Below, piece after piece: positions 1 to 63,009 of a stretch of DNA of 63,009 bases. The notes below the pieces were generated by a model that saw only the letters and a program-made list of their open reading frames with translations, had not been told where the DNA came from and did no database searches. The stretch comes from Flavobacterium sp. UGB4466. Lineage in GTDB: Bacteria; Bacteroidota; Bacteroidia; Flavobacteriales; Flavobacteriaceae. Position 1 is the first letter of the stretch; every line of letters begins with the position of its first letter. The stretch lies in the NCBI RefSeq assembly GCF_903469665.1, contig NZ_CAGKLC010000023.1:1-63009 (forward strand). Direction: 5' to 3'. Made by a program: the position numbers and the translations under genes.

Positions 1-2678
1 GAACTGCTAGCAGCACAACTTCCGTTAGAAGCAACCGTGTATCTTATCGTTACCGCTGTATCTGCTGTAACATCAGCTGGCGTGTAAACCGATCCTGTAA
101 TACTTCCGCCTCCTGAAATAATGCTCCAGGTACCTCCCGCAGGTGTAGCAGTTAAGGTTTTGGTAGCCGTTTCGCAAATAGCGGTCGTTGGAGTGGTATT
201 ATTGGCAGTGCCTGCAAACGCATTCACCGTAACTACATGAGTGGTGGTTACAGGACCATTACAGCCTGCTGCACTTGCAGTGATTGTAGTTGTGCCCGAC
301 CATGTTGCTGCATAAGTAACTGTTCCGGTTACCGCATCTATTGTATTTCCTCCTGCAAGACTTCCTGCATCGAGGCTATATGTGATTCCTGTTGCATTAG
401 TAGCTGTAGTCGTTCTTGTTACTGTTCCGGCTCCCTGACAACGACTAGATGTTGTGGGTGAGAATGGCGCTATAGAAACCGCCGGATTTAAAGTAACCTG
501 AATTACATTAGAAACAACACCTGTTGTACAACTATTGTAGGACCAAACTCTATAAAAATAAGTTCCGGGAGCTAATCCTGTAACGCTGTATGAAGTAGCA
601 GTATTCCCCAAATCCCTGCCATCTAAATTAGTGCTGACATGAGAACTAAAATTACTATTGTTAGAGACTGACAATCCATATGAAGTCGCCCCCGCAGCAG
701 CATTCCAATTAGCGGTAAAGCTGTTACAAGTTATCACAGTTGCAGCAGTCGCTACCGGAGCTGCCGGAGCAACTGGCTGTGCATTAATTACGACATTCGA
801 TGAAGCTGCTGAAGAACATCCATCTGCATTGGTCACTCTAAAAGTATAGGTTCCCGAAGCCGGAAGACCTGTGATAGTTGTACTTGCTCCTGTTCCTGTA
901 GTAGTTACATTTCCAGGCGATCTTGTAATCGTCCAATTTCCAGTCGGTAATCCGCTTAAGACAACACTTCCGGTTGAAACCGTACACGTTGGTTGTGTTA
1001 TCGTTCCAATAGTTGGTGCTGCCGGCAACGGAGCTACCGTTAATGTTGCATTAGGCGATGCGCTAAAACAAACATTATCCGGATGTTTAACAATTACAGT
1101 ATATATTTTTCCATTTAATCCGGATACATTTGAAATTCCTAAATTAGCTGTAGTGGTTCCACTATATACCCCGGTATTCGTTAAGTTAACTCCATTTTCC
1201 TGCCATTGATATGTTATAGAACCCGAAACATCCGTAGCTGGCGGAACTGTATAATTTGGTACTCCATTTGTATAAGATATAGCATTAGCGGCATTTGCTA
1301 CCACCGAGAAAGTTGCTGATTTACAAATCGCTACCGTTTGATTAGCCGGAGGAGTTGTTACAGTAACTTTTGTTGCTTTTGTAACATTTGTGTAACTACC
1401 GGTATAGGATGCTGCAGTTACTTTCCCGTTAAGATCAACTGCCGGCTTTCCGACGCCATAGGCACCTCCATCACCTCCGTCTGCAGTTGTATTATTATAG
1501 TATTCGTTTGCATCAGTACAGCCATCATTATCACTATCTGTTTCTAAAGAATTAGGAATACCATCTCCGTCTGTATCTGCACAAGACTCATTAATCGTTA
1601 TTTTTATATCATCCAGAAAATTTCCTACAGATGAAGCACCACTCGACCCATTTGATGAAATAGATTTAAAAGCAATTACAAGTACCGTTTTTCCCGGTGC
1701 GATGGTATACGTCCCTGAGTAGGATCCCCACGACGAATTACCATCTGACATTCTAACTTGTTCGGTTGCTGTTGCTACAGTTTCTCCCATGTTAACACTT
1801 GCAATGTCAGTGCCTTCCCTTCCTCTGTGCTTTAAAGACCAGGTAACAGTACCTCCGGCTCCATTTAAACAAAACTCTTGATAAAGAGTAGAAACCTGAT
1901 TGGCATTAAGTTCTACAAATTGATTTCCTTCAGCAGCAGGAACCCCCATAAATCCAGATTTCCAAATTTCTATCTGGCCATCAGTAGCAGTAGTATTCCA
2001 ACCGGGAACAGCCGTTTGGTTTAACAAAGTATAGGTACTACCCGCAATTACCGGATCTTCAAATCCTCCATTTGCAAACTTAACAGAGCAGCCTAAACAT
2101 TCAACGGTATCGAGAATACCATCATTATCATCATCTAAATCTTTCCAATCCGGTACTCCATCAGCATCTGTATCAACTGTAAAATTTGGATCTATAACGC
2201 ATGTTGTAGTGACTACCGAAGCATCGATAGAACTCAACGTTACATTTCCACTAAAATTACTCCCTCTTTTGACCTCTATGTATCTCCAATTAATAGGAGA
2301 TGAAAAAGTATAATCTAATGATAAATCGGTTCCAACAGAGGTCCATGCACCAGTAGTACCTGCCCTAACACGTAAATCAAGTTTCCCTCCATCGCCTCCA
2401 TTAACTTTTACAGAAGTACCGCTATTAATAGTAGTGCCCATATCAAGAACAAGCACATCACTACTACTATCAAAAGTGGCCACAGTATTATCGTCACTTC
2501 CTGTTGCATTCGTTCCATTAGCGACACCTGTATTTGACGTTACGCTTGCAGCATATACATGAGTGGTAGTACTGGAAGGCATTTGCCCTGGGAGACATTG
2601 CCCAGAAATTGTATTTACAGATAATAATAAAAAAGAAAATGTTATAAAAACATTCTTTATAAAAGTAAAGTTACACAT
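1..2678 (-). CDS. Giant secreted multidomain repeat protein, N-terminal part (cut by window edge)
   Basis: The reading frame is open from an ATG at 2678 to the left edge, giving 892 codons with no stop, so the C-terminus lies outside. A signal peptide covers about residues 1-27. A beta-rich discoidin-like segment follows (about 40-150). A thrombospondin type-3-like calcium motif ([19 protein letters not shown]) lies near residue 166, and a second (DTDGDGIPN) near 367. Between them is a segment resembling a carbohydrate-binding jelly roll (GFEDP, GNQFVEL). PKD/Ig-like repeats follow, with a fibronectin III-like stretch near 650-710. The protein resembles Bacteroidota cell-surface or gliding-type adhesins exported by the type IX system. 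The diagnostic C-terminal signal cannot be seen here. It lies 478 bp downstream of another giant gene of similar make-up in the same direction. The start is supported by the signal peptide; no clear -7 box was found. Confidence 0.8.
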
Positions 2679-3156
2679 AAACAACTGGGTTTTTAGAAAT
2701 AGAAATACCAGATACTGAAAAAACAATAGTGGTTTTCAGCACATTGGATAAATACGAGAAAAAAACAGGAATGGTTTTTTGAAGTCTTAAAAAGTGCTTT
2801 TTAAAAGCTTTATCAAAAAAGGGTAGCGTTTGGACCATAGGTATATAGGTTCAAGACACAAAATGTCTTTTGGTTAAATTAGTAGTTTTTGGAGGCGCGA
2901 AAATATGCAAACAACTGGTTATCAGCTATATTTTTCGACAAACTACCCGAATTAACGATGAATGACATTTTTTATAAACCCTAATACTCTTTTGACTACA
3001 AAAAAAATGACTATTTGATAACGAAGCGGTAAAAATGAGGAGCTATATTATGTATATATTACACTTTTAAAGAATATAATGACAAAATTGCAATAAAAAA
3101 AAGCGCAACAATGTTGCGCTTTTTAAATATAAAATACTGTTTTCCAGTATTTTATA
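2679..3156. other. Gene-free leader/spacer between two giant genes
   Basis: No open frame with a plausible product was seen. The stretch is AT-rich. It holds a small hairpin (AAGACA at 2853-2858 with TGTCTT at 2864-2869). Two consecutive hairpins near 3098-3153 follow the stop codon of the downstream-numbered giant gene. A TATTTTCG sequence on the minus strand near 2915 is one base off the -7 consensus and could serve the truncated gene, but this is weak. Confidence 0.5.
3098..3124 (-). terminator. Rho-independent terminator of the giant repeat-protein gene
   Basis: The stem GCGCAAC/GTTGCGC (3103-3109 with 3113-3119) is extended by five A-T pairs and followed on the minus strand by a run of eight T. 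It lies 33 bp past the stop codon. A second hairpin (AAATACTG/CAGTATTT, about 3132-3152) sits between the stop and this terminator. Confidence 0.85.
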
Positions 3157-6100
3157 TTATTTAGAAAAATACAAATACCCCATTAAACTTACCGGTTCGT
3201 TTAAATACGTTTTATACGTAATCACGTAAAAATAAGTACCAACCGGTAATCCTTTTTGTTTATTCACAGTTGCCCTTCCTTCTGAAATTCCTCTAAAGGC
3301 AACTGACGTATTATTATAACCATGAGCATCATAAACCAGAACTCCCCAACGGTCATAAATTTCTACCGTTACATCAGGATAACATTCGACCCCATCAATT
3401 TTAAAAACTTCATTGATCCCATCATTATTAGGTGAAAATGCATTGTGAACTGTAATTTTACAAGCATCTAATGGCAGTACGGTAGGATTGTCTCCTAAAA
3501 TAGAATTTCCATCAGACAAGTCTTTTGCAATTTGCCCGTCCGGGCTGACGGCACTCACCTCAGCCTGATTTTCTACAGACCCTGCCTCGAGATCAGCAGC
3601 TGTTAAAACATAGGTTCCAACAAAGTTATTAGAATTTGTCTCTCCCTGTTTTAGAATCACCGGATCACCGGTAATAGTTACTCCAGGTTTAGGATCTTTA
3701 ACGACAACATTTACGAGTATAATATTTCCGGTATTGGTTATGCTAAAGCGATACGTAACTGTTTCCCCTACCTCAGCATATCCATTTTTGTTTTCATCAT
3801 TAAAAGTAGCCGTTTTGATCAGTGCAATAGAAGGTTTAAGGCTTAAATTAACAACCGTTGGATCATCATCACCAATTAAAGTGGGGTCATCGCTATCGGA
3901 GATATCGGTAACCGGATTCCCCTGAGGGTCATCTCCAATTGCAAGTGCCGAATTGATTACTACTCCTTTGGCAACGTCTGCAATATTTACGGTATACGAT
4001 GCTGTGGCTGCTCCTGTTGCTCCCGGTGCGAGTACATTAGGAGAAACAGCAATGGTTGTCGCTGTTAACATCGGATCTGTTACAACCAAATTGGTGAGTA
4101 CTACATTTCCGGTATTCTTAACCGTAAAACTATAATTGATGATTGAACCTACTCCGCCATTTCCGGTTAATTTTCCACCTTTTATTAAAGTTAGTTCTTT
4201 ATGTTGAGGCACCGGAGTAATTGTAGGGTCATTAGGTCCAATTAAGGTAAGATCATTACTGTCGGACAAATCCTGAATGGCTGATCCGCTAGTCGGCTGT
4301 GCTGTAACCAAAGCTTGATTTTCGACATAGCCCAGATTAATATCTGCCTGAGTCAACACATAAGTGCCTTTATAACTTGTTGTATTGGATTGCCCCACTC
4401 CCAATACTGCGATTGGTGTACCTGTAATATTTGCCTTTGGATCGGTTACCACCACATTGTTTAAATCTAAAGTTCCCGTATTGGTAATAACGAAGGAATA
4501 ACGAATTTGCTCTCCCGGCTGTGCATACCCATCACCATTGGAGTCAACGAAAACACCTTGTTTAAGCAATTGAATGGAAGGTTGTGCTACCGTTATTTTG
4601 ATAACCGCTTCATCGCAATTTGACGGATTTAATTTGTCACAAATTTTATATACAATAGAGTATATTCCCGCAGCCGTACCCGCAGGAACATCTACAGCAC
4701 CGGTAAGAATATTTAAAACAGGAACTGCAGCTCCGTTTATGGAGTTTGCCGCGGTAATAAGCGTACTATTAATATTGGTCTGCAGAATTGTTGTTCCGTT
4801 TAAAGTATCGTTGGCGTACGCATTTAAAACATTACTTGCTCCGGTTAATCCATTAATATTGTCAGCGGCATCATCATTCGCAACAATTGTCGGAACCGCT
4901 ACTACAACAGTAATAATGGCATCGTCGCAATTTGCCGGGTTTAATTTGTCGCAGATTCTATATCTAATCTGATAAGTTCCCACCGGTGTACCTGCCGGAA
5001 TGCTAACAAAACCAGTCGCCAGATCTAAGACAGGAACCAGTCCACCATTGATAGAAGTTGCCCCACTGATTATTGTTGGGTTAATTAAACTCACATCTGT
5101 TAGAAGAACTCCGTTGTACGTATCATTGTTTGTAAAAGCATTCAGTACATTATTTATTCCTGATAAGCCGTTTGCGTTTGTGATGGTATCATCTTCGGCA
5201 ACTATCGGAGGTGCGTTTACAATTATGATAATCGTTGCCTGATCACAATTCGTCGGATTTAGTTTTTCGCAAATTTGATATTGAATGAAATAAGTCCCTG
5301 CAGAGGTTCCTGGTGGTACATTTACATTTCCTGTAGCGGTATTCAATACCGGAACAATTCCATTTGTTGATGTTGACGGTGGCGTAGTACTCAAAACACT
5401 GATATTAACCAGAGTGGCTTGTGCTGTTACTCCATTAAGAGCATCATTAGTTAGCACATTTACTACATTGTTTGCACCAACATAGCCGTTAATATTACTT
5501 GCAAAATCATTATTAGCATCAATAATTGGGGCAATAACGTTTACGGTTATATCTGCCTCACTGCAATTGGACGGATTTAGTTTTTCGCAAATACGATAGT
5601 GAATAACGTAAATTCCTGCTGAAGTTCCTGCCGGTACATCGACATTTCCTGTCGCTGTATTCAATACCGGAACCGGGTTGCCGGAAACATATCCTGTTGG
5701 AGTTATTCTACTTACAGATGTAATATCAATGTTAACCAATTGAATATCCGAACCGTTCAGTCTGTCATTTGTAATAGCGTTTAGGATGTTGGTTGCACCT
5801 GTATACCCATTAATCGTACCTGCGTTATCTGCATTGGCGACGATCGTTGGCGCTATAACATCAATAGTTATAGTTGCCGTATCAAAATTGGCAGGATTTA
5901 AGTTTTCGTTCAAGCGATATTGAATGGTGTAAGTTCCCGCTGCGGTTCCTGCCGGTACATTTACATTTCCGTTTGAAGGATTTAGAACTGGTACCGCTCC
6001 GCCATTAATTGGTGTTGCCGGAACTACATTACTGATAGTTACCTGAGAAGGAATAACGGCCGCTCCGTTTAGAGTATCGTTCGTTAGTGCATTTAGTACA

Positions 6101-9100
6101 TTAACTGCTCCTGTAAAACCATTGATATTGGCCACGGCATCATTCACGGCATCTATTTGAGCTCCTGTTACATTAATGAAAACTGTAGCATTGTCACAAT
6201 TCAGCGGATTTATTTTCTCGCAAATGTGGTATTTAATTTCATAATCGCCAGCCGGAGTTCCTGCCGGAATACGAACAAATCCTGTTAGCGGTTCTAATAC
6301 CGGAACCGGGCCTCCGTTTATTGCTGTTGCGGGAACGTCAACTGTAATGTTTACTTTCGAAATATTAGCTGCAGTTCCGTTAAGAGTATCATTTAGTAAA
6401 ACATCAATTGCATTGTTGGTCGTTACATATCCGTTGACATTAGCAATGGTATCATCATTTGCGACAATTAACGGAGCCGAAACCTCAACGGTTATAATAG
6501 CAGCATCGTTATTTGACAAGTTTAGTTTTTCATTCAGCTGATAACCTATAAAGTAAATTCCCGCTGCAGTGCCCGGTGGTACGCTTACGTTTCCTGTTGT
6601 TGCGTTTAATACCGGAACGAGACCTCCATTAATAGGTGTTGCCGGAATAATATTAGTAATCGTTACTTCCGAAGGAATTACTGCCAAACCATTTAAGGTA
6701 TCGTTGTTTAAAGCATTTAAAGCATTCGGATCACCAACAAACCCATTAATTGGGGCAAAATTAGCATCATCTACGGCATCAATTGGCGCAGGAACAACTA
6801 TAATGGTAACGACTGCCTGATCACAATTCGTCGGATTTAGATTCTCACATATTTTATACACAAACTTATATTCTCCTGCCGGTGTGCCCGGGGGAACGTC
6901 TACTAAACCGGTAACGCTGTCAAGTGTCGGAACCGGACCGCCATTTATAGCCGCTGGAGTTGATATAACGGTTGTCGTAATATCCGGAAGGTCCAGCATG
7001 CCTCCATTCAGTAAATCGTTATCATAAATATTGATAATATCGTCTGCTCCATCATAACCATTCACATTTAAAACGGTATCATCAATGGCTTCAATAATTG
7101 GTGCAACTACATTAATGATTACAATTGCATCATCACAATTGCCGGGATTAAGGTCTTCACAGATCTGATATTTAATTTGATATTGCCCTGCCGGAGTTCC
7201 CGGTGGAACAGTCACAAAACCTAACGAAACATCCAATTCCGGAACCGGAGCTCCCGGAACTTTAGGCTGGGCAGGTGTTAAAATGGATGGAGTCAATAAA
7301 TTGGCCAAATTGATATTAATGACTTGCCCGTCAAAAGTATCAGCGCCTGCTGCATTGGTATAAACATTAATCACATCTACCCCGCCTTCGTAACCGTTTA
7401 CATTGTTTACCTGATCGTCATTTACAATTAGCGGAGCAGCTTTTACGACAACTGCAATACTAGCGTCTGCACAATTGGTTGGGTTTAATTTTTCGCAAAT
7501 AGTATAAGTGATAAAATAAGTATTGGCCGGAGTTCCTGCAGGAATGCTAATACTTCCTGTCGCAGAACTAAAGACAGGCACATTAGCACCAGGATACAAA
7601 GGTGTAGCAGCTATATTTTGTGTTATTGTTATTTCATCAAAATTTGCTGCTGTAATTGGAACTCCGTTTAAACTATCATTGGTTAAAGCGTTTGCGGCGT
7701 TCATTTGCCCTAAATAACCATTTATATTTTCTACTTTATCATCATTCGCTACAATTAATGCATTTCCAACAGGAACCAAAATAAATGCAGTATCACAATT
7801 TGTAGGGACTCCAATTTCGCAAATCTTATATTCAATTTCATATAGCCCTTTTACAGTTCCCGGCGGAACATTTACATTTCCGGTGGTAATATCCAGATAC
7901 GGAACTGTTGTAACCAAAGGGTCAATCGGCAAGGCCGGATTTACTACAGAAAGTGTCACATTAGATAATGTTGCCTGTGCACTGGCCAATCTGTCATTCG
8001 TCAGGGCATTGATTACATTGTTAGCTCCCGTGTATCCATTTACGAGATACCTAACAATATCGATTTTGGCATCAATTCCGGCAGTGGTTACACTAATTAC
8101 CTCTGTTGCTGTAGAACAATTTTTAAAATTGGAAGGATCTGACGGATTTCCCGGGTTTACAATTTCACATATCGTGTAAGTTAAGGTGTAATCTCCCGCT
8201 GGTGTTCCCGGTGCCACAGAAATGGTTCTGGATAGCGGATTAAAATCATAGGTTAAATAACTTGAAATAGAGTTTATGGTCACATTAACCGATGAAGGAT
8301 TCAAAATCACTCCGTTTATGGTATCGCTGTCTAATATAGAATGTGGTGCGGTACTTCCACCTGTGTCTCCGGAGATTGAGGCAAAATTTTCTGGAACTGC
8401 ACAAATTCTGTTAAAAATAGTAAAGATAGTCCCTGACGAAATACAAGTATTCAGCCCTACCCGTCTGACATAAATCGTTACGTTTCCGGAAGGTAAACCT
8501 GTAAAAACGTTGCTGGCCTGAAAAGTTGTTCCATCACTGCTATATTCATAACCGGTACCCAGATCCGGATTCGTGATATTAACAGTCCCTGTAGCAATGG
8601 TACAGGAAGGCTGTTCTGTTACTGCACCAACTGGGGCGGTCGGAAGATTAAAAACTTGTAAGGTTACCTGATTGGAAAAGGTACGACAACCGGATTCAGC
8701 CTGAGAGATCATAACTCTAAAATAACGGTTTCCTGCGGTCGCATAAGCCGGTGTTGTATAAGAAGCTGTTGTACCGCCAACTCCAGCTGTTACATCTGTA
8801 TAAGGTCCTGCCAAAGCAGCAGCACTTTGCCATTGATACAATATTGGGCTTCCGGAAATATTTCCTGCTGCCACAACGGTAAAAGTATGAGTCTCATTAA
8901 TACAGGCTTCCCCATCTTTTGGCTGTGTGCTGATTATTGGAATCTCAAAAACATCTACTTTCGCCGGATTAGAATTTATAGTTCCGCATCCAACACCTGA
9001 ATCTGTTACATTTAATCTGTAATACGCATCGGCATTTACAAAACCGGTGGTATAAGTTGTTGTATTGGCTCCTGAACCATCCGTTACGTTTGCCCAGCCT

Positions 9101-12100
9101 GTTGTTCCATCCAACGATTTTTGCCACTGATAGGTAAAGTTTCCGGAACCATTTTGGGCAGTTGATGTCATCGTAAACACACCTCCTTCACAAATATTTC
9201 CGCCCACGGGCTGTATGCCTATCGTTGGATCCGGAATAACACTTGCTACTACAACATTGGTAATAAGAGTACAGTTTGGATTTGACGAAGTGATTACACA
9301 ACGATAATAAGTTGTAACTGAAAGTGGTCCCGTCAAATAATTCGGATTTTGTGCTCTGATTTCTCCGGTAATATCAGCCCAACCATTAACCCCGTCAGAA
9401 GAACGCTGCCATTGATAGGTAAACGAAGCCGACCCATTGTTAGCAGAAGCCGCTGTTGACATCAACACTGTTCCTCCCACACAAACGGTATTCGGATTAA
9501 CAGGCTGAGTCGTAATACTTGGAATAATTACGGAAGCAATACTCGATAAAATTGGTATACATCCCTGAGTAGGATCAGAAATGGCCACCTGATAAAAAGT
9601 AGTCACCGTTAAGTTTGGAGTCGTATAAGATGCCGAATTTGCACCCGAAATATCAGTAAACGGACCCGCTAAAGCAGCAGAGCTTTTCCATTGGTACGCA
9701 TAATTTCCGGAACCTCCTGCCACTACTACATTTAAGGTGGCGTTTGAACCACTGCAGATGTTTGTTCTAAACACCGGCTGTGTCACTATGGTAATGGCCG
9801 ACAAAACCGTTACGGTCGCTACGTTCGAAGTAATGGTATTACATCCGTTTCCACTGGCCGAAACCTCAACTTTATAATAAGTAGTTTGTGTTAAAGCAGG
9901 AGTTGCATAAGTTGCTGCCGTTGCCCCGCTTATGGCTGTAAAAGTCGCATTATTTGTACTGCTATACCATTGATACGTTAAGGTCGGAGTTCCATTCGCT
10001 CCGGTTACCGATAAAGTATGATTTCCTCCCGAACAAATTGTCGCTCCTGTTGGCTGAACGGTAATAGATGGATCCGGAACCACTGTTGCTGTAACGGTAT
10101 TGGAGGTTAAAGTACAATTGGTAGTCGATGAGGTCACTAAACATCTGAATTGTGTAGTTCCATTTAATATATCTGAAGTAAAATTAGCCGTAGTTGCCGT
10201 TGCATTGGTTTCATTCACAAAACCTGAACCCGAATTACTTTGCCATTGATAACTAAGTGATCCCGTACCTCCATTTAAAGAAGCCGAAATACTAATATTT
10301 ACAATTCCTCCCACACATATAGCCACTGGAGTTACTGGCTGGGTAGCAATAGTTGCCACAAATACTGCTACGGCGTCTGAATAAACTTCGCAGCCATTTG
10401 CAGCTTGTCTCACTCTTACTCTGTAATAAAAAGTAGAAGTTAACGCTCCGGTGGTGTAAGCGGCTGTTGTGGCACCACTTCCTCCGGTTGTATTGGCCCA
10501 GCCTGTTGTACCGTTTGCCGATCTTTCCCATTGATAAATCAAAGTTCCTCCCAAAGGATCGCCCGAAGCTGCGACTGTCATGGTATGTGTCGCACCGGAA
10601 CAGATTGTATTTCCAATAGGCTGCTGGTTCACAACCGGATCAGGAATTACATCCACTAATACGCTATTGGAAGATACCAGACCACAACCGTTTCCGGTAG
10701 CCGAAACATCCACACGATAATAAGTATCCTGTGTTAATGCCGGAGTGGTATAGGTACTGGAAGTCGCACCGGATATTTGCGCAAAACTTATATTATCTGA
10801 ACTGCTGTACCATTGATAATTTAAAGACGGAGTTCCGCCTGTTCCTGTAACCGATAAGGTAAATGCTCCGCCTGAGCAGACAATTCCGCCTGTTGGCGGA
10901 ACTGATATGGCAGGATCAGCGACTACAGTTGCTGTAACCGTATTTGAAGTCAATACACAATTGGTTGTTGATGAGGTCACGAGACATCTGAACTGGGTGG
11001 TAGTATTTAAAACATCAGACGTAAAATTAGCGGTTGTTGCCGTCCCATTGGTTTCATTTACAAAACCCGCACCTGAATTACTTTGCCATTGATAACTAAG
11101 CGTTCCCGCACCTCCATCTAGTGTGGCAGCAATAGTAATGCTTACAATTCCACCTACGCAAATAGCCGCCGGAGTTGCAGGTTGCGTTGTAATTCGTGCA
11201 ACATTGACCAATGCCGCATTGGAGAAGGTTTCACAGCCGCTTCCCGATTGTGTAATTTGTGCCCTAAAATACAAATTCGATGTTAAGGCCGCTGTAGTAT
11301 AAGTTGCGGTATTGGCTCCACTTCCTCCTGAAACATTGGTCCAGCCCGAAGTTCCATTCACCGAACTTTGCCATTGATACCCAATCGTTCCTGCAGCGGT
11401 ATTGGTAGTTGTCGCAGCGACCGTCATCGTATGTGTATCTCCCGAACAAATTGTACTTCCTGTTGGCTGAATTGTGACAACGGGGTCCGCAATAATCGTA
11501 AGTTTTGCCACATTACTCGTAACCTGTGTACAAGTACTCGAAACCATTACTCTATAATAATCTCCGGTTGTTAAAGCATTATTAGTGGAAAAAGAAGCAT
11601 TCGTTTGCCCTGAAATATTGGCCCAGCCCGTTACGCCATTGGCAGAAGTTTGCCATTGATAGGTATAAGGAGCTATACTTCCGGTTGGGCTAGCCGTAAA
11701 AGTTGTGGTACCTCCTTCGCAAATGGTGGTGTCACTTGTTAATGCCGGAAGAACTAAGTCAGAAGGCCGTACTATATTGACTTCATCTGTATAAGAATTA
11801 CAAGAACCATTGCTGATCGTCCATTTTAATCGCGTTGTCCCTACTGATATATTCGTTACCGTAGTATTAAAAGCATTGGCATTGGTGATTACTGCCGTGC
11901 CTCCGGGATTCGTGACAAAAGTCCAAATACCAGTTCCTGTTACCGGATTGTTTCCATTTAAGGTTGCGGTTCCCGTATTACAAATCGTCTGATCGGCTCC
12001 TGCATTTGCTAAAGGCGGCAATGCATTTACAGTTACTGAAACAGTACTGGAACTTGATGCACACACTCCGCTTGTAATCGTCCATCTAAAAACATAATTA

Positions 12101-15100
12101 CCTGCCTGTGTTCCCAGAACCGTTGTTGTTGGCGAAGTGGCATCTGTAAAACTCACCGTTACCGGCCCTGAAACTTGTGTCCATAAACCCGTTCCGATTA
12201 TTGGTGTATTTGCTGCCAGAGTAAGTGTTTGAAATTCACAGATACTAATTGGAGTTCCCGCATTTGAAGTGGATGGCAGAGGGTTAACCGTTAAAGTCAG
12301 CTCATCAAAAAATTGACAGCTCAGATTTGTGGCTGTCCATCTCAAAACATAAGTTCCCGAAGCACTTGGTGTAAATGTAGAAGTCGGACTCGAAGCAGCA
12401 GAAAAAACTCCTGCCGGTCCACTGGTTTTTGACCATTGCCCCGTTCCAACTGCAATGGCATTGGCGGCTAAAATTGCACTATCAGATTCACAAATCGTCT
12501 GATCAGGTCCGGCATTAGGAATTGTTAAATCTGCAGTCACCGTAATTTGAACCGAGTCTGTTGTAGACGGACAAAGCGCTCCATTGCTAACGGTCCAGCT
12601 AAAAACATATACCCCTCCTGTTTGTGTCAGATTGCTAACCGTTGTAGTAGGCATAATATCAGAACTAAATACCGCTGTAGTTGGTCCGGAAACCTGAGCC
12701 CATTTTCCCACTCCTGCCAGTGGTGGAATTGCCGTTAGATCTGTCACAGATCCACAAATACTTTTATCCCCACCCGCAATGGCCTGTGAAGGCGGTTCTG
12801 AATTCTCAATCCTAATTTGATCCGACTCACTACAGGTTCCTGAACTAACGGTCCAGTTAAACACATAAAAGCCATAACCCGGATTTATAAACATCGTATT
12901 AGGATCGGTATCGTTTACAAAAGATCCCGTTCCCGGGCCAAATAATAGGGTCCATTTTCCTGTTGTTCCGGGATCAGGTGTCGAAGCTGCCAGCTGAAAT
13001 CCTCCTGCACCTACATCACAAAATTCCTGATCAGGCCCCGCATTTGGAGGTGTTGTAATCTGACCGTTTACCGTTACCTGAATATCATCTGACGTTTCAG
13101 GACAAAGGCCTTGTGCCGCAATAGTATATCGAAATACATAAACACCCGGTATTAAATTAGTTACTGCCGCGCTATTGTTACTGGTTGTTGTAATGGTTGG
13201 AGCTCCTGCTCCTCCGGAAACATAAGTCCAGGTTCCTGTACTGTTGGGATTACCCGTTAAATATAAAGGTCCCTCTAAGCAGGTGGCATAATCAGACCCC
13301 GCAGCTGCAACTTCCGTTACTTTTACAGTCATCTGATCTTGGTTTGTCGAACAATTTATTCCTGTAGAGGTTGTCCATTCTAAAATATATTCTCCCGTTA
13401 TAAGTCCGGATAAAGTTGAATTAGCCGCTCTAGCATCTGAAAACACAGGCGAATTGGGTCCGCTGACTAACGACCAGATTCCATTGCCAATCACCGGAGG
13501 AGTTGCCCCGAGCGTAACCGAATTTTGATTACAAACCGTTTGATCAGGTCCTGCGATTGCCGGTGAAGGACCTTCATCAACATTAAGCTGTACCGTAGCT
13601 GATGTACTCGCACAGAATCCTCTTGAGATGGTCCATTTGAACACCCAAGAACCTGAAGTTAGTCCCGTGATTGTAGTAGTGGGACTAGTCGGATTTGTAA
13701 TAACAGGTCCGTCTCCTCCACTAACCAATTCCCATAGGCCGCTTTCTCCGGAAGCTGGTGCATTTGCCGTTACTGTTGTATTATTCGCACATAGTCTTTG
13801 ACCAGGACCTGCCTGAGCTACAGTAATATCTGGTGCTATAGTTATACCTACACTATCTTCACCATCAGTACAGCCCACATTACTAACGGTCCATTTGAAA
13901 GTATAATCTCCGTCACTTAATCCTGTTACCGTAGTATTATATTGCGTTGGATTTGTAATGGTTACTGATGTTCCTGCGGTCTGAGTCCAAATACCGGTTC
14001 CGGGAGCAGGATCATTTCCCTTTAAGGTAATCGTGCTGGTACCGGTTGGAAAACATTGAGCAGCTCCTGCATCGGCATCCGCTCCTTCTGTTCCATTGGT
14101 AACAACATCAACTGTATCTGCCGACGTACCGCAGCCGTTTGCAATAGTCCAGGTAAAAGTATACGTTGTATTGGCAGCCAATCCGCTTACTTTGGTATTT
14201 GGATCACCCGGATCGCTAATAATTACACCGGCACTGGGAGAAACTGTCCAGGTACCATTTTCGCTGTTCTGTATAGCATTTCCCTGTAGTTGAACTTTTG
14301 CCCCGAAACAAACTGCCTGATCAGGTCCCGCATTAGCAGCTGTAGGGGCAACACTGGATACCAAAACCTCAGAAGTGCTTTGAGATACCTCACAAGCTTC
14401 TCCACCGGAAATGGTCCATCTAAATTTATATGCCCCGTTAATTAAGGGAGATACTGTTGTAGTGGGGCTATTGACATCAGAAAAAGTCACACTGCTAGGG
14501 CCCGAAATCTGTGACCATTTTCCTTTCCCCCGAACGACCAGATTTCCTGCCAATGTTCCGGAAGTTGAATTACAAGGTACTATCTGCATCGTTCCAGCAC
14601 TCGAAGTGGTAGGAGTTGCAGATACCACCAATGTCACATTATCATTAACAGTTTCACACTGACTCCCCTGATTTGGCGCTTTAATTAACCGAACAACATA
14701 AGTTCCTGAAAAAGTCAATTGACTAATCGTAAGACTGTTTCCTGAAAAATTCACCGGAGGTGTCGGGAACGAAGGATAGGGCGGATTCAGAATGGGGTTG
14801 ATACTTGGGCCTGATACGATCTGCCAGCTCATTTGCCCATTACCTGCAAAAGTTACCGGAATTGTTGCCTCAGACTCATTACAGCCCAGAACCTGATCCG
14901 GACCTCCTGAAATGGATATTATATCTTCTAAGACGACGACATAGTTAGCCGTCGTCACGCAATTTGTTACACTATTAGTCAGGGTGTACAAAAAAGTATA
15001 GGTTCCTAATGTGGTCATTCCTGACACTGCTGTGGAAGGGGAAGTCGGATTTTGAATTACAGCTGTCGGACCTCCGGTTTGTGTCCACTGCACACTTTCA

Positions 15101-16125
15101 TTTACGTATCGGGGTATTGTTCCCTGAAGGATTGTTGAGGTTCGGCCATCACAAAAATAAGCGGTTGAACCACTCACATTGGTAACATCTGCTGTTGGAG
15201 GCGGAACCACTACTGTTACTTCATCCATTCCATTGGCACAGGTTCCGGCAACAGTCCATCTAAAAACATAAGTACCTTCAAGCAGACCTGTTACGGTTGT
15301 ATTGTTTTGATTGGCATTCGTAAAAGTTGGAATACCAGGTCCTGAAACAACTGTCCAGGTACCTTGCTGCTGTCCTGGTGTGCTTCCGCCAAAACTCCCA
15401 TTAAGAGTAACGGTCTGAGTTGCAGAATAACAGTTTGAAAGCGTGATATCAGCTCCTGCGGTAACAGGCATTCTTCCGCCCAAGCTTGAAATAACTACGT
15501 CATCCGTTGAAGTACAGGATGCATTTGTTATCGTCCATCTTAAAGTGGTCGAACCGGAACTATTTCCGGAAACCGAAATGGTACTAGTGGGAGAATTTGG
15601 ATTGTTGATTGTAACTCCGGCATTATTATTTCCTACAATACTCCAGGTTCCTGTTTCTGTTCCTCCAACTGTATTTCCGGTAAGTGGATATGTCCCCTGA
15701 CAATAGGTTTGATCTGGTCCTGCATTTGCACGTGTAAGTGGCGAAACCGTCACTACAACATCATCAAATATGGTTGAATCGTCGCCACATTTAGCCGTTA
15801 ATCTAAAAGTATAACTATTTCCTGGAATCGCTCCCTTAATTAAGGTTTGCAATGCGTTCGGATCATCGATTTGTACCGCTGGCCCTCCTATCTGACTCCA
15901 TTTCGGAGCATCCATAAAATTAGTCCCCGGTGCCGTATTGGCTGTCCCCAGTAAATAAAACTGATCCGGCGGTAAAGCTGTTGCTCCACCCGGACAAATT
16001 GTTCTGTCTGCATTTGCATTTACAGTACAATTCTGTGAAAAAGTATAAACGGGAAGTACAAATAAAAAAAAGAAAAGCGTTTTATTTAGTCCTTTATGTA
16101 ATTTATCAGAGTAATTTAATTTCAT
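3157..16125 (-). CDS. Giant type IX-secreted surface protein with about 40 tandem beta domains and CHU_C tail
   Basis: The gene encodes 4322 aa from the ATG at 16125. The frame also opens at 16188, but a -7 box (TAAATTTG, 16188-16195) lies there and only the ATG at 16125 gives a clean signal peptide (to about residue 31, ending TFSQ). Domains in order: 16 PKD/Ig-like units of about 85-90 aa marked by AGPDQ..C (about 30-1440); 11 Ig-like units marked YQWQ (about 1440-2550); 11-12 units of about 115 aa marked NGY...NALTNDTLNG...CEKLNPTNCD (about 2575-3845); three DUF11 domains (about 3848, 3975, 4096). The last 100 residues (AFSPNNDGINEVF, YDRWGVLVY) form the gliding-motility-associated C-terminal domain used as a type IX secretion signal. 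The likely role is a cell-surface adhesin or filament; the ligand is unknown. Many paired Cys suggest disulfides. Opposite-strand open frames here are composition shadows. Confidence 0.9.
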   Translation of the reverse strand: MKLNYSDKLHKGLNKTLFFFLFVLPVYTFSQNCTVNANADRTICPGGATALPPDQFYLLGTANTAPGTNFMDAPKWSQIGGPAVQIDDPNALQTLIKGAIPGNSYTFRLTAKCGDDSTIFDDVVVTVSPLTRANAGPDQTYCQGTYPLTGNTVGGTETGTWSIVGNNNAGVTINNPNSPTSTISVSGNSSGSTTLRWTITNASCTSTDDVVISSLGGRMPVTAGADITLSNCYSATQTVTLNGSFGGSTPGQQQGTWTVVSGPGIPTFTNANQNNTTVTGLLEGTYVFRWTVAGTCANGMDEVTVVVPPPTADVTNVSGSTAYFCDGRTSTILQGTIPRYVNESVQWTQTGGPTAVIQNPTSPSTAVSGMTTLGTYTFLYTLTNSVTNCVTTANYVVVLEDIISISGGPDQVLGCNESEATIPVTFAGNGQMSWQIVSGPSINPILNPPYPSFPTPPVNFSGNSLTISQLTFSGTYVVRLIKAPNQGSQCETVNDNVTLVVSATPTTSSAGTMQIVPCNSTSGTLAGNLVVRGKGKWSQISGPSSVTFSDVNSPTTTVSPLINGAYKFRWTISGGEACEVSQSTSEVLVSSVAPTAANAGPDQAVCFGAKVQLQGNAIQNSENGTWTVSPSAGVIISDPGDPNTKVSGLAANTTYTFTWTIANGCGTSADTVDVVTNGTEGADADAGAAQCFPTGTSTITLKGNDPAPGTGIWTQTAGTSVTITNPTQYNTTVTGLSDGDYTFKWTVSNVGCTDGEDSVGITIAPDITVAQAGPGQRLCANNTTVTANAPASGESGLWELVSGGDGPVITNPTSPTTTITGLTSGSWVFKWTISRGFCASTSATVQLNVDEGPSPAIAGPDQTVCNQNSVTLGATPPVIGNGIWSLVSGPNSPVFSDARAANSTLSGLITGEYILEWTTSTGINCSTNQDQMTVKVTEVAAAGSDYATCLEGPLYLTGNPNSTGTWTYVSGGAGAPTITTTSNNSAAVTNLIPGVYVFRYTIAAQGLCPETSDDIQVTVNGQITTPPNAGPDQEFCDVGAGGFQLAASTPDPGTTGKWTLLFGPGTGSFVNDTDPNTMFINPGYGFYVFNWTVSSGTCSESDQIRIENSEPPSQAIAGGDKSICGSVTDLTAIPPLAGVGKWAQVSGPTTAVFSSDIMPTTTVSNLTQTGGVYVFSWTVSNGALCPSTTDSVQITVTADLTIPNAGPDQTICESDSAILAANAIAVGTGQWSKTSGPAGVFSAASSPTSTFTPSASGTYVLRWTATNLSCQFFDELTLTVNPLPSTSNAGTPISICEFQTLTLAANTPIIGTGLWTQVSGPVTVSFTDATSPTTTVLGTQAGNYVFRWTITSGVCASSSSTVSVTVNALPPLANAGADQTICNTGTATLNGNNPVTGTGIWTFVTNPGGTAVITNANAFNTTVTNISVGTTRLKWTISNGSCNSYTDEVNIVRPSDLVLPALTSDTTICEGGTTTFTASPTGSIAPYTYQWQTSANGVTGWANISGQTNASFSTNNALTTGDYYRVMVSSTCTQVTSNVAKLTIIADPVVTIQPTGSTICSGDTHTMTVAATTTNTAAGTIGYQWQSSVNGTSGWTNVSGGSGANTATYTTAALTSNLYFRAQITQSGSGCETFSNAALVNVARITTQPATPAAICVGGIVSITIAATLDGGAGTLSYQWQSNSGAGFVNETNGTATTANFTSDVLNTTTQFRCLVTSSTTNCVLTSNTVTATVVADPAISVPPTGGIVCSGGAFTLSVTGTGGTPSLNYQWYSSSDNISFAQISGATSSTYTTPALTQDTYYRVDVSATGNGCGLVSSNSVLVDVIPDPVVNQQPIGNTICSGATHTMTVAASGDPLGGTLIYQWERSANGTTGWANTTGGSGATTAAYTTGALTSTFYYRVRVRQAANGCEVYSDAVAVFVATIATQPVTPVAICVGGIVNISISASLNGGTGSLSYQWQSNSGSGFVNETNATATTANFTSDILNGTTQFRCLVTSSTTNCTLTSNTVTATVVPDPSITVQPTGATICSGGNHTLSVTGANGTPTLTYQWYSSTNNATFTAISGATAATYATPALTQTTYYKVEVSASGNGCNTITSNVATVTVLSAITIVTQPVFRTNICSGSNATLNVVVAGGSGNYAYQWKSSAALAGPFTDISGANSASYTTPNLTVTTFYQVAISDPTQGCIPILSSIASVIIPSITTQPVNPNTVCVGGTVLMSTAASANNGSASFTYQWQRSSDGVNGWADITGEIRAQNPNYLTGPLSVTTYYRCVITSSNPNCTLITNVVVASVIPDPTIGIQPVGGNICEGGVFTMTSTAQNGSGNFTYQWQKSLDGTTGWANVTDGSGANTTTYTTGFVNADAYYRLNVTDSGVGCGTINSNPAKVDVFEIPIISTQPKDGEACINETHTFTVVAAGNISGSPILYQWQSAAALAGPYTDVTAGVGGTTASYTTPAYATAGNRYFRVMISQAESGCRTFSNQVTLQVFNLPTAPVGAVTEQPSCTIATGTVNITNPDLGTGYEYSSDGTTFQASNVFTGLPSGNVTIYVRRVGLNTCISSGTIFTIFNRICAVPENFASISGDTGGSTAPHSILDSDTINGVILNPSSVNVTINSISSYLTYDFNPLSRTISVAPGTPAGDYTLTYTICEIVNPGNPSDPSNFKNCSTATEVISVTTAGIDAKIDIVRYLVNGYTGANNVINALTNDRLASAQATLSNVTLSVVNPALPIDPLVTTVPYLDITTGNVNVPPGTVKGLYEIEYKICEIGVPTNCDTAFILVPVGNALIVANDDKVENINGYLGQMNAANALTNDSLNGVPITAANFDEITITQNIAATPLYPGANVPVFSSATGSISIPAGTPANTYFITYTICEKLNPTNCADASIAVVVKAAPLIVNDDQVNNVNGYEGGVDVINVYTNAAGADTFDGQVININLANLLTPSILTPAQPKVPGAPVPELDVSLGFVTVPPGTPAGQYQIKYQICEDLNPGNCDDAIVIINVVAPIIEAIDDTVLNVNGYDGADDIINIYDNDLLNGGMLDLPDITTTVISTPAAINGGPVPTLDSVTGLVDVPPGTPAGEYKFVYKICENLNPTNCDQAVVTIIVVPAPIDAVDDANFAPINGFVGDPNALNALNNDTLNGLAVIPSEVTITNIIPATPINGGLVPVLNATTGNVSVPPGTAAGIYFIGYQLNEKLNLSNNDAAIITVEVSAPLIVANDDTIANVNGYVTTNNAIDVLLNDTLNGTAANISKVNITVDVPATAINGGPVPVLEPLTGFVRIPAGTPAGDYEIKYHICEKINPLNCDNATVFINVTGAQIDAVNDAVANINGFTGAVNVLNALTNDTLNGAAVIPSQVTISNVVPATPINGGAVPVLNPSNGNVNVPAGTAAGTYTIQYRLNENLNPANFDTATITIDVIAPTIVANADNAGTINGYTGATNILNAITNDRLNGSDIQLVNIDITSVSRITPTGYVSGNPVPVLNTATGNVDVPAGTSAGIYVIHYRICEKLNPSNCSEADITVNVIAPIIDANNDFASNINGYVGANNVVNVLTNDALNGVTAQATLVNISVLSTTPPSTSTNGIVPVLNTATGNVNVPPGTSAGTYFIQYQICEKLNPTNCDQATIIIIVNAPPIVAEDDTITNANGLSGINNVLNAFTNNDTYNGVLLTDVSLINPTIISGATSINGGLVPVLDLATGFVSIPAGTPVGTYQIRYRICDKLNPANCDDAIITVVVAVPTIVANDDAADNINGLTGASNVLNAYANDTLNGTTILQTNINSTLITAANSINGAAVPVLNILTGAVDVPAGTAAGIYSIVYKICDKLNPSNCDEAVIKITVAQPSIQLLKQGVFVDSNGDGYAQPGEQIRYSFVITNTGTLDLNNVVVTDPKANITGTPIAVLGVGQSNTTSYKGTYVLTQADINLGYVENQALVTAQPTSGSAIQDLSDSNDLTLIGPNDPTITPVPQHKELTLIKGGKLTGNGGVGSIINYSFTVKNTGNVVLTNLVVTDPMLTATTIAVSPNVLAPGATGAATASYTVNIADVAKGVVINSALAIGDDPQGNPVTDISDSDDPTLIGDDDPTVVNLSLKPSIALIKTATFNDENKNGYAEVGETVTYRFSITNTGNIILVNVVVKDPKPGVTITGDPVILKQGETNSNNFVGTYVLTAADLEAGSVENQAEVSAVSPDGQIAKDLSDGNSILGDNPTVLPLDACKITVHNAFSPNNDGINEVFKIDGVECYPDVTVEIYDRWGVLVYDAHGYNNTSVAFRGISEGRATVNKQKGLPVGTYFYVITYKTYLNEPVSLMGYLYFSK

Positions 16126-16187
16126 AAATTTAAATTTTTGAATTAAAAACAAAGAAATAACAGTAAAAACATTGGGGCGGCTTAACA

Positions 16188-16195
16188 CAAATTTA
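16188..16195 (-). promoter_or_regulatory. -7 promoter element (TAAATTTG) of the giant gene
   Basis: It matches TAnnTTTG and would place transcription start about 55 nt before the ATG at 16125. No convincing -33 TTG was found at the usual distance. Confidence 0.45.
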
Positions 16196-16365
16196 ATAAA
16201 AAAAAGCTTATCTCCTTAATAAACGCATTGATTATTAGATAGTTACAGAATCGAAACAATTTAAAGTCGTACTTTACTGATTATCAATAAGTTACAAGTA
16301 TAGAGGGGTTTTATTTGTATAAAAAAACGAAATAAGAACTCCTAAAATCATTAAAAAAACAAAAA

Positions 16366-16388
16366 AACAAGACAAACTACATCCTGTT
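16366..16388 (-). terminator. Weak rho-independent terminator after queG
   Basis: A seven-pair stem (AACAGGA with TCTTGTT, one G-U) is followed on the minus strand by a run of T, shortly after the queG stop codon. Confidence 0.4.
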
Positions 16389-16395
16389 TTTAGTT

Positions 16396-17322
16396 TTATT
16401 CAAGAAAGAGAATATTGCGTTTTAAGCCATCAAATTTGGTTCTTTTGATAGGAGAATTTTTAAAAACTAACCGAAAAGTCTCTTCGGTAATTTCGATCCA
16501 ATCCTTTTTAGAAAAAGAAAGCAGTTCCGGATTGGGATTGAATAAAGGTTCGGAATGCGGCTTTGAGAACCGATTCCACGGACAAACATCCTGACAGGTA
16601 TCACAGCCAAACATCCATTCATCAAACTTTCCCTTCATTTCATGAGGTATGTTTTCTTTGAGTTCGATCGTGTAATACGAGATACATTTACTGCCGTCGA
16701 CTACATGAGGAGCCACTATTGCCTGTGTGGGACAGGCATCAATACAGGCGGTACACGACCCGCAATGATCTGTTGTAGCGTGGTCGTACTCTAAATCTAA
16801 ATCCAGAATAAGTTCGGCTATGAAATAAAAAGATCCTACTTTTTGAGTCAGCAGGTTACCGCTTTTACCAATCCAGCCCAGTCCGCTTTTTGCTGCCCAG
16901 GCCCGATCTAAAACGGGTGCCGAATCTACAAAAGCACGGCCTGATACTTCTCCTATATTCTCCTGAATCGAGTGTAAAAATTCTTTTAATTTTTCTTTAA
17001 TCACAAAATGATAATCCTGACCGTAGGCATATTTCGAAATTTTAAAACTTTCGTCGGTCTGAGTTTCTGTTGGGTAGTAATTTAGTAAAAGCGACACTAC
17101 ACTCTTAGCATCATCTACTAATAAAGTAGGATCCAGACGTTTGTCAAAATAGTTCTCCATATACCCCATCTGCCCATGATGGTTGTTGTTTAACCATTTT
17201 TCAAGACGCGGCGCCTCCTCTTCCAGAAATCCTGCTTTGGATATTCCACAAGAAAGAAAACCAAGCCTTTTGGCTTCAGCTTTTATGAATTTTGAATAGG
17301 TCTCTTTAGAATTGATTGTCAT
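16396..17322 (-). CDS. queG: Epoxyqueuosine reductase
   Basis: This cytoplasmic cobalamin and iron-sulfur enzyme carries out the last step of tRNA queuosine synthesis, reducing epoxyqueuosine to queuosine. The 308 aa length is usual for the family. The catalytic Asp region [10 protein letters not shown] lies near 128-137. Two ferredoxin-like [4Fe-4S] motifs are complete: [12 protein letters not shown] near 186-197 and [11 protein letters not shown] near 238-248. The start codon overlaps the stop of the P450 gene by 4 bases (ATGA), so the two are probably translationally coupled. No other queuosine genes are nearby. Confidence 0.95.
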
Positions 17323-18665
17323 CTTTTAGAGAATAAAACTTCTATTCCAACAGGTTTTAAAGTAATTAACGGATTGAATTGAACCGTATCAGTCTCCGAT
17401 TTAATTACATATTTTTTCACAATATGAGCCACAGTAAGGCACATTTCATAGATCGCAAATCCCGCTCCGATACACATTCTTGGTCCGGCTCCGAAAGGAT
17501 AAAAATATTGCATCGAGTGTTTCTTTTGTTCCCCAAGAAAACGCTCAGGAATAAACTCTTCGGGATTTTCCCAGTATTTAGGATTTCGATGCAACTCATA
17601 AAAAGAAACTCCAATTAGTGTTCCTTTTTTTAAATGATACGGTCCTATAGTATCGTCTTCAACATTTTGCCGGTCTGTAATCCAGGCTGGCGGATACAGG
17701 CGCATCGCTTCATTGATAACGGCATTCAAATAGGTCATCTTCTGCAATTGTTCTACTACATTCTCTGTTTGTGCTTCGATTTCCAGAATTTCATCCAATA
17801 CTTTCTGCTGTATCTCCGGATTTCTTCCCAAAAGATATAGTGTAAAAGTTAAAGCGTTGGCACTGGTTTCATGTCCGGCAATAAAAAGAATCTTAATTTC
17901 ATCGATCAGTTGTTTGACCGACATTCCTTCACCGGTATCTTCGTAACGGGTTTCTAAAAGCAGCTGAAGCAAATCGTTTACGGGCTCTCCCGAAGTGGTT
18001 CGCTCGTCGATAATTTCCTGAATGATTCGGTTGTTTTCTTCGGCCAGTTCCAAATGTTTTGCCACCTGACCACTCACCGAAAACCACCATGCTTTATGGG
18101 GAAGCCGAATTTCTTTGATCAAAAAATGCTGAACTTCTTCGATGATGTATTTGATACGATTTAATTTCTCTTCCGAAATCGAAAGGTGAAACAGTGATTT
18201 CGCCACTACATTAAATGCGAGCTCACTCATAACAGGAAAGAGGTCAATGCACTTTTCTTCCTCCAATTCCTTTAATTCTGAAACGATTGTCTCGTTCATA
18301 TTCTCAACCAGCTGATTCATCTTCTGTTTATGAAACGCGGGCTGAATGAGTCGTCTTTGTTTCAGCCAAAAATCACCGTCAACGGTCAAAAGTCCTTTTC
18401 CTAAGTATTTTGAAAGATAAACGGACTGAAATTTAGATTTGTGATAGTTCTTTTGATTTTTCTGTAGAATATGCTGGGCAATCTCATTATCGCGCGATAA
18501 AATCAAGTGTTTCGAACGTCCTATCTGAAGCGAAAAAGAATCCCCAAACTGATCAAAATATCTTTTATGATAAGGAATAGGGTTTCTACGCACTCCTTCG
18601 GCATCTAAAAAGAACCTTACGATCGAAAGCTTATTCGGGTACTTGTATTTTTTATTTTCAGACAT
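17319..18665 (-). CDS. Cytochrome P450
   Basis: A 448 aa soluble heme monooxygenase. Family landmarks are all present: the I-helix oxygen-activation motif AGHETSAN near 262-269, the K-helix ExxR (EAMRLYPP near 317), and the heme-binding loop [10 protein letters not shown] with the Cys ligand near residue 396. There is no signal peptide or membrane anchor. It follows ruvB by 11 bp and overlaps queG by 4 bases, so the three probably share a transcript. No ferredoxin or ferredoxin reductase gene is adjacent. The substrate cannot be told from sequence; a fatty acid or other hydrophobic compound would fit the general fold. Confidence 0.92.
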
Positions 18666-18676
18666 GCTTAACAGGA

Positions 18677-19699
18677 TTAAAACAATCCGCCCTGAATGTT
18701 GGTATTTATTTTTCCTAAGTGTTTGTAGGCCTTATCCGTAACCTCACGTCCGCGTGGTGTACGCATAATAAAACCTTCCTGAATCAAAAAGGGTTCGTAA
18801 ACTTCTTCAATGGTTTCACTGCTTTCTGATACAGCAGTTGCCAAAGTCGAAAGTCCTACGGGGCCACCTTTGAATTTGTTAATAATGGTCAGTAAAATTT
18901 TATTATCCATTTCATCCAATCCATGCGCGTCTACATTTAGTGCTTTTAAGGCATAACGTGCAATTTCGATATCGATGGTTCCATTTCCTTTAATCTGTGC
19001 AAAATCGCGAACTCTTCTCAGCAATGCATTGGCAATACGAGGTGTTCCACGGCTTCTACCGGCTATTTCGATAGCGGCATCCAATGAAATTGGCATTTTA
19101 AGTATAGAAGAACTTCTTTCTACAATGGTGGTCAAAAGTTCAGTAGTATAGTATTGCAAACGGGAGGAGATTCCAAAACGAGCTCTCATCGGGGCTGTCA
19201 ATAATCCGGAACGCGTTGTAGCTCCTATCAGCGTAAAAGGATTCAGATTGATTTGTACCGTTCTGGCATTTGGTCCGGATTCAATCATAATATCGATTTT
19301 GAAATCCTCCATAGCCGAATACAAATATTCTTCGACAATAGGACTCAAACGGTGAATCTCATCAATGAATAAAACGTCTCTTTCGTCAAGATTGGTCAAT
19401 AAACCTGCCAAATCTCCCGGTTTGTCCAAAACAGGCCCTGAAGTAATTTTGATCCCCACTTCAAGCTCATTGGCCAAAATGTTCGCCAAAGTAGTTTTAC
19501 CCAATCCCGGAGGTCCGTGAAAAAGAGCGTGATCAAGTGCTTCACCACGCTGATTAGCGGCAGCAACGAAAATCTTTAGGTTCTCTAAAACCTGATCTTG
19601 TCCTGCAAAATCATCAAATGACAGTGGACGCAATCTTTTTTCAAGATCTAATTCTTCCGGATTGTACCCTTTTGTAGTGGGATCTAAGTTTTCATTCAT
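18677..19699 (-). CDS. ruvB: Holliday junction branch migration helicase RuvB
   Basis: The hexameric AAA+ motor that drives branch migration with RuvA during recombination repair. It is 340 aa, the usual length. Walker [10 protein letters not shown] is at 62-70 and Walker B DEIH at 113-116. Sensor 1 GATTRSG lies near 158-164, the arginine-finger region RARFG near 171-175, and the C-terminal winged helix ends the protein. ruvA and ruvC are not in the window. A -7 box ends only 4 bases before the ATG, so the mRNA may be nearly leaderless. Confidence 0.97.
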
Positions 19700-19703
19700 T
19701 TTA

Positions 19704-19711
19704 CAAAGATA
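19704..19711 (-). promoter_or_regulatory. -7 promoter element (TATCTTTG) directly before ruvB
   Basis: It is an exact match to TAnnTTTG, separated from the ruvB ATG by four bases (TAAA). No -33 TTG was seen at 17-23 bases. The upstream side enters the heptamer repeat. Confidence 0.45.
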
Positions 19712-19754
19712 GACAAAGAAATTAGTTTGTAAAACAGTTACATTTCAAATTCGA

Positions 19755-19957
19755 AGTTTCAGGTTTCAGCTTTCAGGTTTCAAGTTTCAAGTTTCAGGTT
19801 TCAGGTTTCAGGTTTCAAGTTTCAGGTTTCAAGTTTCAAGTTTCAGGTTTCAGGTTTCAGGTTTCAGGTTTCAAGTTTCAGGTTTCAAGTTTCAGGTTTC
19901 AAGTTTCAAGTTTCAGGTTTCAAGTTTTAGGTTTTAGGTTTCAGGTTTCAAGTTCTA
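19755..19957. repeat. Heptanucleotide tandem repeat, about 29 copies of (A/G)GTTTCA
   Basis: Twenty-nine contiguous 7-base units read AGTTTCA or GGTTTCA, with a few variants near the ends (GCTTTCA, AGTTTTA, GGTTTTA, AGTTCTA). The A/G choice at the first base is irregular. The array lies between the ruvB start and the end of the membrane-protein gene. There are no spacers, so it is not CRISPR. Copy number is likely to vary by slippage. Confidence 0.95.
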
Positions 19958-20026
19958 AATCATTCCTTTGCCGGACTAATGACGAACACCTCTTCGTTAT
20001 CCGCCATTTGAATTCCGATACTCTTT

Positions 20027-20596
20027 TTAGGAAATGTTTTTTAAGAAATCCAGGAGCTTTACTTCCCTCTTAATGATTCTTACCAACATAACTCCAAAAA
20101 ACAGTAAAAAACCAAATCCGCTAACAAGGATATAGAGATAAAACCCTTTGGACAAATTTTCTTTAAAAACGGGTAAAAGCAAGGTAAAGCCGGCAACATA
20201 AGTCATATAAATTATGGGCGTAAAAATGTAATGGATTTTTTTTCTCCATTGATAAAAGTGTTGAGCCTGCTTGCTGTATTCGATTAAAGGAACGTCTGTT
20301 TTTAAATTCTCGAATTTTCTTGCGCTCCTCCACTCCAGAGCGATGCGGACCACCAACATGGTAATCATAATTCCCAATCCGAAACTGAATACAGTTTGTT
20401 TATAGGCTCCCACCCAAATGTAATAGACGATCAGTATGATTGCCGTCAGACTCAGAATTATTCTAGTCCAAAGATGATTGCGTTTTATTTTTTTAGTATG
20501 TGCTTCTGCCTTTTCAATGACATCGTTGGCGGCTGGTTTTATATTGGATACTGCTTGCTGATCCCAAATGTTTTGTAAATCTTCAAATGTTTTCAT
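20027..20596 (-). CDS. Four-helix membrane protein beside an ECF sigma factor (possible anti-sigma or partner)
   Basis: 189 aa from the ATG at 20596; an in-frame GTG three codons earlier is less likely. A soluble N-terminal segment (MKTFEDLQNIWDQQ to about residue 40) precedes four predicted membrane helices near 43-65, 68-85, 120-145 and 150-175, with a basic tail. Its start overlaps the 3' end of the sigma factor gene by 14 bases, which implies co-translation. Many ECF sigma genes are followed by a membrane partner that holds the sigma inactive. No known anti-sigma domain (such as the zinc-binding HxxxCxxC) is visible, so this role is inferred from position only. Confidence 0.75.
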   Translation of the reverse strand: MKTFEDLQNIWDQQAVSNIKPAANDVIEKAEAHTKKIKRNHLWTRIILSLTAIILIVYYIWVGAYKQTVFSFGLGIMITMLVVRIALEWRSARKFENLKTDVPLIEYSKQAQHFYQWRKKIHYIFTPIIYMTYVAGFTLLLPVFKENLSKGFYLYILVSGFGFLLFFGVMLVRIIKREVKLLDFLKNIS

Positions 20597-21077
20597 TTTG
20601 TACACATTGCGTTAAACTTTTTTTAATTCGATGGATTCTAACCCGAAGTGTTTCTTCAGTGATTCCGATTACTTCTGATATTTCGGGATATTCGATACCA
20701 TCTAAGATCATCAGAATGATCATTTTATTGGTTTCTTCGAGCTTTTGTATGCACTGATACATTTGCTGAAGCTGTTCTTCTTTTTCATCCGAATACGTTT
20801 CCGAAGCAACCTTAGGCAGTATATCTGTTCTGATTTCTTTTCGCGTAGATGATTTTCGTAAAAAAAGAAGACAGGTATTAACGGTGATCCTGTAAATCCA
20901 GGTACTGATACTCGATTCATTCCGAAAGGTATCTAAATGCTCCCAAACCTTGATGAAAACTTCCTGAGCTGCATCAGAAGCTAATGCAATATCTCCACAA
21001 AAATAACCTTTGCACAAACGAAACACTTTATTGTAATGTTTGTTATATATCTCGTTAAATTGTTCTTTTTTATTCAC
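20583..21077 (-). CDS. RNA polymerase ECF-type sigma factor
   Basis: A 164 aa sigma-70 family protein with only regions 2 and 4. Region 2 is near 10-75 (AQEVFIKVWEHLDTF, STWIYRITVN) and region 4 near 105-155 (GIEYPEISEVIGITEETLRVRIHR). The start is a GTG at 21077, one base after the hydrolase stop, with AAGG just ahead of it. It sits between a secreted alpha/beta hydrolase gene and a membrane protein gene, apparently in one operon. The inducing signal and target promoter are unknown. Confidence 0.93.
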   Translation of the reverse strand: MNKKEQFNEIYNKHYNKVFRLCKGYFCGDIALASDAAQEVFIKVWEHLDTFRNESSISTWIYRITVNTCLLFLRKSSTRKEIRTDILPKVASETYSDEKEEQLQQMYQCIQKLEETNKMIILMILDGIEYPEISEVIGITEETLRVRIHRIKKSLTQCVQNENI

Positions 21078-21078
21078 C

Positions 21079-21915
21079 TTAACGTATTTCTGATTTTACT
21101 TTTTCCATGAACCACTCCGGTTGATCGTACATTACAAAATGTGCCGAATTTGCTGCATAATAAATTTTCACCGATGGCAGATTTTCATACTGCGCTTTAT
21201 AGGTGTTTTGTACGGTAGCAAGATCGGGATTTGTGGCCGCTAAAATTACTACCGGAATTTTAATTTGGGCAATTTCTTTACGTAAATCTAAATTAAGCAT
21301 ATCGATATAACCGTATACATAGGTTTTCCTGTCGGCCGCATTCATCCATTCGTTGATTGTTTTTTGCTTTTCTTTGTTCAGACACATATAAGAAGTCGTC
21401 TGGGAATTCATCGCATTGAAAGCCTTTTGGTCCATAGCCAGCATCATTTTGCTTTGTGGATTGTCATAAGGAATAACTTCTCCTTTGTAATTAGGAATCA
21501 TTAGTGCTGCACTTGCCGGTAAAGCATCAACGATGATTACTTTTTTGAACAAATTCGTTTCTTCGGCTGCCAGCCACAAACTTAGAGTTCCTCCCAAACT
21601 GTGACCCATTAATGTGGCTTTCTTTAGTTTCTTCGTTTTGACATAAGAGACAACCTGGTTTTTTATTGTAGACAACCAAGGGCCTTCAATTGGAGGAACA
21701 TTTCCAAACCCGGCAAAAGTAAAAATATGGCATTCGTAATTTTTAGAAAGTTCGGCTACGGTTTCGTTCCACACTTCTCCTGTACAGCCAAAACCCGGAA
21801 ATAATAAAACAGGTGCTCCTTTTCCTTTTACATCAACCTTAAAAGCGGTTTGCGAAAAAACAGATTTTGAAATAAGAAGCATCAATGCGATCAGTAAAAT
21901 TGATTTAGTTTTCAT
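21079..21915 (-). CDS. Secreted alpha/beta hydrolase
   Basis: 278 aa with a signal peptide (about 1-22, ending SVFSQ), so it acts in the periplasm or outside. The nucleophile elbow GHSLGG places Ser at 106. The catalytic His is probably at 259 (SAHFVMYDQPEW). The oxyanion region is LLFPGFG near 37-43. The substrate is not predictable; ester or lactone hydrolases and haloperoxidase-like enzymes share these motifs. It is the first gene of the operon with the ECF sigma factor. Confidence 0.85.
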   Translation of the reverse strand: MKTKSILLIALMLLISKSVFSQTAFKVDVKGKGAPVLLFPGFGCTGEVWNETVAELSKNYECHIFTFAGFGNVPPIEGPWLSTIKNQVVSYVKTKKLKKATLMGHSLGGTLSLWLAAEETNLFKKVIIVDALPASAALMIPNYKGEVIPYDNPQSKMMLAMDQKAFNAMNSQTTSYMCLNKEKQKTINEWMNAADRKTYVYGYIDMLNLDLRKEIAQIKIPVVILAATNPDLATVQNTYKAQYENLPSVKIYYAANSAHFVMYDQPEWFMEKVKSEIR

Positions 21916-22069
21916 AATGTTATTTTTTAAAGTTTCTCTTTTGATGCAGTGCTATGCTATTTGTTACCTCAAAAAATACTTTTTTTTAAAATAAATTATA
22001 AACCCTTAATCTGCGGCACTTCACGCGTGCTTTTGTTCCGCAAAAAACTGAATAATCCAGCTACTTTAA

Positions 22070-23500
22070 TTATTTAATCTCTTTCAGAATACTCTCGGCT
22101 ATTTTATTATAGTCATTGTTGTAGTGATGTGACCCGGGCAAAGCAATAGTTTTGATTCCGGCTGCTGAGAAACGATTGCGGGTTGCAACGTCTTCTTCAT
22201 CTCCGAAAAAACAAATTGGATCATAGGACTTGATTTTTTTTATTTCGGAAATCACATCAAAAGTGTCCTTCGAACTTTCCATACTCAGCATGTCTGCAAT
22301 ATGAATTTCAAAATCAGCTTTTACATCCGGAGACAACAAATACAATCCTTTTAATTTTTCTTTTAGGGGTTCCGGAAAATTACCTGCTACAAACGGAATT
22401 ACAGAAGCACCAAACGAATAACCGGCAAGTATAAATGTTTTTCGATTCCATTGCTGTAAATAATGTTCAACTGCTTTGGCTATTGCATTCGAAGTCTCGG
22501 CAGGAGTTTTGGCATTCCAAAAATATTTCTGGGAATCCAATCCTATTACGGCAATTCCTTTCTCTGCCAATGCTTCACCAACAGATTGATCAAAACTAGT
22601 CCATCCCCCATCACCTGAAATTAAAAAAGCGACCGGCAAAGATTCCTCTTTACTTTTTGTTGGAATTAAGATTAAAGGCATTTCAAAAGGCAAAGGTGCA
22701 AGGTGCTGTTCTTTCAGCAAAAGGTTTTGTTCTGATTTCTGCTGATTATAATTCGGGGTATTCAAAATCTCCCTGAAGGCAGCTGTAAATTGAGGCAGCC
22801 AGTTTTTAGTAACAGAAAAACCATGTCCCACTTTGGGCAGTGTGATTAGTTTTCCCTGCTTCATGCCTTCCATGTATTTTTGGGTGTCGGCATAATTACA
22901 AACCTGATCGGTGATTCCTTGCAAGACGATAAAAGGAGCCGATAATTTTTCGGTTTTTTCCAGAAAATAAGCTTTTCCTTCTTTCAAAACATGTGAAGTC
23001 AGTCCGGAACCATCGCATAAAGTCCTGTCGGTTTCTATATCGGGACAAAACCCTAAAGCAATGGCTCCGCCAAAAGTATTCGCGGGAGCCTGAGCCAGCA
23101 TACCATAGATCAGGGTTGCTCCCGAAGAATATCCGGCCAATATTGGCTTTAGATATTGCTTCATCTTTATCTTTTTTTGCAGCATCAGACTAAGCTCTTC
23201 AAAGTCTCCGGCAGGATAATAACATTTGGATTTTTCTTTTTTGATTTCCTTAAAATAATACTGAATATCAATCCCCGCAACCACAGCTCCCTGGTCGACA
23301 ATATTTTTAGCCATATCGACGACACCGCTGTTCCATCCGCCATCACCTGACACAAACAAAACAACCGCTGTTGGTGTTGTTTTAGGTTTGTATATCATAA
23401 TTTTTCCAAATGCTCCAACCCTTAAAGTATCTGTTGTTACGGCATAAACATTAGTCCCAAAAATAAAAACCGACAGAAGAAGTGTTACGACTTTGTTCAT
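22070..23500 (-). CDS. Two-domain VirJ/AcvB-family hydrolase (candidate aminoacyl-phosphatidylglycerol hydrolase)
   Basis: 476 aa with a signal peptide (about 1-20), hence periplasmic. It holds two copies of the VirJ alpha/beta fold. Copy 1 has SGDGGW at 51-56 and the elbow GYSSG with Ser125. Copy 2 has SGDGGW at 295-300, GYSFG with Ser362, an acid near 435 (GDEED) and His459/460. Agrobacterium AcvB has the same two-domain layout and is known to hydrolyse lysyl-phosphatidylglycerol; the related rhizobial gene is in an operon with an MprF homologue (lpiA). Here it lies 231 bp downstream of an mprF-DUF998 pair on the same strand. That context supports the same job, which remains inferred. Both elbows are intact, so both domains may be active. 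Confidence 0.85.
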   Translation of the reverse strand: MNKVVTLLLSVFIFGTNVYAVTTDTLRVGAFGKIMIYKPKTTPTAVVLFVSGDGGWNSGVVDMAKNIVDQGAVVAGIDIQYYFKEIKKEKSKCYYPAGDFEELSLMLQKKIKMKQYLKPILAGYSSGATLIYGMLAQAPANTFGGAIALGFCPDIETDRTLCDGSGLTSHVLKEGKAYFLEKTEKLSAPFIVLQGITDQVCNYADTQKYMEGMKQGKLITLPKVGHGFSVTKNWLPQFTAAFREILNTPNYNQQKSEQNLLLKEQHLAPLPFEMPLILIPTKSKEESLPVAFLISGDGGWTSFDQSVGEALAEKGIAVIGLDSQKYFWNAKTPAETSNAIAKAVEHYLQQWNRKTFILAGYSFGASVIPFVAGNFPEPLKEKLKGLYLLSPDVKADFEIHIADMLSMESSKDTFDVISEIKKIKSYDPICFFGDEEDVATRNRFSAAGIKTIALPGSHHYNNDYNKIAESILKEIK

Positions 23501-23561
23501 CTTGATTGTTTTTTAACATTACGAAATCTTAAACTATAAACCTGTTGGGAAAAATTGATTT

Positions 23562-23699
23562 AACACATAGAAACATAGTCTTTGCATCCCTAAAAAAGGC
23601 GTTTCACTTTATTTAAATACACAAAGTATTTACTATGTGAGAGAAATTTGTTTCTTTTTGTATTCCTTTCCAGTTTAAAAATCTATGTTTCTATGTGTT
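23562..23699. repeat. Palindromic element with 17-bp terminal inverted repeats
   Basis: AACACATAGAAACATAG at 23562-23578 is repeated inverted and perfectly at 23683-23699. The 104-bp interior is AT-rich and non-coding, with a small AAATAC/GTATTT hairpin. It lies between the DUF998 gene and the AcvB-like gene. No transposase is present; it may be a dispersed MITE- or REP-like element. Confidence 0.75.
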
Positions 23700-23731
23700 T
23701 AACTAAAAATTTAGTAATTACGCCCAACGAG

Positions 23732-24403
23732 TTAAACTGGAATTTTCCTATTATACATTATGACTGAAATTGCAATAAAATAAACATACAGATTGAGCAG
23801 AAAAAGCCTTTGCCATAATCCTCTGCATGAAGCAATTAAATCACCTGCCTCAGAAGGAAAACGAATCCCAAAGCACAACAGCGTAATACTGCCAATGATA
23901 AAAACAATCCATGAAAAACAGTAAAACGGTGAATTGTCTTCTTTTGAAATCACGCTGCACATTACTAAAGGCAGCAATACTGCAGCAATAATTCCGATAC
24001 CCCCTGCAATATCATGCAAAAGAAACGAGAATGTCCTTTTACCGTTTATGCTATCCGCTTTAAACAAACCGGAGCCTATCCCTTCTCCTAATCCATACAT
24101 CACAATCAACAAAGAAGCAAGTTTTACATATCTCCCATCTTTCTCAAAGGCTTTTCTGAAAAAGACTCCAAAAAAAACAAATACGATTCCAATTAAAATC
24201 CACCAGGCAGAAATTAATTTAGATACCGGACTAATAGTGGCTCCCAACGAACTAATGGTGTTCTGCAGCTGACTATACCCCTGATAATACTTTCCTAAGA
24301 CAAACAGTACTATACAATCTGAAATACAGGCAATTATACACATTACTGCTGCTGCTCTAACCCAATTGAATGGTACTGTTTTCCCGGTCTTCATCTTCTC
24401 CAT
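23732..24403 (-). CDS. DUF998-family integral membrane protein
   Basis: 223 aa with about six membrane helices (near 13-36, 62-80, 92-110, 127-150, 160-180 and 195-215). The segment YSQLQNTISSLGA after the first helix is typical of DUF998 proteins. The function is not established. Its ATG shares one base with the mprF stop codon (TAATG), so the two are translationally coupled and the protein may take part in the same lipid-related process. Confidence 0.8.
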   Translation of the reverse strand: MEKMKTGKTVPFNWVRAAAVMCIIACISDCIVLFVLGKYYQGYSQLQNTISSLGATISPVSKLISAWWILIGIVFVFFGVFFRKAFEKDGRYVKLASLLIVMYGLGEGIGSGLFKADSINGKRTFSFLLHDIAGGIGIIAAVLLPLVMCSVISKEDNSPFYCFSWIVFIIGSITLLCFGIRFPSEAGDLIASCRGLWQRLFLLNLYVYFIAISVIMYNRKIPV

Positions 24404-27030
24404 TATGGTTTTACGACTTTATTTAAAACTAGCGGAGCCTGCAGCAAATCATAATCATGCGTATACACTAAGTATTTATTGTACCAAACCGGAGAAAATT
24501 TTTCCTTAAAATCACGCAATCCTTTATAATGTGAAAAATACTTAATTCTTTCATAAGCAAACTTCATTGACTTTTCCGGAAAAGTGTCCGGGTCTTCAAT
24601 TCCACTCATCGCAGCTAATCCTAAATTGACTGACGTACAGCCCTGAGTTTTCAAATAAGCAAAAAGTTCTAAAAGGATAAAATCGATGATGCCATTCGGC
24701 GCATCATTGGTTTTCCGAATCAAATCGTAGGTTCCTTCTCCTTTAGCATAATCCGGAATCACATTTAAAAAAGCCACAATTTTCTCTTCTGCATTTTCAA
24801 CTGTTATGATGGTTTGCTGTTTGAGTTCTTCCCAATCAAATTTACCTTGCGAAAAAACGATTTCAGTTCTTCCGGTACCTGCAAGCCATTCATCACTTAC
24901 CGCTTTAACTTTTTGCAGCAATCCGTCTTTAACCGGTGCGGTATGAATGGTAGTCTTAAACCCCTTTTCTTTGACTTTGCTTATCGCATTACGCAATGAT
25001 TTTTTAGCCCCTCCTTCCATAGTAAATACCGATAAATCTACGACAGCTTCCTGTCCTATAAACAAATTCTTTTTGTGTAGTGAGGCAAAGAGTTCTAAAT
25101 TTTCTTCGGGTACACGATAATAAATACTTCGCAAGCCATTCTCGTAACAATACGAGTCAAACTCGACAATACACTGTTTAAATTCATCCTCCGATGCTGC
25201 GACGGGGTTTTCTAAAACCACCGCAAAACTATCCCCCACACGATAAGCTAAAAAAGACTTTTTACTTGTCGCTAAAAAAATATTTTTATCGTCATACGTT
25301 TTAAAATAATCCAAAGCAGAAGTTCCATAAAGAGTCAGAAGATCTTTAGCAGATAAAAAATCATCTTCTACTGCCTCTTTCTTTATGGTGTAGGGACGAA
25401 TTAAGGCAAAGATCAAAAAGCCAATGGATAAAAAACCACTAATGTTGATGGAAAGTAAAAAGCGCCTTGCAAATCTGTCGAGGGGAACCAAATCAGAGCT
25501 CCCCACCAAAAAGTAATTCTGAAATCCATATCTAATAGATTGCTGCCAATGAAAATCGATACCAAAATGTTTCTTATCCAAAAAATAGAATCCCAGAATG
25601 CTGTATATTAAAACAGCTGCCATAGTAATTAAAACTGTTTTTAATCCGATACTCTGCAAGTGCGAATTGCTCTTGATATAATATTCTTTTCTGGTAATAA
25701 TTAAACTGATAAAAACAATCAAAGCGATTACTGCTTCTTCATAATCAATGGCCTTTGTGAGGTGTCCGATCACAGAAATACCGCTTAAGAAAATGGCAGA
25801 CCACCAGGCATTTCGCAAACCTTTGAGCATAAATGTCGCATTTACCAACATGAATAAACCCGCAGTTATCACAAAATCATTTGATGCTTTAATAGCCGAG
25901 ACAGGAATAATGTTTCTGAGAATGTGCAGTCGTTCTGAAATAGCCGGAGTTAATACAGACACTATATTTATTAACCCCAGAACAAAAAGTAAAAACGATG
26001 GCACCACCCGCATCAATAAGGTATTCGCATGAAACAAAAAAACTAGTGCCCCTGCAACTAATGGAATCCAAAATTCGAAGAAACGATACAAAAAAGTGAT
26101 GGCAATAGCACTAACATTATCAAACCCGAATTGTATTAATATAAAACTCATCGAGATTTCTATAGCCCCTAACCCTCTCAAAAAAGGAGAAACGATTAAA
26201 AAAACAACCGAAACAATGTATCCTATTACAGCGGCAGGCAACGACGGTTCAAACCCCAAAGCAATCATCGCAATATACAAATGAGCTATTCCGGCAAACT
26301 CGATGAGTACGGAATACAAAACAACTTGCAGAAATTTCTTTTTTAAGATTCTGTTTTGTTGCAAATCATCTAAAAAGACAACTGCAGAAGGAAGAAGTTT
26401 TATAACGAGACGGTACAGAGACCCTTTTTTTAATATCGAATCATAAATCAGAAAAACAAACAAAGCTAAGATCACAACCGCTCCCAGGGCATATCCTACA
26501 CCAGACCCCGCAGTTCCCTCAAATAAAGAGTAAATTAACGCCGGTATTGCCACAATAATAACCGAGAGTATCCCGACAAAACCATAAACTACAGAAGCAA
26601 AATGAATTTGAGTTGGTTTTACACCGCTCTTTTCAATGGATTTTGTAAAAAAAGCTAAAGAAGAAATTCCTCCCGCCGGCAAAAAAACGCTTACAAAATT
26701 TCGCTTGAGAAATAAAACAATGGCCTGTTTAAAAGAGATCCCACTTTGAACAGCTTTAAAAGAAGCAAAATACATTAACGCCTGAAGAGATACATACAAG
26801 AAAGCAAGAGCAATTCCGCACGAAACCCAAAAAAAGCTGGCATTGGTAATTACAGTATTAACTTCTACTAATTCCGAACGTTCGTGTTTGATAAACCAGA
26901 TTCCGATTCCAATAAAAAAAATAGTAAATACAAACTGTCTGATAATTTTATCATTCTCACGTAAAAAAGAGACTCCCTTTCTGTCTTTAAAAAAACTAAA
27001 AATGCTATTGGAAATCACTTGTGTCTTCAT
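24403..27030 (-). CDS. mprF: MprF-like aminoacyl-phospholipid synthase and flippase
   Basis: An 875 aa bifunctional membrane protein. The N-terminal part (about 1-545) has some 13-14 helices, matching the flippase plus the helices in front of the synthase. The C-terminal domain (about 560-865) is the GNAT-like LPG synthase domain, which takes an amino acid from charged tRNA and joins it to phosphatidylglycerol. Recognisable stretches are KSLRNAISKVKEKGF, DEWLAGTGRTE and the C-terminal LGLAAMSGIED. The length is usual for full MprF proteins. It heads an operon with DUF998 and then the AcvB-like hydrolase. In other bacteria such modification gives resistance to cationic peptides or acid. The amino acid used (Lys, Ala or other) cannot be told by eye. 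Confidence 0.9.
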   Translation of the reverse strand: MKTQVISNSIFSFFKDRKGVSFLRENDKIIRQFVFTIFFIGIGIWFIKHERSELVEVNTVITNASFFWVSCGIALAFLYVSLQALMYFASFKAVQSGISFKQAIVLFLKRNFVSVFLPAGGISSLAFFTKSIEKSGVKPTQIHFASVVYGFVGILSVIIVAIPALIYSLFEGTAGSGVGYALGAVVILALFVFLIYDSILKKGSLYRLVIKLLPSAVVFLDDLQQNRILKKKFLQVVLYSVLIEFAGIAHLYIAMIALGFEPSLPAAVIGYIVSVVFLIVSPFLRGLGAIEISMSFILIQFGFDNVSAIAITFLYRFFEFWIPLVAGALVFLFHANTLLMRVVPSFLLFVLGLINIVSVLTPAISERLHILRNIIPVSAIKASNDFVITAGLFMLVNATFMLKGLRNAWWSAIFLSGISVIGHLTKAIDYEEAVIALIVFISLIITRKEYYIKSNSHLQSIGLKTVLITMAAVLIYSILGFYFLDKKHFGIDFHWQQSIRYGFQNYFLVGSSDLVPLDRFARRFLLSINISGFLSIGFLIFALIRPYTIKKEAVEDDFLSAKDLLTLYGTSALDYFKTYDDKNIFLATSKKSFLAYRVGDSFAVVLENPVAASEDEFKQCIVEFDSYCYENGLRSIYYRVPEENLELFASLHKKNLFIGQEAVVDLSVFTMEGGAKKSLRNAISKVKEKGFKTTIHTAPVKDGLLQKVKAVSDEWLAGTGRTEIVFSQGKFDWEELKQQTIITVENAEEKIVAFLNVIPDYAKGEGTYDLIRKTNDAPNGIIDFILLELFAYLKTQGCTSVNLGLAAMSGIEDPDTFPEKSMKFAYERIKYFSHYKGLRDFKEKFSPVWYNKYLVYTHDYDLLQAPLVLNKVVKP

Positions 27031-27280
27031 ATTACAGCGATTAATTTACTTATGAAAAATGAAACCTGTTTCTATATAAATATACAATAATTATCTATCT
27101 ATCAATCATTTAACCTGCTATTTTTCTCACTTTTACAAACCATGAAAAGCTAAGGCTAATTATGACTACAGCTAATTAACTTTTTCGGATCAAGAACAAA
27201 AGTTGGTAAAAAGGACTGAAAGCCAGAAAAGCGCGAGCATAGTGCAAAGCGCTACAACTTCGATTAAGGTGTAGAATTAT

Positions 27281-27401
27281 CCTGAAAGGGCAAAAGCAAT
27301 TTTCAACTCCAACAAATCCCAATAAAAAAAGCATTCTTAGAGAATCAAGTACTAAATATACCGGATGCTTTTCTTTGCGGACAGGCTTTTGCCCTTTCAG
27401 G
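27281..27401. repeat. Inverted repeat pair, 17 bp perfect arms
   Basis: CCTGAAAGGGCAAAAGC at 27281-27297 and its exact reverse complement at 27385-27401 bound an 87-bp interior. Nested inside is a second pair, AAAAGCAT/ATGCTTTT. The arrangement would fold into a long stem-loop on either strand. It looks like a dispersed intergenic element rather than a terminator. Confidence 0.75.
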
Positions 27402-27472
27402 GCGTAACCTACAATTGCCATCATCATTCATAGTACTACGCACGATGCTTTTGCCATAGTTCCTTCACAGCA

Positions 27473-27517
27473 AATCCAAATTTCAATAGTGCTCCTGTCA
27501 CAATTGAAATTTGGATT
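27473..27517. repeat. Perfect 15-bp hairpin
   Basis: AATCCAAATTTCAAT (27473-27487) pairs perfectly with 27503-27517 across a 15-base loop. There is no T-run directly after it on either strand, so it is not a classic terminator. Confidence 0.75.
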
Positions 27518-27579
27518 CAAATCTTTTCCTACGCAAATCAAATAATCAGATTTGCATTCTATGCGGCTTACAAAAACAA

Positions 27580-27607
27580 AAAAGACTGTCTTCTCAGACA
27601 GTCTTTT
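27580..27607 (-). terminator. Rho-independent terminator of the act-cox operon
   Basis: The twelve-pair stem AAAAGACTGTCT/AGACAGTCTTTT with a TCTC loop begins about 10 bases past the coxA stop and is followed on the minus strand by T-rich sequence. It marks coxA as the last gene of the operon. Confidence 0.92.
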
Positions 27608-27616
27608 AAAATATTT

Positions 27617-29419
27617 TTAGTGGTGTAGAACTTCTTCACCTTCTTTCATCGGTACATTTTGCGGTACAAAATCTACATCGTGATTCGGGTTACTGTAGTC
27701 ATACGGCCAACGGTATACGTGAGGAATTTCACCTGGCCAGTTACCGTGGATATGTTCTACAGGAGTAGTCCACTCTAATGTTGTTGATTTCCATGGATTC
27801 TGAACTGCTTTCTTACCGTAGAAAATACTAACGAAGAAGTTGTATAAGAATACTAATTGGAACGCACCTCCTACAAGAGCAAATGTTGTAATTAAAACAT
27901 TCACATTTTGTAAATCATCAAATAATGGGAAGTTTGTGTTTGTATAGTAACGTCTTGGTAAACCAGCTAATCCGATAAAGTGCATTGGAAAGAATACTCC
28001 GTAAGCACAAACTGCTGTGATCCAAAAGTGAATGTAACCTAAATTTTTATTCAACATTCTTCCGTACATTTTAGGGAACCAGTGGTAAATACCAGCAAAC
28101 ATTCCATAAAGTGCAGAAATACCCATTACTAAGTGAAAGTGAGCAATTACGAAGTAAGTATCGTGAACGTTAATATCCAGCGTACTATCTCCTAAAATGA
28201 TTCCTGTTAAACCTCCAGTGATGAAAGTAGAAACCATTCCGATAGAGAATAACATTGCAGGGTTGAATTGTAAGTTACCTTTCCATAAAGTTGTGATCCA
28301 GTTGAACGCTTTTACAGCAGATGGAATTGCAATCAATAAAGTAGTAAAGGTAAATACAGATCCTAAGAAAGGATTCATACCTGAAATAAACATATGGTGA
28401 CCCCAAACAATTGTAGATAAGAATGCAATTGCAAGAACTGACATAATCATCGCTCTGTAACCAAAGATAGGTTTACGAGAGTTTGTAGCCATAATTTCAG
28501 AAACAAGACCCATCGCTGGTAAGATTACGATGTAAACCTCAGGGTGTCCTAAAAACCAGAATAAGTGTTCGAACAATACTGGAGAACCACCTTGGTAGTG
28601 TAAAACCTCTCCGGCAATATAGATATCAGATAAGAAGAATGAAGTACCAAAACTTCTGTCAAAGATCAATAATAAAGCAGCTGACAATAATACAGGGAAC
28701 GAAATAACACCAATGATAGCTGTTACGAAAAATGTCCAGATAGTTAATGGAAGTCTTGTCATAGACATTCCTTTTGTTCTAAGGTTGATAACCGTTACAA
28801 TGTAGTTCAAAGATCCCATTAAAGAAGATGCGATAAAGATAGCCATTGAAACTAACCATAAAGTCATACCTGTTCCAGAACCTGGGATTGCTTGTGGTAA
28901 AGCACTTAATGGTGGGTAAATTGTCCAACCTGCAGATGCTGGTCCAGCTTCAACAAATAAGGAACATAACATTACTACAGCAGATAAGAAGAACAACCAG
29001 TATGAAATCATATTCATAAATCCGGAAGCCATATCTCGCGCTCCAATTTGAAGTGGAATCAATAAGTTACTAAAGGTTCCGCTCAAACCGGCCGTCAGTA
29101 CAAAGAATACCATGATGGTACCGTGAATGGTAACCAAAGCCAGATAAATATCATTTGCCATTACACCATCAGGTGCAAATTTATCTCCTAATAAAACATT
29201 AAAAATTTTAAAAGACTCTTCTGGCCAAGCCAATTGCATTCTGAAAAGCAACGACATTGCAATACCAATTACTCCCATTACAATACCTGTAAGTAAGTAT
29301 TGCTTAGCAATCATTTTGTGATCAATACTAAAGATGTATTTAGTAATGAAGGTGTCTTTATGATGATGTTCGTGCTCGTGATCGTGTCCGTGATCGTGAC
29401 CGTGCGCTTCTGCTGACAT
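27617..29419 (-). CDS. coxA: Cytochrome c oxidase subunit I (aa3-type)
   Basis: A 600 aa catalytic subunit of the heme-copper oxidase that reduces oxygen to water and pumps protons. About twelve helices are present. The helix VI motif GHPEVYIVILPAMG carries the Glu and the His/Tyr of an A1-type oxidase. Cu_B His ligands are in the WGHHMF segment, and heme ligands in HDTYFVIAHFHLVMG. The N-terminus carries a His-rich stretch with nine His in the first 22 residues (AHGHDHGHDHEHEHHHKD). It lies 31 bp after coxB and is the last gene of the act-cox operon. Subunits III and IV are not encoded here. Confidence 0.97.
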   Translation of the reverse strand: MSAEAHGHDHGHDHEHEHHHKDTFITKYIFSIDHKMIAKQYLLTGIVMGVIGIAMSLLFRMQLAWPEESFKIFNVLLGDKFAPDGVMANDIYLALVTIHGTIMVFFVLTAGLSGTFSNLLIPLQIGARDMASGFMNMISYWLFFLSAVVMLCSLFVEAGPASAGWTIYPPLSALPQAIPGSGTGMTLWLVSMAIFIASSLMGSLNYIVTVINLRTKGMSMTRLPLTIWTFFVTAIIGVISFPVLLSAALLLIFDRSFGTSFFLSDIYIAGEVLHYQGGSPVLFEHLFWFLGHPEVYIVILPAMGLVSEIMATNSRKPIFGYRAMIMSVLAIAFLSTIVWGHHMFISGMNPFLGSVFTFTTLLIAIPSAVKAFNWITTLWKGNLQFNPAMLFSIGMVSTFITGGLTGIILGDSTLDINVHDTYFVIAHFHLVMGISALYGMFAGIYHWFPKMYGRMLNKNLGYIHFWITAVCAYGVFFPMHFIGLAGLPRRYYTNTNFPLFDDLQNVNVLITTFALVGGAFQLVFLYNFFVSIFYGKKAVQNPWKSTTLEWTTPVEHIHGNWPGEIPHVYRWPYDYSNPNHDVDFVPQNVPMKEGEEVLHH

Positions 29420-29450
29420 ATATGTGTACTTTAAATTTTCTTAATAAATA

Positions 29451-30647
29451 TTATTTCATAGCCACTTTAGCTACAACTGCTTTAACCGTATCAATAACTG
29501 CTTTCACAGTATCTTTAGCAGTACTATCAGTGCTCGCTTTTGCTTCTTCACCAGCCTTTTTTTCAGCATCTGCAGCAGCAGCGGCTTTAATATCCTGAGC
29601 TAATGTAGTTTTTTCGCTTAACCATTTTTTATAATCTTCCGGAGTATCCACAACTACTTTCATTTGCATGTTGTAGTGAGAAGATCCACAGATTTTATTA
29701 CATAATAATAAATAGTCAAATGTATAAGGATCTAAAGCTGTTCCACCTTTAGCCACTAACTCAACGCTTTTTTCAGCTCTAAGTTTATTGATGTGTGCAA
29801 CTTTCTCCACCATAAAAGGTAACTCTCTGTATTCAGAAGTAGTGTACGTTGGAATAAAAGCAAATTCAGTAACCATACCCGGAACACAGTTCATCTGCGC
29901 TCTAAAGTGAGGCATGTAAGCCGAGTGCAATACGTCTTGAGAACGCATTTTGAAATGTACTTTTTTACCTTTTGGAATATGCAATTCAGTAACTACAATA
30001 TCATCCTGAGCATTAGGATCAGACATGTCAACTCCTAAAGTATTAACACCTTCGATTAAACGAACGTTTGCTTTTCCTAAAACATTGTCCTGACCAGCAT
30101 ATCTTGCTGTCCATTTAAATTGTTGAGCGTATAATTCAATTTCGATTACATCCTCGTCTTTATCAACAAACATAATGTTGTTCCAAGCGTATAATCCGTA
30201 AAGAATTAAACAAGCCAAAACTACAGATGGAATAATACTCCAAATTGCTTCTAATTTATTACTATCAGCAAAGAATAAAGCTTTTTTATCTTTATGTCCT
30301 CTGTTTTTAAAAGAGAACCAGTATAATAAACCTTGTGTAATAAACTGAACTACAAAAATTAAAACCCAGGTAATATTCATTAAATTATCTACCAAAAGTC
30401 CGTGCTCTGAAGCCGGAGTGTGAAGTGCTAAACCACCCCATTTTAGTAAACCGTAAATCGTAAAGATATAAATGAAAGCCAAAAAGCCAAACATAACATA
30501 CCCCTGAACATTATTATCATTATCAGATGCTACTTGCGAATCGTCCGAAGAAGAGGATCCCACCTGCGTAAGATCGAATATCTTGGTCAATTGCCACAAT
30601 GCAACTGCTAATAAAACTAAAACTATAATTACCAACAAACTTGTCAT
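29451..30647 (-). CDS. coxB: Cytochrome c oxidase subunit II
   Basis: 398 aa. Four hydrophobic segments precede the periplasmic cupredoxin domain, two more than the textbook subunit II. The Cu_A site is complete: a His in QDVLHSAYMPH and the cluster CNKICGSSHYNM, with Lys where many homologues have Glu (the ligand there is a backbone carbonyl). No CXXCH motif is fused, so it is aa3 rather than caa3. Electrons presumably come from the act cytochromes c. An Ala/Lys/Asp-rich tail of about 55 residues ends the protein. It follows actF by 19 bp. Confidence 0.95.
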   Translation of the reverse strand: MTSLLVIIVLVLLAVALWQLTKIFDLTQVGSSSSDDSQVASDNDNNVQGYVMFGFLAFIYIFTIYGLLKWGGLALHTPASEHGLLVDNLMNITWVLIFVVQFITQGLLYWFSFKNRGHKDKKALFFADSNKLEAIWSIIPSVVLACLILYGLYAWNNIMFVDKDEDVIEIELYAQQFKWTARYAGQDNVLGKANVRLIEGVNTLGVDMSDPNAQDDIVVTELHIPKGKKVHFKMRSQDVLHSAYMPHFRAQMNCVPGMVTEFAFIPTYTTSEYRELPFMVEKVAHINKLRAEKSVELVAKGGTALDPYTFDYLLLCNKICGSSHYNMQMKVVVDTPEDYKKWLSEKTTLAQDIKAAAAADAEKKAGEEAKASTDSTAKDTVKAVIDTVKAVVAKVAMK

Positions 30648-30666
30648 CTGTTTACTTCTTTAAATA

Positions 30667-32187
30667 TTAATAATGAAAATGTTTACTTTCTTCAATGAAA
30701 GGATTTCTTTTTGCTAACAAAGGAGCTTTAGTTAATGCAGTAAATACGACAAAAATAAACAAACCTAAGAAGAAAAGAATAGATGCAATTTCAGAAACTC
30801 CAATAAACCATTTATCTCCAACTGTACCAGGCATAATCATATTAAAGAAATCAACATAGTGTCCTAACAAGATCACTACACCAGCCATTACGATAACCCA
30901 GTTAAGACGTTTGAAGTCTGTATTGATCAATATTAATAATGGGAACAAAAAGTTCATAACTACAGCTCCAAAAAATGGTAAGTTGTATAATTGAATTCTA
31001 GTTACGAAATACGTAACCTCTTCAGGAATATTAGCGTACCAGATCAACATGAATTGTGAGAACCATAAGTATGTCCAAAATACACTGATACCAAACATGA
31101 ATTTAGCTAAATCATGAATATGGCTTGTGTTTACATATTCTAAATATCCTTTAGATTTTAAGTAGATCGTTACTAATGCGATTGTAGTAATACCACTTAC
31201 AAAGAAAGAAGCAAAAACATACCATCCGAACAATGTACTGAACCAGTGTGGATCAAATGACATAATCCAGTCCCAAGACATAATAGACTCAGATACGATA
31301 AAGAAAACTAAGAATCCTGCAGATAACTTAAAGTTCTTTTTGTAGTATAGATCATCTTTAGCTTCGTCCTGAGCCAAACAGTTTTTTCTGGAATAGTGAC
31401 GGTATAAGTTCCATCCTATTAAAAAGATTGCTGCTCTGATGATCCAAAATGGAAAGTTAAGGTAACCTGCTTTTCCAGCAATGATAGCATCATAATTAGC
31501 ATGTTTTGGATCTGTAACTCCTTCTCCTAACCAAACGAAAATGTGGTTAAAATGTAATCCGCAAAGTACTAAAATAATAAAGAATATAACAGAACCAGCT
31601 GGTAAATAACCTGTGATTCCCTGCATTACTCTAAACAATACCGGAGACCAACCTGCCTGAGCAACTTGTTGAATAGCATAAAATGCTAAAACTCCCATAG
31701 AAAGTAGTAAAAAGAAAATACAAGCAACATATAATGCTGACCATGGTTTGTTTTGCAATTGGTGCAATACATGCTCCAAATGTTTTTCATGTTCACCTGC
31801 GGCATCAACTTTCGCATGCTCTCCACCTTCGTGTGAGTCATGTGAAACTTTTGCAGCTTCATGAGAAACTGCTGGAGTTTCTGCGTGCGCTGCACCTTTA
31901 AGTGAATCATGTGAAGCTTCTGCTGTATCATGTGAAGCTGCCGGAGCTTCTGCATGTGCAGCACCTTCATGTGAAGCTTCTGTAGCTTCATGACCTGCAG
32001 TTTCATGAGAAGCTTCCGCAGCTTCACCATGCGCAGCACCATGAGAACCATGAGCATCTGCAGCTAGTATTTTTTCAACTTCTTGAATATCTTTAGGTGC
32101 ATTTAAAAAACCATACCCAATTCCTAATAGGCCAAGAACCATTAGGACGATAGAAAAAGTTTTTAATTTACTTGAAAATGTATACAT
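30667..32187 (-). CDS. actF: Alternative complex III subunit ActF, with His-rich loop
   Basis: 506 aa from the ATG at 32187. An in-frame TTG at 32214 abuts the actE stop but is a poorer start. ActF is an NrfD-like membrane subunit of the quinol-oxidising alternative complex III. About ten helices are seen. Between the first helix (about 10-28) and the second (from about 155) lies a hydrophilic stretch with about 18 His in imperfect A-S-H-D/E-x-A heptads (ASHDTAEASHDS). Such a stretch could bind metal ions; this is inference. The position after actE and before coxB matches the known act-cox gene order. Confidence 0.93.
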   Translation of the reverse strand: MYTFSSKLKTFSIVLMVLGLLGIGYGFLNAPKDIQEVEKILAADAHGSHGAAHGEAAEASHETAGHEATEASHEGAAHAEAPAASHDTAEASHDSLKGAAHAETPAVSHEAAKVSHDSHEGGEHAKVDAAGEHEKHLEHVLHQLQNKPWSALYVACIFFLLLSMGVLAFYAIQQVAQAGWSPVLFRVMQGITGYLPAGSVIFFIILVLCGLHFNHIFVWLGEGVTDPKHANYDAIIAGKAGYLNFPFWIIRAAIFLIGWNLYRHYSRKNCLAQDEAKDDLYYKKNFKLSAGFLVFFIVSESIMSWDWIMSFDPHWFSTLFGWYVFASFFVSGITTIALVTIYLKSKGYLEYVNTSHIHDLAKFMFGISVFWTYLWFSQFMLIWYANIPEEVTYFVTRIQLYNLPFFGAVVMNFLFPLLILINTDFKRLNWVIVMAGVVILLGHYVDFFNMIMPGTVGDKWFIGVSEIASILFFLGLFIFVVFTALTKAPLLAKRNPFIEESKHFHY

Positions 32188-32214
32188 ATCTATTACGATC
32201 AGTTTGTTCAACAA

Positions 32215-32760
32215 TTATAATTGGCTTTTTAGTTTTAGAACATAGTCAGCAACTAACCAACGTTCGTGGGCACTTAATTGATTTGCATGTGAACCCATTG
32301 CATTTAAACCATAAGTCTCAACGTGAAAGATACTCCCTTCAGTGATTACTCTGTCTTTGTAGCTAGGTACTCCAAGAAATTTTTCTCTTTCAACCAATTT
32401 ACCTTTACCGTTTCCAGTTGCACCATGGCAGCTGATACAATAAATTTCAAAAAGTTCTTTTCCTTTTTCAGAACTTTTTTCAGCTTCAGTCAAAGGTGAT
32501 TTTAAATTTGCTTTCGCTAATTCATAACCAGCAGTTGAATTCTCATACTCATAAGGTTCAAAACCTCTGTTGATAGTTCCTTCTACAGGAAGCTGTCCTT
32601 CTTTTCCTCCTTTAAATATTTTTGCTTCTGTATAGGGCTCGTAAGCAACAGATTCATACATATTTGGGAAATACTGATAGTTTGGTGCCGAATTATTGTG
32701 GCAAGATGAAACTAAAATAGTTATACCAACTAAAAGTGTTATTTTATATATCCTTTTCAT
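32215..32760 (-). CDS. actE: Alternative complex III cytochrome c subunit ActE
   Basis: 181 aa. The signal peptide ends in a lipobox LVSSC with lipidated Cys20, so it is probably a periplasm-facing lipoprotein. A single heme c motif CISCH lies at 108-112, with a probable Met ligand in NAMGSHANQLS. It passes electrons within the complex towards the oxidase. It begins 8 bp after actD ends. Confidence 0.95.
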   Translation of the reverse strand: MKRIYKITLLVGITILVSSCHNNSAPNYQYFPNMYESVAYEPYTEAKIFKGGKEGQLPVEGTINRGFEPYEYENSTAGYELAKANLKSPLTEAEKSSEKGKELFEIYCISCHGATGNGKGKLVEREKFLGVPSYKDRVITEGSIFHVETYGLNAMGSHANQLSAHERWLVADYVLKLKSQL

Positions 32761-32768
32761 AGCTACAA

Positions 32769-33293
32769 TTAATTCTTTTCGATTACTTTAACTTCAACAG
32801 CTCCTGTTCCTTCGAAAAAAGAAACTAATTCTGCTTCGTTATCATTTACAGCAACTTCCATTAAGAAATGGTCGTCTGTTGTTCTTACATCAGGATTTTC
32901 AGCTTGTTTGAATGGCCACAATCTACTTCTCATGTAAAAAGTGATTACCATTAAGTGGGCAGCAAAAAATACAGTCATCTCAAACATAATTGGCACAAAA
33001 GAAGGCATATTCTGAATGAAACTAAAACTTGGTTTTCCACCAATATCCTGAGGCCAGTCATGAATCATGATATAACTCATCATGAATGTTGCAACAGAAA
33101 TACCAACACATCCGTATAAAAATGCACAAATTGCTAATCTTGTTGGTGCTAAGCCCATAGCTTTATCCAATCCGTGAACTGGGAATGGAGTAAAAACTTC
33201 TTCAATATGATGATGAGCAGCTCTGGTTTTCTTTACTGCATCCATCAAAATATCATCGTCATTATAAATGGCGTATATTACTTTATTACTCAT
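32769..33293 (-). CDS. actD: Alternative complex III subunit ActD (DUF3341)
   Basis: A 174 aa membrane-anchored subunit with two helices (near 57-85 and 100-120) and a soluble N-terminal half. The family is found only with alternative complex III. Its ATG lies 8 bases inside the 3' end of actC, which implies coupled translation. It binds no cofactor in known structures. Confidence 0.93.
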   Translation of the reverse strand: MSNKVIYAIYNDDDILMDAVKKTRAAHHHIEEVFTPFPVHGLDKAMGLAPTRLAICAFLYGCVGISVATFMMSYIMIHDWPQDIGGKPSFSFIQNMPSFVPIMFEMTVFFAAHLMVITFYMRSRLWPFKQAENPDVRTTDDHFLMEVAVNDNEAELVSFFEGTGAVEVKVIEKN

Positions 33294-34689
33294 GGTGTGA
33301 ATCTTTATTTGCTGCTCTTTCTCTAATATAATTATCTCCTGTTCCTTTCAAAATTGTTTTCACCTCCGCCTGAGCAATTACAGGGAATGTTCTGGAGTAT
33401 AATAAAAACAATACGAAGAAGAAACCAATTGTTCCGATGAAAATTCCAATATCAACGAATGTTGGTGAGAACATTGTCCAAGAAGATGGAAGGTAATCTC
33501 TATGTAAAGAAGTAACAATAATTACGAATCTTTCAAACCACATTCCGATGTTTACTACAATCGAAATAATGAAGGAGAACATGATACTTGTTCTTAGTTT
33601 TTTGAACCACATGAACTGTGGAGAGAAAACGTTACAAGTCATCATCGACCAATATGCCCACCAGTAAGGTCCGGTAGCTCTGTTTAAGAAAGCATATTGC
33701 TCATACTCTACACCTGAATACCAGGCTACGAATAACTCAGTGATGTAAGCAACACCTACGATAGAACCGGTGATCATGATAATGATGTTCATCAATTCGA
33801 TATGTTGTAGTGTAATGTAAGCTTCAAGATTTGAAACTTTTCTCATAACGATCAACAAGGTGTTTACCATCGCAAATCCTGAGAATACCGCTCCTGCAAC
33901 GAAGTAAGGAGGGAAAATCGTGGTATGCCATCCTGGGATTACAGAAGTAGCAAAGTCCATCGATACAATGGTGTGTACAGAAAGTACAAGTGGAGTAGCT
34001 AAACCTGCAAGTACTAAAGATACTTCTTCAAAACGCTGCCAGTCTTTTGCTCTACCGCTCCATCCAAAACTTAGGATAGAATATACTCTTTTATTGAAAG
34101 GTGTTATTGCTCTATCACGTAGCATTGCAAAGTCAGGCAATAAACCAGTCCACCAGAAAACTAATGATACCGAAAGATACGTTGAAATTGCAAATACGTC
34201 CCAAAGTAATGGCGAGTTAAAGTTTACCCATAAAGATCCAAATTGATTTGGAATAGGTAAAACCCAGTAAGCCAACCATGGACGACCCATGTGAATAATT
34301 GGAAATAAACCTGCCTGAACTACTGAGAAGATAGTCATCGCTTCAGCAGAACGGTTAATAGCCATTCTCCAACGCTGACGGAAAAGTAATAATACCGCAG
34401 AAATTAATGTTCCGGCGTGACCAATACCAACCCACCAAACGAAGTTCGTGATATCCCAAGCCCAACCAACTGTTTTATTTAATCCCCATGTTCCGATACC
34501 TGTAGATACAGTGTAAATTATACAACCTAATCCCCAAAGGAAGGCTATTAATGCGATTGAAAATACAATCCACCATTGTTTGTTTGCAGGCCCTTCAACA
34601 GGTGCAGCTACATCTACTGTTACATCGTGATAAGATTTATCACCTATAACTAAAGGTTTTCTAATGGGTGCTTCGTAGTGAGACGACAT
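33286..34689 (-). CDS. actC: Alternative complex III quinol-site subunit ActC (NrfD family)
   Basis: A 467 aa polytopic membrane protein with about ten helices. NrfD-type features include NFVWWVGIGHAGTLISA and the HMGRPW motif. In the complex it carries the quinol-oxidation site next to the ActB iron-sulfur wire. It overlaps actD by 8 bases and follows actB by 33 bp. Confidence 0.95.
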   Translation of the reverse strand: MSSHYEAPIRKPLVIGDKSYHDVTVDVAAPVEGPANKQWWIVFSIALIAFLWGLGCIIYTVSTGIGTWGLNKTVGWAWDITNFVWWVGIGHAGTLISAVLLLFRQRWRMAINRSAEAMTIFSVVQAGLFPIIHMGRPWLAYWVLPIPNQFGSLWVNFNSPLLWDVFAISTYLSVSLVFWWTGLLPDFAMLRDRAITPFNKRVYSILSFGWSGRAKDWQRFEEVSLVLAGLATPLVLSVHTIVSMDFATSVIPGWHTTIFPPYFVAGAVFSGFAMVNTLLIVMRKVSNLEAYITLQHIELMNIIIMITGSIVGVAYITELFVAWYSGVEYEQYAFLNRATGPYWWAYWSMMTCNVFSPQFMWFKKLRTSIMFSFIISIVVNIGMWFERFVIIVTSLHRDYLPSSWTMFSPTFVDIGIFIGTIGFFFVLFLLYSRTFPVIAQAEVKTILKGTGDNYIRERAANKDSHHE

Positions 34690-34722
34690 AATCCTTTATA
34701 TTGTTTCTAATTAATAATTTTA

Positions 34723-37700
34723 CTAAGTATTTCTAACTTTTACATGATAGAAAACGTTCGGTTTTGTACCAACATGCTCTAATAAATGATACATTCTTTC
34801 GCTTTCTGCTAACTTAGCAACTTCGCTTTCTTTATCATTTACATCTCCAAACACCATAGCTCCAGAAGAACAAGCTGCAGAACAAGCGCAAGCATTGTTG
34901 AATTCATCTTTCGCCACAACTCTTCCTTCACGTTTTGCCTGAAGAATAACAGCTTGTGTACTTTGAATACAGAATGAACATTTTTCCATAACTCCACGAG
35001 AACGAACGTTTACGTCTGGGTTTAATACCATACGACCTAAATCATCATTCATGTGATAGTCGAATTCACTGTTTTTGTTGTACAAGAACCAGTTGAAACG
35101 ACGTACTTTGTATGGACAGTTGTTTGCACAGTAACGAGTACCAACACATCTGTTGTATGCCATGTGGTTTTGACCTTGACGACCGTGAGATGTTGCTGCA
35201 ACCGGACAAACTGTTTCACAAGGAGCGTGGTTACAGTGTTGACACATTACTGGCTGGAATGCAACCTGTGGATTGTCTCCTGGTTTTTCCATTTCATTAA
35301 ATGTAGATAATGAACTTGATAAACCTGCAATTCCTTCTTTTCTTTCGTTATCACCTTCAAAAGTGCTTTCAGAAGAATAGTATCTGTCGATACGCAACCA
35401 GTGCATATCACGGCTTCTTCTTACCTCTGCTTTACCAACAACAGGAACGTTGTTCTCAGCGTGACAAGCAATAACACAAGCTCCACAACCTGTACAAGCA
35501 TTTAAGTCGATAGAAAGGTTAAAGTGATGTCCTGTAGAACGATCAAATGATTCCCATAAATCTACTGTTGTAGCTTTAACTTCCTGGTGATCTAAAGATA
35601 CCATTGGCTGTGGATTCCAATGTTCAGCATTTTCTTTGTTAAATACATCAAGGGTAGTTTCTTTAATGATATCTCCTCTACCCATTAATGTTTTTTGTCC
35701 CTGAACACAAGCAAACTCATGCTCTCCATTTGCTTTCGCAATAGAAACAGACTGAACACTATTGAAATTTTTATATAAAGCGTAAGCATTTAAACCTACC
35801 TGCATTTCTTCTTTTAACGCTGCCTTACGACCGTAACCAACTGCTAAACCAACTGTACCAACAGCTTGTCCTGGCTGAACAATTACCGGAACGTTTTCTA
35901 ATTTAGCCCCGTCAGCAGTAGTAATAGTAGCATAACTTCCGTTCAAACCACCATTAGCAACGATTTCATTTGATAATCCTAATTTTTTAGCATCAGCATT
36001 AGAAACAGTAACATAGTTATCCCATGAAACTCTGGTAATTGGATCCGGGAACTCTTGTAACCAAGGGTTATTAGCATGTTGTCCATCTCCTAATCCTGTT
36101 TTAGTATATAATACCAATTCGAAATCACCGGCAGCTTTAGATTTTGCAAGTGCATTTGCAGCGGTAGCAGCATCAACAGCACCTCCAGACAATGCAGAAG
36201 ATCCAACTACTGCAACACCATCATGTAATACTTTGTTCCAAGAAGATCCTGCAGTAAATGCTGAAGAATTAACTTTTAAATAATCATAAAAAGTACCTCC
36301 GGCACCATTTAATGACAATAAAACATCCTGAAATTGTTTGGTATTAAAAATAGGGCGAATCGTTGGTTGCGTTAAGCTATAAGTTCCGCTTGTTATTTCT
36401 AAATCTCCCCAAGACTCTAAATAATGAGGAGCCGGAGCAGCAACAGTAACAATTGAAGCAGTTTCATCTTCTTTTAATGAAAAAGCAACAGATGTTTTAA
36501 CTTTTTTCAATCCTGAAACAAAAGCAGCTGAATCAGCTAAAGTGTAAACAGGATTAACTCCACTCATAATTAAAGTATGAACACTTCCAGCATTCAGATC
36601 TTTAATTAATTGAGAAACAACAGCATTCGATCCTTTTCTAATTTGTCTTGCTCCTGCAGTAGTATAAGCTTCACTCGCCAATATTTGATTGATAGCTAAA
36701 ACTAATAACTGAGCATTTTTATCTTCAATTCCGGATACCAGAACCCCTTTAGATCCGGCAGCTTTTAATTGCTGAGCAGCTTTCACTACCTCTGCTTTAT
36801 AAGCAGCATCTAAAGTAACAGGAACAGAAGCACCTGCAATAATGTTATATATTTGAACTAAAGCCTGTTTTTGAACAGCAGTAGTCATTGGAACACGCTT
36901 ATCAGCAGCGGCTCCGGATAATGTCATATTTGATTCGAATTGGAAATGACGGGACATTTTTCCGTTTTGAGGAATACGTCCTTTTGCATATCCACTATCG
37001 TATCCACCACCTTGCCAGTCTCCTAAGAAATCAGCTCCAACAGATACAATTAAGTTAGATTTTGAAAAATCGTAATCAACTAAAGCTCTTTGACCATATA
37101 CAGCCTGAAAAGCATCTAAAGCCTCAGATGAAGAAACTGCATCATAAACAACATGCTTAGCATTTGGATTTTTAGCAATAAATTCAGCGATTAATTTTTC
37201 AGTAGATGGACTTGCAAGTGTATTTGTTAATAATACCACCTGTTGGTTTTTAGCTTTTGCTTCAGCTAAACTTGATTTAATTTTCAAATCAACAGCCGAC
37301 CAAGTAGTTTGTTTACCATCTGCTTTTGGCTCTTTTAAACGAGCGCTATCATACAATCCTAAGATAGATGCGTGAATTCTCGCATTGGCTGCAAATTTAG
37401 CACCAGCGATTGCATTGTTTTCAATTTTAATTGGACGACCCTCACGAGTTTTTACCAAAAGATTAGCAAAATCAAAACCATCAAATACAGTAGTTGCATA
37501 ATAATCTGCAACACCAGGAATGATTTGCTCTGGTTGTAAAACATAAGGGATAGACTTGTGCACAGGACCTTCACATGCAGCAAGTGTAACTGCCGCAGTA
37601 CTAAATCCTACGTACTTTAAAAAGTCACGACGTGAAGTTCCAGATGAAGCTAAAGCATCTGCATTCCCTAAGAATTCATCTGTAGGAATCTCTTCAACAA

Positions 37701-37782
37701 ACTCGTTATTTCTAAGCGCCTCAACAATAGAACTATTTTCTAGTTCTTCAACACTTTTCCAGTATTTTTTGTTTGATGACAT
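34723..37782 (-). CDS. actB: Alternative complex III iron-sulfur subunit ActB
   Basis: 1019 aa. A Tat-type signal (SRRDFLKYVGFSTAAVTLAAC) lies near 49-69; the Cys could be lipidated. The middle part resembles a molybdopterin oxidoreductase but is a cofactor-free relic in this family. The C-terminal third is NrfC-like. Its cluster motifs are CTGCGACVIAC, CQHCNHAPCETVCP, CVGTRYCANNCP and a last set around CSFC and CACSAAC. The third motif has Thr in place of one Cys, which fits the known mix of three [4Fe-4S] and one [3Fe-4S] cluster. The subunit carries electrons from quinol towards the hemes of ActA. Confidence 0.96.
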   Translation of the reverse strand: MSSNKKYWKSVEELENSSIVEALRNNEFVEEIPTDEFLGNADALASSGTSRRDFLKYVGFSTAAVTLAACEGPVHKSIPYVLQPEQIIPGVADYYATTVFDGFDFANLLVKTREGRPIKIENNAIAGAKFAANARIHASILGLYDSARLKEPKADGKQTTWSAVDLKIKSSLAEAKAKNQQVVLLTNTLASPSTEKLIAEFIAKNPNAKHVVYDAVSSSEALDAFQAVYGQRALVDYDFSKSNLIVSVGADFLGDWQGGGYDSGYAKGRIPQNGKMSRHFQFESNMTLSGAAADKRVPMTTAVQKQALVQIYNIIAGASVPVTLDAAYKAEVVKAAQQLKAAGSKGVLVSGIEDKNAQLLVLAINQILASEAYTTAGARQIRKGSNAVVSQLIKDLNAGSVHTLIMSGVNPVYTLADSAAFVSGLKKVKTSVAFSLKEDETASIVTVAAPAPHYLESWGDLEITSGTYSLTQPTIRPIFNTKQFQDVLLSLNGAGGTFYDYLKVNSSAFTAGSSWNKVLHDGVAVVGSSALSGGAVDAATAANALAKSKAAGDFELVLYTKTGLGDGQHANNPWLQEFPDPITRVSWDNYVTVSNADAKKLGLSNEIVANGGLNGSYATITTADGAKLENVPVIVQPGQAVGTVGLAVGYGRKAALKEEMQVGLNAYALYKNFNSVQSVSIAKANGEHEFACVQGQKTLMGRGDIIKETTLDVFNKENAEHWNPQPMVSLDHQEVKATTVDLWESFDRSTGHHFNLSIDLNACTGCGACVIACHAENNVPVVGKAEVRRSRDMHWLRIDRYYSSESTFEGDNERKEGIAGLSSSLSTFNEMEKPGDNPQVAFQPVMCQHCNHAPCETVCPVAATSHGRQGQNHMAYNRCVGTRYCANNCPYKVRRFNWFLYNKNSEFDYHMNDDLGRMVLNPDVNVRSRGVMEKCSFCIQSTQAVILQAKREGRVVAKDEFNNACACSAACSSGAMVFGDVNDKESEVAKLAESERMYHLLEHVGTKPNVFYHVKVRNT

Positions 37783-37814
37783 TGTATATAAATATTAAAA
37801 TCTTAATAATTCGA

Positions 37815-39149
37815 TTAATAGTGGCATTTACCGCATTCTAAACCTCCCATTTGCGCTGCAGTTAATTTCTCTACACCGTATTTTTTAGAAAGTTCAGCAT
37901 GAATTTTATCATAGTATGCATTTCCTTCCATCTTAACATCAGTTTTTCTATGGCAATCAACACACCATCCCATTGTTAATTTAGAGTATTGCTTCATGAT
38001 TTCAAATTCTTCCACAGGACCGTGACACGTTTGACATTCGATACCTCCAACAGTAACGTGTTGAGAGTGATTGAAGTAAACAAAATCAGGCAAGTTGTGA
38101 ATACGAACCCATTTTACTGGTTGCGTTTTTCCGGTATAAGCTTGCTTTGCCTTATCCCAACCAACTGCATCGTATAATTTTTGGATCTGAGCATCGTAAA
38201 ATGCCTTGCTGTACTCAGGAGTAGCAGTAGTTTCAGCAACTTCAGAGATGTTTTTATGACAGTTCATACAAACATTCAAAGATGGAATACCAGCAGTCTT
38301 ACTTACACGAGCAGCAGAGTGACAATATTTACAATTGATTTCGTTATCACCAGCGTGAATTTTATGAGAATAGTGAATTGGCTGAATTGGCTCATAATTT
38401 TGATCCACACCAACTTGCATTAAGTATCCGTACACAAAATATCCACTTGCCAATAGCAAGAATATTGCAGTAACTAATACCAAGAACTGGTTTCTAGCGA
38501 ATGCTTTCCAGATAGGAGTCGTAGCTTCTTTAGGAGCAACTACAATTCCATTATTACTAGCCACTTTAGTCAATACTTTGTTCACCATGAACAACATTAC
38601 CACCAAGATAGCCATTACAAGTGCAAGTGCACCTAAAATAATATTGTTTGAAATACCACCACCGTCAACGTTTGTTCCCGGAGGAGTTGCAGCTCCACCA
38701 CCAGCAACAGCTGGTTCAGCTTTTACTTCAGAAGTATAGGCGATAATATTATCAATATCCCCCTCAGATAATTGAGGAAAAGAAGTCATTACTGACTTGT
38801 TGTTTTCTTCAAAAAGCTTCACAGCCACAGCGTCACCTGACTTAATCATGTCAGAACTGTTGTGAATCCATTTATAAAGCCAAGCTTTATCATGCTTTTC
38901 AGCAACTCCCCTTAAAGCAGGACCAGTTGATTTGGCATCTAATTTGTGACATGCAGCGCAATTTGCATTAAAAAGTTCTTTCCCTTTTACCGGATCACCA
39001 CCAGCAGTTGCAGCCGGAGCAGCAGCAGCTTCAGTCGCCGCAGGAGCAGCTGGATCTTGAGCAAATGAAGTTAGGGAGAAAATCAGCGTTAGCGATAAGC
39101 TAAGCAGCAATTTTCTTGAGATCGAATTATGGTTACCCACCTTTTTCAT
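37815..39149 (-). CDS. actA: Alternative complex III multiheme cytochrome c subunit ActA
   Basis: 444 aa with a signal peptide (about 1-31, ending SFAQ). Six CXXCH motifs are present: CAACH (64-68) in an N-terminal monoheme domain, then, after two membrane helices (near 165-190 and 220-240), CKYCH, CMNCH, CQTCH, CVDCH and C-terminal CGKCH. The last five form the usual pentaheme part. The monoheme domain is joined through an Ala/Gly/Pro-rich linker. First gene of the operon, with its own promoter at 39237-39265. Confidence 0.95.
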   Translation of the reverse strand: MKKVGNHNSISRKLLLSLSLTLIFSLTSFAQDPAAPAATEAAAAPAATAGGDPVKGKELFNANCAACHKLDAKSTGPALRGVAEKHDKAWLYKWIHNSSDMIKSGDAVAVKLFEENNKSVMTSFPQLSEGDIDNIIAYTSEVKAEPAVAGGGAATPPGTNVDGGGISNNIILGALALVMAILVVMLFMVNKVLTKVASNNGIVVAPKEATTPIWKAFARNQFLVLVTAIFLLLASGYFVYGYLMQVGVDQNYEPIQPIHYSHKIHAGDNEINCKYCHSAARVSKTAGIPSLNVCMNCHKNISEVAETTATPEYSKAFYDAQIQKLYDAVGWDKAKQAYTGKTQPVKWVRIHNLPDFVYFNHSQHVTVGGIECQTCHGPVEEFEIMKQYSKLTMGWCVDCHRKTDVKMEGNAYYDKIHAELSKKYGVEKLTAAQMGGLECGKCHY

Positions 39150-39236
39150 ATAGTATAATAATTATCTACTAATTTTTGGTATGATTTTTTCTGTAGTAAA
39201 TCAACAAAAAACTAATACCTTCTTTTAAAACTTGCA

Positions 39237-39265
39237 CAAAAATACGACTTATGTGTTATTCTCAA
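39237..39265 (-). promoter_or_regulatory. Promoter of the act-cox operon
   Basis: The -7 box TATTTTTG (39244-39237) and a -33 TTG (39265-39263) are 18 bases apart, matching the Bacteroidota consensus. Transcription would start near 39230, leaving a leader of about 80 nt before actA. Confidence 0.7.
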
Positions 39266-39342
39266 AACCTTAAAATAGTCTTAAATATCAATTTATATCA
39301 ATTCTAAATAATATCAAATTTTCACATACAATTTTTAAATAG

Positions 39343-39350
39343 TATTTTTG
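39343..39350 (+). promoter_or_regulatory. -7 promoter element (TATTTTTG) of the SPOR-protein gene
   Basis: It is an exact TAnnTTTG match 18 bases before the ATG at 39369. It overlaps the in-frame TTG at 39348, which rules that TTG out as the start. It is divergent from the act-cox promoter. Confidence 0.6.
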
Positions 39351-39368
39351 CTCAAAAACCACCACATT

Positions 39369-39758
39369 ATGAGAATTTTAACCCCATCTAAAAGAGTTTT
39401 CTTCACGCTAACAATGATCACTTTAGCTTACAACATTCAGGCTCAGGATCAAAATTTAACACTAAATCAGGATCCAAAATTTGAGCAATTATTGAATGAT
39501 AAACGCAAAATTAACACATCAATAAGTACAAACGATACCTATAAAATTCAAATCTTCAGCGGCAAAAGCGAAGAAGCAAAGAAAACGTTATCGGATTTCA
39601 AAAGAGAATACAGCAACATCGACGGAACCATAATTTTCAACACCCCAAATTACAAGGTTATTGTTGGAAATTTCAAGACCAGAATAGAAGCAGAAAGAAA
39701 CCTGGCAGACATCAAAAAGAGATACAAAAGTGTTTTTCTACTAAAGCCAGGGAAGTAA
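39369..39758 (+). CDS. Secreted SPOR-domain protein
   Basis: 129 aa with a signal peptide (about 1-25, ending IQAQ). A SPOR domain covers about 50-125 (YKIQIFSGKSEEAKKTLSDF, YKVIVGNFKTRIEAERNL). SPOR domains bind denuded peptidoglycan glycan strands, often at the division site. Without further domains this small protein may be a septal or envelope accessory factor. It is transcribed alone and ended by a strong terminator. Confidence 0.9.
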   Translation: MRILTPSKRVFFTLTMITLAYNIQAQDQNLTLNQDPKFEQLLNDKRKINTSISTNDTYKIQIFSGKSEEAKKTLSDFKREYSNIDGTIIFNTPNYKVIVGNFKTRIEAERNLADIKKRYKSVFLLKPGK

Positions 39759-39785
39759 ATTCTCAATTAAAACAGAACAATCAAA

Positions 39786-39821
39786 AAAAAGGGCAGCTTC
39801 ACAATCGAAGTTGCCCTTTTT
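39786..39821 (+). terminator. Bidirectional rho-independent terminator
   Basis: The stem AAAAAGGGCAGCTTC/GAAGTTGCCCTTTTT (one G-T mismatch, six-base loop) has T-runs on both strands. It serves the SPOR gene and the convergent phosphatase-like gene. Confidence 0.9.
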
Positions 39822-39889
39822 CGTATGATTTACATCCAACTGCAAGAACATAAGTTTCACCAGCAAACTACATTCCTTCACAACAAACA

Positions 39890-40672
39890 TCACCCATTAG
39901 TTTTCATTGATTTCAACACCTGAAATACCTCTTCCTTAACCTGCAATAAATCAGTATTGAAAGCGGTATTCACACGAAGACAATCCACAGTAGCCTTTCC
40001 CATTTCCCTACCTTTCACTACGTCACTATGCCAATGCACATTACAAATCAACCGACTTTCACCAAAGTCAAGTCCCCGCTCAAGAATTACCTTCTCCTTA
40101 TCCGGAAAGATTTCACTAAACACCAAAGCCCATGCCCAGCCTACAGCAGCATGTCCTGACGGAAAACAGCCTACTTTACGCAGTACCTCTTCCAGCTCGG
40201 GAGTACAAGTTTTTTGCTTGTTAACCACAAAGGGCCGTTCGCGATTGTAAAAATTCTTCGCCGTATACGTCGACAATCTTGCATCCGTCATCACCCGACG
40301 CATAAGCAAATACAACTTAGGCGTAAGCACCTCATTAATATCAATTCCCAAAGTAGCCTCAAACGATCTAACCGCATGCGGAAAAGACAAATTGGCATCA
40401 CTAACAGCCTGCAAAAAACGAATCTGGTCTTTAGATTTTGACACTCTCCTGGCATACTCCAAGTCGAATTCAAAAACAGCAGAAGCAGGTTCAGGAGGCG
40501 GAGCCAACAACACCAAACTATTTGGCATTTCACCATCAGAAAGATACCCATACAACAAGTCAGGCATTTCAACTCTCATCTCTTCCACATTTACAAACTT
40601 ATGCTTAGCCCCGTCAGACTTGCCCCTTTTGTCAAAAAGACGGGTGATACTATTAAATAATTTTAGTCCCAT
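39890..40672 (-). CDS. Class A acid phosphatase-like PAP2-superfamily protein without a signal peptide
   Basis: 260 aa. The three PAP2/acid phosphatase motifs are complete: K139xxxxxxR146P, PSGH (171-174) and SRx5HxxxD (S206, R207, H213, D217). The arrangement (GCFPSGHA, SRLICNVHWHSD) is closest to PhoN-type class A non-specific acid phosphatases. Those are periplasmic, but here the N-terminus (MGLKLFNSITRLFDKRGKSD) is basic and lacks a hydrophobic signal core. The in-frame upstream sequence meets a stop within six codons, so no signal was missed. It may be cytoplasmic or use another route. The substrate is unknown. Confidence 0.87.
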   Translation of the reverse strand: MGLKLFNSITRLFDKRGKSDGAKHKFVNVEEMRVEMPDLLYGYLSDGEMPNSLVLLAPPPEPASAVFEFDLEYARRVSKSKDQIRFLQAVSDANLSFPHAVRSFEATLGIDINEVLTPKLYLLMRRVMTDARLSTYTAKNFYNRERPFVVNKQKTCTPELEEVLRKVGCFPSGHAAVGWAWALVFSEIFPDKEKVILERGLDFGESRLICNVHWHSDVVKGREMGKATVDCLRVNTAFNTDLLQVKEEVFQVLKSMKTNG

Positions 40673-40709
40673 ACGAAATACGCAATCAATTCAGCTTTAT
40701 CTCTTTTTG

Positions 40710-40717
40710 CAAAACTA
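40710..40717 (-). promoter_or_regulatory. -7 promoter element (TAGTTTTG) of the phosphatase-like gene
   Basis: It is an exact TAnnTTTG match 37 bases before the ATG at 40672. No clear -33 TTG was found. Confidence 0.45.
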
Positions 40718-40828
40718 AAAAAAATCTTACAAATAAATCAATTCCACCTCTCACAAAACCAATAAACATTCCAACTTTCTCTTCCATATTATAAATGGAA
40801 ACACGATAATCTGAAATTTGTTCCAATA

Positions 40829-40858
40829 AAAAAGTCCCAACTTTCGCTGGAACTTTAG
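40829..40858 (-). terminator. Terminator of the DUF4920 gene
   Basis: The stem AAAGTCCCA/TGGAACTTT with one mismatch is followed on the minus strand by TTTTTTATT, about 36 bases past the stop. It is nearly the same sequence as the infB terminator at 41513-41540. Confidence 0.75.
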
Positions 40859-40893
40859 AATATAAACACGGGACAGTACATCAAAAAAAACTT

Positions 40894-41403
40894 TTAATTC
40901 ACCACCTTAATTCCATCTGCCATAAACCGTATTTCTTCTTTCGGCATCTTGATCGCATCAATTTCAACCTTTGATTTTTTAGCATCTTTAGCATAATGCT
41001 TCAACTCATCAACAGAAGTGATTTTCTTCTCGGCCGTACCTTCCAAAACAACATTTTTACCTTTTAAGGCCGTTGGCACAAAAAAAGCATAGTCCTTCAT
41101 TTTCACAAAAAAGGAAGATCCATCTTCTGTTTTAACAGTAACCCAGCATCCTTTCTTCGGACAAACATCGGTCACAACTCCTTTTACTGATATATTTTCA
41201 GCTTTATTAGCAGTTTTTAAGTCGTTTTTCAACTTCTCAACCGTGATCGCTTTGCTTTCTGAAATTTTCGAAACATCGGCACCGTAATGATCTCCCACTA
41301 CAGCATTTCCTGCCGGAGGAGCACTTTTTTCAACTGCTTCCTGCGAAAAAGACACTGAAGAAAAACTCGCAGAAAGAACGATTGCAAATATAAATTTTCT
41401 CAT
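40894..41403 (-). CDS. Secreted DUF4920 protein
   Basis: 169 aa from the ATG at 41403; the longer frame to 41466 starts upstream of the likely promoter. A signal peptide covers about 1-20 (SVSFSQ). The body carries the DUF4920 signature GVVTDVCPKKGCWVTVK, an OB-fold-like segment with two Cys spaced C-x4-C, which might bind metal or form a disulfide. The function is not known. It is transcribed alone. Confidence 0.85.
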   Translation of the reverse strand: MRKFIFAIVLSASFSSVSFSQEAVEKSAPPAGNAVVGDHYGADVSKISESKAITVEKLKNDLKTANKAENISVKGVVTDVCPKKGCWVTVKTEDGSSFFVKMKDYAFFVPTALKGKNVVLEGTAEKKITSVDELKHYAKDAKKSKVEIDAIKMPKEEIRFMADGIKVVN

Positions 41404-41421
41404 AATTAAATATTTTTTAAT

Positions 41422-41429
41422 CAAAAATA
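41422..41429 (-). promoter_or_regulatory. -7 promoter element (TATTTTTG) of the DUF4920 gene
   Basis: It is an exact consensus match 18 bases before the ATG at 41403, which also decides the start. Confidence 0.5.
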
Positions 41430-41512
41430 GCATTAAAATTGAAATAAACGAAAATATTAATGACACCTCATTTTTTTAAACACTACAAACTTCGTTTAAA
41501 TATTCCCACAAA

Positions 41513-41540
41513 AAAAGTCCCAACTCTCGTTGGGACTTTT
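41513..41540 (-). terminator. Terminator of the rimP-nusA-infB operon
   Basis: The perfect twelve-pair stem AAAAGTCCCAAC/GTTGGGACTTTT with a TCTC loop lies 17 bases after the infB stop and is followed by T on the minus strand. Confidence 0.93.
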
Positions 41541-41557
41541 GATATAAGTATTGATTA

Positions 41558-44437
41558 TTATTTCAATTTCTTTTTGATTGCTACCTCGTGGTAAGCCTCA
41601 ATAACATCTCTTTCTTCGATATCATTGTATCCTTTGATCTGAATACCACAATCGTATCCTTTAGTAACTTCTTTAACATCGTCTTTGAAACGTTTCAACG
41701 CCACAAGCTCACCTGTGTGCACCACTACTCCATCTCTGATTACTCTAATTTTAGAAGTTCTCATAATCTTACCGTCCATCACCATACAACCAGCGATTGA
41801 ACCCACTTTAGAAATTTTGAAAATCTCACGAATTTCAGCAGTTCCTAAAATTTCTTCTTTCATCTCAGGAGCTAACATTCCCTCCATTGCATCTTTTAAG
41901 TCATCGATTGCAGCGTAGATAATAGAATAGTAACGGATATCAATTTCTTCTTTATCAGCAAGCTGTCTCGCATTTCCTGCAGGACGAACGTTAAATCCGA
42001 TAATGATTGCATCAGATGCAGAAGCCAACATAACGTCAGTTTCAGTAATTGCTCCAACACCTTTATGAATGATATTAATCTGAATTTCTTCTGTAGACAA
42101 TTTAGAGAACGAATCTGATAATGCTTCAACAGATCCATCCACGTCTCCTTTAAGGATTACGTTCAATTCTTTAAACTGACCAAGTGCGATACGACGTCCA
42201 ATCTCATCTAATGTAATATGACGTTGTGTACGTACTGATTGTTCACGCATTAATTGAGAACGTTTCGAAGCAATTTGTTTTGCTTCTTTTTCGTCTTCAA
42301 AAACGTTAAACTTATCACCGGCAGTTGCAGCTCCGTCAAGACCTAAAACAGATACCGGAGTCGAAGGCCCTGCTTCTTTAACAATATGTCCGCGTTCATC
42401 ATGCATAGCTTTAATTTTACCATGATGCTTACCTGCCAACATATAATCCCCTACTTTTAAAGTTCCATGTTGAACTAAAATGGTAGACACATATCCTTTT
42501 CCTTTATCTAAGAACGCCTCAACAACTGTTCCTTGAGCCGCTTTGTTTGGATTCGATTTTAAATCTAAGATTTCCGCTTCTAATAAAACTTTCTCTAATA
42601 ATTCTTTTACACCTGTTCCAACTTTTGCAGAAATATCATGCGATTGAATTTTTCCACCCCAATCTTCAACAAGTAAGTTCATACTAGCCAAACGCTCTTT
42701 GATTTTCTCAACATTAGCATTTGGTTTATCAATTTTATTGATTGCAAATATAATTGGAACTCCCGCCGCTTGTGCGTGAGAAATTGCTTCTTTTGTTTGT
42801 GGCATGATATCATCATCCGCAGCAACAACAATAATAGCGATATCGGTAACTTGAGCTCCACGTGCACGCATCGCGGTAAACGCCTCGTGACCCGGAGTAT
42901 CTAAGAATGCTATTTTCTGACCGTTATCTAAAGTTACGCCATAGGCTCCAATGTGCTGTGTAATACCTCCAGACTCTCCGGCAATAACATTTTCTTTACG
43001 GATATAATCCAATAAAGAGGTTTTACCATGATCGACGTGACCCATTACTGTAACAATTGGCGCTCTAACCACTAAGTCTTCTTCTTTATCTTCAACTACC
43101 TCGATAGCTTCTTCGATATCAACCGTGATAAACTCTACTTCGTAACCAAACTCATCCGCTACGATTGTTAGAGTTTCAGCATCCAGACGTTGGTTCATGG
43201 TAACCATGATACCAAGAGACATACACGTTCCAATTACTTTTGTAATCGGCACATCCATCATGATTGCAATTTCACCTACCGTAACAAACTCGGTAACTTT
43301 AATTGTTTTACTTCCTTCGTCAAGTGCTCTTTGCTCATCATCTGATTTTTGACGGTGCGTTTCTCTTTTATCTCTTCTGTATTTAGCAGCTTTAGATTTT
43401 CCACCTTTACCCTGAAGTTTTTCAAGAGTCTCTCTAATTTGGTTTTTTACTTCCTCTTCAGTTGGCTCCACTTTTGCTACAATTGCAGGACGGTTTCCTT
43501 TTACAAAACCTGGTCTTGCACTTCTGTTTGCATTAAAACCTCCTCCACCAGTATTTGGTGTAATTTTATTAGGGTTTGGAGTTCCCGGCGCATTACCTGT
43601 TGCAGGTTTTGGCGCACCCGGAGTTCCCGGTTTAGGAGCGATTCTTTTACGCTTATTTTTATTAGCGTTATTTCCGGCTCCCGGAGCTCCTGGTTTATTA
43701 GGAGTTATCTTTGGATCTTCTTTCTTTTTCTTAGGCTTATTGAATTGAGACAAGTCAATTGTCTGCCCGGTAAGAGTAGTTCCAGATAATTTTTGATATT
43801 GTGTAGTAATTATTTCCTCAGCAGTGTTAGGATCAGTTGAAACAACCGGTTCCTGCGCTACTTTTGGAGACTCTACTTTTACTTCTTTCTTCTCTGTAAT
43901 AATAGGTTTTTCTACCTTTTTCTCTTCAGAAACTACAGGAGCAACTACCGGCTCTGGCTGTACAATTTCTTTTTGAACAGGTTTTTCTGGTTGAGTTGGA
44001 GTAACAACTGCTTTTGGCTCTTCGGTTTTCACTGGTTCCTCAACAGGAGTAGAAACAATTGCAGGTTTCTTCGGGTTTAAATCAATTTTACCTACTTGAA
44101 CAGGTCCTGTTACAACAGCTCTCGCTTTTATAACCTCCTGTTGTTTTTGGCGCTCTTCGTCTTGTCTGCGTTTGTCCTCAATTTCTTTCTCACGTTCAAC
44201 ACGTAATGCTTCTTTCTCTTTTCTTTTCTCTTCCCCTACCTCTTTAGAAGCTTCCTTATTCCCCTTATCGCCCGCAAATTGGCTTTGTAGGATATTAAAT
44301 TCGCTATCAGAAATTTTTGCATTCGGATTTGCATCAATAGCAATTCCCTTATCTTTTAGATAATCAACAGCTCTTTCTAACGAAATATTTAATTCCCTTA
44401 AAACCTTGTTTATTCTTATTACTCTCTCTTCAGACAT
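41558..44437 (-). CDS. infB: Translation initiation factor IF-2
   Basis: A 959 aa GTPase that brings initiator tRNA to the 30S subunit. An N-terminal IF2N helix domain (about 1-60) is followed by a long charged, Pro/Gly/Lys-rich linker (about 75-370) and a second IF2N-type segment. The G domain has [12 protein letters not shown] near 464, DTPGHEAF near 508 and NKID near 564. Domains II, III and the tRNA-binding C-domain end the protein. It is last in the operon, 48 bp after nusA. Confidence 0.98.
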
Positions 44438-44485
44438 ATAACCTTTTTATTATTACCTTTTTCGTTGTGTTGTTAGAGCAGACAA

Positions 44486-45739
44486 CTAACTGTCAAACTC
44501 TTCTTTTAGTATTTTCATAACATCAAGAATAGTTTCCTCTTCTAAATCTGTTCTTCTTACTAAATCTTCTACTTCCTGCTTTAGAATACTTTTTGCTGTA
44601 TCCAAACCAATTTTAGCAAATTCTTCAATTACCCAGCCTTCGATTTCATCTGAGAATTCTGTTAATTCAACATCATCCTCATCTGCCGTTGCTCCTGCAA
44701 CATCTCCTTCACGAATTACATCTAACTCGTAACCTGTTAACTGACCTGCTAATTTAATATTGTGACCTCCTCTACCAATTGCTTTAGAAACTTCTTCTAA
44801 TTTCAAGAAAACTTCAGCTCTTTTATTTTCTTCGTCAATTTTGATAGACGAAACTTTTGCAGGGCTTAAAGCTCTTGTAATAAACAATTGAATATTGTTT
44901 GTATAATTAATTACATCGATATTCTCGTTTCCTAACTCACGAACGATTCCGTGAATACGAGATCCTTTCATCCCCACACAAGCTCCAACAGGATCAATTC
45001 TATCATCATAAGAATCTACCGCTACTTTTGCTTTTTCTCCAGGAATACGCACTACATTTTTAACTGTAATCAAACCGTCGAATACCTCAGGAATTTCCTG
45101 CTCAAACAATTTCTCCAAAAACTTCTCAGAAGTTCTGGACATAATGATTTGAGGTTTGTTTCCTTTTAATTCAACGCTTTCAATAATTCCGCGTACATTA
45201 TCTCCTTTACGGAAAAAGTCAGATGGAATTTGTTTTTCTTTTGGAAGTACAATTTCATTTCCTTCATCATCGACCAAAATTACAACTCTTGGACGTACGT
45301 GGTGCACTTCGGCAGTATAAATATCACCAATAATATCTTTAAATTGCTTGTAAAGATTTGTATTATCGTGTTCGTGAATTTTAGATATTAAGTTTTGACG
45401 CAAAGCCAAAATAGCCCTTCTTCCTAAATCAATCAATTTCACCTCTTCAGAAACCTCTTCACCGATTTCAAAATCAGCTTCAATCATTCTTGCTTCAGTC
45501 AAAGTAATCTCTTCGTTTTCGAAATCCAGATCTTCATCAGCAACAATTACTCTTCTTCTCCAGATCTCCATATCTCCTTTATCAGGATTTATAATGATGT
45601 CAAAGTTATCATCAGAACCGTATTTTTTCTTTAATGCATTTCTAAACACGTCCTCTAAAATTGCCATAAGCGTTACACGATCAATAAGTTTATTATCCTT
45701 AAACTCTGAGAATGAATCGATTAATGCTAAATTTTCCAT
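44486..45739 (-). CDS. nusA: Transcription termination/antitermination factor NusA
   Basis: 417 aa. An N-terminal RNA polymerase-binding domain (about 1-125) is followed by S1 (about 130-200) and two KH domains (about 230-345; GRGGHNIKLAGQLTGYELDV), with a short acidic tail. It lacks the C-terminal acidic repeats of E. coli NusA, as is usual in this phylum. It regulates pausing and intrinsic termination, which matters for the leader hairpin of its own operon. It starts 13 bp downstream of the rimP stop. Confidence 0.97.
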   Translation of the reverse strand: MENLALIDSFSEFKDNKLIDRVTLMAILEDVFRNALKKKYGSDDNFDIIINPDKGDMEIWRRRVIVADEDLDFENEEITLTEARMIEADFEIGEEVSEEVKLIDLGRRAILALRQNLISKIHEHDNTNLYKQFKDIIGDIYTAEVHHVRPRVVILVDDEGNEIVLPKEKQIPSDFFRKGDNVRGIIESVELKGNKPQIIMSRTSEKFLEKLFEQEIPEVFDGLITVKNVVRIPGEKAKVAVDSYDDRIDPVGACVGMKGSRIHGIVRELGNENIDVINYTNNIQLFITRALSPAKVSSIKIDEENKRAEVFLKLEEVSKAIGRGGHNIKLAGQLTGYELDVIREGDVAGATADEDDVELTEFSDEIEGWVIEEFAKIGLDTAKSILKQEVEDLVRRTDLEEETILDVMKILKEEFDS

Positions 45740-45752
45740 GCGAATTCTTTAA

Positions 45753-46217
45753 TTAAAATGTTACTGTAACAATTGCCTCCTTAATATCTGTATAAGGTAT
45801 TTGTTGCTCTTTTTGAACTGTTTCTTTTCCTTTTCCTACTTTTTTCGGTTCTCTTGCTTTCCAAGACAAAATTATAAAAACATCGTTAGCTTCCACCAAT
45901 TCTGCCTCAATTTTTTCAGTATTTGTAGTAACAATCAACGTTCTACCAATATTTTTAATGTATTGTCTTGTCATTTTCAAAGGCGATCCTACTCCAACAG
46001 ATGCTACTTCAAGCGAAAAATCCTGCTCTTCACGATCCAGATTATTCTCGATTGCACGACTTATGTCAATACAATCCTGCAGCGCCACTCCATTATCACC
46101 ATCTAAACCAACACTAATTTTAAAAGAGTCTGACACAGCCAGATCAATCAAAAAGATCGATGGCTTCTCCAGAAGAGCTTCTGTAATTAATCCGTTTACT
46201 TTTTCTTTAAATGTCAT
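45753..46217 (-). CDS. rimP: Ribosome maturation factor RimP
   Basis: 154 aa from the ATG at 46217. A longer frame to 46253 would begin inside a leader hairpin and is rejected. RimP helps assemble the 30S subunit. The N-terminal alpha/beta domain ([23 protein letters not shown]) and the C-terminal SH3-like barrel (about 85-150) are present. It is the first gene of rimP-nusA-infB, the common bacterial order. Confidence 0.94.
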
Positions 46218-46230
46218 AATTTTATAAAAA

Positions 46231-46251
46231 GAGGGGACACTTAGTCCCCTC
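46231..46251 (-). promoter_or_regulatory. Terminator-like hairpin in the rimP-nusA-infB leader (candidate attenuator)
   Basis: The perfect eight-pair stem GAGGGGAC/GTCCCCTC with a five-base loop is followed on the minus strand by TTTTTATAAAATT and then the rimP ATG, 14 bases on. It lies between the promoter and the gene, and no minus-strand gene lies directly upstream to be terminated. Confidence 0.7.
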
Positions 46252-46279
46252 ATTATTTAGATTTTAATAAATAACGGTG

Positions 46280-46307
46280 CAAATATAGTGTTTTTTTTAT
46301 AAATCAA
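46280..46307 (-). promoter_or_regulatory. Promoter of rimP-nusA-infB
   Basis: The -7 box TATATTTG (46287-46280) and a -33 TTG (46307-46305) are 17 bases apart. The predicted transcript starts near 46274, upstream of the leader hairpin. Confidence 0.7.
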
Positions 46308-46383
46308 AATAAATAGATTAACCTAAAAATATTTCTTATCTTTATAATAATCGATTTTTTAACTATTCAAGCCCTAAAACACC

Positions 46384-47208
46384 ATGAAAAGAATCCTAGT
46401 ACCTACCGATTTCTCCGAACATGCAGAGAACGCTTTAAAAGTTGCCTCACAAATTGCAAAGAAGAATAATTCTGAGATAATCATTTTACACATGCTCGAA
46501 TTACCAAGTCAAATGAACGATGCCGTTTTAGGCGGAGCAAGTATTCCCGAAACAATGCTTTTCATGAAAAAAGCCAACGAAATGTTGGATCAGGTTTCAT
46601 CAAGACCGTATCTGGACGGAATCCCAATTACAGAAATTGTAAAAATAGACAAACCCATTCACGGCATCACTCAGGTAAGCAAAGAATACGAAATCGATCT
46701 GATCGTAATGGGATCACACGGATCATCCGGCATAGAAGAACTCTTAATTGGATCAAACACCGAAAAAGCAGTCCGAAATTCCGAAATCCCGGTCCTGATA
46801 ATCAAAAAAGACACTGCCAACTTCAATGCCTCCAACATTGTTTTCGCCTCAGACTTTTCAGAAGAAGCCAAAAAACCCTTCAAAAAATTCCTGAAATTCG
46901 CCAGTGTCTTTGACTCTAAGATACACTTAGTCACCATTTGCACTCCGAACAGCTTCAAACCAACTCATGAATTACAGAAAACAATAGATGCCTTTGTAAC
47001 CGAATTTAACCTGACCAATTACTCTGCTCATATCTACAACGACACCAACATCGAAAAAGGAATCATCAACTTCTCCAACAGCATCAATGCCGATATTATA
47101 GGAATGTGCACACACGGAAGAACCGGCTTTGCTCATTTTTTCAACGGCAGTATCAGCGAAGGACTTGTAAATCATGCCATCAGACCGATACTTACTTTTA
47201 AAATTTAA
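46384..47208 (+). CDS. Universal stress protein with two UspA domains
   Basis: 274 aa made of two tandem UspA folds (about 1-140 and 145-274). Domain 1 keeps the ATP-binding signature G-x2-G-x9-G-S (GSHGSSGIEELLIGSNTEK) after VPTDFSEHAENAL. Domain 2 has a matching THGRTGFAHFFNGSISE. The protein is cytoplasmic. It is divergent from rimP across a 166-bp spacer and is followed by a convergent tRNA gene. The specific stress role is not known. Confidence 0.92.
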   Translation: MKRILVPTDFSEHAENALKVASQIAKKNNSEIIILHMLELPSQMNDAVLGGASIPETMLFMKKANEMLDQVSSRPYLDGIPITEIVKIDKPIHGITQVSKEYEIDLIVMGSHGSSGIEELLIGSNTEKAVRNSEIPVLIIKKDTANFNASNIVFASDFSEEAKKPFKKFLKFASVFDSKIHLVTICTPNSFKPTHELQKTIDAFVTEFNLTNYSAHIYNDTNIEKGIINFSNSINADIIGMCTHGRTGFAHFFNGSISEGLVNHAIRPILTFKI

Positions 47209-47232
47209 AAAAAAAATAAACACATAAAAAAA

Positions 47233-47250
47233 GCCTCTCGATTGAGAGGC
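47233..47250 (-). terminator. Terminator of the tRNA-Gln gene
   Basis: The stem GCCTCTC/GAGAGGC with a GATT loop is followed on the minus strand by TTTTTTT, just past the tRNA 3' end. Confidence 0.88.
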
Positions 47251-47258
47251 TTCTTATG

Positions 47259-47329
47259 TTGGTCTACTAGGACTCGAACCTAGAAAGACTGCACCAAAAA
47301 CAGTTGTGTTACCATTACACCATAGACCA
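47259..47329 (-). tRNA. tRNA-Gln (anticodon UUG)
   Basis: The minus strand folds as a cloverleaf. The acceptor pairs TGGTCTA with TAGACCA and has discriminator A. The D arm is GTG-TAATGGTAA-CAC. The anticodon stem is ACTGT/GCAGT with loop TTTTGGT, giving UUG. The T arm is CTAGG-TTCGAGT-CCTAG. The weak U1-A72 pair is typical of glutamine tRNA. CCA is not encoded. Confidence 0.95.
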
Positions 47330-47574
47330 GCAGTGCTGTTAAGCGAGTGCAAATTTAGAGCTTTATTTAGTTTGTGCAAACTTTTTGAGCAAAAAAAATC
47401 ATTTTTTACTGTTTTTTTTTGCTCAAAATCCGTAACACATTTACAAGTATTTCACAAACAACACCTTACTTCAACCAAATACTTTTACAGATTTTTTTGT
47501 TAATGCTCGTTTCTTTAAACAAAAAAACATTTTCTTTGTACGATAGAAAAATTACAAAATTTTAACACCTAAAT

Positions 47575-50500
47575 ATGGCACAATTCAATTTCAATAAATG
47601 GAATACTATTATTGGTTGGTTTGCATTTGCAATCGCTTTAATTACTTACACCTTAACTGTTGAACCCACGATGAGTTTCTGGGATTGCGGAGAATATATT
47701 GCCACTGCCGCAAAACTGGAAGTGGGACACCCGCCGGGAGCTCCTTTATTTCAAATGATGGGTGCTTTTTTCGCAATGTTTGCGACAGATGCACAACATG
47801 TAGCGGTAATGGTTAATATGATGTCGGTTTTTTCAAGTGCCTTTACTATTCTATTTATGTTTTGGTCTTCTTCTATGATTTTGAAAAAAATCGTAGCCCG
47901 TTTTGCCAAAATCGACCAAAACAATTCAATTGTTATTTTAGGAAGTTCTTTTGTTGGAGCCCTTGCCTACACTTTCTCAGACAGCTTCTGGTTTAATGCT
48001 GTTGAAGCGGAAGTTTACGCGATGGCCTCCCTTTTAATTGCCTTGCTTTTCTGGCTTGGTTTACGTTGGGAACAAGATATGGACCAACCAAAAGGAAACA
48101 AATGGTTATTGATCATTTCTCTTGTTATCGGACTATCGTTTGGAGTTCACTTTATGGCTTTGTTAACCATTCCTTCTATTGGTTTTCTGTATTACTTTAA
48201 ACATTACGAAAAAGTTACCATCAAAAACTTTCTTATTGCCAATGTTGTTGTAATTGGTGTTCTTCTCTTTATCTTCAAATTGCTTTTACCTTTAACAATG
48301 GAGGCCTTTGCTGACACTGAAGTTTTTATGGTAAATAGTTTTGGATTGCCTTTTAACTCGGGAACAATTTTCGTAACGCTGATCCTAATCGCCTTCTTCT
48401 ATTTTGGGTTAAGATTTACCAAACAAAAAGGATTAATTTTTTACAACACTATTATTCTTTGTGTTCTTTTTATATTTATTGGATTCTCTACCTGGATAAT
48501 GCTGCCTGTTCGCGCTAATGCCAACACCGTAATCAACGAAAACAAACCTTCGGATGCCGCAGAAGTACTGGCGTACTACAATCGTGAACAATATGGAGTA
48601 AATCCTCTTTTTTACGGACCTCAGTACACGGAGTATTTCGCAGGCCTTGATGCCAAAAATCCTTATTCAGACAAGGCTCCTAACTACGAAAGAGATTACA
48701 AAACAGGTAAATACATCATTACCAATAATTTCAAAAACGCTCAGCAAAACTCTGACGACAACCAAAAAACGATTCTTCCAAGAATGTGGAGCACTGAAAT
48801 GGGGCACATTCAAAACTATATTAACTTTACGACCCCGCCTAACTTCCGAATAAACCCAAATTATGACTACGAGCAGGATTTAGGAAAATACGGAATTGAC
48901 GCCAGTCAGTTAACTGAAGAAGAATACAACAAAGCTACAGCTCAATTGCGAAATGAAGTTGAAAAAACAATTTCAGAATTTAGAAAAGCTTATGCTCAAA
49001 AACAAATTGATAACGAAGGTTATGTGAAATTCTTAAAAAGCTATGGCGATTACCTGATTATCGAAAAACCATCTGCTGTCGACAATTTCAGTTTCATGTT
49101 TGAATACCAATTTGGATATATGTACTGGAGATATTTGATGTGGAACTTCGTTGGACGTCAAAGCGACAATCAGGGGAAATACGATAATATTGACGGAAAC
49201 TGGATTAGCGGAATCAAAGCACTTGACTCTTTACATCTTGGCTCACAAGACAATTTACCTTCTGATGTTACCAACAATAAAGGAAGAAATGTTTATTACT
49301 TCCTGCCATTTATTTTGGGGCTTATCGGATTAATGTACCATGCCAACAAGGACTTAAAAAGTTTTTACGTACTATTGGCTCTATTCTTATTTACCGGAAT
49401 TGCTTTAAAAATATACCTGAACGAAAGACCTTTTGAGCCTCGCGAAAGAGATTATGCATTAGTAGGATCTTTTTATGTGTTTGCGATCTGGATTGGTTTT
49501 GGTGTTTATTCACTTTACGAAAGCATTCAAAAATATATCGCCCCTAAAATTGCCGGCCCAATTATTATTGCCGGAAGTTTGTTAGCTGCACCGATTTTAA
49601 TGGCTTCTCAAAACTGGGACGATCACGACAGATCCGGAAGATATACTGCAGTTGCAATGGCTAAAGCGTATTTAACTTCTTGCGATAAAGACGCTATTTT
49701 ATTTACTATTGGAGACAATGACACCTTCCCGCTTTGGTATGCCCAGGAGATCGAAGGCATCAGAACCGATGTTAAGATAGTAAACACCAGCTTATTTATG
49801 ACCGACTGGTACATTGATCAAATGAAAGCGAAAGCTTACGAATCTGATCCGTTACCAATATCCTTTACCCATGATGAATATGTGGGTGACAAATTGGACT
49901 ATGTAGCTCATATTCCTAAAATTGACACGCGTTGGAACATCAAAGATTTTATTGATTTTATTAAAAATCCAAAATCCACAGTAGGTTTACAAAACGGACA
50001 AACGATCCATTTTTACCCTACGAACAAAATCAGAGTTCCTATTGACAAAAATGTGATTATCAAAAACAAAGTCGTTAATCCGAAATACAACGACTCTATT
50101 GTTCCTTACATGGATATCGACATCAAAGGAAGTGCTTTATATAAAAATCGCTTAATGATGCTGGACATTTTGGCCAACAATAACTGGAAAAGACCTATTT
50201 ATTTTAGCGGAGGAGCTTTTGACGACGAAGATTACTTATGGCTGAAAAACTATCTGCAATTGGACGGAATGGTTTACAAATTAGTACCTATTAAAAATAT
50301 CCCTTCAAAAGACGGAGGCCCTATGGATATGGGGCAAATGGATGCTGATAAATCGTACGATATCGTAATGAAGTGGGACTGGGGCAATAGCAATGGGACT
50401 ATTTATCACGATCCCGAAACCAGAAGAAACAGTATTACCTACCGTACTAATTTATCCCGTTTGATGGATCAATTGATTGCTGAAGGCAAAACAGATAAAG

Positions 50501-50853
50501 CCAAAAAAGTGATCGAACTGGCAATGACAAAAATGCCGGTAGATAAGTTTGGTTATTATTCGTTAGTTGAACCTTTTGCAGGAGGATATTACAAAGTAGG
50601 AGAAACTGCCAAAGCACACAATTTACTCAACCAACTGGTTCAGAAATACAAAGAGGAACTAAACTATTACGCCACTCTGACTCCTGGTGACCAAACTGAC
50701 TTAGCGATTGACATCATTACTGACATTGAACGCTACAGAAGTCTATTACAAGTGATGAAAGAAAACAACGATCTTACTTTCTATGAGAAGCACAAAGTAA
50801 CATTTAATACTTATGTAAATGTTTTCGAACGTTTTGGAAGAGAAAAAGAATAA
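47575..50853 (+). CDS. DUF2723 polytopic membrane protein (GT-C-like) with C-terminal helical repeats
   Basis: 1092 aa. The N-terminal DUF2723 region (MSFWDCGEYIATAAKLEVGHPPGAPLF without interruption near 32-58) resembles the first loop of GT-C protein O-mannosyltransferases, where an Asp/Glu pair is catalytic. About ten helices lie in 1-330 and four more near 570-660. A large soluble domain follows, with DNDTFPLWYAQEIEGIR near 720 and a TPR-like tail near 965-1085. DUF2723 is widespread in Bacteroidota and a role in glycosyl transfer is proposed for the fold; the reaction here is not established. It is transcribed alone. Confidence 0.88.
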   Translation: MAQFNFNKWNTIIGWFAFAIALITYTLTVEPTMSFWDCGEYIATAAKLEVGHPPGAPLFQMMGAFFAMFATDAQHVAVMVNMMSVFSSAFTILFMFWSSSMILKKIVARFAKIDQNNSIVILGSSFVGALAYTFSDSFWFNAVEAEVYAMASLLIALLFWLGLRWEQDMDQPKGNKWLLIISLVIGLSFGVHFMALLTIPSIGFLYYFKHYEKVTIKNFLIANVVVIGVLLFIFKLLLPLTMEAFADTEVFMVNSFGLPFNSGTIFVTLILIAFFYFGLRFTKQKGLIFYNTIILCVLFIFIGFSTWIMLPVRANANTVINENKPSDAAEVLAYYNREQYGVNPLFYGPQYTEYFAGLDAKNPYSDKAPNYERDYKTGKYIITNNFKNAQQNSDDNQKTILPRMWSTEMGHIQNYINFTTPPNFRINPNYDYEQDLGKYGIDASQLTEEEYNKATAQLRNEVEKTISEFRKAYAQKQIDNEGYVKFLKSYGDYLIIEKPSAVDNFSFMFEYQFGYMYWRYLMWNFVGRQSDNQGKYDNIDGNWISGIKALDSLHLGSQDNLPSDVTNNKGRNVYYFLPFILGLIGLMYHANKDLKSFYVLLALFLFTGIALKIYLNERPFEPRERDYALVGSFYVFAIWIGFGVYSLYESIQKYIAPKIAGPIIIAGSLLAAPILMASQNWDDHDRSGRYTAVAMAKAYLTSCDKDAILFTIGDNDTFPLWYAQEIEGIRTDVKIVNTSLFMTDWYIDQMKAKAYESDPLPISFTHDEYVGDKLDYVAHIPKIDTRWNIKDFIDFIKNPKSTVGLQNGQTIHFYPTNKIRVPIDKNVIIKNKVVNPKYNDSIVPYMDIDIKGSALYKNRLMMLDILANNNWKRPIYFSGGAFDDEDYLWLKNYLQLDGMVYKLVPIKNIPSKDGGPMDMGQMDADKSYDIVMKWDWGNSNGTIYHDPETRRNSITYRTNLSRLMDQLIAEGKTDKAKKVIELAMTKMPVDKFGYYSLVEPFAGGYYKVGETAKAHNLLNQLVQKYKEELNYYATLTPGDQTDLAIDIITDIERYRSLLQVMKENNDLTFYEKHKVTFNTYVNVFERFGREKE

Positions 50854-50878
50854 TAAGATACGAAAAACATAGTAATTA

Positions 50879-50919
50879 AAAAAATGCAGCGCAGCTTGAT
50901 TAGTAGCGCTGCATTTTTT
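50879..50919 (+). terminator. Terminator of the DUF2723 gene
   Basis: The stem AAAAATGCAGCGC/GCGCTGCATTTTT with a 13-base loop and a final T-run lies about 25 bases past the stop. Confidence 0.92.
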
Positions 50920-50948
50920 AATTTTACATATCTGTAAACCAAAACAAA

Positions 50949-51584
50949 ATGAGCTTTTATTGGGTAAAAACAAATTCATTCATCAAGAAGGTATTTTCTA
51001 AATATTGTTGGGACATTCCAAACAACGAAAAGAAAATATATCTCACCTTTGACGATGGCCCAACTCCCGAGATTACAGACTGGGTTTTATCTGAATTGAA
51101 AAAATTTGACGCAAAAGCCACTTTCTTTTGTATTGGAAAAAACATAAAAGCAAACCTTTCTTTGTTTGAAAAACTAATCAAAGAAGGACATTCTATTGGC
51201 AATCATACCATGAACCATGTCAATGGCTGGAAAAGCCACACCGATGATTACATTAAAAATGTACAAAATTGTGCCGCTGTTCTGGAAGAGAAAAAAACAC
51301 GCAATCTTATCTTTCGTCCGCCTTATGGAAAAATCAAAAAGGCACAGTCCAGAATCCTTCGAAAATTAGGATATAAAATCATCATGTGGGACGTTTTAAG
51401 CGCTGATTTTGACCAGAGCATCACACCTGAGAAATGTCTTGAAAACGTAACAAAAAATGTGAAATCAGGAAGCGTAATTGTATTTCACGACAGCATAAAA
51501 GCCTCGCCAAATTTAAAATTTGCCTTACCTAAAACCTTACACTTTTTAAAAGAAAATGGGTATACATTTGATATTATTCACTAA
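50949..51584 (+). CDS. Polysaccharide deacetylase (NodB homology domain)
   Basis: A 211 aa metal-dependent carbohydrate esterase, family CE4-like. All five motifs are present: TFDDGP (33-38) with the catalytic Asp35 and metal Asp36, metal-binding His86 and His90 in GNHTMNH, RPPYG (123-127), DVLSADF near 148, and the final VFHD with His180. There is no signal peptide, although the first 20 residues are partly hydrophobic. The substrate could be peptidoglycan, chitin-like or surface polysaccharide. Confidence 0.93.
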   Translation: MSFYWVKTNSFIKKVFSKYCWDIPNNEKKIYLTFDDGPTPEITDWVLSELKKFDAKATFFCIGKNIKANLSLFEKLIKEGHSIGNHTMNHVNGWKSHTDDYIKNVQNCAAVLEEKKTRNLIFRPPYGKIKKAQSRILRKLGYKIIMWDVLSADFDQSITPEKCLENVTKNVKSGSVIVFHDSIKASPNLKFALPKTLHFLKENGYTFDIIH

Positions 51585-51608
51585 ATAATATCTTTAAGAA
51601 GTAGTATT

Positions 51609-51911
51609 CTATAAATTAAATTGTTCCTGAACAATTCCTATAATCGTATTCGCATCCAGTTCTCCGGATTGCCTCCAAATCATCTGCCCTTCTTTATAAA
51701 TCATTAAAGTAGGAAGTCCCTTAATACGCAGTGCTTCTGCTAATTCCTGATTTTTATCCACATCAATTTTGATCACCTTGGCTTTATCGCCAAGTGCAGC
51801 CGCAACATCCTTAATTACAGGATGCATTGATACAGATGATTCGTTCCAATCGGTGTAAAAATCAATCAACACTGGAACTTGAGCATTTATAAGTTCTCCA
51901 AATTTTGACAT
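51609..51911 (-). CDS. Thioredoxin-fold protein lacking the CXXC active site
   Basis: 100 aa with the full thioredoxin fold: VLIDFYTDW at the active-site strand, VIKIDVDKNQELAEALRIKGLPTLMIYKEG with the cis-Pro, then RQSGELDANTI. Where thioredoxins have WCGPC, this has Trp22-Asn-Glu-Ser-Ser26, and the protein has no Cys at all. The codons AAC GAA TCA TCT are plain in the DNA. It cannot act as a disulfide reductase and may be a structural or binding protein. It is convergent with the deacetylase gene and lies downstream of the metallophosphoesterase gene. Confidence 0.9.
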   Translation of the reverse strand: MSKFGELINAQVPVLIDFYTDWNESSVSMHPVIKDVAAALGDKAKVIKIDVDKNQELAEALRIKGLPTLMIYKEGQMIWRQSGELDANTIIGIVQEQFNL

Positions 51912-51985
51912 AAAACCAAAAATTTAATTCTTTTTTAATCTTTTAAAAAGAGGTAATTATATACAAATGTAGCATTTTTAACGAA

Positions 51986-53221
51986 TTAAGCCACATTGTT
52001 CCCCTTTTTTAGTTCAATCACGGTTATTTCGGGCATAATCCCTACACGCCCCGGATATGCGTGAAAACCAAATCCACGATTTACATAAACGTATCGACTT
52101 ACATTTTCATATAAGCCTGCCCATTGTTTATAAATATACTGAGCCAGACTCCATTTAAAATAACCCGGAATTTCTATCCCAAATTGCATGCCATGTGTGT
52201 GACCTGACAAGGTTAAATGAAAATTTTTCGGATGCTCTTTAATTACGTATTCCCAGTGTGTCGGATCATGGCTCATGACCACTTTAAAATCGCCCTGAGA
52301 CACATTCTGAGAGGCTTTATCTATATCTCCGTACTTCGCAAAATTCTTTCCCCAGTTTTCTACACCAATCAGTGCAATTTTGTCATCTCCTTTTTGAATG
52401 TATCGGTGCTCGTTTAACAAAAGCTCAAATCCAATTTGCCCATAAAGGCTCTTAATTTCTTCAAAATTTTCCTTTTTATCCTTTTCAGAAGGCCAGGTTA
52501 CATATTCCCCATAGTCATGGTTACCTAAAACAGAAAACTTCCCGTATTTATAGTTTTTTATTCTCTTAAAAGTTTCCAGCCAGGGATGCATTTCTTTAGC
52601 ATGTGTATTAACAATATCTCCTGTAAACAAAATCAGATCAGCTTCCTGAGCATTGATCAGATCAATAGCATAATTTATTTTATCCGGATTATCAAAACTT
52701 CCACTGTGAACATCAGAAATCTGAGTGATTTTAAAACCATCAAAAGCATCCGGAAGATCCGGAAAAAAGACAGTTTGCTTGATTACCTTAAAATTGTATT
52801 TTCCTTCAAATATCCCATAAATCAAAGAAAGAAAAGGAACTGCTGCCAATCCTAAGGCGATCTGACTGATAAATTTTCTCCTCTCAGGCATCATTTCCTT
52901 TTTTGGAACATTATACACGAAGTAATTGACGATGCTAACCCCTATTCTAAAAATATCTTCACCAAACATAAAAAGCGTAAGAACAATTTTTGGCACATAA
53001 ACCAATAACATTAACCCTGTTGTAAACATAAATTGTTTCGTTTGTCCAACAGACCGGTCAATTTGCGAAAAAGAATAAATGATAAAAATTAGAATTAGTA
53101 AACTTATAACCTGATAACTAATCAAAACCCATCTTAACTTGATTAAGGCTCGAAATGCCTGGTAAGAATAGTACTCAATAAATAATAGAAGAGCACAAAG
53201 AATTAGAAACTTAAGGATCAT
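51986..53221 (-). CDS. Membrane-anchored metallophosphoesterase
   Basis: 411 aa. Hydrophobic segments near 3-20, 32-52, 65-88 and 120-138 precede a calcineurin-like phosphoesterase domain. Metal ligands are seen at D170-x-H172, D202 (GDIV), N234-H235 (GNHD), H318 and H341-x-H343 (SGHTHG). The layout is that of YkuE/YaeI-like enzymes that can act on lipid substrates such as UDP-diacylglucosamine. The substrate here is not known. Confidence 0.9.
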   Translation of the reverse strand: MILKFLILCALLLFIEYYSYQAFRALIKLRWVLISYQVISLLILIFIIYSFSQIDRSVGQTKQFMFTTGLMLLVYVPKIVLTLFMFGEDIFRIGVSIVNYFVYNVPKKEMMPERRKFISQIALGLAAVPFLSLIYGIFEGKYNFKVIKQTVFFPDLPDAFDGFKITQISDVHSGSFDNPDKINYAIDLINAQEADLILFTGDIVNTHAKEMHPWLETFKRIKNYKYGKFSVLGNHDYGEYVTWPSEKDKKENFEEIKSLYGQIGFELLLNEHRYIQKGDDKIALIGVENWGKNFAKYGDIDKASQNVSQGDFKVVMSHDPTHWEYVIKEHPKNFHLTLSGHTHGMQFGIEIPGYFKWSLAQYIYKQWAGLYENVSRYVYVNRGFGFHAYPGRVGIMPEITVIELKKGNNVA

Positions 53222-53302
53222 TATTTTTTAGTTTTGAACAAAGTAACAAAGAATGAAAATCTTATGGCTTTTTATTATCAAAAATTTAACGCTGATAATA
53301 AC

Positions 53303-53334
53303 AAAAAGCTGACAGATTACTCTATCAGCTTTTT
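53303..53334 (-). terminator. Terminator after the small Lys/Ala-rich secreted protein gene
   Basis: AAAAAGCTGA pairs with TCAGCTTTTT, with an inner AGA/TCT pair. It ends in a T-run on both strands and lies 66 bases past the stop at 53401. Confidence 0.8.
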
Positions 53335-53400
53335 CTCTACCAAATTTTTAAAACCTTTTAAAATCCACAACATGTGTTTACCGAAATAAACTATACCTTT

Positions 53401-53586
53401 TTATTTTTGTGTTTTTGCTGCTTCCGGTTTAGCGGCTGCTTCTTTTTTCGCTTTTTTATCTGCTTTTTTCTCTTTTTTAGGAGCTTTTGCTTCTTTTACA
53501 GGGGCTGATTTTACTGGAGCTGTTTGAGCGTTCACCATCGCAACTGTTCCTAAAACAGCTACTGCCAACATTACTAATTTTCTCAT
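53401..53586 (-). CDS. Small Lys/Ala-rich secreted protein
   Basis: 61 aa from the ATG at 53586; the 11-codon longer frame starts in the leader. A signal peptide (MRKLVMLAVAVLGTVAMVNAQ) precedes a low-complexity basic tail of KKEKKADKK-type repeats and Pro/Ala. It is homologous to the two fused copies at 55908-56342, with near-identical signal peptides. The mature peptide is about 40 residues with roughly 40 percent Lys. The role is unknown; binding to anionic surfaces would fit the charge. It lies just downstream of the histidine kinase gene but has its own promoter with a candidate regulator box. Confidence 0.8.
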   Translation of the reverse strand: MRKLVMLAVAVLGTVAMVNAQTAPVKSAPVKEAKAPKKEKKADKKAKKEAAAKPEAAKTQK

Positions 53587-53630
53587 GATTTTAGTTTTTA
53601 TGATTATTATTATCTTCATTTATTATACCC

Positions 53631-53666
53631 CAAAGATATTCTCACAAAATGAAGATAAAATGAAGA
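53631..53666 (-). promoter_or_regulatory. Promoter with direct-repeat regulator box, small Lys-rich gene 1
   Basis: The -7 box TATCTTTG (53638-53631) is preceded, 10 bases upstream, by TCTTCAT-TTTA-TCTTCAT (53666-53649), two direct repeats with 11-bp period. The repeat takes the place of a -33 TTG. The same arrangement occurs at 56384-56419. Confidence 0.65.
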
Positions 53667-53692
53667 TTAGGCCTGTCTGAAAAAATTAACTT

Positions 53693-55030
53693 TTAATTGT
53701 GTTTTTGCCCTCCCGGAAACAATAATGTAAAGGTGGTTCCTTTATCAATCTCAGACGTAACTTTTAATTCGATATGATGAAAAGAAGCAATACTCTCCGC
53801 AATAGCAAGCCCTAAACCCTGCCCCTCCTGATCTGAACTAAGTCTGGCAAATCTGTTGAATATCTGTTCTATTTGAAAATCATTCATCCCAACACCGGAA
53901 TCGGCAATAGAAATAAAATAGTAATGATCCTGAAAACCATCCGCAACACTTATGCTGCCCTGAGGTTTATTGTATTTTATGGCATTGGTAACCAAATTAT
54001 AAATAAGAATATGAATCAGCGTTTTGTTTCCTGTAAAAACATAATGATGGTTCATTTTATTCCAAAACTGAATTTCTCTGTCGTCGATACGATCCTGTAA
54101 GTCTTCCTGCAAATCGGTGACTATTTCATGAAAATTTATATTCTCGTTGGCTTCATACTGATTGTTTTCGATTCTGGAAATCAACAATAAATTATTAATG
54201 ATTTTTTTGAGCATATCTAATGTTTTCAATGCTCCTGCAATTTTATCAATAGCATTATCATCTAAAGATTCATTTTGCAATAAGTTCTCAAACTTACTTT
54301 TGAGCAATGCAATTGGCGTTAGCAGCTCGTGGGAAACATTTGATATGAACTGTTTTTCTTTTTTAAAAAGCTCCGCAATACGGTCCATCATTTGGTTTAA
54401 AACAGAATCGAGTTCTCTAAAATCATGAGACCTGACTTTGATTGGGGTATGATCAAAAGCCTCAGGCTCATTGACCCGCCTTATCTTGGTATCAATAATT
54501 TTATAAAAAGGCTTTAATAAGTATTCGATATAAAAAGTATCTGCCAAAAAAGTAATCAATAATATCACTACAAAAACGATAATAATAAAAAATCGGATGA
54601 TAAAAGTAAGGTCTTTTACTTCTCCCAAACTGCTTCCAATTTCGAGCTGGTATCCCTGATTTCCGAAGGTAAAATGATACTGCAAGATTCTGTATTCGTT
54701 TTCTTCTCCTTCAATAATTCGGTAGTCATTACTAAAAACAGGTTTTTTCTGGTCGTGTTTTAGAGAAGATTTTGAGAGCACCAAAAACTCGCTGTGAAGG
54801 GTTGAAAACTGTGAATAGGTTTCGGTCGAATCACCTGAATTTTCAATAAAGTCATCGATTTCATTCTGATTCAGATGTTCAATAAACTTCTGTTTCTTTT
54901 CGAGCAGCCCGTTATTGATATGCCTGTACACCACATTTTCTACCAAAATAGGCAGCATCAGCCATAAAATAAAAATAACCAACAGTCTTGTCAGCGCATT
55001 AAAAATAGCCAATTGATGTTTTATCTTCAC
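53693..55030 (-). CDS. Sensor histidine kinase
   Basis: A 445 aa inner-membrane kinase with a GTG start. Helices near 8-30 and 143-163 bound a periplasmic sensor region of about 110 residues, rich in acidic groups. A HAMP-like linker follows. The dimerisation domain has phospho-acceptor His234 in FISNVSHELLTP. The ATPase domain has the N box (LVTNAIKYNKP), G1 (DSGVGM) and G2 (GQGLGLAIAES). It is 12 bp downstream of the response regulator gene. The ligand is unknown; the adjacent Lys-rich secreted proteins suggest an envelope-related signal. Confidence 0.95.
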   Translation of the reverse strand: MKIKHQLAIFNALTRLLVIFILWLMLPILVENVVYRHINNGLLEKKQKFIEHLNQNEIDDFIENSGDSTETYSQFSTLHSEFLVLSKSSLKHDQKKPVFSNDYRIIEGEENEYRILQYHFTFGNQGYQLEIGSSLGEVKDLTFIIRFFIIIVFVVILLITFLADTFYIEYLLKPFYKIIDTKIRRVNEPEAFDHTPIKVRSHDFRELDSVLNQMMDRIAELFKKEKQFISNVSHELLTPIALLKSKFENLLQNESLDDNAIDKIAGALKTLDMLKKIINNLLLISRIENNQYEANENINFHEIVTDLQEDLQDRIDDREIQFWNKMNHHYVFTGNKTLIHILIYNLVTNAIKYNKPQGSISVADGFQDHYYFISIADSGVGMNDFQIEQIFNRFARLSSDQEGQGLGLAIAESIASFHHIELKVTSEIDKGTTFTLLFPGGQKHN

Positions 55031-55042
55031 AACCTGTATTCT

Positions 55043-55717
55043 TTATTCGTTTATACGATACCCTACATTTCTAACGGTTTCAAACCAATCAATTTCTGTA
55101 TGCTTGTCTAATTTTTTTCGAAGGTTTCTAACATGGACGTCAATAAAATTAGAGTCGGAATTGACTTCGAGAATGTCTCCCCAAATATGTTCTGTCAATT
55201 GCAACCTCGTAATTACTCTGTTTTTATTAAGGACTAAATACTGAAAAATATCAAATTCCTTTTTGGTCAAATTAATGGGCGTTTCATCATAACTCACTTT
55301 ATAATCCTGAAGCTGCAATAAAAAACCATGAATGCTTAAATTATTCATAGTAAAACCATGCATCCTGCGAATAACCGCAAACAATCGCGCACTAAGCTCT
55401 GTGAGGGCAAAAGGTTTGGTCAGATAATCATCGGCGCCCAGATGCAAACCATTTATCCTGTCATCCAGTTCTCCACGGGCTGTAAGTACAATAACGGCCA
55501 TTTTCGATTTCGTTTTACGAACTGTTTTCAGTACTTCAAATCCATCTCCGTCAGGCAGACCAAGGTCCAGCAGCATAGCATCATAATCATTACTGTTTAC
55601 CTCCTCCAGAGCATCACTGCAGTTGTGAACTATTTTACAGATGTAGCCTGCATTACACAGAAAATCGTAAACTTCTGCCGCAAGTTCTTTCGTATCTTCA
55701 ACAATCAAAATATTCAT
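55043..55717 (-). CDS. OmpR-family response regulator
   Basis: 224 aa from the ATG at 55717 (MNILIVEDTKE); a longer frame to 55774 adds 19 unlikely residues. The receiver domain has the acidic pocket (ED at 7-8), phospho-acceptor Asp51 (DLGLPDGDGF) and Lys near 101. The C-terminal winged helix (about 130-222; VNSDSNFIDVHVRNLRKKLD) binds DNA. OmpR-type regulators bind direct repeats with 10-11 bp period, and such repeats stand before both flanking Lys-rich genes. Confidence 0.95.
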   Translation of the reverse strand: MNILIVEDTKELAAEVYDFLCNAGYICKIVHNCSDALEEVNSNDYDAMLLDLGLPDGDGFEVLKTVRKTKSKMAVIVLTARGELDDRINGLHLGADDYLTKPFALTELSARLFAVIRRMHGFTMNNLSIHGFLLQLQDYKVSYDETPINLTKKEFDIFQYLVLNKNRVITRLQLTEHIWGDILEVNSDSNFIDVHVRNLRKKLDKHTEIDWFETVRNVGYRINE

Positions 55718-55801
55718 AATTCGACTTTTAAATGCAACTAAATTTAAGCAATTATAAAAAGCATTGTTACGCATTATTAAAAAAATTAACGAATAAAAAA
55801 A

Positions 55802-55825
55802 AGCCAGTAAATTTCTTTACCGGCT
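55802..55825 (-). terminator. Terminator after the fused Lys-rich gene
   Basis: AGCCAGTAAA pairs with TTTACCGGCT (one mismatch, TTTC loop) and is followed on the minus strand by eight or more T. Confidence 0.8.
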
Positions 55826-55907
55826 CTCTTCAACCGCATTCTCATAATCATTACTTCTGTTTTGCCTCGTATACAATTCTTCGTAAGCAAAACGAAAACA
55901 ATTTTTC

Positions 55908-56342
55908 CTACTTCATTTTGGTTGTTTCTGCTTTTGGAGCTTCGCTTTTTTGCGATTTCATTTTTTTATCGGCTTTGTTTTTGTGATGTTTAGTTGCTTT
56001 CACTTCTTTTGCAGGAGCTGTCTGTGCCGGAGCTGTTTGTGCGCTAACCATTACACTTGTTCCTAAAACTGCCACGAGTAACATTACTAGATTTTTCATA
56101 ATTTTTAATTTAAATTGATTTATCTTTTTTATCCTTTTATAGTCTTCTTTTTTTGCTTTTGGAGCTTCTGCTTTTGGAGCTGCCATTTTTGGTGATTTTA
56201 CTTTTTTATCCGCTTTGTGTTTAGGATGTTTGGTCGCTTTTACTTCTTTGACCGGAGCCGGTTTAACATCTTTAGCCGGAAATGCATGTACCATAACGCT
56301 TGTTCCCAAAACTGCTACTAATAACATCAATAAATTTCTCAT
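55908..56342 (-). CDS. Two small Lys/Ala-rich secreted proteins fused in frame
   Basis: 144 aa made of two paralogues. Copy 1 (1-65) starts MRNLLMLLVAVLGTSVMVHA and has a Lys/Pro/Ala tail. A linker (about 66-81, DYKRIKKINQFKLKI) reads like translated spacer. Copy 2 (82-144, ATG at 56099) starts MKNLVMLLVAVLGTSVMVSA. Copy 1 lacks its own stop; its end passes a run of seven A, and one extra A there would give a TAA five codons later. So this is either a recent fusion, a frameshift, or a sequencing error. Copy 2 may also be translated alone. Both copies resemble the gene at 53401-53586. Function unknown. Confidence 0.75.
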   Translation of the reverse strand: MRNLLMLLVAVLGTSVMVHAFPAKDVKPAPVKEVKATKHPKHKADKKVKSPKMAAPKAEAPKAKKEDYKRIKKINQFKLKIMKNLVMLLVAVLGTSVMVSAQTAPAQTAPAKEVKATKHHKNKADKKMKSQKSEAPKAETTKMK

Positions 56343-56383
56343 GATTTCTACATTTTTATATTAATACCTTTTATTTTACAGAT

Positions 56384-56419
56384 CAAATTTACCCTCGTAA
56401 TATGAAGACAAAATGAAGA
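56384..56419 (-). promoter_or_regulatory. Promoter with direct-repeat regulator box, fused Lys-rich gene
   Basis: The -7 box TAAATTTG (56391-56384) is preceded, 10 bases upstream, by TCTTCAT-TTTG-TCTTCAT (56419-56402). Sequence, period and spacing equal those at 53631-53666. The intervening bases also share a GAG. Confidence 0.65.
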
Positions 56420-56457
56420 AATCATGTCCCATTAAAATTTTAACTTTAATTTATAAA

Positions 56458-56486
56458 AAAAGCGACCGGAATATCCTGTCGCTTTA
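56458..56486 (-). terminator. Terminator of the DUF4394 gene
   Basis: AGCGAC-c-GGA pairs with TCC-t-GTCGCT, followed on the minus strand by a run of seven T, about 30 bases past the stop. Confidence 0.85.
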
Positions 56487-56513
56487 TCGCATGTATATTT
56501 AATGCTGTCTTTT

Positions 56514-58049
56514 TTAAAAGCCCAATCCTAAAGTCATCGAAGTAACTGCCGGAGAAAAATCAACTGTTTTTGTTGCTGTACCAGTAGTTAGGTTAATCTT
56601 ATAAACAGACTGCACACCACTAACTGTTAATACTGCAAAGGCTTCATTACTGTTACCTCCTATATCAAAACCATTCATTCCTGTGGCTGTCACTCCAAGA
56701 CTACCTACTAATACTAAAGTTCCGTTGTTTGGAGGATTTTGCAGATATAAGCTACTAGTACCGGAATCGATAACAAATAACTGTGTAGTCGAAGCTTGTG
56801 CAAAATTATTCGTGTAAGCAGCAGCTGTAACGGATGGCGTCCCCGGATTAAGACTGAGATCTGTAGCGGCAACAACCCCTGTATCCGGATGCAATCGGAG
56901 ATTTTGTCCTGTATTGCTTACTACACGTATTCTGTCAACCGTGGGATTAAAATCAAACCCAAAATTTTGTCCGGATAATGTTGGTGACAATCCAGCACCA
57001 ACGGCGGTCACCTGTCCGTTTGAAGAATTAATCGTTAACAATCTGCTTTGATTGGTCAGGGCATAAAGCGCTCCGTTTGCAGGCCTGAAATCTAAACCAA
57101 CCACCTGCTCGCTTGTATTCATCCCCATCAGAGCAACTGAATTTGAAGTTCCTGTAACCGGATTAAATCGATACAAAATGTTTGTTTCGGATGTCGCGAA
57201 GGCGATAGGTTTTGTTTTAAAGGCTACTTCAACAATCTGCTGTGTAAAAACCCCGACCCAGGTTGCTTCTCCATTCGTTAAATTAATCGTATACAATCTT
57301 GATTGGCTATTTTTATTGTTTACCGCTATTCCCAAATTCGAATCGGGCTGTATATCAAAACCTCCAACTCCCGAAAAATCAACTTTTAAACTTCCTACTT
57401 CCTGAAGAGTTCCATCATTTGGGGGATTTTGCAGGTACAATTTATCCGTAGCATAATCAATATCGAAAAGCTGTGTTGTCGTACTTCCTGAAAGACTATT
57501 GGTATAGGCAATCGCTCCTACCTGAGCATTCGCTACCCCGTTAATATTTCCGTCGGTTGCAGCTACAGTTCCGAGTTCGGGATGCAATCTCAGATTTTTT
57601 CCGTTATTAGACACCAGACGCACCCTGTCAACCGTGGGGTTAAAATCTATAGAAGACGATGTTCCTTCAATTGCCGGAGAGAAAGATGCCGTTCCTAAAG
57701 GTGTCGCCAATCCCGAACTTTCATTTATGGTATATAATCTGCTGGTAGAGCCCAATCCATACAATTGACCTGTAGCAGGTCTGTAGTCAATACTAATGAT
57801 ATTCTCGCCTGATTGTAATCCTGTTATCGAATAAGAACGAACAGGAGTTTTTAAATCTTTGGCATTAAAGTAAAAAACTTTGTTATCATTGCTTAATGCG
57901 GTGAAGTCTACCGGAGGGGCAGTACTAGGCATTGGTTCAGGTTCTGGCTGAGGAATTGGAGTTCTGTCGTCATCATTAGAACATGCACCTAAAAATGACA
58001 TTAATCCCATCAAAAAAAGTGATCTTGGTGTAAATAAATTTTCTCTCAT
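56514..58049 (-). CDS. Lipoprotein with two DUF4394 beta-propeller-like domains
   Basis: 511 aa. The signal peptide ends in a lipobox LGAC with Cys near 23, followed by an acidic SNDDD stretch and a Pro/Glu-rich linker, which suggests an outer-membrane surface lipoprotein. Two DUF4394 domains follow (about 50-275 and 280-511). Each carries the repeats DYRPATGQLYGLG or DFRPANGALYALT, FNPTVDRVRLVSN and NLRLHPE.G.VAATD. The two copies are clearly an internal duplication. The function of the family is unknown. Confidence 0.88.
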   Translation of the reverse strand: MRENLFTPRSLFLMGLMSFLGACSNDDDRTPIPQPEPEPMPSTAPPVDFTALSNDNKVFYFNAKDLKTPVRSYSITGLQSGENIISIDYRPATGQLYGLGSTSRLYTINESSGLATPLGTASFSPAIEGTSSSIDFNPTVDRVRLVSNNGKNLRLHPELGTVAATDGNINGVANAQVGAIAYTNSLSGSTTTQLFDIDYATDKLYLQNPPNDGTLQEVGSLKVDFSGVGGFDIQPDSNLGIAVNNKNSQSRLYTINLTNGEATWVGVFTQQIVEVAFKTKPIAFATSETNILYRFNPVTGTSNSVALMGMNTSEQVVGLDFRPANGALYALTNQSRLLTINSSNGQVTAVGAGLSPTLSGQNFGFDFNPTVDRIRVVSNTGQNLRLHPDTGVVAATDLSLNPGTPSVTAAAYTNNFAQASTTQLFVIDSGTSSLYLQNPPNNGTLVLVGSLGVTATGMNGFDIGGNSNEAFAVLTVSGVQSVYKINLTTGTATKTVDFSPAVTSMTLGLGF

Positions 58050-58197
58050 AACGCATTGTTTTTTATTTACTTACGGCAAAAAAAATCTTTTGGTTTGCAA
58101 TTTTTCAAAGTTTTCAGAAAATAGTTATCAAATCTTCTGTTATTTCTGAAAAACAAATAACAAAGCATTTTCTTCCCTAATATTATAGTGATATTCG

Positions 58198-58205
58198 TAA
58201 CTTTG
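58198..58205 (+). promoter_or_regulatory. -7 promoter element (TAACTTTG) of polA
   Basis: It is an exact TAnnTTTG match 25 bases before the polA ATG. No clear -33 TTG is at the expected distance. Confidence 0.5.
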
Positions 58206-58230
58206 AAAATTGAATTGATAAATTGTACTT

Positions 58231-61074
58231 ATGTCGTCACAAAAACGCCTTTTTCTACTTGATGCTTACGCTTTAATATTTCGTGGCTATTACGCCTTCA
58301 TAAAAAATCCAAGAATTAACTCTAAAGGAATGGATACCTCGGCGATCATGGGATTCATGAATTCGCTTTTGGATGTTATCAAACGTGAAAAACCGGATCA
58401 TCTGGCTGTAGCTTTTGATAAAGGCGGAAGTGCCTTGCGTAACGAAATATTCCCGGAATACAAAGCCAATCGTGATGTAACACCGGAAGCCATAAAAATT
58501 GCGGTTCCTTATATATGTGAATTATTAAAAGCCATGCACATTCCGATTATTGAAGTGTCAGGTTTTGAAGCTGACGATTTAATTGGAACGATTGCCAAAC
58601 AAGCTGAGAAAGAAAATTATAAAGTTTTTATGGTAACTCCGGATAAGGATTTTGCCCAATTGGTTTCTGAGAATATCTTTATGTACAAACCTGCCCGTAT
58701 GGGGAATGGGATTGAGATTTGGGGAGTTCCTGAAGTTTTAGCCAAATTCGAAATCGAACGTCCGGAACAGGTCATCGATTTCCTTGGGATGATGGGTGAC
58801 GCTGCCGATAATATTCCGGGACTTCCGGGAGTTGGTGAGGTAACTGCCAAGAAGCTTCTTAAGGAATTTGGAACAATGGAAAACCTATTAGCGAATACAG
58901 ACAAGCTGAAAGGAAAAATGAAGGAGAATATTGAGGCTAATAAAGAGAAAGGATTGTTATCTAAAAAACTGGCTACCATTTTATTAGACTGCCCGGTAAC
59001 TTTTGATGAAAACGATTATGAGTTAACACGTCCTGATATTGAAAAAACCGAAGCTATCTTTCAGGAATTGGAATTCAGACGAATGGCCGAACAATTTGAT
59101 AATTTGTTTAAAACGGGAGGCGAGAATGAAACAACTTCAGCTCCGGTTTCTGATGCTAAATTGTATAAAAAACCACAGCCTAAAAACGAAGATCAGTTTG
59201 ACCTTTTTGGAGGAGGCTCTACCGAAGAAAATACAGAAGCAACCCGAACTTCTTTTTACAATACTTTAGAAAACACCCCTCACTCCTATCAGGCAATTCA
59301 AGGGGATCTGGGAATAAAATTACTTTTACAGAACCTTCAAAACCAGACTTCTGTTTGTTTTGATACCGAAACTACCGGTTTAGATGCTTTGCACGCCGAA
59401 CTGGTTGGTATTGCATTCTCTTACGAAAAAGGAAAAGCTTTTTATGTTCCTTTTCCGGAAAGTCAGGAAGAAGCTCAGGTTTTAATTGAAAAATTCAGAC
59501 CTTTCTTTGAGAATGAAAACATTGAAAAAATAGGTCAGAATTTAAAATACGATTTAAAAATCCTTTCTAATTATGGTGTTACCGTGAAAGGAAAGCTTTT
59601 TGACACTATGATTGCGCACTACCTGATCAATCCGGATATGCGTCATAACATGGACATTTTATCGGAAACTTACCTGAAATATGCTCCAAAACCAATTGAG
59701 GAATTGATTGGCAAAAAAGGGAAAAATCAAATTTCAATGCGCGATGTAGCTCTTGAAGATATCAAGGAATATGCCGCCGAAGATGCTGATATCACTTTAC
59801 AGCTTAAAGAAATCTTCACTACAGAATTAGACAAAACCGAAACGAAGAAATTATTTGACGAAATTGAGATTCCGCTAGTAAGCGTTTTAGCGGCCATGGA
59901 AACGGAAGGAATTCGTCTGGATGTGGAGTTTTTAAAGGCGATGTCAAAAGAAATGGATGTTGAAATCAAATCTCTAGAACAGAAGATATACGAAACTGCC
60001 GGAGAGAAATTCAACCTGGCTTCTCCCAAACAGCTGGGCGACATTTTGTTTGACAAACTTAAAATTGGCGGAGCAAAGCAGAAGAAAACCAAAACCGGTC
60101 AATATGCAACCGGCGAGGAAGTTTTAACTTATTTGGCCAACGACAATCCAATCGTAAAAGAAATTCTGGATTGGCGTCAAATGGTGAAATTACAGAGCAC
60201 TTATATTCTGGCTTTACCGGAACAGGTGGACAAAAAGACACAACGTGTTCATACGGATTATATGCAGACTGTTGCCGCAACAGGACGTTTGAGTTCTAAC
60301 AATCCGAATTTACAGAATATCCCGATTCGTACCGAAAGAGGGCGTCAGATTCGTAAGGCTTTTGTTGCGCGCGATGAAAACTATACTTTAATCTCTGCCG
60401 ATTACTCGCAGATAGAATTAAGAATTATTGCCGCTTTAAGTGGTGAAGAAAATATGATTGCCGCTTTTAAAAACGGAGAAGACATTCACAGAGCAACCGC
60501 AGCCAAAGTTTTTGATGTGCCTTTAGAGGAAGTTTCGCGCGAGCAAAGAAGTAATGCCAAAACAGTTAACTTTGGAATTATCTATGGGGTTTCTGCTTTC
60601 GGACTGAGCAATCAGACTTCGTTATCCCGCAGTGAAAGCGCCGCTTTGATTGAAGCTTACTACAAAACATACCCGAGACTGAAATCTTATATTTCTGAAC
60701 AAATTGAATTTGCGCGTGAAAAAGGATATGTGCAGACCATTTTAGGCCGTCGCCGTTATTTAAAAGACATCAACTCGGCAAATGCGGTGGTTAGAAGTGC
60801 TGCTGAGCGAAATGCTGTAAATGCCCCAATTCAGGGAAGCGCTGCCGATGTGATCAAAATTGCCATGATCAACATTCATAAAAAATTGAAAGACGAAAAC
60901 TGGAAATCTAAAATGCTGCTTCAGGTTCATGATGAGCTTGTATTCGATGTTCACAACGACGAACTCGAAAAAATCCAGCCTATGATCAAACACGAAATGG
61001 AAAATGCCTTTACTATGGCAGTTCCTTTGGAAGTTGAACTTGGAATGGGTAAAGACTGGCTCGCTGCACATTAA
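58231..61074 (+). CDS. polA: DNA polymerase I
   Basis: 947 aa with all three activities. The 5'-3' exonuclease domain (about 1-290) has FDKGG and the acidic cluster PDKDF, and the helix-hairpin-helix LPGVGEVTAKKLL. The 3'-5' proofreading domain (about 345-540) keeps DTETTG near 378, NLKYDLKIL and YAAEDADITL. So proofreading looks intact, unlike in some other bacterial enzymes. The polymerase domain has motif A DYSQIELRI near 723, motif B RSNAKTVNFGIIYG and motif C VHDELVFDV near 900. It is transcribed alone. Confidence 0.98.
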   Translation: MSSQKRLFLLDAYALIFRGYYAFIKNPRINSKGMDTSAIMGFMNSLLDVIKREKPDHLAVAFDKGGSALRNEIFPEYKANRDVTPEAIKIAVPYICELLKAMHIPIIEVSGFEADDLIGTIAKQAEKENYKVFMVTPDKDFAQLVSENIFMYKPARMGNGIEIWGVPEVLAKFEIERPEQVIDFLGMMGDAADNIPGLPGVGEVTAKKLLKEFGTMENLLANTDKLKGKMKENIEANKEKGLLSKKLATILLDCPVTFDENDYELTRPDIEKTEAIFQELEFRRMAEQFDNLFKTGGENETTSAPVSDAKLYKKPQPKNEDQFDLFGGGSTEENTEATRTSFYNTLENTPHSYQAIQGDLGIKLLLQNLQNQTSVCFDTETTGLDALHAELVGIAFSYEKGKAFYVPFPESQEEAQVLIEKFRPFFENENIEKIGQNLKYDLKILSNYGVTVKGKLFDTMIAHYLINPDMRHNMDILSETYLKYAPKPIEELIGKKGKNQISMRDVALEDIKEYAAEDADITLQLKEIFTTELDKTETKKLFDEIEIPLVSVLAAMETEGIRLDVEFLKAMSKEMDVEIKSLEQKIYETAGEKFNLASPKQLGDILFDKLKIGGAKQKKTKTGQYATGEEVLTYLANDNPIVKEILDWRQMVKLQSTYILALPEQVDKKTQRVHTDYMQTVAATGRLSSNNPNLQNIPIRTERGRQIRKAFVARDENYTLISADYSQIELRIIAALSGEENMIAAFKNGEDIHRATAAKVFDVPLEEVSREQRSNAKTVNFGIIYGVSAFGLSNQTSLSRSESAALIEAYYKTYPRLKSYISEQIEFAREKGYVQTILGRRRYLKDINSANAVVRSAAERNAVNAPIQGSAADVIKIAMINIHKKLKDENWKSKMLLQVHDELVFDVHNDELEKIQPMIKHEMENAFTMAVPLEVELGMGKDWLAAH

Positions 61075-61167
61075 TTTTACATCCGTTTTCTGCTAAATTC
61101 TTTTGGGCACACTCAGGACTAAAAAACCTGTTATCATCAGTGGTTTTAATCCCATTATTTCTGAACA

Positions 61168-61203
61168 CCCCCGTTTTTAGGTATTTTCACTAAAAAACGG
61201 GGG
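61168..61203 (+). terminator. Terminator of polA
   Basis: The stem CCCCCGTTTTT/AAAAACGGGGG with a 14-base loop is followed by ATTTCATTTTTTT, about 95 bases past the stop. Confidence 0.88.
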
Positions 61204-61727
61204 ATTTCATTTTTTTGAAGAGTAATTTGATTTTAAAATGCTAAAATCTTAGGTTTAAATCAATACTAAAAAAAGGAAAAAATCCAATGTTCCGTGAGAA
61301 ATAGTTGAAATTTGAAAAAAGCAATTCTCAGGAAGTAGTTTGTTTATTTCTGAATTTGCCTTTTTGAATTTTCTGTGTTGATTCTTCATAACACATCGGT
61401 TGGAATTTTCCATTTGTTGAATGATATTATGAAAAGTCGTATTCTTGTGCTGGAAATAGCTTTCTACACAAGAAAAGCCATCAAAAAAAGCTTTTTTTGA
61501 CCCCTTTGCTGATGTTGAGAATGATCTTATCCATGACTTGATCTGATGAAAAAAGAGTGCCAAAAGAAATTTTCTATTAATACTACCCTATGGCAATGGA
61601 TGAATATTAAAGAAAGTAATCCTTACAAAACCTTAAAAAAGTAGTTATCTCTTTTTAATCGGCTTTTACCCCTTTCCACAAAAACCAGACTGATACCTCA
61701 TATTGTAATTTACCGAATATCGGAGGT
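61204..61727. other. Stretch without a called gene
   Basis: The only sizeable frame is 102 codons at 61255-61563 on the minus strand, starting with TTG. Its translation has no family motif, signal peptide or promoter box, and it is rich in Phe/Lys from AT composition. It could be a small unknown protein or a gene remnant. Nothing else was recognised. Confidence 0.4.
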
Positions 61728-62660
61728 TTATGATATATAAAGCGATTCTAAAACCAAAATAGATACCAACTCTTCCATATATTTGTTTCTGAATTTTTTA
61801 ACATACTCATTTGCATTATGTATTATTTCCAAAGCTTCTTTAGGATTATTTAAATAAAAATCTAACTTTTCATCTAAATCCGAATAATCATCTGCAATTT
61901 CTATATAATGCTCCCCTCCTCGTAATTTCCCCTCCATAAACCATGTTTCAAATTTTAGTTTTGGAGATACAGCAATAGAATTGCTACTCATTATCCATTT
62001 AAGATTAGTTGCCACATCGTATCCCTCCAAACTCAAAATATATTTATAATTCAGGTGCTCTTTATATGAGAGTCTATCTTTAAACCATTGGGCATTTTCC
62101 CCATTTTTTTTCACATGCCCTATGTCAACATTTGGATTATTAAAATGTTTTTTAAAGAACTCGATTCTGTGTTGTTTACGAATGGATAACCTTCCAATAA
62201 GTATATCATTTTTTTGAGCATACGCTATATCATTTTTGATGAATTTGAAATGGCGCTGTCTGTCTAAATTTAAGAGTATTCCTTTCCCGTTGTCATTACC
62301 AATAGGCCGACTTTTAACTATTGCATGTTCTTTGGGGACGAAATCTACATCACCAAACACGAAACGAATTGGGTAATTTTTATCAAAATATCTAGCGTAT
62401 TCAAATGTGTCAATATAATAAGATGTTGGACTTTTAATATTTCGCAGATCATCAATTGTATACTCGGAACTAATATCTCGAAAAGAAAAATTATCTTTAT
62501 TATAATATTGTTTTCGATCATAACACATACTTATCTCTTCATCACTGAGCTTGGAAAGCAAATATTCTTTTTTAGAGAGATACTCTTTGTAATTTGCAAA
62601 AATAGAATTATAATACCCCCTTAAATATAAAAAAAACTTGTACTCTTTTTCAACTTTCAT
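61728..62660 (-). CDS. Glycosyltransferase family 90 (CAP10/LPS-type)
   Basis: 310 aa, cytoplasmic, without signal peptide. The C-terminal half has the family's typical run: YKYILSLEGYDVATNLKWIM near 215-235, then SNSIAVSPKLKFETWF and HYIEIADDYSDLDEKLDFYL. The N-terminal half has IRFVFGDVDFVPKEHAIVKSRP across two segments. GT90 enzymes add xylose, glucose or related sugars to surface glycans; in bacteria they are often in lipopolysaccharide loci. The gene is more AT-rich than its neighbours and stands alone here, so horizontal transfer is possible. Confidence 0.88.
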   Translation of the reverse strand: MKVEKEYKFFLYLRGYYNSIFANYKEYLSKKEYLLSKLSDEEISMCYDRKQYYNKDNFSFRDISSEYTIDDLRNIKSPTSYYIDTFEYARYFDKNYPIRFVFGDVDFVPKEHAIVKSRPIGNDNGKGILLNLDRQRHFKFIKNDIAYAQKNDILIGRLSIRKQHRIEFFKKHFNNPNVDIGHVKKNGENAQWFKDRLSYKEHLNYKYILSLEGYDVATNLKWIMSSNSIAVSPKLKFETWFMEGKLRGGEHYIEIADDYSDLDEKLDFYLNNPKEALEIIHNANEYVKKFRNKYMEELVSILVLESLYIS

Positions 62661-62730
62661 TATTGTAAATTTTCACTATGCAATTCGGTGTCCTACCCCA
62701 TTACCTTTAATCTTATTATTTTCTCATCAC

Positions 62731-62811
62731 ACAACGCTACGCTAATTTTGGATATCCGAAACGTCATTACGTTCCTCAACTATCCACAGATAGTTCTGGC
62801 GTTAGCGTTGT
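62731..62811. repeat. Multi-hairpin palindromic element
   Basis: Outer arms ACAACGCTACGC (62731-62742) and GCGTTAGCGTTGT (62799-62811) pair with one bulge. Inside are AACGT/ACGTT (62760-62764 with 62769-62773) and AACTATC/GATAGTT with a CACA loop (62778-62784 with 62789-62795), plus the palindrome GGATATCC. The whole could fold as a branched structure. Confidence 0.7.
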
Positions 62812-62958
62812 TCTGTATTTTATCAGAAAAATAAATATGAAAAGAACAAAGTCTTAATTATTTCTTTCGAAAAAACATACTTATACCCTTTCACCTATCA
62901 ACACTTTTTACCACATTGCATAAATGTTATCTGACAGAATCAGTAAATTATTTTTTTT

Positions 62959-62990
62959 TTGACCTATATAAACTATAGTGAGTATATTTG
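62959..62990 (+). promoter_or_regulatory. Promoter for a plus-strand gene starting at the right edge
   Basis: A -33 TTG (62959-62961) and -7 TATATTTG (62983-62990) are 21 bases apart. The window ends in ATG at 63007-63009, a possible start codon with a very short leader. Confidence 0.5.
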
Positions 62991-63009
62991 GCACATCCTA
63001 TTTTTTATG

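Follow-up and report, generated by a model that had tools for sequence, protein, structure and literature searches.

A paired TCTTCAT box beside an OmpR-type two-component system in Flavobacterium, probably controlling a small set of mostly basic secreted-protein genes

In Escherichia coli, the pho box replaces the -35 element and lies about 10 bp before the -10 element, a geometry that is found at activator sites replacing a -35 element, as exemplified by PhoB. The RstA/RstB system of the same species drives expression of Asr, a small and basic protein. The usual spacing from -33 to -7 in sigma-A promoters of Bacteroidota is 19-21. Sites formed by 7-bp repeats with a 4-bp spacer represent an OmpR/PhoB-family pattern that, according to one report, includes PhoP sites and the E. 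coli PhoB site, CTGTCAT(A/T)4CTGTCAT (PMC4832192), and the sigma-A -7 consensus of Flavobacterium psychrophilum has been given as TAnnTTTG (PMC9723704). For the PorY/PorX system, one account describes PorX as a PglZ-domain protein that is encoded away from porY (PMC4800418).

The locus considered here belongs to Flavobacterium sp. UGB4466 and is located in a window (the whole stretch of DNA analysed) of 63,009 nucleotides. It comprises the following features:

56402..56419, minus strand: upstream operator box (putative), TCTTCAT-TTTG-TCTTCAT, an exact match, kept in 30/35 genus genomes with the kinase
56384..56391, minus strand: -7 box TAAATTTG, 10 bp after the upstream box
55908..56342, minus strand: upstream target, two tandem small Lys/Ala-rich genes fused in a 144-aa frame, with two signal-peptide-like stretches
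55796..55831, minus strand: terminator-like hairpin after the upstream target (pattern match only)
55043..55717, minus strand: OmpR-family response regulator, 224 aa from MNILIVED (PF00072, PF00486)
53693..55030, minus strand: sensor histidine kinase, 445 aa, PorY-like (domain and profile matches)
53649..53666, minus strand: downstream operator box (putative), TCTTCAT-TTTA-TCTTCAT, an exact match, kept in 35/35 genus genomes with the kinase
53631..53638, minus strand: -7 box TATCTTTG, 10 bp after the downstream box
53401..53586, minus strand: downstream target, a 61-aa Lys/Ala-rich protein with a signal-peptide-like start (ATG at 53586)
53303..53334, minus strand: terminator-like hairpin after the downstream target (pattern match only)

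As the original prediction had it, the OmpR-family regulator and the kinase lie between two small-protein promoters, and exact copies of TCTTCAT-N4-TCTTCAT are present on the minus strand on both sides of the pair (53649-53666 and 56402-56419), each precisely 10 bp before an exact TAnnTTTG. The assignment of the boxes as OmpR-type direct repeats was also borne out, in that the 7-bp repeat and 4-bp spacer are as in PhoP and PhoB sites, and the regulator has PF00072 and PF00486 and is encoded beside a HisKA/HATPase kinase, with four of the four domains over Pfam cut-offs. The box covers the -33 region in both promoters; some boxes have TTTG as part of their spacer, 17 bp before the -7 element, but this is not conserved. 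The expectation of a tiny Lys/Ala-rich product at each box held for the downstream gene (61 aa) but not for the upstream one (144 aa), in which two tandem copies are fused. Here, the small-protein profile (A3) gave strong matches at 55911-56099 and 56148-56342, and in F. tructae (L138), a near relative, the ORFs are separate and encode 65 and 63 aa. Alternative starts were seen for two of the proteins: an earlier in-frame start would yield a regulator of 243 aa, and an in-frame ATG further up would give a downstream target of 72 aa. No RNA element was identified at the locus by Rfam at gathering score. The structure model of the kinase had a mean pLDDT of 74.7, and its sensor fold was set aside as a clue to the signal, the listed solved-structure matches being kinases, most over ~220-280 columns.

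Within the 5.34-Mb genome, the boxes flanking the kinase/regulator pair were the only exact ones, against a chance expectation, from a first-order Markov model of the window, of 0.11 boxes and 7e-5 composites (box, gap, and TAnnTTTG). One might still regard the repeats as products of chance in an AT-rich genome, or as promoters copied along with a duplicated gene: allowing up to three mismatches, the window contained 15 matches, which is chance level (shuffles 11.9 +/- 3.1; 15 or more in 20/100), and the two targets are paralogues with 57% identity, so that their promoters may share descent. Among those 15 matches, only the two boxes were exact. Chance is ruled out by the genome-wide count and by conservation, while shared descent as the whole explanation is ruled out by unrelated targets, specifically PepSY-like genes (G065, G111, and G272), the regulator gene itself in one genome (G082), and a Pontibacter DUF4382 gene; a box found before such different genes was not simply copied together with a single gene. 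We consider the probability of either origin to be negligible.

Conservation of the box before orthologous genes, on which the original prediction had staked itself, was found across the genus. The kinase, identified without reference to the box, is present in 35 of 121 Flavobacterium genomes, all 35 of which have the downstream box and 30 of which have an upstream box. Exact composites occurred in 35/35 genomes with the kinase versus 0/86 others, and strong matches to the small Lys/Ala-rich protein family were confined to the same 35. Because the box lies inside a co-inherited cassette, co-occurrence within the genus is not independent of linkage. Information content is 1.86-1.97 bits per column within the repeats, as opposed to 0.80-1.02 for the gap and for the flank on the upstream side. 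Additional exact genus boxes TCTTCATCTAATCTTCAT in G006, G109, G063, and G057, as well as boxes at G094:C39 and in G112, had no TAnnTTTG at 10 bp and were rejected as targets, and an extra box at G030:C73 was left out of the reading.

Spacing bears on the direction of control. Among genus boxes with at most one mismatch, 64/67 had TAnnTTTG at exactly 10 bp. A regulator that binds the box could instead repress, silencing the secreted-protein genes for as long as no signal is received, and a dimer bound over the -33 contact region of sigma could indeed block access. However, the fixed gap is explained by polymerase contact and would be unneeded for blocking, and activator sites that replace the -35 element, as with PhoB, share this geometry. 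Repression thus appears very improbable, and we favor activation.

Beyond the genus, the composite was found in all 35 Hymenobacteraceae genomes with a top-tier kinase score (33 exact), the tiers having been defined with a profile built in part on kinases of box loci, and, at one mismatch or fewer, in 3 of the remaining 85. In Pontibacter, the DUF4382 gene, which is mostly unlinked to the system, had the box in 16/19 genomes with the system and in 2/19 without it; three of the 19 system genomes lacked the DUF4382 box, and G615 had the box without the system. On the gene tree, the box followed the system in 3.7 of eight independent pairs on average, and the reverse was never seen (p = 0.125). 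The composite was absent from 10/10 non-genus genomes of the phylum sample that had full-length kinase matches of at least 446 bits, and several box-less regulators share the same recognition helix. Of 18 loci with distant kinase orthologues, L258, from Flavobacterium, was the only one with full boxes; TTTTCAT repeats preceded an ApbE-like gene in L264 (with a changed -7 box) and L266, and the others had no box. Finally, G288 has a one-mismatch composite before kdsA, a near-box that we hold doubtful because the kinase is absent from that genome.

These distributions also bear on whether the box belongs to another regulator, PhoB-type or another OmpR paralogue, and is merely near this system. 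The sites of E. coli PhoB are likewise laid out as 7+4+7, with repeats that end in TCAT as those of the box do, and box-like sites occur in G615 and G288, both without this kinase. Against this, composites, small genes, and kinase follow one phyletic pattern in the genus, the Pontibacter DUF4382 box is mostly gone where the system is missing, and the G082 box precedes the regulator gene itself. We therefore judge a foreign regulator improbable, though somewhat less so than repression, and the link between the neighboring regulator and the box is well supported.

The collection scan, read over 80 of its 118 stretches, recovered at least 105 sites with box, gap, and TAnnTTTG. Among the sites listed, 97/105 preceded a signal-peptide-like, basic, low-complexity ORF, compared with 15/737 TAnnTTTG sites elsewhere in these 80 loci, using protein thresholds that were chosen after the sequences had been seen. 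The notion of a compact regulon stood with respect to the small Lys/Ala-rich genes, while the set proved wider than first proposed, with PepSY-like, regulator, and DUF4382 genes also boxed. Since the promoters next to the regulator have one paired box in common, mostly before genes for basic, predicted secreted proteins, the regulator likely switches on a small gene set, and we think it very probable that the OmpR-family regulator acts at the paired box before predicted secreted basic protein genes. Along this route, the neighboring kinase, which may sense an envelope condition, would phosphorylate the regulator, and the phosphorylated regulator would bind the paired box as a head-to-tail dimer; the position of the box, where the -33 element would be, suggests that binding activates the promoters. 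What was computed here is the box with its 7+4+7+10 geometry, the fact that in two families it is inherited together with the kinase and regulator, and its repeated occurrence in front of genes unrelated to one another.

The function of the products is the least certain step. By analogy with E. coli Asr, they may be periplasmic disordered polycations that protect the envelope, a tentative reading to which we give somewhat less than an even chance. Alternatively, they could be secreted basic signals or ligands acting on the kinase or on neighboring cells, being short, basic, predicted to be secreted, and encoded beside a membrane kinase in which acidic residues outnumber basic ones across the putative periplasmic part (set at residues 32-135) in 9/10 orthologues. 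However, the products vary in length from ~55 to 445 aa and are not conserved in sequence from one family to another, which is unusual for a ligand, and we noted no genes for processing or export next to the product genes; we regard signaling as unlikely, at about half the weight given to envelope protection. Envelope protection could be extended to a self-contained charge homeostat across Bacteroidota, made up of a kinase with a mostly acidic periplasmic part, a regulator with the fixed 7+4+7+10 promoter code, and secreted polycations that evolve fast under selection on composition, not on sequence; the polycations would neutralize the envelope and, in turn, influence the kinase through feedback. 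This extension is speculative, and we rate it slightly below signaling.

No description of a TCTTCAT-box/regulator system was found among the papers listed from the open-licence literature, a scope outside of which most subscription papers fall, and the regulator's small gene set is apparently undescribed so far. With this locus, an OmpR-type regulator from a phylum with promoters that differ from the E. coli -35/-10 type gains an exactly defined candidate promoter code, TCTTCAT-N4-TCTTCAT-N10-TAnnTTTG, as well as a named partner and, in each genome, a short list of targets. The short, basic, predicted secreted proteins, whose families are called hypothetical where a source names them, are likewise given a candidate control system, and one deletion strain could reveal their role.

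Among known systems, the E. coli PhoB/pho box is alike in its two 7-bp direct repeats, 4-bp AT-rich spacer, and OmpR/PhoB-family regulator (PMC4832192); here, in contrast, the repeat is TCTTCAT rather than CTGTCAT, the -7 box is of the Bacteroidota type, and phosphate genes are not among the targets seen. PhoB identity was rejected, the regulator scoring below cut-offs (169.9 of 296.2 for TIGR02154; 144.6 of 270 for NF053854). PmrA/BasR gave the regulator's best NCBIfam score, which at 187.1 bits against a cut-off of 330 led us to reject PmrA identity, and its structures (4s04 and 8jo2) are the closest solved ones after Thermotoga maritima DrrD. PmrA/BasR likewise uses a direct-repeat site, reported as YTTAAK in Salmonella enterica (PMC10927774), but the repeat differs and lipid A modification genes are not among the targets seen. 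E. coli Asr, a secreted protein of low complexity, resembles the predicted secreted products in these respects, and the window's products matched no Asr family in Pfam (E up to 1) or NCBIfam (E up to 0.1). Lastly, the PorY family is the closest match to the kinase, but at 261.6 bits against a cut-off of 350, PorY identity was rejected; unlike PorX, the partner of the kinase combines a receiver with Trans_reg_C, a DNA-binding domain of OmpR type, and is encoded next door.

Two exact copies of TCTTCAT-N4-TCTTCAT had been noted on the minus strand, at 53649-53666 and 56402-56419, and both were confirmed there, each followed after 10 bp by TAnnTTTG. They were the only exact copies in the 5.34-Mb genome, for which first-order Markov statistics taken from the window gave expectations of 0.11 boxes and 7e-5 composites (box, 10-bp gap, and TAnnTTTG -7 box). 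At up to three mismatches the window contained 15 matches, a number in the range seen in shuffles, so that the exact sites are what counts. The minus-strand order was box, -7 box, 144-aa frame, hairpin, regulator, kinase, box, -7 box, 61-aa gene, and hairpin, with the following features:

55908-56342, minus strand: 144-aa frame, the upstream target, two small-gene copies read as one
55796-55831, minus strand: terminator-like hairpin after the 144-aa frame
55043-55717, minus strand: OmpR-family response regulator, standard domains present
53693-55030, minus strand: PorY-like sensor histidine kinase, standard domains present
53401-53586, minus strand: 61-aa gene, the downstream target
53303-53334, minus strand: terminator-like hairpin after the 61-aa gene

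The two targets had been described as genes for tiny secreted Lys/Ala-rich proteins. The small size held for the downstream gene, with its 61-aa product, but not for the upstream one, which is a fused double copy of 144 aa. In F. tructae (locus L138), the regulator of which is 99% identical to that of the window, the place of the 144-aa frame is taken by two distinct ORFs, 65 and 63 aa long. The frame is a tandem fusion, and a second signal-peptide-like stretch is therefore internal to the protein. Both window products start with a signal-peptide-like stretch, past which net charge was +9 for the downstream product and +24 for the fused one. Past their N-terminal 22 residues, the two proteins matched each other only (BLAST, E ≤1e-3, 12 proteins compared).

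Conservation before orthologous genes, predicted for related Flavobacterium, was borne out. Specifically, orthologues of the window kinase (≥51% identity) were present in 35 of 121 Flavobacterium genomes, the window's own included, and the downstream box was found in all 35 and the upstream box in 30, allowing two mismatches in the box and three overall. The upstream box was not counted in G014, G044, G064, G073, and G120, the last of which had the box without a matching -7 box. Of the 66 promoters counted at these loci, 50 matched exactly, and TAnnTTTG lay exactly 10 bp off in 64 of 67 boxes with at most one mismatch, the other three having none within 30 bp. The repeats carried 1.86-1.97 bits per column, compared with 0.86-1.02 in the upstream flank and 0.80-0.96 in the 10-bp gap. 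A profile of the small proteins, built from members at these loci, had strong matches (E <1e-8) in exactly the 35 kinase-bearing genomes; the best match in the remaining genomes (1.8e-7) was in a 702-aa frame. An exact box was present somewhere in 6 of 86 kinase-negative genomes, in none of which did an exact TAnnTTTG follow at 10 bp; one of these six, L041 (G017), was a single base short of it. Additionally, an AT-rich stretch (TTAAAAGTTAA, TTAAAGTTAAAA) lay approximately 20-30 bp upstream of both window boxes; it was partly conserved among the 35 downstream promoters and may have a role in polymerase recruitment.

A scan for the composite that made no use of the regulator, covering 84,980 species with a single genome apiece, matched at least 118 stretches, of which 80 were examined as loci. 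Going by record titles, 58 of these loci belonged to Flavobacterium or, more broadly, Flavobacteriaceae (including one under [Flexibacter]); the other 22 were from Pontibacter, Rufibacter, Adhaeribacter, Botryobacter, Pedobacter, Draconibacterium, and MAGs (several Bacteroidetes or Bacteroidales, one Calditrichota). By thresholds chosen after the sequences were inspected, 97 of 105 composites at the 80 loci preceded an ORF whose product has a hydrophobic N-terminus and is otherwise hydrophilic, basic, and of low complexity, versus 15 of 737 other TAnnTTTG sites at the same loci. Among the matches listed, exact composites in Pontibacter and the genera grouped with it led to products of 236-445 aa (L104 incomplete). 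In L142, a Bacteroidales MAG, the genes on both sides of the system likewise encoded basic, low-complexity proteins that begin with a signal-like stretch, one gene behind an exact composite and the other behind a degenerate box.

The eight exceptions were at L085, L088, L104, L120, L130, L145, L146, and L154. At L104 the ORF, of the same kind as the rest, ends at the locus edge; the second box of L130 had no ORF within reach; and L145 had a PepSY-like gene. In Pedobacter L085 (7857-7892, minus strand) and L146 (756-791, minus strand), the composite lay approximately 130 bp before the same gene, an ORF resembling an L,D-transpeptidase, and the two stretches contained no kinase or regulator match. 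In L120 (6008-6043, minus strand), a Draconibacterium MAG, the composite was directly 3′ of a kinase gene, possibly of the same system, and before a lipoprotein-like gene. PepSY-like genes also stood behind the box in G065 and G111 (16.5 and 26.7 bits, below the 28.3 cut-off) and, at 29.0 bits and so above it, as the second gene of a box-led unit in G272; in G082, the regulator gene itself was behind a box with one mismatch. A kdsA-like promoter whose composite deviates at one position (TCTTCATCTGCTATTCAT, followed after 10 bp by TACCTTTG) was seen in L074 (G000 contig 47, 8409-8444, plus strand), and it recurred in G432, G440, G049, G361, and the kinase-less G288.

The family of G284 is probably Hymenobacteraceae, judging by the box stretch of G542, which is the same as that of Adhaeribacter L136. 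Kinase matches at E 1e-70 or better were present in 85 of its 120 genomes. The composite, at up to one mismatch, was found in all 35 genomes with a kinase of at least 638 bits (33 exact) and in 3 of the other 85 (G532, G589, and G615; none exact), a split by score that is favoured by the inclusion of kinases from box loci in the profile (A1). A reversed control pattern gave three matches in total at up to two mismatches. Within one genus of the family (g172, Pontibacter according to its records), a DUF4382 gene (PF14321) that exists in genomes with and without the system had the box 10 bp before GATATTTG. With up to one mismatch, this box was present in 16 of 19 genomes with the system versus 2 of 19 without (no kinase match at 1e-70), namely G541, with a broken -7 box, and G615, with an intact site (Fisher p ~1e-5, uncorrected for descent). 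Five genomes lacking a DUF4382 match (G531, G557, G583, G605, and G625) were left out; G623 had two copies, and in G521 the gene adjoins the kinase. Across eight independent pairs on the gene tree, the box tracked the system in 3.7, with the reverse in none and no difference in 4.3 (p = 0.125). The association ran in one direction throughout, over few events. In other genera of the family, eight genomes being read, six with a top-tier kinase, the DUF4382 box was present only in G542 (one mismatch).

In a sample of 395 genomes from the phylum, the composite at up to one mismatch was found in 12 of 12 Flavobacterium genomes with a full-length kinase and in 1 of 12 without (G288, before kdsA). 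It was absent from all 10 genomes outside the genus with a full-length kinase match of at least 446 bits, and one-mismatch composites occurred in 4 of 371 non-genus genomes, at no recognisable target; the reversed pattern occurred once in 395. In these box-less relatives, either the sites drifted beyond the search pattern, as TTTTCAT repeats at two loci hint, or the regulon was rewired. The recognition helix was unchanged in several of their regulators, and at some loci a basic low-complexity secreted-like gene, judged by eye, still adjoins the system. Near a distant orthologue of the system, TTTTCAT-N4-TTTTCAT preceded a -7-like box by 10 bp, with an ApbE-like gene behind it (L264, 9452, minus strand; L266, 1733, plus strand). 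Outside Flavobacterium, the gene for a conserved protein of approximately 300 aa, barrel-like by eye, separated the regulator from the gene of the basic protein (L342, L343, L344, L261, and L142); none of three copies tested matched a Pfam family at cut-off.

Site, geometry, and co-inheritance were established directly. The predicted regulon of OmpR-family regulator, box, and small genes is very likely real and not limited to one genome. The regulator would bind the two repeats as a tandem dimer and, since the box occupies the -33 region of the promoter, would touch polymerase there; the authors of a PhoP-DNA structure extend the tandem-dimer pattern to the OmpR/PhoB family (PMC4832192). Within residues 32-135 of the kinase, treated as its periplasmic part, acidic residues outnumbered basic ones in 9 of 10 orthologues. 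No description of such a regulon was found in the open-licence literature. The likeness of the products to E. coli Asr is one of composition and predicted location rather than homology, no Asr family being among their Pfam matches at E ≤1. The kind of operator is already known; the regulator, code, products, and promoter class together form a novel variant.
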